Assembly: GCA_903882875.1 (NCBI GenBank)
Contig: CAIRYQ010000039.1
Coordinates: forward strand, 1 to 33,878
Direction of reading: 5' to 3'
Source: an uncultured Spartobacteria bacterium
Lineage (GTDB): Bacteria > Verrucomicrobiota > Verrucomicrobiia > Chthoniobacterales > Chthoniobacteraceae
Length of the DNA stretch: 33,878 nt
The position numbers and the translations under genes are program-made. Below, in pieces: positions 1 through 33,878 of the stretch. Each line of letters starts with the position of its first letter. Position 1 is the stretch's first letter. Under the pieces are notes generated by a model. The model was not told where the DNA came from and did no database searches. It was given only the letters and a program-made list of their open reading frames with translations.

Positions 1-138
1 AAGGAAATCATCGCCACAGTCGAGTCCGTCGGCGGCGTGGAGTATTACCTGATGGAGCAGGAAGGCAGCCGCTTCCCGGAATTTGAAACTGCGCAGCGTT
101 GCCTGGATTCTTGGAAAGCCTTGCGGGGCAAGGCGTGA
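1..138 (+). CDS. C-terminal end of a sugar phosphate isomerase/epimerase-like protein (partial)
   Basis: The window opens inside a plus-strand frame that reads 45 residues and stops with TGA at 136-138. The visible tail (VEYYLMEQEGSRFPEFETA and then CLDSWKALRG) resembles the C-terminus of xylose-isomerase-like TIM-barrel proteins. In that family the last strand carries an E-Y-Y-x-x-E-Q-E-G motif, followed by a helix with a leucine/tryptophan pattern. The substrate cannot be told from the tail, and the start lies outside the window. It converges with the STAS gene, whose stop is about 320 bases away. Confidence 0.6.
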   Translation, partial: KEIIATVESVGGVEYYLMEQEGSRFPEFETAQRCLDSWKALRGKA

Positions 139-461
139 TTCGAGCTGCGCAAGATCTCCATGATCCCAGCCCGGCGCGGCACACCGAGCCTTTTGCCACA
201 TCGCCGGCCTCGCTCAACTGCAAGGCCTTCTTTGCCCGTTTTGGCGACGAAATTGTGCTCACTGAGCACAATCAATAGTAATTAGTTACCGTGTCATACC
301 ACTGAGCTAACCGCGCTTTTTTCGATGGGGCGCAATCAAACGCCACACGCTGCCACACGCTTGCGATGGCAAGCGAGAATCGGATCTTCCGCAAGATCCT
401 TGATGGCGAGAAAGGCCAGTGAAATCCGGCGTTCCGTGCCGCCGCATGGTTTCCGTTCGCG
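139..461. other. Intergenic region between convergent genes, with palindromes and a tRNA-like scrap
   Basis: No convincing gene is seen in these 323 bases. The region holds a perfect operator-like palindrome (252-272) and two short hairpins: a 7-bp stem at 358-364/369-375 and a 7-bp stem at 382-388/393-399. Neither hairpin has a T-run, so neither is a clear rho-independent terminator. On the minus strand near 288-315 there is a short stretch like the 5' half of a tRNA (GCGCGGTTAGCTCAGTGGTA). The D-stem partner is changed and no T-arm (GGTTCGAATCC-like) follows, so at best it is a tRNA remnant. Confidence 0.5.
252..272. repeat. Perfect 10-bp inverted repeat with a 1-base centre, operator-like
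   Basis: ATTGTGCTCA, one base (C), then TGAGCACAAT form a perfect dyad. The shape (TTGTG...CACAA) resembles operators bound by dimeric helix-turn-helix repressors, but the inner bases differ from the classical LacI operator. No gene starts next to it, because the flanking genes converge on it. It could be a transcription-end structure, a regulator site for an unseen RNA, or a remnant. Confidence 0.45.
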
Positions 462-980
462 TTATTGCGCCGCGGCCTTTGCGGCGTCCCTCGCGGCACT
501 GGCCCGGAGGTGTTCGAGCACGTCCTTGAATCTGTCCTCATTCCGCGGATCCACGGCGACACATGCGGCGTGCGCCTCGTGGATGGCCTCGCGTGTCGCG
601 GCCTTGTCGGCGGCGTGGTGGATGGCTTCCGGGCATGCGCCGTCATGCGCGCTCAGGAGCGGCTTTTCGGAAAAGAGCGTATCGATCCCGAGACCGGACA
701 GAAGTTCGGCATTGCGCTCGTTGCGATTCACCACCCACAGGTCGCCGCCGCCGAGATCGCGCAGGCGGATGGCGAGGCTCGCGAGCGTGCCCATGAAGGT
801 CGAATCCATCATGGTGCAGTCTTTCAAATCCACGACGAATTTCCGGCGTCCCTCGTCCAGCAGCCTGCGTGTGAATTCCTTCAGCGCAGGGCTGCTTTGA
901 AACGAACCCCTGCCCGCGACGCGAATCCACACTTCGGGGCAGCTCTCGGTATCCGCAAAAATCGTTGGGTGCAGGCTCAT
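462..980 (-). CDS. STAS-domain anti-sigma factor antagonist-like protein
   Basis: This 172-residue soluble protein has a STAS fold at about residues 15-110. Its pattern is the family's: a strand with VVDLKDC at 49-55, then MDSTFMGTL at 58-66, which corresponds to the D-S-[ST]-G segment where SpoIIAA-type proteins are phosphorylated. S60 or T61 is the likely phosphosite, although the usual glycine is replaced by F62. The following LWVVNRN matches the conserved strand after the phosphosite helix. The C-terminal 60 residues are charged and alanine-rich and lie outside the domain. Such proteins bind anti-sigma kinases and release sigma factors in partner-switching. No kinase or sigma gene lies beside it here, so the partner is unknown. 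Confidence 0.8.
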   Translation of the reverse strand: MSLHPTIFADTESCPEVWIRVAGRGSFQSSPALKEFTRRLLDEGRRKFVVDLKDCTMMDSTFMGTLASLAIRLRDLGGGDLWVVNRNERNAELLSGLGIDTLFSEKPLLSAHDGACPEAIHHAADKAATREAIHEAHAACVAVDPRNEDRFKDVLEHLRASAARDAAKAAAQ

Positions 981-1061
981 GGAATTCTTACGGTCACTTC
1001 ATCGCATCGAATTGCCCGGAGGTCAATTCGCCCTCGCAGAAGCAGGCCGTTGCGCGCCGGG

Positions 1062-1580
1062 TCAATTCCACAGGAACGACTGGTAGAGGCCGACCGCGCG
1101 CCCGTCCTCGATCAGCAGCACGCGCCATGCGGTGATCTTGCCGCCCTCCTGGTATTCGTCGCCGATGACGGTGAACTTCGTCGCATGGGATCCTTTCGCA
1201 AACGGGAAGCGCATCTCCTTGGCCTGCACATGCGCGCCCAGGTTTTCCAAACGGTATTCGATCCGGACGGTGATGTCCGCGGGCCGCTTCGCACTCCACG
1301 AGACATTGAAATAGTAGCCGCGCCGCTCGATGAAATCCACGGAGGTAATCGCGCCGTGGTTCACGCGGCGGCGCTCGAAGATCAGCACCGCGTCGTCCGT
1401 CGGCTTCAAAAATCGCGGATCGTTCAGGAACTTCGTGACCCTCTCGATTTTGAAATCATCGTCCAGCGCCAGCGGCACCACGTTTGCGTGTGCGATCGGA
1501 ATCTGGTGCAGGGGCTCCTTCGGCGTGGAGCAGGCGGAAAGTGCCGCCGCTGCGAGGAGCGCGGCAAAAAGACGGATCAT
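1062..1580 (-). CDS. Predicted lipoprotein of unknown function
   Basis: It has 172 residues, starting at ATG 1578-1580. The N-terminus MIRLFAALLAAAALSAC is a signal peptide with an LSAC lipobox, so the mature protein should be lipid-anchored at C17. The rest is mixed strand with no motif I recognise; YYFNVSWSAKRPADITVRIEY suggests a beta-sandwich. I see no catalytic signature. An in-frame upstream extension exists, but the lipobox placement decides the start. It is transcribed divergently from the TraB-like gene, with a 111-base spacer. Confidence 0.75.
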   Translation of the reverse strand: MIRLFAALLAAAALSACSTPKEPLHQIPIAHANVVPLALDDDFKIERVTKFLNDPRFLKPTDDAVLIFERRRVNHGAITSVDFIERRGYYFNVSWSAKRPADITVRIEYRLENLGAHVQAKEMRFPFAKGSHATKFTVIGDEYQEGGKITAWRVLLIEDGRAVGLYQSFLWN

Positions 1581-1691
1581 GGGGCGCGGAGTAAAACGGG
1601 CGTCGCGCACGGTTGCAACGCCGGAAGTTGCCGCGCGCCGCGATGCAAATTCCCTCGCTCCTCGCGTGATCCCTGCTACCCGTTCCGCAGC

Positions 1692-2693
1692 ATGATGCAC
1701 CCGCTGTTCCGTTCCGCGCTCGCCTCCGCCGCGCTCCTCATCTGCTCGCACGCACCCGCAGCGGACGCACCTGCGGCGACTGGAAAAGCGCACGCCACAG
1801 CCAAGCGCGAATACGTCCGCTACGTCGGCGACGACAAGCGCGGCAGGCTCGAGACCGTCATCGCCACATTGAAAAAGGGCGACGTGCAGGTGGAACTCGT
1901 CGGCGCGGTGCATGTGGCCGATCCCGAATACTACAAGGCGCTCACGAAACTTTTCACCGGCTACGAGGAACTCCTCTTTGAACTCGTGGACGGACAAAAG
2001 ATGAAGGAGGAAATCGAAGACGGCCCGAAGCCCTCGGCGAAAAAAAAGCCGGACGCTCCTCTCAAGCAGGGTGAATTTCCGCCGGACGAAGACGCGCCGG
2101 CGGCGAAGGATCGGAGCCCGGCGTTCAAAATCATCAGCGTGATGATGCGCGGCCTCGGCAGCTATTTTCACTTCCAGTACCAGACCGAGGGCATTGACTA
2201 TCACACGAAAAACTTCGTCCACGCCGACGTGAGCATGGACGAATTCGTGCAGCTTCAGGCCGACAAGGGCGAGTCGTTCATAGACCTCATGCGCAAGGCG
2301 ATCGAGGCGCAGCTCGAGGTCGGCACCGACCGCACCGCCGAGCCGAAAGGCAGCCAGCTTCTGCTCGCGCTGCTCGGAGATTCGAGCGGGCTGAAAGTCG
2401 CGATGGCCCGCCAGCTCGCATCCGCGGGCGATGTTGTCGCCGAGATGGAAAAGCACGACGGAGGCACCGTCATCATCACCGAGCGGAACCGCAAGGCGCT
2501 CGAAGTGCTTGATCGCGAGGTCGCGGCAGGCCGCAAAAATCTCGGCATCTTCTACGGTGCAGCGCACCTCGCGGAGATGGAAAAGGATCTCGAGAAGCGC
2601 GGCTACCGGCGCACCGGCGAACGCTGGCTCACCGCATGGGACATCAAGCCGCGTGTGGATCAAAAGCGCGCCGCACCTGCGCCGAAGGAGTGA
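1692..2693 (+). CDS. TraB/GumN-family exported protein
   Basis: It has 333 residues with an N-terminal signal peptide (MMHPLFRSALASAALLICSH, cleavage near APA-ADA). Two family hallmarks are present: VELVGAVHVADPEYYKAL near residues 65-82, the GxxHxx(D/S) motif of TraB/PrgY/GumN proteins, and IFYGAAHLAEMEKDL near 287-301, the second G-x-x-H motif. A charged lysine/proline insertion sits at about 105-130. These proteins are related to the Tiki/TraB metal-dependent protease fold, with the paired histidines and acidic residues as metal ligands. The substrate here is unknown. The start is ATG 1692; ATG 1695 is equally possible. The reading frame is open far upstream without coding character, so the signal peptide sets the start. 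Confidence 0.75.
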   Translation: MMHPLFRSALASAALLICSHAPAADAPAATGKAHATAKREYVRYVGDDKRGRLETVIATLKKGDVQVELVGAVHVADPEYYKALTKLFTGYEELLFELVDGQKMKEEIEDGPKPSAKKKPDAPLKQGEFPPDEDAPAAKDRSPAFKIISVMMRGLGSYFHFQYQTEGIDYHTKNFVHADVSMDEFVQLQADKGESFIDLMRKAIEAQLEVGTDRTAEPKGSQLLLALLGDSSGLKVAMARQLASAGDVVAEMEKHDGGTVIITERNRKALEVLDREVAAGRKNLGIFYGAAHLAEMEKDLEKRGYRRTGERWLTAWDIKPRVDQKRAAPAPKE

Positions 2694-2773
2694 CACAGCG
2701 GCGCTGAACATCCGGCCCGCCGCGATCAGGCGCAACGCGCCAGGCACGGGAATCGCTATCCGAAACAAACGCG

Positions 2774-3223
2774 ATGACCAGCGCCCAGCCAGCACCGCTC
2801 CGGCAACCGATGCTCTCCCTCCACGGCGAGCAGATTGTCGCCGCATTGCGCGAGCTGGAGGAACATCGCATCTGCGGCCTCGTCGCTGACGAGGACTACG
2901 CCCGCCAGCGAGCGGAACGGCTCCGGCCGCTCACACGCCCCCTGCCCGGACTCTGGCTCGCGGCGCTTCTCGGCGTGCCGCTCGTCGGCGCACCCGCGGG
3001 CGTGATGCTCCGGCTGATCGCGCACGACGACCGCTGCGCGTTCGTGATTGCCGTACTCGCGGGCGCGTGGGGCATCCTCTCGCTCGGGCGTGTGCTTCAG
3101 GAAAAATGCGCCGAACTTTTTTCGCGCGGCCGGCGCAGGATTCTTGTCGCGCTCCTCGACGACGATCTCCTCACCGCCAGCGAATTCGCCGAACACGAAC
3201 AGCGTCTCATCCGCGGTTCGTAA
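2774..3223 (+). CDS. Small membrane protein with two SHOCT-like helical motifs
   Basis: It has 149 residues. Two adjacent hydrophobic segments (about residues 55-75 and 85-105) should form a membrane hairpin. They are flanked by two similar short motifs. One is IVAALRELEEHRICGLVADEDYARQR near 21-46; the other is LVALLDDDLLTASEFAEHE near 124-142. Both follow the L-x-x-L-x-x-x-G/D-x-(I/L)-(T/V)-x-x-(E/D)-(F/Y) pattern of SHOCT-like oligomerisation motifs, so the protein looks like a membrane hairpin bracketed by two such motifs. No enzymatic residues are evident. It lies 80 bases downstream of the TraB-like gene on the same strand and converges on the helicase gene. Confidence 0.6.
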   Translation: MTSAQPAPLRQPMLSLHGEQIVAALRELEEHRICGLVADEDYARQRAERLRPLTRPLPGLWLAALLGVPLVGAPAGVMLRLIAHDDRCAFVIAVLAGAWGILSLGRVLQEKCAELFSRGRRRILVALLDDDLLTASEFAEHEQRLIRGS

Positions 3224-3263
3224 GGCAGCCGATCCTGCTTGCGGAATGTGCGCGCAGATTGCG

Positions 3264-3293
3264 CTGGCCACCCGTGTCGCCAGGATTTTTTTG
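3264..3293 (+). terminator. Weak rho-independent terminator candidate after the SHOCT-like gene
   Basis: A 5-bp stem CTGGC/GCCAG (3264-3268 and 3279-3283) with a 10-base loop is followed by GGA and seven Ts. The position is right for ending the plus-strand transcript, but the stem is short. Confidence 0.35.
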
Positions 3294-3311
3294 TCCGCGC
3301 CGATTTGAAAA

Positions 3312-5141
3312 TCACGCGTCTGCGGCAAGGCCGACGATCAGCTTTCGGCCCTTGAACCGCTTGCCTCGCAGCCCGCTCACGATGTCCCGCGCGCTCTCCT
3401 CGCGCACGTCGAACATCGTCATCGTCGGCAGAATGTGGATCGCGCCGAGCACCTCGCGCGACATGCCCGTCTCGTTCAGCACGAACCCCACGACATCAGC
3501 GGGCCGCACCATCTGCTCCGCGCCGGAATTCATCGCGAGCCGCACCATGCCCGGCTCGTGCGACACAGCCGTGACATCTTCGCGCGAACGGAACACCGGG
3601 CGTGTCCCACGCTCGTCGCTCTGCGGACGCTGATCGCGCTGTGGGAAACGGTCAAACTTTCCGCCTTCCGGACGCGGCGCATCGTCGCGCCCAAAATCGC
3701 GCGGCGCACTCCTTCGCGCGTCATCCCCGTTTTCGCGTTTCACAAATTTCTTCGCGGGGTTGCGCGCCTCATACGCGGGATAGTCGCCGCGGCTCTGGTA
3801 TTCGCGCTTCGGCGGCGCGGGACGGTCCTCGGGGATGTCCACCGGCTTCGGCGCGTCGCCTTCGAGCATCGAGAACATCGCTGATGCGATGTCCGTGGGC
3901 GTGTGGCCCGCATCGAGAAGCTGATCGATCAGCGCGTCGTGCTTTTTGAATGTGCCGCCTTCGAGCGTCGTGCGGACTTTTTCAAACAGCGCATTGCTCC
4001 GCCGCTCCTCGACCTGCTCCGCGGTCGGCACGGGCTCGCGCCGGATGCGCGCCTTGGTGAAGCGCATGATCTGCTGCAGCTTCCACACCTCGCGCCCGTC
4101 GGCAAAAGTGATCGCGCGCCCGCTGCGGCCCGCGCGCCCCGTACGGCCGATGCGGTGAACGTAGTCCTCGGCGTCATGCGGCAGGTCGTAGTTGATCACG
4201 ACTTCGAGGTCGTCCACGTCCAGCCCGCGCGCCGCGACATCGGTCGCCACGAGGAACTCGATTTTCTTCTCGCGCAGCTTGCGCATCACGCGCTCTCGCG
4301 CGCTCTGCGCGATGTCGCCGTGCAGCTTGTCCGCCATGAATCCGCGCGCGGAAAGATGCTCGGTGAGCTCGTCCACCATCAGCTTCGTCGCGCAGAAAAT
4401 GATGCCGTAGTGCAGGTCCATCAGGTCAATGATCCGGCACAGCGCCTCCAGCTTCGAGCGGCGGTTCACCTCGTAATAAACCTGATCAATGTCCGGCACC
4501 GTGAGCTTCTGATCCTCGATGCGCACGTTCACCGGATCCTTCGTGAACTTCGCGATCATCTGCTTGATCGCCGGCGGCAGCGTCGCGCTGAAGAGCACCG
4601 TCTGCCGGTCCGGCTTCGCCTTCGAGAGAATGGAAACCATGTCGTCGCGGAAGCCCATGTCCAGCATCCGATCCGCCTCGTCGAGCACGACCATGCCGAT
4701 TTTTTCCATCGAGAGCGACTTGCGCTCGATGTGATCCATCACACGCCCCGGCGTGCCGATGATGATCTGCGCACCGTTCTTCAGCCCGGCAAACTGCCGC
4801 TCGTAGCTCGCGCCGCCGTAGATCGGCAGCTCGCGTACGCCGCGCTTGAACTGTGCGAGCCGCGACACTTCCTCCGCGACCTGCATCGCGAGTTCGCGCG
4901 TCGGACAAAGCACGAGCACTTGCGGCGCGCGCACCGCCACGTCCACGCGCTCGATCGCGGGAAGCGCGAAGGCCGCGGTCTTTCCCGAACCCGTCTGCGA
5001 CTGGCCGACGACATCGCGCCCGGTCAGCAACACCGGGATCGCCTCGCCCTGGATCGGCGACGCAAGTTCGTAGCCGACGTGCGCCACGGCCTTGAGAGTT
5101 TCCGGCGACAGGCCGAGTTCGGTAAATGGTTTCTTCTGCAT
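3312..5141 (-). CDS. deaD: DEAD-box ATP-dependent RNA helicase, CsdA/DeaD type
   Basis: It has 609 residues, starting at ATG 5139-5141. The full superfamily-2 motif set is in order: Q motif around residues 6-31, motif I SQTGSGKT (48-55), Ia PTRELA (80-85), Ib TPGR (130-133), II DEAD (154-157), III SAT (185-187), V ATDVAARGLDV (299-309) and VI HRIGRTGRAG (329-338). A disordered, charged, R/D/P-rich linker (430-525) leads to a DbpA/CsdA-type RNA-binding domain at about 530-606 (LAMNSGAEQMVRPADVVGF, KGRKLIV). The enzyme should unwind or remodel RNA, as in ribosome assembly, cold adaptation or decay. Longer in-frame starts exist upstream but add sequence unlike the family. It is divergent from the pseudouridine synthase, with 94 bases between the starts. 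Confidence 0.93.
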   Translation of the reverse strand: MQKKPFTELGLSPETLKAVAHVGYELASPIQGEAIPVLLTGRDVVGQSQTGSGKTAAFALPAIERVDVAVRAPQVLVLCPTRELAMQVAEEVSRLAQFKRGVRELPIYGGASYERQFAGLKNGAQIIIGTPGRVMDHIERKSLSMEKIGMVVLDEADRMLDMGFRDDMVSILSKAKPDRQTVLFSATLPPAIKQMIAKFTKDPVNVRIEDQKLTVPDIDQVYYEVNRRSKLEALCRIIDLMDLHYGIIFCATKLMVDELTEHLSARGFMADKLHGDIAQSARERVMRKLREKKIEFLVATDVAARGLDVDDLEVVINYDLPHDAEDYVHRIGRTGRAGRSGRAITFADGREVWKLQQIMRFTKARIRREPVPTAEQVEERRSNALFEKVRTTLEGGTFKKHDALIDQLLDAGHTPTDIASAMFSMLEGDAPKPVDIPEDRPAPPKREYQSRGDYPAYEARNPAKKFVKRENGDDARRSAPRDFGRDDAPRPEGGKFDRFPQRDQRPQSDERGTRPVFRSREDVTAVSHEPGMVRLAMNSGAEQMVRPADVVGFVLNETGMSREVLGAIHILPTMTMFDVREESARDIVSGLRGKRFKGRKLIVGLAADA

Positions 5142-5235
5142 CCGGGCACCTAGCCCGCGCGTGTGCCTTAAGCCAACGAAATCGTGCCCACCAGGCACTC
5201 GGCGAAGCGGATTGCGCACCGTCCGCGGCGATCCG

Positions 5236-6018
5236 ATGCTCCGCAAAATGGCGCGCACCGATCTGCCCGGCGAACCGCTCGAGCTTCCGTATCCGCCGCG
5301 CATCGTCGCGGAGACGGACGACTTTCTCGTCGTGGACAAGCCGCCCTTCTTGCGCATCCATCCGAGCAAGCCCGACCAGACCGACACGCTCTGGAACGAA
5401 CTCCGCGCGCTGCTCGCGTACGAGATCGCGAACGGCGGACAGGTGAGCATCATCAACCGCCTCGACCGCGAGACGAGCGGCCTCGTGCTCGTCGCAAAAC
5501 ACCGAGCGGCGGCGAAGAAATTTTCGCAGCTCATGGAAAGGCGCGGCATCGGCAAGGAATACCTCGCGCTCGCATTTGGCTGGCCCGCGCAGACCGAGTG
5601 GAGCGTGGACGCGCCGCTGCTGCGGCAGGGCGACATCCGCCCGTCGAAAATCTACCTCAAGCAATGCGTGCATCCCGACGGCTCCCCATCGCTCACGCGG
5701 TTCCGAGTTGAGCGGCGTTTTGAAAAGGACGGCGCGAGATTTTCGCTCGTGCGCGCATTTCCCGAGACGGGACGGATGCACCAAATCCGAATCCACCTCG
5801 CGCACAGCGGCCACTCCGTTGTCGGCGACAAAATCTACGGCGGTGATGAGAACTGCTACCTCGACTTCATCGAGACCGGCTGGACTCCCGCGCTCGCCGC
5901 ACGCCTGCTCATCGCGCGCCACGCGTTGCATTCCTGCGCGCTCGTCACGGATGAAAGCGAATGGCGCACCGCCCTCCCACCCGATCTCGCGGCATGGTCA
6001 GGGCTGGCGGTGTGTTGA
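5236..6018 (+). CDS. RluA-family RNA pseudouridine synthase
   Basis: It has 260 residues. The catalytic motif INRLDRETSGLVLVAK carries the essential aspartate at D77, and the C-terminal half has the family's GRMHQIRIHLAHSGHSVVGD segment. The reaction is isomerisation of uridine to pseudouridine in rRNA or tRNA; the target position cannot be told. There is no S4 domain, as in RluA/TruC-like members. The start is ATG 5236; ATG 5248 is an alternative, and both lie just before the conserved core. Its last 21 bases overlap the convergent CorC-like gene. Confidence 0.88.
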   Translation: MLRKMARTDLPGEPLELPYPPRIVAETDDFLVVDKPPFLRIHPSKPDQTDTLWNELRALLAYEIANGGQVSIINRLDRETSGLVLVAKHRAAAKKFSQLMERRGIGKEYLALAFGWPAQTEWSVDAPLLRQGDIRPSKIYLKQCVHPDGSPSLTRFRVERRFEKDGARFSLVRAFPETGRMHQIRIHLAHSGHSVVGDKIYGGDENCYLDFIETGWTPALAARLLIARHALHSCALVTDESEWRTALPPDLAAWSGLAVC

Positions 6019-7374
6019 TTCGCCGCGCTCCGCGTTGCGCTTGAAGTGAACTTCCAGCACGCGGCGTCCGTCAGCCTTCGTCACCGTGGCGTCGAAATCT
6101 TCGATGCGCGTTTTTTCGCCCGTCTTCGGCAGATGGCCGATGAGCTGCGTGATGTAGCCGCCGACGGTGCTCACCTCGGTGCTTCCGAGTTCGAGGCCGA
6201 GCATCTCGTTCAGCTCATGCAGGCTCAGCGTCGCGGCGACGACGAATTCGTCCTGGCTCACGCGGCGCATCTCGGGCTTGTCCACATCGAACTCGTCGTG
6301 AATGTCACCGACGAGTTCCTCGATCACGTTGTCGAGCGTGACGATGCCGGCCGTGCCGCCGAATTCATCCACGACGAGCGCGAGGTGCGCATGGCGCGAG
6401 AGGAAAAAGCTGAGCAGCTTTTCCAGCGGCATCATCTCCGGGACGTTGTGCAGCTCGCGCTTGATGCTCGTGATGTCCGGCTTCGGCTCGCGTATCAGGC
6501 GCAGAAGATCCTTGATGTGGACCAGCCCGATCGTCTCGTCGAGATGCTCGCGGCAGAGCGGGAAACGCGTGTGCCGCGACTCCATCGCACGCTTCATGTT
6601 TTCCTCGAACGAATTCTCCGTGTTCAGAAAAACCACGTCGCCACGCGGCGTGGTAATGTCGCGCACGACGCGCTTTTGCAGATCCAGCGCGTTCATGAGG
6701 AGTTCCTTTCCCATCGGGCTCACCTCGTCGGCACGCGCGCTCTCGGCGAGGATCACGCGCAGCTCCGCCTCGCTGTGCGCGAGATCGGATTCCGCGACGG
6801 GGCTGATGCGGAAGACGCGGCGCAGGAGAAAATTTGCGGAGACATTCAGCAGCCAGATGAACGGCTTGAACACCGTGATGAAAAGCTGGAGCGGACGCAC
6901 GAGCAGCAGCGCCATGCCGAGCGGATTGCGGATGCCGAGATACTTCGGCGCGAGTTCGCCGAGGATGATGTGCAGGAAGGTGATGATCGTGAGCCCGAGC
7001 GCCCATGCCGCACCGGTGATGAACGGCACGCTGTGGATGCCCATTTTGACAAACAGCGGCTCGAGCAGCCGCTCCATGTACGGCTCGCCGAGCGCGCCGA
7101 GCACGAGGCTCGTGACGGTGACGCCGAACTGCGTCGCGGAGAGATACGCATCCATGTGGCCGAGGATGTATTTCACCGTGCCCGCGGTCTTGCGGCCCTC
7201 CTCGATCAGCGGGTCGAGCTGGCTGGTGCGCAGCTTCACGAGCGAAAATTCGGCGGCGACGAAGAAGCCGTTCAGCAGCACGAGCAGGAGGATGCCGACG
7301 AGGCTCAGGAAGATCCTGCCCCCGTCATCCCACTCGGTGACGAGTGTTCCGGCGTCGGCGAGAAAGTGAGTCAT
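5998..7374 (-). CDS. CNNM/CorC-type membrane protein (HlyC/CorC family, DUF21 + CBS pair)
   Basis: It has 458 residues. The N-terminal DUF21/CNNM domain (about 20-200) has three to four membrane segments, including LLLVLLNGFFVAAEFSLVK with the conserved N-G-x-F-x-x-x-E-x-(S/A). A CBS pair follows at about 215-340 (TTPRGDVVFL; ALVVDEFGGTAGIVTLDNVI), then a CorC/HlyC C-terminal domain at about 350-450 (VGGYITQLIGHLPKTGE). Related proteins act in magnesium or cation efflux; 'hemolysin' is a historical label. The stop overlaps the end of the pseudouridine synthase gene tail-to-tail. The rpsN terminator U-tract lies immediately upstream of the start codon. Confidence 0.9.
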   Translation of the reverse strand: MTHFLADAGTLVTEWDDGGRIFLSLVGILLLVLLNGFFVAAEFSLVKLRTSQLDPLIEEGRKTAGTVKYILGHMDAYLSATQFGVTVTSLVLGALGEPYMERLLEPLFVKMGIHSVPFITGAAWALGLTIITFLHIILGELAPKYLGIRNPLGMALLLVRPLQLFITVFKPFIWLLNVSANFLLRRVFRISPVAESDLAHSEAELRVILAESARADEVSPMGKELLMNALDLQKRVVRDITTPRGDVVFLNTENSFEENMKRAMESRHTRFPLCREHLDETIGLVHIKDLLRLIREPKPDITSIKRELHNVPEMMPLEKLLSFFLSRHAHLALVVDEFGGTAGIVTLDNVIEELVGDIHDEFDVDKPEMRRVSQDEFVVAATLSLHELNEMLGLELGSTEVSTVGGYITQLIGHLPKTGEKTRIEDFDATVTKADGRRVLEVHFKRNAERGESTHRQP

Positions 7375-7375
7375 C

Positions 7376-7415
7376 GGAAAAGAAACGAGCCGCAGACCAT
7401 CGGCCTGCGGCTCGT
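7376..7415 (-). terminator. Rho-independent terminator of rpsN
   Basis: On the minus strand an 11-bp perfect stem (ACGAGCCGCAG and its complement, 7385-7395/7405-7415) with a 9-base loop is followed by TTTCTTTTCC. It begins 20 bases after the rpsN stop, and its U-tract ends just before the ATG of the next gene. Confidence 0.8.
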
Positions 7416-7435
7416 GAAAGTGGCTGCGGAAAATT

Positions 7436-7705
7436 CTACCAGCTCGACTTGGTCACGCCGGGGATCAGGCCGTTGGACGCCATCTCGCGGAAGGTGATAC
7501 GGGAAATTTTGAAGCGCCCGATGAAGGCGCGCTTGCGGCCGGTCGCGTTGCAGCGGCGGCTCAGGCGCACGGGGCTTGCGTTGCGCGGAAGCATTGAGAG
7601 GCCGATGTAGTCGCCCTTCTTTTTGAGTTCAGCACGCTGCGCGGCGTATTTCGCCACACACTTGGATTTGCGCTTTTCGCGTTCGAGCCAGCAGGTTTTT
7701 GCCAT
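7436..7705 (-). CDS. rpsN: 30S ribosomal protein S14, zinc-independent intermediate-length form
   Basis: It has 89 residues. MAKTCWLEREKRK at the start, LPRNASPVRLSRRCNATGR in the middle and the C-terminus GLIPGVTKSSW match S14. The CxxC...CxxC zinc site of the 61-residue form is absent. The length lies between the zinc form and the roughly 101-residue E. coli form, as in some PVC and Bacteroidota species. The start at ATG 7703-7705 matches the universal MAKT/MAKK opening; the upstream extension is not conserved in kind. It is a single gene, not part of a visible ribosomal operon, and ends in its own terminator. Confidence 0.95.
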   Translation of the reverse strand: MAKTCWLEREKRKSKCVAKYAAQRAELKKKGDYIGLSMLPRNASPVRLSRRCNATGRKRAFIGRFKISRITFREMASNGLIPGVTKSSW

Positions 7706-7840
7706 AGGTAAATTTTTGGGAGCGCGGAGAGTAAGGGGCGGGGCGTCGAAATCAAGCGTAATTTTCACCCAGCACGACCGAAGGATTCCTCCCGCATTTG
7801 GCATTCCGGATTCCACGGCCGTGCCGCCACCCGGTGCGGA

Positions 7841-8074
7841 TCAGTGGCAGCCGCAGCCGGTGCCGCACGAACCGCCGCCCATGTTGCGCTGCATGTCCGC
7901 ATGGCGCGGGGCGTTTCCTTTTCCCATGTAGCCGAAGCCGCCGGTGATGACTCGGCGGATGGTGTCGCCGGTCTCGGGGTGCTTTGTGAGCGGCTCGTCC
8001 TTCATGCTCTGCCGGATTTCGAAATGGCGTGGCGGTTTCGTTTCGTCGGTCGTCTCGTAGATGTAGGTCGGCAT
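7841..8074 (-). CDS. FmdB-family protein lacking the CxxC zinc site, with a cysteine-rich tail
   Basis: It has 77 residues. The frame of the FmdB small regulatory family is clear: MPTYIYE at the start, then FEIRQSMKDEPLT and IRRVITGGFGYMGKG. In typical members two CxxC pairs flank QSM and form a zinc ribbon. Here those positions read T-x-x-T and H-x-x-T, so the canonical ribbon cannot form. The C-terminus instead carries SCGTGCGCH, which might bind metal. Function is unknown for the family as a whole. The gene lies downstream of an iterated-word palindrome and a 37-residue ORF on the same strand. Confidence 0.75.
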   Translation of the reverse strand: MPTYIYETTDETKPPRHFEIRQSMKDEPLTKHPETGDTIRRVITGGFGYMGKGNAPRHADMQRNMGGGSCGTGCGCH

Positions 8075-8085
8075 TGCGGGGAAAT

Positions 8086-8170
8086 GTTGAGGGTTGAGCG
8101 TTGAGAGGAAAGCGCGGCGGCATTCTTGCCGCGTTCCGCTTTTCTCTCAACGCTCAACTTTCAACCCTCA
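8086..8170. repeat. Intergenic palindrome built from iterated 7-base words (GTTGAGn)
   Basis: The left arm (8086-8114) reads GTTGAGG, GTTGAGC, GTTGAGA and then GGAAAGCG. The right arm (8137-8170), read on the other strand, is TTGAGG, GTTGAAA, GTTGAGC, GTTGAGA and then GAAAAGCG. The arms are complementary except that the right arm has one extra 7-base word. The loop contains its own 6-bp hairpin GCGGCA/TGCCGC (8117-8132). The element lies between the stop of the 37-residue ORF and the start of the FmdB-like gene, both on the minus strand. It may terminate or process that transcript. Confidence 0.8.
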
Positions 8171-8178
8171 GCCGCGCC

Positions 8179-8292
8179 TCACATCCCGAGCCAGCGCATG
8201 AGCAGCATCGCGGCGATGCCGCCCGCGGCGAGTTCGATGCCGGTCTTCACGCCGAGCGGGTCGAGAGGAATTCTGAGATGGGGCTTTTTCAT
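8179..8292 (-). CDS. 37-residue single-span membrane peptide
   Basis: A short frame starts at ATG 8290-8292 behind a strong ribosome-binding site (AGGGAGG, 6 bases before the start) and ends in TGA at 8179-8181. It reads MKKPHLRIPLDPLGVK, then an Ala/Gly/Ile/Leu-rich hydrophobic segment of about 17 residues, then RWLGM. The positively charged N-terminus before the span suggests N-in topology. The strong Shine-Dalgarno and the membrane-like composition support a real small gene of unknown function. Confidence 0.6.
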   Translation of the reverse strand: MKKPHLRIPLDPLGVKTGIELAAGGIAAMLLMRWLGM

Positions 8293-8373
8293 GTCATCCT
8301 CCCTAGCATCGGAAGTGCCACGGGGAGCGGCGGAGGACAGCAGGTGCCCGGCGGGAACTTGCGAGGCCCGGTG

Positions 8374-9084
8374 TCAGCGTTCGTTTGCGTTCCGGCGTGA
8401 ATTTTTCCACCGCGCGATCTGCCACGGCAGGCCGAGGAGGAAGAAAAAAAGCAGCCCGGTGAGATCAATCTCCAGCACGTAGAGCCAGCGGGTGTCGGAG
8501 AAAAGATCCAACATGCTATGGACGGCGGGACGTCCGGCGAGGAAGCCGTAGTTGCCGCCGCTCGCGGCGGTCGCGGCGTTCACGGCGAGTGCGGCAGCGA
8601 GGTAGATCTGCGACCACAGTGCGACGCGCAGCCATGCGCCGCGCTGCGGGCGCATCTTGAAGTCGAAGATGAGCCACAGCACGCTCGCGGGGATGCCGGA
8701 GTGGACGGTGAAGAAGGCGAAGATCCGCCAGAAATCCGGCGAGTCGAGAGCGGGCGTGATGAGCGCCTGCGCAGTCCCTGCGAGCCCCCAGAAATATGCC
8801 AGCTCGAAGCAGAGCTGCCAGCGGAGCGTGAGCGCGAGGACGGTCGCGACGAGAGCCCAGTCGCAGAGGTGCATCGGCAGCGCGTAGTCTGCGGTGAGTT
8901 TGCCCTCGCACCACACGGCGATCGTCGTCCCGATTTTTGCGCAGAGCATCGCGAGCGCAAAGAACCAGCAGATGCCCTTTGAATACCGCACGGAGTCGAG
9001 ATGGCGGCTGACGATCCACAGCAGCAGCGGACCGGCGAAGGTGAAGATGAGAAAGGCGATCTGGATGCCGGGCATCCGTGGCAT
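8374..9084 (-). CDS. TIGR02206/YwaF-family integral membrane protein (TMEM164-like)
   Basis: It has 236 residues with about six to seven membrane helices. The family signatures are the short polar motifs between helices: PMHLCDWALVATVLAL near 70-85 and a VHSGIPASVLWL segment near 128-139. Members of this family include Bacillus YwaF and eukaryotic TMEM164. TMEM164 is reported to be an acyltransferase with a Cys/His pair, and a C-D and an H are present here in comparable loops, but that is an inference. The start is ATG 9082-9084 (or 9073-9075); upstream in-frame sequence lacks membrane character. It is divergent from the CBS gene. Confidence 0.75.
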   Translation of the reverse strand: MPRMPGIQIAFLIFTFAGPLLLWIVSRHLDSVRYSKGICWFFALAMLCAKIGTTIAVWCEGKLTADYALPMHLCDWALVATVLALTLRWQLCFELAYFWGLAGTAQALITPALDSPDFWRIFAFFTVHSGIPASVLWLIFDFKMRPQRGAWLRVALWSQIYLAAALAVNAATAASGGNYGFLAGRPAVHSMLDLFSDTRWLYVLEIDLTGLLFFFLLGLPWQIARWKNSRRNANER

Positions 9085-9184
9085 GTAGCGGGTTTGCCGG
9101 CCTGTGTGCAACCGTGCGCAGATATTTGCTCTTGAAACCGCACCTGCGAGTTCCAGCATACACCAAAGCTAAAATCATCCTCCC

Positions 9185-9634
9185 ATGCAAAACTCAGACT
9201 CCATCGGCGCGCTGCTGCGCGACAAGGCTCCGGCCATCCATTCCATCCCCACCACCGCCACGGTTCTCGAAGCGATCGCCTTGATGGCCGAGCGGAACAT
9301 CGGCGCGCTGCCCGTGCTGCGCGGCACGCGGCTCGTCGGCATGTTCACCGAGCGGGATTACACCCGCAAGGTCGTGCTCATGGGCCGCACTTCGCGCGAC
9401 ACGCAGGTCGGCGAAATCATGACGCACGACCCGCTCACCGTCGGTACGGACGCCACGGTGAACGAGTGCATGGAAATCATGACCGAGGAGCGCGTGCGCC
9501 ACCTCCCCGTCGTCGAGGATGGCGAGCTTGCGGGCATCGTTTCCATCGGCGATCTCGTGAAGTGGATCATCTCCGCGCAGACGGCGACCATCGAGCACCT
9601 CACGCGCTACGTGTTTGGCGAGCAGGTCGGTTGA
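9185..9634 (+). CDS. CBS-pair domain protein
   Basis: It has 149 residues made almost wholly of two CBS domains. The first covers about 12-68 (TVLEAIALMAERNIGALPVL, LVGMFTERDYTRKVVL) and the second about 76-130 (VGEIMTHDPLTVGTDATVNE, HLPVVEDGELAGIVSIGDLV). Stand-alone CBS pairs bind adenine nucleotides such as AMP, ATP or SAM and regulate partners. No partner is fused here. Its 3' end overlaps the start of a small zinc-ribbon gene by 20 bases. Confidence 0.88.
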   Translation: MQNSDSIGALLRDKAPAIHSIPTTATVLEAIALMAERNIGALPVLRGTRLVGMFTERDYTRKVVLMGRTSRDTQVGEIMTHDPLTVGTDATVNECMEIMTEERVRHLPVVEDGELAGIVSIGDLVKWIISAQTATIEHLTRYVFGEQVG

Positions 9635-9785
9635 AGCGCCGCTGATTCTCGATTTCCCGAAGTGTGACGATTGCGGCGTCCCGCGCGGCAAGTTGCACCA
9701 GCTCGGCTGTGACCTTGAGCCTTGCCCACGCTGCGGCGGGCAGGCGATCTCGTGTGACTGCTTCTATGAGGACGATGATGGGTGA
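9615..9785 (+). CDS. 56-residue zinc-ribbon protein with a probable TTG start
   Basis: The frame is open from 9561 to TGA 9783-9785. The only plausible start is TTG at 9615, inside the end of the CBS gene. The product has eight cysteines in pairs: FPKCDDCGV, then HQLGCDLEPCPRCGGQAISC and DC. The H-x-x-G-C-D-x-E-x-C-P-x-C-G-x-Q core is a pattern I know from small uncharacterised proteins in many bacteria. The cysteines can form one or two zinc knuckles. The overlap with the CBS gene suggests translational coupling. A truncated remnant of a longer gene is the alternative. Confidence 0.6.
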   Translation: MASRSVEAPLILDFPKCDDCGVPRGKLHQLGCDLEPCPRCGGQAISCDCFYEDDDG

Positions 9786-9810
9786 CAATCCACCATCGCC
9801 ATGCGCCGCC

Positions 9811-10179
9811 TCAGCCCACCCACAGCGACTTCCACGCGAAGTAGGCGACGACCACAAACGCCACCAGCAGCACGATTGTGATGAACGGAATCCCGGAGCG
9901 TTCCTTGCGCAGCTTTTTCGCCGGTGCCGCGCCTTTTGCGGCGACAAAATCGAGCCGGAAATCCACCGGCCCCTCGATGCGCGCCGGGCGGTTGAACCGG
10001 TCCACGATCTCGCGCTGCTGCTTTTTCTGCACCTCTTCCTTCAGCGCGGGAACCTTCCCCAGAAAAGTCCGCGTCTTGCTGAGACGCGCCTTCACCTGCT
10101 CCTCCATTTGCGCGAGCTGCTGCTGCTTGGATTGGATGGGAGATTCGACGGTGGGCTTGCGGTCGGATTTCCGGGGCAT
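9811..10179 (-). CDS. Coiled-coil, C-tail-anchored membrane protein
   Basis: It has 122 residues. A lysine/glutamine-rich helical region (about 15-62, QQQLAQMEEQVKARLSKTRT onward) predicts a coiled coil. A basic linker precedes a single C-terminal membrane span (about 96-116, IPFITIVLLVAFVVVAYFAW) with only KSLWVG after it. Most of the protein is therefore on the cytoplasmic side. I do not recognise the family. It follows the next coiled-coil gene by 2 bases, so the two are almost surely one operon. Confidence 0.65.
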   Translation of the reverse strand: MPRKSDRKPTVESPIQSKQQQLAQMEEQVKARLSKTRTFLGKVPALKEEVQKKQQREIVDRFNRPARIEGPVDFRLDFVAAKGAAPAKKLRKERSGIPFITIVLLVAFVVVAYFAWKSLWVG

Positions 10180-10181
10180 GG

Positions 10182-10802
10182 CTATTTTCCTGGGAGGCGG
10201 CTTGCGATGACGATGAGGGCGATGAGGCCGAGAACGATGAGCGGCAGCGAAAATGCGAACCCGATTTTCAGCCAGCCGAGGAAATCTTTTCCGTCGCCGC
10301 CCGAGTAGTCCGCCGTGAATCCGGTGTCGGCTGCGGACGCGCCCGCCGCCTGCTCCGGCATCGCGCCGACCTTTGGAAATGAGCGGCTGTATTCGCCGCG
10401 CGCATCGTCCACGGATGCCATCGCGCGCGTGAGCTCCTTGCTGATGTCGGCCTCGTCCCACAGCTTCGGATTGATCGCGTCGAGCGTCTCGAGGTGCTGG
10501 TGGAACGCAGTGTCCATCGTCTGGAGCATCTCCAGCCGCTTGCTGGCCTCCATCGCCTCGCGCTCGATCACCACGAGCGCGCGCGTGAGCTTTTCCGAAA
10601 GATCATTGCGCCCCGTGATGAGCGCCTCCTGCCTGCGGCTCAGCTCCGCAAATTCACGCTTCTGCTTTTCGATCGTCTCAAGCTGCCGCTTCAGCGACTG
10701 TTCCTGCTGTTCGGCCTGCTGCACTTTTTCGTCGAGATGTTCCGTCGAGAGCGGGTCGCCTTCGGGCAGGTCGAGGAATTGATCGCGCGGTGGAGTGGGC
10801 AT
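10182..10802 (-). CDS. Coiled-coil, C-tail-anchored membrane protein (upstream partner)
   Basis: It has 206 residues. A long heptad-like region at about 20-120 (EKVQQAEQQEQSLKRQLETI and continuing) predicts an extended coiled coil. A Gly/Ala-rich linker leads to one C-terminal membrane span at about 180-200 (FAFSLPLIVLGLIALIVIAS). The architecture matches its 3' neighbour, so the two may form a hetero-oligomer. It lies 37 bases downstream of the permease gene and may share its transcript. No known family is recognised. Confidence 0.65.
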   Translation of the reverse strand: MPTPPRDQFLDLPEGDPLSTEHLDEKVQQAEQQEQSLKRQLETIEKQKREFAELSRRQEALITGRNDLSEKLTRALVVIEREAMEASKRLEMLQTMDTAFHQHLETLDAINPKLWDEADISKELTRAMASVDDARGEYSRSFPKVGAMPEQAAGASAADTGFTADYSGGDGKDFLGWLKIGFAFSLPLIVLGLIALIVIASRLPGK

Positions 10803-10839
10803 GTCGCTGGGCAGCGGCGCGCATCATGCAGATGCGAAA

Positions 10840-12570
10840 TCAGATTTCCAGACTTTTCACACGGCGAAGTGCAAGTGCCATCGGAATCACTGCGACCGAG
10901 GCGCTGATCACGAGCACGACGAGCGGCGCGAGCCAGCGCGGCACCAGCAGCGGATGGCCGGTGACGGCGAACATGTCCGGCACCGCAAGCAGCGCGACGA
11001 CGGCGGTGTTGAACACAAAGCTGATCACGAGGCACAGCGTACCGCCGAAGCTCGACACAATCTTCGAGGGGTTCTCCTCCTTGAAATCGGGAAAAAGCGC
11101 GCCGAGTCCCGCTGCGAGGCCGGAGAGCGCGGCGCTCATCAGCACAATCGTCGCCGAAAAGAAAACCGCGCGTCGCCACGGGAGATGGAGGATTGCCGAC
11201 GATGTGCTCATCAGTGCGACCGTCAGGATCGCGCTCGTGATGAAGCTCGACCAAAATTTTTGCAGGACGACTCCGCGCAGCCCGACCGGCGAGAGCCCGA
11301 GAATCCACACGCGGCGTCCCTCGAGCGAAAACATTGGAAAGACAAATCGCGTCGTGAGCGTGCTCAGCGTGAGTCCGCTCGCGGCGAGATTCAGGTAGCT
11401 GATGAGCGTCTCCCAGTAGCCCTGTTTGAACTCGATGGCGACGTTGCGCAAGTTTGCCACATAGATGCAGAGCAGGCCGAAAAAAATCATGAACTGCGTC
11501 CACTGCACCGGGTCGCGCCAGAAGATGCGGATGTCCTTGAAGACAAGCGCGACCATGCGCGGCGAAAGCGGGCGCAGCTTTGCCTGAACCCATCCGAGCA
11601 TTGTGACGCGGCGGTTGCGCGTCCGCTTCGCCGCACTGTCGCGCTGCTGCCGCTCCGCTTGCGAGCCGAGCGCCGCGGACCAGCTCCCGTAGTACGTGCG
11701 CCCCGCGACGGTGAACGCGAGCATCGTCCCGAACAGCGCGTAGCTCGTGAGCAGCAGGAAAAAGAAACGGCCGTCGGCGGCATTGCCCTTGAAGCTCCAG
11801 TTGCTGATCGCCATCGCGAGCCACGAGCTGGGCAGGAAGTGGTTCGTCGCCGCGCGCGAGCCTTCCATGAGTTTCGGAAACATGAGCAGCTCGCCCGCGC
11901 CCGCGACCTCGTTTTCCGTCACCGGTTTCTTGCCGAGAAAAATATACGCGACCATCAGCGCCGCGAGCGCGAGCAGCACGGGCTTCGTCCAGCGCATCGA
12001 AAACATCCGCACGAGAAGCAGGATCAGCCACGAGCCCGCGACAGCCGGGATGATCACAAACGGCACGTAGCCAAGCGTGACCTGGAGATAGAAAGTCCAA
12101 CGGACATTTTGCACGACGCCGTACGCCGCGAGCATCGGCGCGCTGAGAAACACGAGCGCCCACGACGAGATGCCAACGGCCTCGATGAATTTCCACCGGT
12201 ACACATCGCGGTGCCGCATCGGCAGCGAGAGGAACCACTGCGCCTCTCGGTTCCGGAAAAGCGTCGAGTAGCCGATGATGAGGTTCGACACCACGAGCAT
12301 GAGGAAAAAGAACCCGAAGATGAGATACAGGATCCGTTCCGCGAGCAGCGCGCCCACGAGCGGAAAACGGTAGAGATACCCGAGCCCCGCGCGGAACAGC
12401 ACGAAGCCGAAGACGAGGTAGCACAGCACGAATGTCGCGAGGATGAAGATGAGCAGCGGCGATTCGCGCCGCGACTTCGTGAAGCGCGCACACAGGCTGC
12501 GCCACCGCAGCCACGCAAAGAGACGCAGCAGCCGAAGCGGGGAAGGATGAGGGTTCGCGGCTTCGGTCAT
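10840..12570 (-). CDS. ABC-2-type exporter permease-like membrane protein without an adjacent ATPase
   Basis: It has about 576 residues from ATG 12568-12570 (ATG 12583-12585 is an alternative). I count about 12 hydrophobic segments. A cytosolic loop near 270-330 (SQAERQQRDSAAKRTRNRR, then the ALVFKDIRIFWRDPVQWTQF stretch) separates two halves. The F-x-K-D-x-R-x-x-x-R-D-P-x-Q motif is typical of ABC-2 type or 'putative ABC exporter' permeases. No ATP-binding subunit is encoded on either side, so the ATPase must come from elsewhere if this is a transporter. The downstream neighbours are the two coiled-coil tail-anchored genes. Confidence 0.75.
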   Translation of the reverse strand: MTEAANPHPSPLRLLRLFAWLRWRSLCARFTKSRRESPLLIFILATFVLCYLVFGFVLFRAGLGYLYRFPLVGALLAERILYLIFGFFFLMLVVSNLIIGYSTLFRNREAQWFLSLPMRHRDVYRWKFIEAVGISSWALVFLSAPMLAAYGVVQNVRWTFYLQVTLGYVPFVIIPAVAGSWLILLLVRMFSMRWTKPVLLALAALMVAYIFLGKKPVTENEVAGAGELLMFPKLMEGSRAATNHFLPSSWLAMAISNWSFKGNAADGRFFFLLLTSYALFGTMLAFTVAGRTYYGSWSAALGSQAERQQRDSAAKRTRNRRVTMLGWVQAKLRPLSPRMVALVFKDIRIFWRDPVQWTQFMIFFGLLCIYVANLRNVAIEFKQGYWETLISYLNLAASGLTLSTLTTRFVFPMFSLEGRRVWILGLSPVGLRGVVLQKFWSSFITSAILTVALMSTSSAILHLPWRRAVFFSATIVLMSAALSGLAAGLGALFPDFKEENPSKIVSSFGGTLCLVISFVFNTAVVALLAVPDMFAVTGHPLLVPRWLAPLVVLVISASVAVIPMALALRRVKSLEI

Positions 12571-12622
12571 GGCGGCACTGGGCATCGGGTGAATGTCAGC
12601 AGCAATTCCCGGGCGCGCGGCG

Positions 12623-13798
12623 TTACCGTCCCGGCGTGAGTTCGAAGAGGAAGCCCTTGAGGTATTCCGTCTCCGGCAGCGTGGAGATGATCGGGTGATC
12701 CGCCGACTGCGAGAACGTCGCGATCTGCCGCAGCGTGCGTTTTGCATCCACGGCCGCCTCGTTGATCACGCCGAGGAAATGCTCGCGGCTCACATGGTGC
12801 GAGCAGCAGAAGGTCGCGAGCATTCCGTCCGGCGCGAGCAGCTTCAGCGCGCGCAGGTGGATGTCCTTGTAGCCGCGCAGCGCGTCATCCACCTTGCCCT
12901 TGCTGCGCGTGAAGGACGGCGGATCGAGCACGACGAGATCGAACTGCGCGCGTTCGCCGCCCAGCTCCGCGGCGCGGAGAAAATCGAACACATTCTCCGC
13001 GCGCACATCCACCGCGAGGCCGTTGCGTTCCGCGTTGCGTCGGATGTTCCCGCTCGCATCCTCGCTGATTTCCACCGCGGTCACATGCGCCGCGCCGGCC
13101 TTCGCGCACGCGAGCGCGAAGGCACCCTGGTTTGCAAAACAATCCAGCACGCGGCGGCCCTGCGCGTGGCGCGCGACGGCGGCGTAGCTGTCCACCTGAT
13201 CCAGGTAAAATCCGGTCTTCTGCCCGCGCATCAGATCCACTTCAAACTCCAGCCCGCCGATGGTGAGCGCAAACGGCGCAGGCGCTTCGCCGTGCAGCAC
13301 GGTTACATTTTGCTCCATACCTTCCGCGAGCCGCACCGGCGCGTCGTTGCGCGCGATGATGCTCGCGGGCTTCACGACTTCGCGCAGCGCGGCGGTGATG
13401 AGGTCGAGCCGCATGTCCATCGCGAGCGTGAGCGTCTGCACCACGAGATGATCGCCGTAGCGGTCCACGATGAGCCCCGGCAATCCGTCACTCTCGCTCC
13501 ACACGAGCCGCGCAGCCGTCGCAGAGACTCCGCGCTTTTCGCGATACTTCACCGCCTGAGTGATGCGGCGCTGGAAAAAATCCGCGTCCAGTTCCTGCCG
13601 CTGCCGCGAGAAACGCCGCGCGATGATCTGCGACTTCGAATTGTAGATCGCGCTGCCGAGCATCCGGTCCTTGCCGTCCTTCACCGCGATGATGCTGCCC
13701 GGCTCGGGATTGCCCCACGCCTTCAGCACCTCGCTGGAATACACCCAGTCGTGCCCGTGCAAAATTCGCGAGCGTGGTTTGATGACGATTCCGGCCAT
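12623..13798 (-). CDS. rlmI: 23S rRNA m5C methyltransferase RlmI-like (PUA + SAM methyltransferase)
   Basis: It has 391 residues, starting at ATG 13796-13798. An N-terminal PUA-like region (about 1-75) opens with RSRILHGHDWVYSSEV. A central domain has YLDQVDSY near 202-209. The Rossmann methyltransferase core shows VLDCFANQGAFALACAKAG (motif I), VVLDPPSF (motif IV) and a late FCCSHHVS cysteine motif that provides the catalytic cysteine. RlmI transfers a methyl group from SAM to C1962 of 23S rRNA; the family also contains close paralogs, so the exact site is inferred. A frame extension upstream of 13798 is not family-like. Confidence 0.85.
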   Translation of the reverse strand: MAGIVIKPRSRILHGHDWVYSSEVLKAWGNPEPGSIIAVKDGKDRMLGSAIYNSKSQIIARRFSRQRQELDADFFQRRITQAVKYREKRGVSATAARLVWSESDGLPGLIVDRYGDHLVVQTLTLAMDMRLDLITAALREVVKPASIIARNDAPVRLAEGMEQNVTVLHGEAPAPFALTIGGLEFEVDLMRGQKTGFYLDQVDSYAAVARHAQGRRVLDCFANQGAFALACAKAGAAHVTAVEISEDASGNIRRNAERNGLAVDVRAENVFDFLRAAELGGERAQFDLVVLDPPSFTRSKGKVDDALRGYKDIHLRALKLLAPDGMLATFCCSHHVSREHFLGVINEAAVDAKRTLRQIATFSQSADHPIISTLPETEYLKGFLFELTPGR

Positions 13799-14004
13799 AG
13801 GCGCGCGGACGTTACGCGTGCGCGCCGCGCTGTCGAGCGATTGCGCCGCGTGTTTGTTGCCGGCGGACACATGCTCAACCGGCGGCGCCCTTACTTCCCG
13901 ACGTCTGCCCGATTTCTGAGCATCCCCGGCGCGGTGCGCGCAAAGGCAACTTCGTGGCACTTGATACGACCAGCAGCGGCGCCATTCACGAAATGGACAT
14001 CACA

Positions 14005-14958
14005 ATGAACATCCGAGCCGTTGATCCATGGAAAGCGCCCCTCAGTTTGAAAACAACCCGTGCTCTTCTCACCGTCTGCGCGCTGGGCGGCGCGATGCTT
14101 CAGTCATCACAGGCAGGCACTCCGGTCGTCATCACCGACACGACCGTGAGTTCGACCACCGAATTGCCCCCCGCCGATCACTTTCACGTTGAAAGCACTT
14201 TCACCGGGACCGGCAGCTTTCGCGACAAAAGCTTCGGTCACAGCGATTCGTCGGACGTTGACATCACTTACACCCACCGATTTCACCTTCAGGATAACTG
14301 GTATTTGCGCGCCGGAGCCGAATACGAGCGTTTCGGGTTCGGAGGCACGGCCAACGGCCTTCCATCGCAACTGCAGTCGGTGTCCGCCTCGCTCGCCCTC
14401 CATTACATGGTCCGGCAGCATGTCGCCCTGGCCTTCGAAGTCCATCCGGGCTTTTACTTTCAAAATAATATCCGTACCGACTCATTCGACATTCCATGGC
14501 GCATCTACACGGCCATTCCGGTCCGGGATCGTAAGTTTTACATCGTCATCGGTGCCGCCGGTGCGATGAACCAGCATCCTCCCGTATTGCCCGTGGGCGG
14601 CATCGTGTGGGTTTGGACTGACCAGCTCCGCCTTGAGGCCGTCTTCCCGAAGCCGGCGATTGTGTACGAGCCCAGCAAGCAATGGGAATTCCGGCTGGGC
14701 GGGGAAATTGCCGGAGGTGATTTCCGGACGGACAGCGTTATCCTTGGCAACACCAATGTCCGCCTCAACAACGCCATCGTGCAATACGTGGAATATCGCG
14801 CGGGCGTGAAGGCCACTTATGCGGGATTCAAGGGCGTCGAACTGAGTGTCGGCGCAGGTTACTCACTCGGGCGGCAGATGGATTTTTACCGCATCGGCTT
14901 TCAGGCCAATACCGATGGCGGGGCTTACTGCCAGCTCGGGTGCGCAATCAAATTTTGA
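14005..14958 (+). CDS. DUF6268-type outer-membrane beta-barrel protein
   Basis: It has about 317 residues from ATG 14005 (ATG 13993 also in frame). A signal peptide of about 40 residues ends near SSQA-GTP. The mature part alternates amphipathic strands with aromatic girdle residues (DITYTHRFHLQDNWYLRAG, YERFGFGG, VHPGFYFQ) and ends in ...CAIKF, the C-terminal phenylalanine expected for BAM-assembled barrels. The layout and the SFRDKSFGHSDSSDVDITYT stretch match DUF6268 barrels common in Verrucomicrobiota. Ligand or role is unknown. It stands alone on the plus strand, divergent from rlmI. Confidence 0.75.
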   Translation: MNIRAVDPWKAPLSLKTTRALLTVCALGGAMLQSSQAGTPVVITDTTVSSTTELPPADHFHVESTFTGTGSFRDKSFGHSDSSDVDITYTHRFHLQDNWYLRAGAEYERFGFGGTANGLPSQLQSVSASLALHYMVRQHVALAFEVHPGFYFQNNIRTDSFDIPWRIYTAIPVRDRKFYIVIGAAGAMNQHPPVLPVGGIVWVWTDQLRLEAVFPKPAIVYEPSKQWEFRLGGEIAGGDFRTDSVILGNTNVRLNNAIVQYVEYRAGVKATYAGFKGVELSVGAGYSLGRQMDFYRIGFQANTDGGAYCQLGCAIKF

Positions 14959-15059
14959 TGACATTGCATCGTTACGCCATTGGCCGGGGAAACGATTTCA
15001 GGATGCCGGGCGTTTGAACCATGCCCGTTCGGTTGGATGGGAAGCGGAGGAAGAATGGA

Positions 15060-15120
15060 ATTAGGAAGGCAGGAAATCAGGAAAAGAGTTCCGGGAACGC
15101 TTCCTTCCTGCCTTTCTAAT
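15060..15120. repeat. Intergenic palindrome built from iterated 8-base words (AGGAAnnn)
   Basis: The arms 15060-15075 (ATTAGGAAGGCAGGAA) and 15105-15120 are complementary over 16 positions with a single G-T. The left side iterates AGGAAGGC, AGGAAATC, AGGAAAAG. A small inner dyad GTTCC/GGAAC lies in the loop. CTGCTCTTTT follows the right arm, so it could also act as a terminator for the upstream barrel gene. Confidence 0.7.
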
Positions 15121-15201
15121 CTGCTCTTTTGTCAACCTACCGGATGGGCGTGCTCGGAACCGTGCCTATCTGGATTGTTGCCAAAGCGCCTTTGACAATA
15201 G

Positions 15202-15221
15202 CCCAGCGATTCATCGCTGGG
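15202..15221. repeat. REP-like perfect palindrome
   Basis: CCCAGCGAT, TC, ATCGCTGGG form a 9-bp perfect stem with a 2-base centre (or an 8-bp stem with a TTCA tetraloop). Short GC-rich palindromes of this type are the usual form of REP sequences mobilised by RAYT transposases. No RAYT gene is in the window. Confidence 0.5.
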
Positions 15222-15318
15222 TTTGCGGATAATCAGTCCCTTGCTCCCAGTGTGATAAGCCAAGTGAACCTTGGCCCCTCCCCCATCAACAGCTCTGCGC
15301 CTCGTCGGGGGCTGGATG

Positions 15319-15807
15319 TTAGTCACACCGCTTTCCGCCGCCGCATACCCCGAGCACCACGCAGCCCAAGGCAAGGAATATCAGGCACTTCTTCTGCCCT
15401 TGCTGGTAACTCTGATAGTCTTTCCAACTGGAGATCGGCGTATTGCCGACGGTGAGGGAGCAGGTCTCAATGGTCGAGACGTTGCCCAGCAGTCCGCGGC
15501 AGGGTTTCTCGATTTCCTTCTTGAGCGCCTCCATGGTCACCCTGGCACCGGGCACGATTTCGCCCCTGCCCAGCAGTTGGCCGGGAACGTGGACGGCAGG
15601 TTGATATGCCACGTCAGGCTGGCCATTCAGCCAGATCCGCACGGTGAATTCGTTGCTACCCCTGTTGCAGGTCGCGGTACTGGAGGCGATGACACCGGAA
15701 ACGGTTTGAAAATCAGCCGGCGTTGGCGGCGGGCGGAAGTACATCCAGCCGAGGAAGCCAGCAATGGCGAAAGTGATGACGGTGAAGCCGAGGCTCTTTT
15801 GTTTCAT
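15319..15807 (-). CDS. Small protein with two membrane segments, unknown family
   Basis: It has 162 residues from ATG 15805-15807. An N-terminal span (about 5-23, SLGFTVITFAIAGFLGWMY) precedes a domain with paired cysteines (TCNRG, KPCRG, ETCSL). A second hydrophobic stretch (LIFLALGCVVLGVCGGG) lies at the C-terminus. The middle reads like a DUF3592-type fold (VSGVIASSTATCNRG and then VRIWLNGQPDVAYQPAV), which is a tentative likeness. The frame is open through the upstream repeat array, but that extension is an artefact of the repeat. The start has no strong ribosome-binding site. Confidence 0.6.
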   Translation of the reverse strand: MKQKSLGFTVITFAIAGFLGWMYFRPPPTPADFQTVSGVIASSTATCNRGSNEFTVRIWLNGQPDVAYQPAVHVPGQLLGRGEIVPGARVTMEALKKEIEKPCRGLLGNVSTIETCSLTVGNTPISSWKDYQSYQQGQKKCLIFLALGCVVLGVCGGGKRCD

Positions 15808-16010
15808 GGTGTCATTGCGGTATCTGTCGTTGGAGAATGGTGAAGCTGCGGACGATGGTAGCAGCCGGTACGCCATTTCCTGCCGTGCGGTTTCGTCCCC
15901 CGGTGGATTTTTCCATTCGGGGCGAAATCCACGGCGCGTCAAAGCTCCGTGGTTCGCACGTTGTCCGCTCCAGTGCCATCCGGACGCGGGCGGCATCCAC
16001 GACTTCGGCG

Positions 16011-16369
16011 GCCCGTTTGCAAGGCTCAGAGCGTTGCGCGCGGGGCTCGGAGGGCCGTTTGCAAGGTTCAGAGTGTCGCGCGCGACGTTCCGAGGCTTGC
16101 GCGCCGGGTTCCGAGCCTTGCGGTGCGAGGCTCCGAGCGTTGCGCGCGGGGCTCGGAGGCCCGTTTGCAAGGTTCAGAGTGCCGCGCGCGACGTTCCGAG
16201 GCTTGCTCGCCGCGTTCCGAGCCTTGCGGGCGAGGCTCCGAGGGCGGCGCGCGAGGCTCGGAGGGCCGTTTGCAAGGCTCAGAGTGCCGCGTACGACGTT
16301 CCGAGGCTTGCTCGCCGGGTTCCGAACCTTGCGGTGCAAGGTTCCGGGTGTTGCGCGCGAGGTTCGGAG
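16011..16369. repeat. Seventeen-unit tandem array of 21-22 bp words with a 105-106 bp higher-order period
   Basis: Each unit is a 12-14 base spacer plus a core like G(G)(C/T)TC(C/G/A)GAG. Five unit types (A-E) recur in fixed order. The A units start at 16032, 16138, 16243 and 16349, giving periods of 106, 105 and 106. The array opens with a B unit (16011-16031) and ends after A4 (16349-16369). Copies are diverged but clear. Cores of E (CTCCGAG) and A (CTCGGAG) are reverse complements, as are CCTTGC in E and GCAAGG in B, and each C unit holds a self-complementary core. Because the words are mostly 21 bases, frames are open through it on both strands; I do not regard these as genes. The flank 15808-16010 holds nothing I can name beyond an 8-bp hairpin (15903-15910/15925-15932). 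Confidence 0.9.
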
Positions 16370-16388
16370 GGCGCAAAAACGCGGAGCA

Positions 16389-16671
16389 TCACTGCCACGA
16401 GGCGATGTCGTCCGGTGCCTCGCTGGACGCGGGCTTGCGGAACTTGCCTTCGTAGCCTTTCCCGCCGAGGATGCCGTCCTTGCCGGGCGAGAAACGAAGT
16501 AAGCCGCCCACTCATCTTTGCCGACATTGGCGGCAATGCGGCGACGGGAGAGCGGATGAGATGCTCCGGCCCGGCGAGGTCGGAATAGACGGTGCTAAGG
16601 CCGAGCGTCCTGGAATTGTCCGTGGTGAACACGACGCAATGCTGATGGCCCACCAATCTATTGGGAGCCAC
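16389..16671 (-). pseudogene. Frameshifted remnant of an unrecognised protein gene
   Basis: Protein-like sequence runs through three minus-strand frames in succession. The first is VVFTTDNSRTLGLSTVYSD and then LAGPEHLI. After a shift comes RRIAANVGKDEWAAYFVS. After a second shift comes SPGKDGILGGKGYEGKFRK, ending APDDIASWQ and TGA at 16389-16391. Reading in one frame gives low-quality sequence, so two small indels are likely. I do not recognise the parent family. The remnant overlaps the end of the protease gene at its 5' side and abuts the 21-bp word array at its 3' side. Confidence 0.45.
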
Positions 16672-17539
16672 TGGGAATAATTCTCAGTTGTCCGCTGTTT
16701 CGTAAGCTTGCAGAGATTGCTGTTTCTACTGTTAGGAAACTCGGATGGTTAAGGACTTCCGTAATTTTGTAATGGGGAGTCACAATCGCGATCCCCATGT
16801 TCACTTGTGCTGTTGAAAGGTCCCTTTCTTGAGCATCATCAACCTTATTCGCTGAAACGTCGTAGTGGCCGTGAACAATCCCAAGTAGAATGTGAACTGG
16901 CCCTTTGAAAAGCTGCAGTTTTCCATCGATCAACACTGTTGTTCCAAGGTTCACAAAAACGGGCGATCCGCTGAGACCTCCTATAGAGCGGGCTTCGATG
17001 AGAAAAGCCGGAATAGGACCGAAGTCTTTCGTTACCACAGGCTCCTCGTCCATCGCGGCAATATTGCCAACCCGAATGATTGGGATGTTTCGTGTCTGGC
17101 CGTGATGGTGTCGAAACAAACCAATAATGATTACTTCGTCGCCAACACCAATGCCTCCAAATCTCTTTTGCACATCCGCCGTTGGGAAGTCTGTCGCCGG
17201 AATCATCATGTGATCAAAGCCCTCGGCAATCGGAAACGGAGCCATTGCGATATCGACGTTTTGTTCAGTTGGGTGCGTGAACCAAGCATTGATTGGAATG
17301 CTTAGCCACTGAGCAGTTCCATTGGCGAAATTTATTCTTAGGCAAACTTCGTTTATTCCCAGACGGCGGATACCATCAATCACATGGCGCGCCGTGATCA
17401 GGTAAACCGAGTTCGGATTGTTTCCGGCGGCAGGTGGTTTGGAGCAGTAGAAGGCTGTTCCAGCTAGTCGGTATTCGCCGTCGGCCATCCGGTAGCCAAC
17501 GAACACTACACATTTTCGAATCGTTTCTGAAACTCGCAT
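16658..17539 (-). CDS. Trypsin-like serine protease-fold protein on an AT-richer patch
   Basis: It has 293 residues from ATG 17537-17539. The chymotrypsin-fold triad is visible: H52 in YLITARHVID, D97 in VDIAMAPF and S190 in GGLSGSPVF. There is no signal peptide or membrane span, so it may act in the cytoplasm, unlike HtrA/DegP enzymes. No PDZ domain follows. Base composition is visibly lower in GC than the neighbours, which suggests recent acquisition. Such solitary trypsin-fold proteins are often in accessory or defence-related regions, but no partner is seen here. A TTG start at 17575 would add 12 residues. Confidence 0.75.
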   Translation of the reverse strand: MRVSETIRKCVVFVGYRMADGEYRLAGTAFYCSKPPAAGNNPNSVYLITARHVIDGIRRLGINEVCLRINFANGTAQWLSIPINAWFTHPTEQNVDIAMAPFPIAEGFDHMMIPATDFPTADVQKRFGGIGVGDEVIIIGLFRHHHGQTRNIPIIRVGNIAAMDEEPVVTKDFGPIPAFLIEARSIGGLSGSPVFVNLGTTVLIDGKLQLFKGPVHILLGIVHGHYDVSANKVDDAQERDLSTAQVNMGIAIVTPHYKITEVLNHPSFLTVETAISASLRNSGQLRIIPSGSQ

Positions 17540-17584
17540 TTGGCTTAAGTCGTATGATCGCGCCGCGGCCCACAACTTCGGCGG

Positions 17585-17707
17585 CTACGGCTTCTTCCCT
17601 TCGAGCAGAAACTCCGTGGCTTGCGCGACGTCCTTGTCGCCGCGGCCGCTGAGGTTCGCGATGATGAACTGGTCGCGGCACATCTTCGTGGCGCGCTGGC
17701 TCACGCC
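17585..17707 (-). pseudogene. Duplicated 3' end of trpB (trpB remnant)
   Basis: These 123 bases match the last 123 bases of the intact trpB gene (18613-18735) at 111 positions, including a 46-base identical block and the stop codon. Read in the trpB frame it gives GVSQRATKMCRDQFIIANLS, then [20 protein letters not shown] and stop, against [20 protein letters not shown] in TrpB. Eight of 40 residues differ, so the copy is drifting without function. It lies in the same orientation as trpB and marks the far border of the PIN module. Confidence 0.9.
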
Positions 17708-17904
17708 TTCGGCGGTTCTTCGCGCACGATGCAGCTTTCATTCGCATCACGATGGACGAATGACACGAGCGGGTGTTCGGCGTCGGTGCGTTCCGTTTCC
17801 CGACGGCGATAGTGGGCCATCAGTTTGGCGGCATCGTAGTCGCAATCGCGCGCGACAGCTTCGCGGTGCCGGTGGATTTCAGCGATGATTTTGTTTTCGG
17901 GCAT
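17701..17904 (-). CDS. Small protein, second tandem paralog next to the PIN toxin-like gene
   Basis: It has 67 residues. It is paralogous to its upstream neighbour: MPENKIIAEIHRHREAVARD here against MHENETIAEIHRARAEHAKE there, and both end CxxREEPPK(A/T). The N-terminal I-x-E-I-x-x-x-R-E pattern and following C-x-Y-D resemble small proteins often found beside this PIN subfamily and presumed to be antitoxins. The stop codon lies inside the first bases of the duplicated trpB tail. It follows the previous stop after only 3 bases (GCC). Confidence 0.6.
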   Translation of the reverse strand: MPENKIIAEIHRHREAVARDCDYDAAKLMAHYRRRETERTDAEHPLVSFVHRDANESCIVREEPPKA

Positions 17905-17907
17905 GGC

Positions 17908-18114
17908 TTAGGTTTTCGGTGGTTCTTCGCGCATGACGCACGTTTCCTCAGCAATCCAGCGGGCCGGATGTGAGGCCACTTTCCAGCCTTCGGCTTCGAG
18001 GCGTTTCAGTTCTTCGCCCATCTTCGCGAAGATGATGTCCACATCGTAGTTGCACTCCTTCGCGTGCTCGGCGCGGGCGCGGTGGATTTCGGCGATGGTT
18101 TCATTCTCGTGCAT
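17908..18114 (-). CDS. Small protein, first tandem paralog next to the PIN toxin-like gene (putative antitoxin)
   Basis: It has 68 residues, soluble and charged: MHENETIAEIHRARAEHAKE, CNYDVDIIFAKMGEELKRLE, ending CVMREEPPKT. It begins 3 bases (GCC) after the PIN stop, the same spacing as between it and the next paralog. The pair arose by tandem duplication. Its position immediately downstream of a PIN gene makes an antitoxin or accessory role plausible. There is no recognisable DNA-binding domain such as AbrB or RHH, so it would be an unusual antitoxin. Confidence 0.6.
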   Translation of the reverse strand: MHENETIAEIHRARAEHAKECNYDVDIIFAKMGEELKRLEAEGWKVASHPARWIAEETCVMREEPPKT

Positions 18115-18117
18115 GGC

Positions 18118-18594
18118 TCAGGCTCTCATGAGTTCGGCGGGTGTGCAAATGTCCGGGCACAGCAACCCGGCGGCTTCGCACGCACGCTCAATCCGCGAGC
18201 GGATTCTGTGGTTGTTGATATGCTTGCAGTTCCATGTGAGGAGATACTCCATCCCGTGCGCGGCGGCCAAAGCGATGTGTGTCGCATCGGCGGCGGCAAC
18301 CACCGGGACGATTTGATCCCGCAGGAGCCGCTTGGCGAGTTCCGCTGCCTCCGAAATATTGCGCAGCAGCGTGACACCAGCCAACTGCTCGCGGCGTGCA
18401 GCGGCAAAGGCCGGGTCGCCATGCTGCACCTCATCCAGCACGGTCTGTGAAGTGAACAGTTCGTAGTCGTGCCGGGATTCATCCCACCACTCGCGTGTGG
18501 TGAGTTGATCAGCGGCGAGCCGGACATCCCGGCTTGGGCGTGCGACGAGGTAGCTCGGAATCGTCGTTTCGAGATAGAGCGTGGGGGAACTCAT
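18118..18594 (-). CDS. PIN-domain protein (VapC-like toxin subfamily)
   Basis: It has 158 residues. The PIN acidic positions are recognisable: E9 in LYLETTIPSYL (replacing the usual D), E55 in TVLDEV, D103 in AADATHIALAAAHG, and N122 in LLTWNCKHI. The Y-L-E-T-T-I-P-S-Y-L opening and the TWNCKHI motif define a subfamily commonly annotated as VapC-family toxin. PIN toxins are magnesium-dependent ribonucleases. It begins 18 bases after the trpB stop and is followed by two small paralogs, so it may be transcribed with trpB. Whether it is toxic is not shown by sequence. Confidence 0.8.
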   Translation of the reverse strand: MSSPTLYLETTIPSYLVARPSRDVRLAADQLTTREWWDESRHDYELFTSQTVLDEVQHGDPAFAAARREQLAGVTLLRNISEAAELAKRLLRDQIVPVVAAADATHIALAAAHGMEYLLTWNCKHINNHRIRSRIERACEAAGLLCPDICTPAELMRA

Positions 18595-18612
18595 CGTGGC
18601 TGCGCTCGCTTG

Positions 18613-19821
<1,209 letters not shown>

Positions 19822-19863
19822 TCGGCGACGTTACGAAGGACGGATGCGTGCGGCAACCACAAG

Positions 19864-20008
19864 TAGCCGCCGACGGAAGAAGGCGGGCACTTTGAATTTC
19901 GGAAAGCGGATACCGGATACCGGAAAGAATTCCGCAGCCGTTCGTCTCTATCTTTCCGGTCTCCGCTTTGCGGTTTTTGATCAGCCCGCCTCCTGCCGTC
20001 GGCGGCTA
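19864..20008. repeat. Nested palindrome with iterated 7-base words, containing the rnd stop codon
   Basis: The outer arms TAGCCGCCGACGG (19864-19876) and 19996-20008 are perfectly complementary over 13 bp. A second stem AGGCGGGC/GCCCGCCT (19881-19888/19984-19991) follows. Inside, the left side iterates GGAAAGC, GGATACC, GGATACC, GGAAAGA (19901-19928). The right side (19951-19971), on the other strand, reads GCAAAGC, GGAGACC, GGAAAGA, one word fewer. The right outer arm includes the TAG stop of rnd. It may end the rnd transcript or affect trpB expression. Confidence 0.8.
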
Positions 20009-21064
20009 TACTTTCAGCAGTTCGCGCTGCCAGGGGAGGAGCTTGGGGAGGGCTTCGTCGGGGCGGAAGGCGAGGGATTCGAGGACGGCTTTCGCGGCGA
20101 TGAGCGAGGGGTCGAGCTGCACTTCGGTCGCGATTTTGTCGCGGTGCTTTTTCAGCTCGAGGAAGCGGTCGTATTGCGCCTGCGAGGGGCGGTTGCGCGG
20201 GGTGCGGATGACTTTCGGCCATTGCGACTCGTCCATCGCGAGACCGCGATCCGCTGCTTCGAAAAACCGCTGCGCACGCGATCCGCGGAGGTGGCGGATT
20301 TCCGGCTGTCGGCCGGCTTCGATGTCCACGGCGGCCTCGACGAGTTTTTCGCTGTGCAAAATGTGGAAGGTGGGCTTGTCGAGGCGGCGTGCCTCGTCGT
20401 CGCGCCAGCGCCAGAGTTCGCGGAAAATGGCGGCGGTGCGTCCGCGCAGGTGGCCGCTGCCGGGGATGCGCCAGAGCTGGTCGGGGTCAATTTCCTTGTC
20501 AATCTCGGCGGCGCGGATGGCGCGTTCGCACGACTGGCGGAACCATTCCATGCGGCCGAGGCGCACAAGATCGGCCTCGAGGATGCGCGCGATTTCGCCG
20601 AGGTGGCGCGTGTCGTTCACGGCGTAGTCGAGCATCTGCGGCGCGAGCGGGCGCATGGCCCAGTTGGCCTTCTGCGAGGCCTTCACGATTTTCACGCCGA
20701 AGTATTTTTCGACGAGCGCGGCGTAGCTGAATTCCGTGACTCCGCTGAGGCGCGCGGCGAGCATGGTGTCGAAGACGCGCGTGGGCGTGGGGCAGCCGGA
20801 GCGGCGGAGCAGGCGCAGATCGTAATCGGCGCCGTGCAGGAGGATTTCTTTGTCCGCCCACGCGGCCCAGAGCGGCGCGAGATCCATCGGTGCGAGCGGG
20901 TCTATAAGCAGGTCCACGCCGCCAACGGTGATTTGGATCAGGCAGAGTTTTTCAAAATAGCAGTGTAGCGAATCGGCTTCGGTGTCCACGGCGATGCGGT
21001 CGTGGGGCGCGAGAAGCGGCAGCACGGCTGCGAGCGCTCCGGGAGTGTCGGTCATCGGGGTCAT
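20006..21064 (-). CDS. rnd: Ribonuclease D-like 3'-5' exoribonuclease with HRDC domain
   Basis: It has 352 residues. The DEDDy exonuclease motifs are present: DTEAD near 27-31 (Exo I), HGADYDLRLL near 77-86 (Exo II) and YAVNDTRHL near 147-155 (Exo III with Y). An HRDC-type domain follows at about 205-285 (LWRWRDDEARRLDKPTFHIL), with a further helical region to the end. RNase D trims the 3' ends of tRNA precursors. The start is ATG 21062-21064, with ATG 21053-21055 as an alternative. It begins 9 bases after the rho stop. The stop codon lies in the arm of a palindrome. Confidence 0.88.
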   Translation of the reverse strand: MTPMTDTPGALAAVLPLLAPHDRIAVDTEADSLHCYFEKLCLIQITVGGVDLLIDPLAPMDLAPLWAAWADKEILLHGADYDLRLLRRSGCPTPTRVFDTMLAARLSGVTEFSYAALVEKYFGVKIVKASQKANWAMRPLAPQMLDYAVNDTRHLGEIARILEADLVRLGRMEWFRQSCERAIRAAEIDKEIDPDQLWRIPGSGHLRGRTAAIFRELWRWRDDEARRLDKPTFHILHSEKLVEAAVDIEAGRQPEIRHLRGSRAQRFFEAADRGLAMDESQWPKVIRTPRNRPSQAQYDRFLELKKHRDKIATEVQLDPSLIAAKAVLESLAFRPDEALPKLLPWQRELLKV

Positions 21065-21073
21065 TGAAAATAA

Positions 21074-22579
21074 TCAGCCGCGCAGGCCGCCCATGAGCAG
21101 TTCGGCGTTGGATTTTGTGCTTCGCAGCGCGTGCAGGAGCACTTCGGTGGCCTCGGCGGGCGGGAGCGCGGCGAGCTGTTTGCGGAGGACTGCGATGCGG
21201 TCGTATTCCTGCGGGTGGTAGAGGAGTTCGTCGCGGCGCGTGGCGCTCTGGAGGAGATCAATCGCGGGGAAGATGCGGCGCTCGGCGATGTAGCGGTCCA
21301 GCTTCACCTCCATGTTGCCGGTGCCCTTGTATTCCTCGAAGATGACCTCATCCATGCGGCTGTGCGTCTCGACAAGCGCGGTGGCGAGGATGGTGAGGCT
21401 GCCGGCCTCCTCGGTGTTGCGCGCGCTGCCGAAGAATTTCTTCGGCTTGATGAACGCTTTCGTGTCCACGCCGCCGGACATGGTGCGTCCGCGGCCGGGC
21501 TGCGCGTTGTTGTAGCCGCGCGAGAGGCGCGTGATGGAGTCGAGGAAAATGAGGACGTGCTTGCCGAGTTCGACAAGGCGCTTGGCCCGGTCGGCGACGA
21601 TCTCGGCGACTTGGATGTGGCGCGAGCTGGGCTCGTCGAACGTCGAGGAATAAATTTCCGCGCCGTGGACGTTGCGGACGAGGTCGGTGACTTCCTCGGG
21701 GCGCTCGTCCACGAGGAGGAGGATGACGTGCAGGCCGGGATTGCAGCGGACGGCGGCTTGCGCGAGTTCCGCCATGAGGATCGTTTTTCCCGCGCGCGGT
21801 GGCGCGACGAGGAGCCCGCGCTGGCCGCGGCCGATCGGCGCAATGAGATCCACTGCGCGTGCGGTGAGCGAACTGCCCGCGCCATTGTCAAGCGTCACGC
21901 GCGCGTCGGGGAAGCGCGCGGTGAGCGTGTCGAAATCCTTCGGCTCCTTCCAGTCCGTGACGGGCGTGCCCTCGATGGTGAGGATTTCCTCGGCGGACAT
22001 GTTCTTTTCACGGTGATTCGGCGGACGGAAGCGCACGGTGACGAGGTGGCCTCCCTTGAGCTTCAGCCGCTTTGCGAGCTGGAAGCTGATGAACGGATCC
22101 TGCGGGCCGGGCCGGAAGCTGTACCGTGGGAAGCGCACGAAGCCGCAGCCGTCGCTTGTGATGAATTCCGTGATGCCTTCCGCGAGCAGCGTGAAACCGA
22201 GCGCGTGGTAGGCGCGCAGCAAATCGGAGACGAGAAAGTGGCGGCTTTTTTCCGCACTCACACGGAGACGGAGAAGTTCGGCGCGATCGAGGAGTTCGCG
22301 GTGCGTGAGCGCGTGGAGTTCGTCAATCCACAGATCGCGCGGCTGCAGTTCCGGTGGAATTTCCTGAGACACTGCCGTCTCCGCTGGAGCCGGGGATGCG
22401 GAGGCATTGCCGGCATCCTGCGTTGAAGGGCTCCAGTCGGCGGGCGATGCGGGTGCTTCCGGTGGTGTGGGTGCGGGCGTGATCACCGAGGGCGAGGCCA
22501 GCGGTTCAGGCGAAATTTCGCCGGAGGCTGGCTGCGAGGATTCGGGATTGTCCGTCGAGGTTTGGGACGGTGCTGTCAT
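21074..22579 (-). CDS. rho: Transcription termination factor Rho with a Pro/Ala/Ser-rich N-terminal extension
   Basis: It has 501 residues. RNA-binding motifs lie in 110-205 (GCGFVRFPRYSF). The ATPase core has Walker A APPRAGKT at 259-266, Walker B LLLVDERPEEV near 287-297, the Q-loop LDSITRLSRGYN at 346-357, and the secondary RNA-binding KGTGNMEV near 418-425. Rho is a hexameric RNA translocase that ends transcription. The first 75 residues are low-complexity and disordered. The ATG at 22577-22579 lies 74 bases inside coaE, so a later start (a GTG at codon 32, for example) is possible; no internal ATG fits before the conserved core. Confidence 0.96.
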   Translation of the reverse strand: MTAPSQTSTDNPESSQPASGEISPEPLASPSVITPAPTPPEAPASPADWSPSTQDAGNASASPAPAETAVSQEIPPELQPRDLWIDELHALTHRELLDRAELLRLRVSAEKSRHFLVSDLLRAYHALGFTLLAEGITEFITSDGCGFVRFPRYSFRPGPQDPFISFQLAKRLKLKGGHLVTVRFRPPNHREKNMSAEEILTIEGTPVTDWKEPKDFDTLTARFPDARVTLDNGAGSSLTARAVDLIAPIGRGQRGLLVAPPRAGKTILMAELAQAAVRCNPGLHVILLLVDERPEEVTDLVRNVHGAEIYSSTFDEPSSRHIQVAEIVADRAKRLVELGKHVLIFLDSITRLSRGYNNAQPGRGRTMSGGVDTKAFIKPKKFFGSARNTEEAGSLTILATALVETHSRMDEVIFEEYKGTGNMEVKLDRYIAERRIFPAIDLLQSATRRDELLYHPQEYDRIAVLRKQLAALPPAEATEVLLHALRSTKSNAELLMGGLRG

Positions 22580-23108
22580 TCCAAATTACGTAATCTGCTT
22601 TCTGTATCTTCCCACCCAGGTCGAGTTGGGCCGCCATTATCCCCATCGCCGTCTCCGCTGCAAGCCCGCGCTCTCGGGTGAGGCGGGAAAGCTGCGTGTC
22701 GCGGTGGCAGGCCACGACGATGACGCGATCCATCTGCGCTTCGGCACCCGTCTCGTAGAGGAGCGGGATGTCAATGAGCAGCCATCCTCCGGTCTTGCGC
22801 GCGGTTTCCGCAAGGGCGGTCCACCGGGCGCGGACGATGGGATGGAGGATGGATTCGAGCGTCCTGCGCCGGCTTTCGTCGGCGAAGACTAGTGCGCGCA
22901 ATTTCACACGGTCGGGGCGGCCGGTGTCGTCGCACGCTGCGTCTCCAAATGCCGCGACGATAACGTCGCGGACTTGGTCGTCCGTCGCGAGCAGGTCATG
23001 AACGCAGCGGTCGGAATCGAAGTGATCCATCGGCCACTGCTCGCGCAGCAGCCGGGAGAATGCGCTTTTTCCCGTGGCGATGCCGCCGGTGAGACCGATG
23101 ACGGGCAC
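22506..23108 (-). CDS. coaE: Dephospho-CoA kinase
   Basis: It has 200 residues. The P-loop GGIATGKS (8-15) opens the protein, followed by a D-S-D-R motif near 31-34 (FDSDRCVHDLL), LESILHPIV in the lid region and IPLLYETG near 114-121. It phosphorylates the 3'-OH of dephospho-CoA in the last step of CoA synthesis. The length is normal. It begins 23 bases after the secretin stop, so it is probably on the same transcript, and its last 74 bases overlap the annotated start of rho. Confidence 0.93.
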   Translation of the reverse strand: MPVIGLTGGIATGKSAFSRLLREQWPMDHFDSDRCVHDLLATDDQVRDVIVAAFGDAACDDTGRPDRVKLRALVFADESRRRTLESILHPIVRARWTALAETARKTGGWLLIDIPLLYETGAEAQMDRVIVVACHRDTQLSRLTRERGLAAETAMGIMAAQLDLGGKIQKADYVIWNDSTVPNLDGQSRILAASLRRNFA

Positions 23109-23131
23109 GGTAAGACGCGGGGCGAAAAAAC

Positions 23132-25852
23132 TCAGCGCCGTGCAGCCGGGTTCAGCACGCCACCGCTGGGAGCGGGGTCGGATGTCTGGATTGCACGGTA
23201 TCCGCGGTTGCTGGTTCGGAGCGGACGGAAGGTCTTGCCGTCACTCACCGAAGGCGGCGCGATCTCGGGGAGCGGCAGTCCGTCCACGGATTCCTCTTTT
23301 TCCTCCTCGGAGGTGATCGGCGCGCCCTCGGGATTCATGAGGCGTGCGGTCACGAAAATGACGAGGTTGCGCTTGATGTGCTGATCCACATTGGAGCGGA
23401 AGAGGCGGCCGATGATCGGGATGTCGCCGACGATCGGTGTCTTGTCCTCGATCTTCTGCACGTCCTCGCGGATGAGGCCGCCGAGCACGACCGTCGCGCC
23501 GTCGAAAACGGTCACGTTCGTGGTGACTTTGCGCGTGCTGAAGATGGGCTGGTTGATGATGTTTGGCGTGAGGACGTTCGTCGTCGTCTGGCCGGTGAGC
23601 GGATTGGTGGCCGTGGTCTGAATCGGGCTTCCGTAGTTGATGAAACCTTCAAATTCCACGACCTGCGGTGCGAGCTGCATGTCTATCGAGTAGCCGTCCG
23701 GGCCGATGGTGGGCTCGACTTCGAGGGTGACGCCGACGTCCCGTTTTTCAAACGCGGTAGGCGTGGTGGGCGTCACTGGGAACGAACCGCCGCCGCCGCC
23801 AAGGGCACCACCACCGGCGACATTGATGCCGCCGGCCGCGCCAGTGGTCTGCGGGATCTGCGGCGGGGAGAACTCGGTCGGATATTTGAATTCGCGGATG
23901 ACCTCGATTTGTGCGCGCTGGCCGCTCTTCGTGGTCACGCGGGGAGCGGAGAGGAGATCCACGCCCTTCTTCTGGTTCAGCCCGCGCATCACGAGCTGGA
24001 AGGTCGGATCGGTGCCGGCACCGACGAGCGATGCGATGCCGGGCGCAAGCAGGCCACCGGCTCCGGTTCCGGCGAGGAGGGAGTCAATGGCGTTACCGGC
24101 GATGGCAGTGCTGCCGCTGCGGTTTCCCGAAGTCACCGGAGAGTCGCCGGGATTCGCCCCGAAGGGGAAGTTCTGCTGGTTGAAGGCATTTCCGTTTCCG
24201 GAGGTGCCGCCGCCGAAGAAAATGCCGTTGGTGCCGCGGACATGGGCCTGACCGAGCATCCAGTCGAAGCTCAGCTCCTTGGTGTTCGTCTGCGAAATCT
24301 CGACGAACTTCGCCTGAATCTCGATCTGCTTTGCACCGCCCTCGACAGTGGCGATCTCGATGATTTTTTCGATCAGATCCAGATTGTCCTGCGTGTTCTT
24401 GACGATGAGCGTGCTGGTCGCCTTGCTGTACATCGCGACGGATCCCGTCGGAAAACCGACGCCATTCGCCATGAGCCAGTCTCTCGCGTTGGATGCGCCT
24501 GCCGTGCCCGCCCCTTCCGCTGGCGGTGCCCCGAGGCCGCCGCCGGGGGCTGCTCCTCCAGCGCCAGGCACGGGTTGCGAGGCGATGACGGTTGGCGGAA
24601 TCTTCCACTGCTTGGTGAAGAGTTCCTCGGTCTGCGCTCCGATCGGGACGATATTCACTGCGAACGGCTCGATCTTGTACTTCAGGTTCGCGAGATTCGT
24701 GATGTATTTGATCACCTCGATGAGCGGGACGTTGTTCAGCGTGAGTGTGATTCGCGTTCCACCACCGCCGCCACCGCCGCCGGGGATTCCTGGGATGGCA
24801 CCGCCGCCGGCGGCCGGAGCCTCCAGCCCGGGGATGCCTGGGACCGGCGCGGGTGCCGGGACTGCCGGCGCCGCACCGCCGCCGCCCTCATCGCCGAGGC
24901 GGAGGACGATGTTCACGCCCTCGTGCGAGGGATCATCAAGCGACTTCGATTTGCTCACGAGGAACTCGATCGCCTCCCGCACGGTGGAATCGCGGAAGTC
25001 AATTTTCGGGAACCGGATGTTGTTCAGCTTCGTGGTGATCGCGACCGTGTTTGGCGCCGAGGACGGGCCGGACGTGATGACATTCTGCGTCTTACGCTCG
25101 AATCGCTTTGCAGGGCGATCCCATTCCTTTTGCACCTCCCACATCGCGATGGCGCGCGTGGCGTCATAGCCCGCGTTGGCGGAACGCATCTTGAGGTTCG
25201 CGACTTCCTCGCGGCCTTTGCGCGCAGCCTGGTTGTAAGGATCGCGCGTGATGATTTCCTGATATTTCCGATCGGCGAGATCGTAGCGCCCGAGATCGCT
25301 GTAGCCTTTCGCCTCGATGAAGATCTGCTTGACCTCCTCGACCTTCGCCCGGTGCTGGGGCGTCATCTGCTTGTTGAAATAATCGGGCGCCTCGATGTTC
25401 TTCAGCAGCCGCGCGGTGGCATGTGCGGTGTACGCGCCCGCTGCGCGATCCGAGGGATTCTGCCGCAGGACTTCCTGAAGGGCCTGCACGGCGCTGGCGT
25501 AGTAGCCTTCCGTCACGCGCTGCTCGGCGAGCTTCATGCCCGCGATCTTGAAGCCGTCCTCGGCGGCCCTGCGGCTCTGCGCGGTCTCGGGTGCGCCGGG
25601 TGCGATGTTGTCGCACGCGTTCTTGAAATGCGCGAAGGCCGCCTCGTAATCCTTCCTGCGCAACGCCTCGCCGCCACGCGCAGTCTCATCGCGGGCGCTG
25701 TTTTCGCGTGCGATGCGGCGGGCCAGTTCGCGGTTTGCGGCGGCCTCCACGGAACCGCCTGCGAGATTTTGCGCCCACATCGCTGCGGGCTGGATGAGAA
25801 TGCTCCCAATGAGCAGCGATGCGATGGAGGAGTTGAGCGGAGTGCGGTTCAT
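23132..25852 (-). CDS. Secretin (PilQ/GspD superfamily), Amuc_1098-like
   Basis: It has 906 residues with a signal peptide (1-28). A TPR-like helical region covers about 60-230 (AQNVDPYNQAARKGREEVAN type repeats near 200-220). N-domain-like modules lie around 270-320 and 365-500, split by Gly/Pro tracts at 322-366 and 425-455. The secretin domain (about 505-840) has KQIEIQAKFVEIS, VVLGGLIRE (788-796) and the signature TPIVGDIPIIGRLFRS (805-820). Secretins form the outer-membrane gate of type IV pili and type II secretion. It ends the five-gene cluster seen in Akkermansia as Amuc_1098-1102, 94 bases after the preceding gene. Confidence 0.9.
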   Translation of the reverse strand: MNRTPLNSSIASLLIGSILIQPAAMWAQNLAGGSVEAAANRELARRIARENSARDETARGGEALRRKDYEAAFAHFKNACDNIAPGAPETAQSRRAAEDGFKIAGMKLAEQRVTEGYYASAVQALQEVLRQNPSDRAAGAYTAHATARLLKNIEAPDYFNKQMTPQHRAKVEEVKQIFIEAKGYSDLGRYDLADRKYQEIITRDPYNQAARKGREEVANLKMRSANAGYDATRAIAMWEVQKEWDRPAKRFERKTQNVITSGPSSAPNTVAITTKLNNIRFPKIDFRDSTVREAIEFLVSKSKSLDDPSHEGVNIVLRLGDEGGGGAAPAVPAPAPVPGIPGLEAPAAGGGAIPGIPGGGGGGGGTRITLTLNNVPLIEVIKYITNLANLKYKIEPFAVNIVPIGAQTEELFTKQWKIPPTVIASQPVPGAGGAAPGGGLGAPPAEGAGTAGASNARDWLMANGVGFPTGSVAMYSKATSTLIVKNTQDNLDLIEKIIEIATVEGGAKQIEIQAKFVEISQTNTKELSFDWMLGQAHVRGTNGIFFGGGTSGNGNAFNQQNFPFGANPGDSPVTSGNRSGSTAIAGNAIDSLLAGTGAGGLLAPGIASLVGAGTDPTFQLVMRGLNQKKGVDLLSAPRVTTKSGQRAQIEVIREFKYPTEFSPPQIPQTTGAAGGINVAGGGALGGGGGSFPVTPTTPTAFEKRDVGVTLEVEPTIGPDGYSIDMQLAPQVVEFEGFINYGSPIQTTATNPLTGQTTTNVLTPNIINQPIFSTRKVTTNVTVFDGATVVLGGLIREDVQKIEDKTPIVGDIPIIGRLFRSNVDQHIKRNLVIFVTARLMNPEGAPITSEEEKEESVDGLPLPEIAPPSVSDGKTFRPLRTSNRGYRAIQTSDPAPSGGVLNPAARR

Positions 25853-25946
25853 GTTGGGTGGGTCTCGGTCTGGATTTGCTGGGATTCCTGCTGGGAAAAA
25901 ATTGATGCTGCTTGCCGGGGGCGGGGGGAAGGGTTCGTGTCGTCTG

Positions 25947-27005
25947 CTATGGGGTTTCGGTCAAGGTTTTCTTGGTCTTGTCCGGCAGTTCGATGTCCAC
26001 TTCCTTTGCGCGGATTGTCAGGAGCTTGTAAGGCTTGTCCTTCTCGGGATCGAGCGTGAAGCTCTCCCCGCGGCGCTTGGTGAAGTCTGGCGTTTTCTTA
26101 TTCTCGGGCGGCTTGGCCCACTTGTAACGGAAGGTTGCGTAGGAGTCTGGCGAATCCACCACCCTCTTCAGCGGGAGCACGATTTTTTCCTGAGTCTCCT
26201 TGTTCAGGAGCGTGGCCTCTGAGACGTCCACCTTGGTTCCGTCGGCACCGGGGGCTTCCTTGTGCTCGAATGATTCGACCTTGAATTTCGTCCCCGGGAT
26301 GTCATCGCCCACCGCGACGAACTGGGTTTTGTTCCTGAGATCCACCGTGTTGATCTGCACGGTGACGTCCGACGGTTTCGTGATCTTCGCCGGCGCGTCG
26401 TAAGATTTCATAATGAGCCGGAAAGCGACAAAAGTCACCTTCACGAGTTCGAGCTTCGTGTGATACGGCGGATGCGAATCCGCCTTGGTCGGATCGGTCG
26501 AATCATCCGGCAGCGGCTTGCCATCCGGCCCGATGACGGGCTGGCCGTTCATGTCGAGGTGCGCGCGCGCATCAAGGCCGAGCCAGTCTTCCAAGACCGT
26601 GAAACCTTTCTGGCTCGGGTCTTCATTGAGCACGGTCGCGCTCATCACATTCAGGCCGTATTTTTCAAGCCACTCATTCGGCACGGGAGGATGGAATGAG
26701 CCCACGCCGGGCCGCATCAGCTTGCCCTCAATCGCCACGTAGGTCTTGCTGATGAACAGCCTCGGGCCGCCCTTCACCGTGGGCCACGCGAGGGTCGCCT
26801 CGATAGATGTGCGCGCATTGTCGAGCGTGTCTGTGTTCAGCGCGGCCACCTTCGCGGTGGAGACGGAGCCGCCGCGGCTCGAGTTGAAATTGGAATCGAA
26901 GTCCGAGATTTTCATCCACAGCATCGCGGTCGCGGCGATGCCGAGGGTGGCCGCGATGGCGAGCGTGAGCTGGGCCGGCTTCTTTTTGATCCAGTCCGTC
27001 TTCAT
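25947..27005 (-). CDS. Single-span inner-membrane protein, Amuc_1099-like
   Basis: It has 352 residues. One N-terminal membrane span at 11-31 (AQLTLAIAATLGIAATAMLW) leaves the rest in the periplasm. Repeated beta-rich segments with similar F-K-V-(E/S) patterns (FVAVGDDIPGTKFKVESFEH) suggest a GspC/PilP-like homology-region fold, by position rather than by motif. It overlaps the Amuc_1100-like gene by 4 bases (ATGA), showing translational coupling. Gene order assigns it to the place of Amuc_1099. The function would be a periplasmic assembly factor for the secretin system. Confidence 0.7.
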   Translation of the reverse strand: MKTDWIKKKPAQLTLAIAATLGIAATAMLWMKISDFDSNFNSSRGGSVSTAKVAALNTDTLDNARTSIEATLAWPTVKGGPRLFISKTYVAIEGKLMRPGVGSFHPPVPNEWLEKYGLNVMSATVLNEDPSQKGFTVLEDWLGLDARAHLDMNGQPVIGPDGKPLPDDSTDPTKADSHPPYHTKLELVKVTFVAFRLIMKSYDAPAKITKPSDVTVQINTVDLRNKTQFVAVGDDIPGTKFKVESFEHKEAPGADGTKVDVSEATLLNKETQEKIVLPLKRVVDSPDSYATFRYKWAKPPENKKTPDFTKRRGESFTLDPEKDKPYKLLTIRAKEVDIELPDKTKKTLTETP

Positions 27006-27985
27006 GGGTTCTTCTTTTTCCCGCCCTTATCGGATTTTTCGGGCTTCTCGGAATCCGCCTTCGGTTCGACAAAGTTGAGGATTTCGATCCCGATTTCGCT
27101 CGTGATTTTCTCCATCCCGAAGATGTAGGACAGCGGGCCGTCGTGAGCTGCGGGCACTGCAGGAACTCCCGGTGCCGCCGGCACCCCGGGCGCGGGTGCC
27201 GCCGGAGAACCGGCCGGTGCCGGTGCAGCCGGTGCATCCGGCGCGGCCCCGGCGGCTAAGCGCGACGGGGAATCCTGCACCTTGTTCTGCACCGTCACGC
27301 TGCGGATGATGAAAAGCTGCTGCCTGTGGTTCGCGAGGCTCGTGAGCACGCTGCGCAGCGCGTCGTCCTTCGAGGTGATTGTGAGCCTGAGGGTGGCCCG
27401 CTCGATTCCGTGTTCGCCGGAACTTCTCTGCCTCCCGCCTTTCACGCCCTCTTCTGGCAGCGGGGCGCGTTCAAATTTTTCCAGTTCGATGTTGCCCGTC
27501 TTGATGAGCACATTCATCACCGCCTCGATCGCGCGCAGTTCCCAATCGAGCGCCGCAGTCGCCTTGTCATCCGGCGGCTGCGACTGGTAGCGGTCAAAGC
27601 CGAGATAGAAGTCCTTAGGCTTCTCGACATTCGCCGCCGCGGCTTTCGCTGAAATTTGCGCGACGGCTTCCTTGAGCTTGTCCTGAAACGCCACCTTCGA
27701 GATCGTCTTGGTCTCCAGCACGCGGCTCTTCAGCTCCTTTTTGAATGCGGCGATCTTTTCCGCGAGTTCCGTCCTCTGCGCGATGAGTTGCTTGAGGTTT
27801 GTTTCCGTGATTCCCGGCTTGGCCTCGTAGAGTCTTTTCAACTGCGAATTCGCCGATTCGTATGCGGAAGTGGCGGTGTCGGATTTGTCCATCGCCGCGT
27901 AGGTGAGGTAGCCGAGCGTGCCGACACCCGCGAGCATCACCACGCCGAATCCGGTCAGGAATTTGTTTTCGGAAACCCAGCTCAT
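27002..27985 (-). CDS. Amuc_1100-like pilus-associated protein
   Basis: It has 327 residues from ATG 27983-27985, close in length to Akkermansia Amuc_1100 (317). From memory of that protein, the match runs throughout: an MS-W-...-N-K start with a membrane span at about 10-30, a coiled region at 40-100, a YLGFDRYQSQPP segment comparable to its WLGFQVYSTQAP, then a DALRSVLTSLANHRQQLFII helix-strand and a Pro/Ala-rich linker. The C-terminus EIGIEILNFVEPKA resembles its VSLNLVHFNQPKA. The fold is PilO-like. It overlaps the PilM-PilN gene by ATGA at 27982-27985. Confidence 0.82.
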   Translation of the reverse strand: MSWVSENKFLTGFGVVMLAGVGTLGYLTYAAMDKSDTATSAYESANSQLKRLYEAKPGITETNLKQLIAQRTELAEKIAAFKKELKSRVLETKTISKVAFQDKLKEAVAQISAKAAAANVEKPKDFYLGFDRYQSQPPDDKATAALDWELRAIEAVMNVLIKTGNIELEKFERAPLPEEGVKGGRQRSSGEHGIERATLRLTITSKDDALRSVLTSLANHRQQLFIIRSVTVQNKVQDSPSRLAAGAAPDAPAAPAPAGSPAAPAPGVPAAPGVPAVPAAHDGPLSYIFGMEKITSEIGIEILNFVEPKADSEKPEKSDKGGKKKNP

Positions 27986-29724
27986 TGGAAGGAAATGGGA
28001 TTCGTCAGTTTCAGCGGGAGCACAAACTTGAAGGCCCATTCAGCGGTGTCGTCGTTTGCGCGGACGTAGCCGGCCTTGGCGTCCTCGATGGGTTCCACGA
28101 GTTTGGAAGTTTTCAGATTGGCGATGAACTCATCCACCACGGCGGGGCCCGTGTTGTTGTCCGCGGTGCGGCTGAGGTAGAGGCCCTTTGCCAGAAGAAT
28201 CACGGCCGGGGCGCTCTTGGGACCGGGCCTGCCTTGTGCCGGTTTGCTCGGCGGAACGGGGGCTTCGGCTTCCGGTTTCTGCCCGGCGCCTCCGGCCAGT
28301 TCGAGGCTGGTGATCCAGATGAAGTCCTTCGGGATTTTTGAATTGAGGTCGGCCAGCAGGTTCACCCAGTACTCGCGTTCCTGCGTGACCTGCGCGAGCG
28401 GCTGGATGGATTTTGTGAGGGTGTCCACCTCGCCCTGCGCGTCCTTGATTTTTTTTTCGAGCGCCGCGAGCGGCTCGGCCTTTTGCTTCAGACCTCGCGT
28501 GACATCCCCGGTCCTGTCCGCGGCATTTTCGTAATACTGCCACCACGCGCCGAGCGCGGAGAGCACGCAGAGGCCCGCGGTGATGAGATACGGGCGTTGG
28601 GCCGCGCGCTTCTCCGCCTTCACGACGCTGGCCGGGCGCAGGTTCAGCTCCATCGGGCAGTTCCCGAGGCCGCGCAATGCCAGCCCCACGAGTTCGCCGA
28701 GCGTGTGTGTGGCGCGTGCGAGTCCGTCCGTGTTGGCGCTTTCTGCCACGGTCACGTTGCGCAGAGGATTGAAGTAATCCACTTCCATGCCGGGGAATTT
28801 TTCCTGAAAAAATTCGCGGATGTACGGCAGAGACGCCGTGCCGCCCGCGATGAGCACGCGCACGGGCTGCGAGCCGCCGTGCTCACTGCGGTAGAAGGTG
28901 ATGCTGCGCGCGATTTCCTGGTGCAGCCGCGTCATCTGGTTGCGCGTGATTTTTGAGATGCGCGCGATTTCCGCATCGTCCGGTTCCGCGTAGGTTCCGC
29001 CGAGGCTCACGAAGCCGTCCTGCACTTTGCGTGTTTCCGCCTCGGAAAACGAGCACCCGAAATCCTTCGCGATGGCCGTGGTGATCGAGCTGCCGCCAAT
29101 GTTCAGGCGGCGCGGAAAAATTTTGCCCGGCTCGCAGAAAAGCAGATTCGTCGTCCGCGATCCGATGTCCACCAGGATGGTGCAGCCGTCGGCCTCCGGG
29201 TAATTGTAGCGGAGCGCGTTGTAGAGCGCCATCGGCGCGATTTCCACGACCGCCGGCTTCAAGCCGCCCGCCTGCGCGGAGGCGTTGATTTCGTCGAGAA
29301 GATCCGACTTGATCGCCGCGAGGATCACCTCGACCTGCCCGCCGTCGCCCGAATCGAGGAGCTGCCAGTCCCACACCACTTCGTCAATCGGGTACGGGAC
29401 ATTTTGCTGCGCCTCAAACGCCACGATCTGCTCGACCTGCGTCGCGTCGCCCACGCTCGGCAGCGTGACCGGGCGCGTGAAAATCACATGCGAGGCGATG
29501 GCGTAATTCACGCTGCGGCCCTTCAGCCCGAGTTCGCCGACAAGCTGTTCGACCTGGAGCTTCGTCTGCAGCGAGCGCGTCGGGTCGGCGGATGGATCGC
29601 CGAGGATCTCGCCTTGTTTCAGTCGCGACAAAATGAGGCCGCCGTCCGCATTTCTCTGGAACTCGGCGAGACTGATCGTCTGCGTGCCGAGGTTCAGCGC
29701 GAGGATTCCTTTTGGTGCGGCCAT
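27982..29724 (-). CDS. pilM: PilM-PilN fusion protein (actin-like ATPase domain, membrane span, periplasmic domain), Amuc_1101-like
   Basis: It has 580 residues. Residues 1-350 are PilM/FtsA-like: phosphate-1 loop LNLGTQTISLAE (10-21), phosphate-2 VDIGSRTTNL (185-194) and adenosine motif LIAGGTASLP (291-300). Then MELNLRP (358-364) corresponds to the N-L-x-P start of PilN, with which PilM normally interacts. A membrane span follows (379-397, YLITAGLCVLSALGAWWQYY), then a coiled coil (410-450) and an alpha/beta periplasmic domain. The cytoplasmic ATPase-like protein and its membrane partner are thus one chain. It starts 22 bases after the Amuc_1102-like gene. Confidence 0.85.
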   Translation of the reverse strand: MAAPKGILALNLGTQTISLAEFQRNADGGLILSRLKQGEILGDPSADPTRSLQTKLQVEQLVGELGLKGRSVNYAIASHVIFTRPVTLPSVGDATQVEQIVAFEAQQNVPYPIDEVVWDWQLLDSGDGGQVEVILAAIKSDLLDEINASAQAGGLKPAVVEIAPMALYNALRYNYPEADGCTILVDIGSRTTNLLFCEPGKIFPRRLNIGGSSITTAIAKDFGCSFSEAETRKVQDGFVSLGGTYAEPDDAEIARISKITRNQMTRLHQEIARSITFYRSEHGGSQPVRVLIAGGTASLPYIREFFQEKFPGMEVDYFNPLRNVTVAESANTDGLARATHTLGELVGLALRGLGNCPMELNLRPASVVKAEKRAAQRPYLITAGLCVLSALGAWWQYYENAADRTGDVTRGLKQKAEPLAALEKKIKDAQGEVDTLTKSIQPLAQVTQEREYWVNLLADLNSKIPKDFIWITSLELAGGAGQKPEAEAPVPPSKPAQGRPGPKSAPAVILLAKGLYLSRTADNNTGPAVVDEFIANLKTSKLVEPIEDAKAGYVRANDDTAEWAFKFVLPLKLTNPISFQ

Positions 29725-29746
29725 TCGGGTCGGGTGAAAATTGCGC

Positions 29747-30334
29747 CTAGCGGGTGTTCGGCTTCACCGCCTCGTAGCGATCCGACCAGAGCGGCGCAAA
29801 TGGCGTGTCGGCCTTGGGCGAAAGCATTCCCTGAGTGAGCGGCAGGTTCGGGACGGGCTTGCCCTTGTCCTTCATCGAGGAAATTTGGAGCACCTGCCCC
29901 TGCCTCAGGATCGTCACCCATGCGTTCATGATCATCGCCGGGTTCAGCGGCTTGCCGTCCGTGATGCGCTCCAGATTCCGCGGCGACACATACATGATCG
30001 TGTAGCGCTCCTTGCCTTTCGGGATGTTGATGTGCGTGATCTCGCCGGGGCACAGTTTGCCGTTGAGCAGCACGTCGAATTTGAACGTCAGCTCATCCAC
30101 GATCTCCACGCCCTCGATTGCAAACTCGACCTCGACCTCCAGCCACTTCTGCGCCTGCGATCGTTTCGGCGTCGTCTGCGTGACGACGAACTCCGGCGTC
30201 CCCACCACCGCCGGCTGGATTTTTTCAATCTTCACATTCTTCGCAGTGATCGGCACCGGCACGGCGGACGGCGCACCGAAGGCTGTGACACTGAGGCTGA
30301 GGGCTGCAAAAAAAACGAACGGGGAAATCTTCAT
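29747..30334 (-). CDS. Exported protein, Amuc_1102-like, first gene of the pilus-like cluster
   Basis: It has 195 residues. The signal peptide MKISPFVFFAALSLSVTAFG is cleaved near FGA-PSA. The mature part alternates short strands (WLEVEVEFAIEGVEIVDELT, FKFDVLLNG, THINIPKGKERYTIMYVS), in keeping with an immunoglobulin-like sandwich. Placement at the head of the PilM-PilN, Amuc_1100-like, Amuc_1099-like and secretin genes equates it with Amuc_1102. No enzymatic residues are visible. A 103-base gap upstream separates it from the next gene, and the operon promoter may lie there; I see no strong sigma-70 boxes. Confidence 0.7.
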   Translation of the reverse strand: MKISPFVFFAALSLSVTAFGAPSAVPVPITAKNVKIEKIQPAVVGTPEFVVTQTTPKRSQAQKWLEVEVEFAIEGVEIVDELTFKFDVLLNGKLCPGEITHINIPKGKERYTIMYVSPRNLERITDGKPLNPAMIMNAWVTILRQGQVLQISSMKDKGKPVPNLPLTQGMLSPKADTPFAPLWSDRYEAVKPNTR

Positions 30335-30437
30335 GGCGTTGAGTGGGGCGGAGGTGATCTTCGTTCCGGCGGAACGGAGTTGAAAGTTCTTTGTTCCGCA
30401 TGTCTCCGGCGATGGAAAGTAAAATTTGCGAAAGTCA

Positions 30438-31238
30438 CTAAGTTTTTATCTTTTGCCGAACGTCGCCGCTGATCCGCAGCGTGGTGCCGCCCGCGAGCGT
30501 GACCGTCTCCGGCTCCACCCCCGCAGGCAGGAAAGTGCGGAGCGAAAATGTGCGCGCCTGGAGGTCCGCGAGACGCGGGCGGAGTTGCGCGGCGGCGAGA
30601 TTCGCGATCATCCCGTCGCCCGTGCATGTCGCCTCGCAAAGCCGCAGGTTGAATTCGGAATCCATCACGATGAGTCCTCGGATCGTCAGCGTCGCCTTGA
30701 AAAACATCGCCTTCGCCACCGCGAGCGCCGTCACCTCAACGCGGTGCGGATTTTCCGATTCCAGCTTGAGGCGCACACTTTCCACCTCCGCACCGTGCCC
30801 AGCCGCCACGTCCCGTGCGAGGCCGAGCAGCGCTGCTTCGATGTCCGCCGTTGCCGCCGCCGCGTCGAATGCCCCGTTCGTGCAACTTTGCAGCGACACC
30901 ATCCGCCCGCCGTCTGCCGCAGCGCCGAAAGCGAACACGCAATCCTCCGCGCGCACGCACACATTCACCGGTACCGCCCCGAGCAGCGCGGGTTCAGCCG
31001 CGACTACCAGCGCGCGGGAAAAAAATCCGCCCACCGCATTTTCCGATGCGGAAACGAGCCGCACGCGCCCATCGAGCCGCGCGCCCGTGAGATTCATCCG
31101 CAACGCAGCAAGCGAGGGGAAATCACCCTCGGTCGCCACCGCATCCTCGCGGGCGCCAAACGACACCGCACCCTCCGTGAGCGCAGCGCGGAGGCTCTGT
31201 GTGTCATGTGGAAACGTGTCACCGCCGAGTGCAAGCAT
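30438..31238 (-). CDS. Hypothetical protein, unknown family
   Basis: It has 266 residues from ATG 31236-31238 (MLALGGDTF). It is rich in Ala, Val and Leu and looks like an elongated beta-sheet protein: repeated strand patterns such as LDGRVRLVSASENAVGGFFS, VRLKLESENPHRVEVTALAV and ATLTIRGLIVMDSEFNLRL. The last part reminds me of the DUF2993/LmeA lipid-binding fold, but I cannot confirm it. There is no signal peptide. It is on the same strand as and upstream of the pilus-like cluster, 103 bases away. Two in-frame upstream starts are less likely. Confidence 0.55.
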   Translation of the reverse strand: MLALGGDTFPHDTQSLRAALTEGAVSFGAREDAVATEGDFPSLAALRMNLTGARLDGRVRLVSASENAVGGFFSRALVVAAEPALLGAVPVNVCVRAEDCVFAFGAAADGGRMVSLQSCTNGAFDAAAATADIEAALLGLARDVAAGHGAEVESVRLKLESENPHRVEVTALAVAKAMFFKATLTIRGLIVMDSEFNLRLCEATCTGDGMIANLAAAQLRPRLADLQARTFSLRTFLPAGVEPETVTLAGGTTLRISGDVRQKIKT

Positions 31239-31448
31239 CCGCGACTTGTGCGGAGCGCACGGCACTCGTGCAATGCGAATCGGGAGCACTGCGAGATTCC
31301 GGGCTTTTCAAAGTGATTCGATCTAGACGGAACAAAGCATGCCGTGGCCGACTCATGCCTCAATAAGGATGAAATGGCTGGCGACGGCAAAAAAACTGCT
31401 TGTGAACATTTGAAAATGGATTACCTGACTCTAACCACCCCTTAGATC

Positions 31449-31520
31449 ATGAAGAGACGCTCCCCCGGCATTTTCACCCTTCGTCCACACGCACCCCGCG
31501 CAGGGAGGTATCTGCCATGA
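31449..31520 (+). CDS. 23-residue leader ORF coupled to the next gene
   Basis: ATG at 31449 opens a short frame (MKRRSPGIFTLRPHAPRAGR, then YLP) that ends in TGA at 31518-31520. The TGA overlaps the ATG of the next ORF (ATGA). The strong Shine-Dalgarno GGGAGG for the downstream gene lies within this frame. The arrangement fits translational coupling or a regulatory leader. The peptide is basic and has no other features. Confidence 0.4.
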   Translation: MKRRSPGIFTLRPHAPRAGRYLP

Positions 31521-31753
31521 CGCCCTTCCTGATTTTTCTCGGAACGGCCTTCGCGGTCAGTTGCGCAATAGTGATTCACGCCTACCGGAAAGCGCCTTTG
31601 ATCGAAGACCCCTGTGAACCATCCGGTGAAATGCCCGATTGTGAACGAACCCGGCGCCGGACTGCCCGCATCCAACATTCGAGGCGGGTTCTCCGTCCGG
31701 CCAGTGCGGATGGGACCTTGAGCAGAGATCGCGCAAAGCTGTCCGCTCGCTGA
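31517..31753 (+). CDS. Small single-span membrane protein
   Basis: It has 78 residues. ATG 31517 follows GGGAGG by 8 bases, a strong ribosome-binding site. The N-terminus MTPFLIFLGTAFAVSCAIVI is a membrane segment, followed by a charged arginine-rich tail (residues 40-78). No family is recognised. It is the first plus-strand gene before the exopolysaccharide-type genes and may be a separate unit. Confidence 0.55.
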   Translation: MTPFLIFLGTAFAVSCAIVIHAYRKAPLIEDPCEPSGEMPDCERTRRRTARIQHSRRVLRPASADGTLSRDRAKLSAR

Positions 31754-31840
31754 AGTGTCTGCCCGGAAGTTGCGGGCGCAAGGCGCGGAGTTAGCGGTTT
31801 TTCGGCAAACTCAGCGCATCGAAAACTCCGTTGGCGAATT

Positions 31841-31861
31841 GGCTTGTCCGAACGACAAGCC
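31841..31861. repeat. Perfect 8-bp hairpin upstream of the outer-membrane barrel gene
   Basis: GGCTTGTC, CGAAC, GACAAGCC form a perfect stem-loop 41 bases before the chosen TTG start. There is no following T-run, so it is not a standard terminator. It could be a leader structure or operator. Confidence 0.45.
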
Positions 31862-31902
31862 GACGCTAGCTTTCAACCACAGGCGCGTTGCAGCAACCAA
31901 GG

Positions 31903-33276
31903 TTGAAAGCGATCACCAAGCCCATTTTCACGGTTCTCGGATGCACTGCGGTTCTCGCCGCAGCTCAGGATGCGCCCCCGACCGCACCCGCCGCCCCGGT
32001 TGCGAGCAACCCCTTGTTCGACCTTGGGGCCGGCCAAGAGGTGCCACCCACACCGCTGCTGCCCGATCCACAGCCCATTCCCGATGCCCCGCCCCCGCCG
32101 GCATTCATCGGCCCGGAAAAAAATCCTGTCCCGAAGAAGGAAGCACGGCCGGATCGAAAGTGGAAAGTGATCCCTTTTGCCGGGTTTGAGGTTTCATGGA
32201 CTGACAACCTTTTCGCCAGCGCCACCCGGCGGCGTTCGGATTTCTTTTCCATCATTTCGCCTGGGCTGGCTGCCGGCTGGGGAGACTACGGCGGCGAGAT
32301 CCGGCATCTCGGCAGTTATGGGCAGCACTTCGAGCCACTCGATCTCGAACCGGACAATCTTCCGAAAAATTTCACCTTCGGCCGTTATAATCTCAACGCG
32401 ACCTTCTTTGCCAGGAACAGCGATCAGAACGTCGTAAATCACGATGCGATGATTGCCGGACGATGGGAGGGCGGCAAGCTGACCCTCGGCACCCGTTTCT
32501 ATCTCCAGACGCTCTCTGATCTGGACATCGAGGTTGGAGGCCGCGTGAATCGCACCGTTTATGGCGGGGAGATCACCTCGAACTATTCGCTCACAGGAAA
32601 AACCTCGCTGGAACTCAACTTATACAACCGCAGCTATGACTATTCCCGGCAACTGAGCTGGCAGGAGTGGATGGTCGAGGACTGGGTGGACTATCAAATT
32701 AGGCCCAAGACCAAGTTATCGTTTGGCACGCGGCTCGGCATTGTGGGGGTGCAATCATCGCCCACGCAAACTTTCGAGCAATTAGTGGGACGTGTGGCAT
32801 ACGCTGCAAATGCGAAGCTCGGCTTCAGCCTCGACGGCGGCGTGGAGTGGCGGCAGTTCGGTGCCGGCGGTGGTGATGAGGTTTTCGGCGTATTCAATCT
32901 CTCGGCAACCTATACGCCATTCGACGGGACGCTGCTGTCGGTGAACGCCCACAGGCGCAATTCCCCATCGGTCGTGCTGTCGGGCGATAACATCATAGCG
33001 ACCGGTGTCTCAGCGCTCGTGCGGCAGCGGTTCCAGCAGCGATATCTCTTCACTGTGGAGGGCGGCTATGAAAATTCGGTGTATCAGTCCAGAATCGCCG
33101 GTGCAGGCCGTGGACGGGAAGACAACACGACTTACATCCGATCCGGTGTGTCCTTTGACGTGACCAGGAAACTGAGCGTCGAGGCCGCGTTTCAGCACCG
33201 CCGGAATGATTCATCCCTTGCGGACTTGAGTTTCACCGAGAATGTGTTCATTGTCCAATTCAAGCTCCGGCTCTGA
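31903..33276 (+). CDS. Outer-membrane beta-barrel of an exopolysaccharide export locus (BBP2_2-like)
   Basis: It has about 457 residues. No ATG fits, and the best start is TTG 31903 directly after CCAAGG, giving the signal peptide MKAITKPIFTVLGCTAVLAA with cleavage near AAA-QDA. TTG 31888 is the alternative. A Pro/Ala-rich linker (20-75) precedes a barrel with many amphipathic strands: FAGFEVSWTDNLFASATRRR, GGEITSNYSLTGKTSLELNL, LRL at the C-terminus. Such BBP2_2-type barrels commonly precede Wza-type export genes. Its TGA overlaps the next ATG (TGATG), so the two are coupled. Confidence 0.75.
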   Translation: MKAITKPIFTVLGCTAVLAAAQDAPPTAPAAPVASNPLFDLGAGQEVPPTPLLPDPQPIPDAPPPPAFIGPEKNPVPKKEARPDRKWKVIPFAGFEVSWTDNLFASATRRRSDFFSIISPGLAAGWGDYGGEIRHLGSYGQHFEPLDLEPDNLPKNFTFGRYNLNATFFARNSDQNVVNHDAMIAGRWEGGKLTLGTRFYLQTLSDLDIEVGGRVNRTVYGGEITSNYSLTGKTSLELNLYNRSYDYSRQLSWQEWMVEDWVDYQIRPKTKLSFGTRLGIVGVQSSPTQTFEQLVGRVAYAANAKLGFSLDGGVEWRQFGAGGGDEVFGVFNLSATYTPFDGTLLSVNAHRRNSPSVVLSGDNIIATGVSALVRQRFQQRYLFTVEGGYENSVYQSRIAGAGRGREDNTTYIRSGVSFDVTRKLSVEAAFQHRRNDSSLADLSFTENVFIVQFKLRL

Positions 33277-33770
33277 TGAAAACTGACTTGCGATCTCTTT
33301 TGCGGGCGCGATTCGTATCGCATCTGGGCATTCTCATGCTGCTATTAGCCATGTTCTCCGCGGGGAAGGCTCCTGCTCAGAATCCAAAGCCGGATGATGC
33401 CCACCCGGCTGCCGCCACCAGCTATCTTCTTGCCGCGAATGACCTGATCAAAATGTCCGTGTTCGAGGAAAATGATTTGGAGACCACGGTGCGGATTTCG
33501 AGCGACGGAACGGTGACATTTCCCCTCATCGGCGCTGTAAAGGTAGCCGGCAAAACGCCACAGGCTGCGGCAAAGACCGTGCGCGAACTTTATGCCAAGG
33601 ACTATCTCGTCAATCCGCAGGTCAATCTTACGGTTATCGAGTATTCCAAACGGCGCTTCATCATACTTGGGCAGGTGCAGCGACCCGGCACATTTGACAT
33701 GCCGGATCGCGACGCGGTGAACATCCTGCAGGCTATTGGCATGGCCGGCGGCTACACTAGTGCAACGTAA
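33276..33770 (+). pseudogene. Wza-type polysaccharide export protein gene truncated by an IS element
   Basis: The frame gives 164 residues. It has a signal peptide (about 1-34), a polysaccharide biosynthesis/export domain at about 48-125 (YLLAANDLIKMSVFEENDLE, DGTVTFPLIGAVKVAGKTPQ, VNPQVNLTV) and the start of an SLBB-type domain (RRFIILGQVQRPGTFDMPDR, AVNILQAIGMAGGYT). At GGYT the homology stops, and the frame runs into the IS630-type sequence and ends at TAA 33768-33770. Complete members continue about 40 or more residues. The remaining piece, if the gene resumes, is outside the window. These proteins form the periplasmic or outer-membrane channel for exopolysaccharide. Confidence 0.8.
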
Positions 33771-33878
33771 CACATGAATCAGCTACGGTTTGATTCTTTG
33801 TTTGGGATTGGAGTAAGTCCATTTGATTGGGGTTGCCGTTTTATTGTATTGGCGGATGTAGCGCATGAGCTTGGAGCG
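33760..33878 (-). mobile_element. IS630-family insertion sequence, one end (runs off the window)
   Basis: From about 33760 the base composition and coding change abruptly inside the export gene. The TA at 33758-33759 could be the target site, since IS630-family elements insert at TA and duplicate it. The terminal inverted repeat cannot be checked because the other end is outside the window. The 3' end of a transposase gene lies 23 bases inside the border. Confidence 0.75.
33783..33878 (-). CDS. IS630-family transposase, C-terminal end (partial)
   Basis: On the minus strand the last 31 codons read SKLMRYIRQYNKTATPIKWT, then YSNPKQRIKP and stop (TAG, 33783-33785). The R-Y-I-x-x-Y-N-x-T-x-x-P-I-x-W-T-Y pattern is the typical C-terminus of IS630-family DDE transposases. 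The catalytic domain is outside the window. Confidence 0.8.
   Translation of the reverse strand, partial: RSKLMRYIRQYNKTATPIKWTYSNPKQRIKP

Follow-up and report, generated by a model that had tools for sequence, protein, structure and literature searches.

The tandem array at positions 16011–16369 of the window (the whole analysed stretch of 33,878 nucleotides from an uncultured Spartobacteria bacterium) is not an isolated object but one of many tandem arrays in its genome. On balance, we favour the reading that it is a dispersed, non-coding bacterial minisatellite, growing by slippage and unequal exchange. It has the organisation of a minisatellite, with tandem head-to-tail units in the class of about 10–60 bp, outside coding sequence. 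The family of words to which it belongs has at least seven arrays in this genome and is itself one of several whose step is 21 bp (or else 42, and sometimes 22).

The minisatellites of bacteria are commonly regarded as independent accidents. In this genome, numerous arrays whose words are unrelated have one step, equal to two turns of DNA, and a lean to palindromes, and this uniform step lends more interest than the single array in the window. It raises a testable question, namely what sets the repeat length in non-coding bacterial DNA. Candidates are the physics of slippage where hairpins form, or selection of helically phased sites by a protein.

The array in the window

The features of the locus are as follows.
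16011–16369, no strand: tandem array of 21–22-bp units with a 106-bp higher-order cycle (TRF, segmentation, unit types)
16106–16148, plus strand: first E/A junction, where the 3' part of a 22-bp unit is able to pair with the unit that follows (loop GGT)
16290–16295, plus strand: CGTACG variant in the third C-type unit (sequence)
16327–16341, plus strand: hairpin CCTTGCGGTGCAAGG in the third E-type unit (sequence)
15319–15807, minus strand: left neighbour ORF, described in the earlier note as a small membrane protein; no Pfam match
16447–16572, no strand: 126 bp to the right of the array, shared with the congener G004 at 97% identity

The earlier note, made from the sequence alone, had described the array as contiguous 21–22-bp units, and TRF, segmentation and unit identities all confirm that it is real. 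TRF reports a period of 106 (3.4 copies, 90% matches, score 563) at 16018–16372 and, inside it, a period of 21 (11.5 copies) at 16022–16263. Segmentation gives the same count of 17 units, starting at 16022: 14 are of 21 bp, two are of 22 bp (at 16106 and 16317), and the last, which fades past 16369, is shorter and was cut at 20 bp. A degenerate unit at 16001–16021 stands ahead of them. The five unit types in the fixed order A-B-C-D-E, through three cycles, are likewise borne out, with a cycle of 106 bp; units five steps apart are 85% identical, against 62–64% at steps 1–4.

The E3 hairpin, with arms CCTTGC and GCAAGG about a GGT loop, is present in the sequence. The change of the third C-type core from CGCGCG to CGTACG is present too, but the symmetry that it was said to keep has its centre shifted by one base. 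A CRISPR array, with identical repeats and unique spacers, is rejected in agreement with the earlier note: the units are contiguous, recur in cycles and leave no unique spacers. A scan of the eight neighbouring proteins found no Cas protein and no Rep or Par family match among those eight. Four of the six frames are open over the array and two have stops. The explanation offered for the open frames, that the words are multiples of three, is wrong, since the 106-bp cycle shifts the frame each cycle.

The left ORF starts about 200 bp from the array. In G004, the congener with the most similar TrpB (97%), the right-hand 126 bp is kept, and to its left stands an ORF, presumably formyltetrahydrofolate-deformylase-like, and no array. 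Similarly, at the C106 locus the gene left of the array is matched in G004 at 92.5%, and no array was detected there. Some loci therefore vary between species in whether they have an array, and others retain theirs.

It may be added that the window contains, at 17588–17713, a 42-residue fragment that is 76% identical to the C-terminus of TrpB, just beyond an intact trpB (18613–19821), and that G004 carries a similar fragment (C148:7172–7318).

The word family

The window array was searched against its own assembly (5.78 Mb, 129 contigs). The 20 matches, in which both strands and overlapping pieces are counted, resolve into seven arrays, on contigs C39 (the window), C19, C114, C86, C80, C112 and C78; a further short match (C120:38175) was left out of this count. 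The adjoining genes differ from array to array. Four of the seven (C114, C86, C112 and C78) reach a contig end, and such arrays probably limit short-read assembly of these genomes. Comparison of unit types shows that the A-B-C-D-E order is held in C39, C19, C114 and C86, that C80 is mixed, and that C112 and C78 are near-monomeric. One flank of the C19 and C114 arrays is common to both over 84 bp (87% identity), and a search at E ≤ 0.001 finds these 84 bp nowhere else in the genome. A pattern of a single 20-base unit with 3 mismatches did not discriminate (259 matches vs 323 for the reversed control).

Beyond this genome, the array DNA was matched at E ≤ 0.001 in none of 56 near relatives (12 candidates scored per genome) and in one of 212 other genomes of the order (three candidates per genome). 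The one matching genome, G084, carries at that locus a 21-bp array whose word resembles that of the window array and has the same phase. A profile, R1, was then used (42 positions, 37 two-unit segments from eight arrays; G084 supplied 4 of the segments and G012 none). It is matched at E ≤ 0.01 by 16 of 213 genomes of the order, source genome included. Clustered matches together with 21-bp arrays occur in the source genome, in G084, where the match arises partly by construction because G084 segments are inside the profile, and in G012, from the same family and another genus. In the other 13 matching genomes, the single locus inspected in each has no 21-bp repeat by TRF. Among 387 genomes from the phylum, only the source genome matches at E ≤ 1e-4. 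Candidates per genome were 30 for the order and 16 for the phylum, and weak arrays may be missed in these counts.

The word family is therefore dispersed, and extends beyond the source genome. The earlier note had suggested a minisatellite-type element, which is supported, and had allowed that it might be private, which is rejected by the seven arrays here and the arrays in two of 212 other genomes of the order. It would have been dismissed there as without function had its words occurred nowhere else and its copies shown no covariation; the words are in fact found at other places too, and the E/A junction shows weak covariation (see below).

An origin from phages or plasmids was considered and rejected: a blastn search set for distant similarity found nothing among 50,697 records of phages and 72,556 of plasmids. 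Viral contigs gave no match to two exact array patterns. A degenerate two-unit pattern, run on a collection of species genomes, matched one planctomycete contig; this was taken as chance, the stretch having no TRF repeat and, by eye, the look of a transport-protein gene.

In the least altered units (those of G012, C39, C114 and C86), the archetype is roughly GGTTCSGAACC followed by TTGCGCGCAA. These are two alternating palindromes, with centres half a unit, or about one helical turn, apart. The best complementarity axis is identical in 7 of 9 arrays (111 units), the exceptions being C112 (rank 2) and C78 (rank 8). For the window array this axis test on units succeeded and a palindrome test on the consensus failed (p 0.89), probably because a 21-bp consensus mixes the five unit types.

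Compensatory changes, which the earlier note had proposed to look for in the copies, are weakly present at the E/A junction and absent from positions 3 and 9 inside units, which do not covary over the same nine arrays and 111 units. At the E/A junction (nine copies), both-side changes are seen in 3 of 12 pairs, against 0 in six slid controls; 16 of 500 shuffles are as high. One of these three pairs is unpaired in 7 of the 9 copies and another in 3 of 9, and 104 of 500 shuffles do as well in further pair types. Two of the three window junctions and one of the two C19 junctions have the loop GGT; its reverse complement, ACC, stands in C114 (twice), C86 and C80.

Other arrays with the same step

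An autocorrelation scan for tandem repetition (periods 8–70) was run on 761,063 bases of the source genome. It found 41 arrays, as against 0 in one copy of the same sequence shuffled within 200-bp blocks. Nineteen have period 21, eight 42, two 22, one 41 and one 43, while the remaining ten have periods of 8 (three times), 13, 15, 27, 45, 51, 54 and 66. The period class 21/22/41/42/43 thus holds 31 of the 41, in a sample that is non-random and includes stretches picked for array or repeat matches. In a sample of contig starts (C1–C20, 352,650 bases) all 11 arrays have a period of 21, 42 or 43, one of them being that of C19, which was known beforehand. TRF results on much of this sequence agree in direction. 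The scan is not exhaustive, since two arrays of the window family, C114 and C86, escaped it.

Only 5 of the 31 class arrays (window included) match the window family at E ≤ 1e-6; the other 26 do not. Other words are in common between L135 and L161, L140 and L162, L150:516 and L165, and L055:1 and L163. When the class arrays of the source genome are taken together with 7 from relatives, 16 of the 38 have a palindromic consensus at p<0.05. At L161:13992–14631 (C94) one 21-bp array is followed, head to tail, by another of a different word: CCCTCCGCCCGTCCAACTCTC in about 15 copies and then CCAGCCGGGGCCTTCCCCGAA in about 13, up to the contig end.

The same scan found 9 arrays in 698 kb of relatives, of which 5 have period 21 or 42, and another 7 in a further 275 kb, of which 2 have period 21; the G084 and G012 stretches, fetched for their arrays, were left out of these counts. 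The class density is hence 7 in 973 kb, or about one per 139 kb, in relatives, and about one per 35 kb in the contig starts of the source genome without the C19 array. G004 gave no array in the 200 kb scanned, from an assembly of about 750 contigs that may lack arrays.

The gene finder called 15 of the 31 class arrays coding and 16 non-coding, a split that was not used because several of the 15 look like ORFs that run on into arrays through the open frames of these (L055, L054 and the window). A few weak 42-bp cases (L152, L160 and L167) may truly be coding.

Two other ideas about the 21-bp step were tried; one has little support and the other was dropped. Phase-summed curvature as its cause gives a mean z of −0.54 over 27 arrays, a slight lean to curvature computed with assumed wedge angles; three arrays are more curved than all or nearly all word-shuffles, and most are not. 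An excess at lag 21 outside arrays, which could have marked decayed arrays, is found at lag 12 and in all relatives as well, and so looks like coding periodicity.

Two further families add to this picture. The L165 family occupies eight places in the source genome and none in 56 relatives, and its arrays also have one-sided flanks in common. The second is a 42-bp array at C120:164163–164404, which is matched on four more source contigs (C95, C19, C21 and C123) and in G002, G006 and G014, as well as over 67 bp in G004; the matches in G003 and G020, and most of those in G004, fall on the end of an adjacent dispersed element and not on the array. One locus was inspected in each of G002, G006 and G014, and all three are 42-bp arrays. 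In the source genome, G002 and G006 the array is upstream of the same gene, which has no Pfam match and is 72% identical at the nucleotide level between the source genome and G002 (about 1 kb) and 89% between G002 and G006. The arrays of G002 and G006 are 93% identical. Counted by eye, the copy number at this one locus differs among these three congeners: 4 in the source genome, 10 in G002 and 4 in G006.

The palindrome of the 42-bp family was aligned in eight rows (seven distinct) from four genomes, chosen from 26 matches to show variants. Of its cells 96.4% are paired. Both-side changes occur in 3 of 8 pairs (0–1 in slid controls; 94 of 500 shuffles as high). Only 3 of 500 shuffles reach the covariation score; for further pair types there is no excess, 479 of 500 being as high.

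Origin of the arrays

On the minisatellite reading, units would multiply through replication slippage and unequal exchange, probably assisted by hairpins at the palindromes, and the families would disperse through ectopic recombination or break-induced copying. Strand switching at hairpins is a route to perfect palindromes; here it would keep the palindromes perfect and flip the loops, and would account for the palindromic words, the both-side changes and the flipped loops without selection, though not for the step. The 21-bp step probably reflects two turns of DNA. Several observations support this reading: the family is dispersed beside unrelated neighbours, with five-unit blocks repeated together; flanks are common on one side only (C19/C114 and the L165 family); the loops flip between GGT and ACC from array to array; copy number changes by whole units at an orthologous place in the 42-bp family; G004 has no array beside the stretch to the right of the window array; and the frame-shifting 106-bp cycle argues that the array is non-coding. 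Against it, plain slippage does not predict a common step such as that of 31 of the 41 arrays, with mostly unrelated words. In addition, the window word is recognisable in another family of the order, which outlasts neutral expectation unless it is spreading, and the 42-bp family holds its place and palindrome across species, which could mean selection.

The main rival, a serious alternative that we hold tentatively and that was also among the options of the earlier note, is that the arrays are putative platforms for dimeric DNA-binding proteins. Palindromes 21 bp apart would lie on one helix face, and the dimers could form a filament or a loop beside a gene; the various words would each serve a protein of their own, or a single protein would read shape and spacing. 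The step of two helical turns, the dyad axis in the same place in 7 of 9 family arrays and the consensus palindromes of 16 of 38 class arrays are consistent with this, as is the 42-bp family, whose both-side changes keep the palindrome and whose arrays lie upstream of one gene common to three species. On the other side, 22 of the 38 arrays have no significant consensus palindrome, the main axis is lost in C112 and C78, positions 3 and 9 do not covary within units, and the seven arrays of the window family adjoin differing genes.

A bolder and more doubtful proposal is that palindromic arrays of any sequence are built and maintained in intergenic DNA throughout the order by a dedicated cellular process, using a DNA-binding protein or copying enzyme that works in 21-bp steps. 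If true, sequence would be free while step and dyad symmetry were fixed, giving a class of DNA element defined by geometry and not by words.

For the arrays, a mechanism like that of REP elements and their RAYTs, in which a transposase mobilises and amplifies non-autonomous palindromic units that settle in tandem, is rather unlikely. The families are dispersed and their units palindromic, and the C114 array has an IS110-type transposase gene some 1.1 kb away. There is also a dispersed palindromic element of about 91 bp that lies within 500 bp of 7 of the 31 class arrays, more than in random placement (mean 1.5, maximum 6 in 2000 trials); arrays and element both favour intergenic gaps, to which random placement is blind. 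Moreover, no copy occurs in any of the stretches examined around the window array, and that array, by eye, has no GTAG.

The 91-bp element, GTGGAACGCGTCGCTCC...GGAGCGACGCGCTCCAC (for example at L051:3048–3165, C19), was seen in its own right in 25 merged copies in the 761 kb of source genome and, by the same criteria, in none of 60 stretches of relatives. A 242-bp query containing it gave 74 genome matches, which count both strands of the palindrome and so stand for fewer places, and some of them are at contig ends. A 26-bp end of it occurs in G003, G004 and G020. At L158:14062–14471 (C120) it flanks a 42-bp array on both sides, like a composite unit.

The earlier note had also proposed a structured RNA and a comparison of its fold with shuffled controls. 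The window array does fold far better than shuffles on its plus strand (z −9.1 and −11.9 in two runs), and also on the minus strand (z −5.6) and as DNA (z −6.1). Six of the seven family arrays fold better than shuffles on both strands, and the weak E/A covariation points the same way. As a property of the family, a structured RNA is nevertheless not supported, and we regard it as very unlikely for the window array: strand preference varies, C114, C86 and C80 having the better fold, by a little or by a clear margin, on the other strand; for the homogeneous array C78, shuffles do better than the array on both strands (z +5.5 and +1.9); mixed unit orientation in a self-complementary word yields the fold; further E/A pair types do not exceed shuffles clearly, 104 of 500 equalling them; and nothing in 15300–17600 comes near an Rfam gathering score. 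That the window array encodes a heptapeptide-repeat protein, as its open frames and a unit of seven codons might suggest, is scarcely credible and was rejected, because the 106-bp frame drift leaves no frame that repeats its peptide, while other arrays have 22- or 43-bp periods and 3 of the 31 class arrays have no open frame.

Among described repeats, REP/BIME elements (GTAG and CGTC families), as presented in the available part of PMC3733652, are likewise dispersed, palindromic and between genes, and the same part describes the verrucomicrobium Opitutus terrae as rich in GTAG repeats. The present arrays differ from them in being regular and head to tail, without a GTAG tag, and in having many word families with one step. 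By eye, GACG (CGTC on the other strand) occurs in the D-type units of the window, not at the end of a single palindrome. In the open literature we found no class of bacterial arrays in which the step is fixed at 21 bp and the words are free; the available parts of PMC4210602, PMC4060949, PMC9426551 and PMC3733652 do not describe one. The closest precedents in those parts include the 54 short tandem repeats of Methylacidiphilum fumariolicum SolV (PMC4210602) and the intergenic tandem repeats behind structural variants in Planctomycetota (PMC9426551).

The arrays resemble the intergenic minisatellites or VNTR loci of bacteria in having head-to-tail units of tens of bases between genes, and in the change of copy number seen for the 42-bp family. 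They differ from them in the one 21-bp step common to arrays with unrelated words, in the dyad-symmetric units and in the 106-bp higher-order cycle. Iterons and partition-site arrays consist of direct repeats of similar length (about 20 or 43 bp), some of them palindromic, and a replicon has one or a few such sites, next to its rep or par genes, whereas here there are dozens of arrays with different words. The heptanucleotide STRR arrays of cyanobacteria have a constant unit length, several sequences and positions between genes throughout the genome. The present arrays share all of these features, with units of 21 bp in place of 7; no 7-bp sub-period was reported in them by the scan, which starts at 8 bp and has lag 14 available. 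Heptamer arrays do occur in relatives, as (CCCAACG)n at L196:1–173 in G004 and (CGAACTC)n at L229:1–124 in G048.
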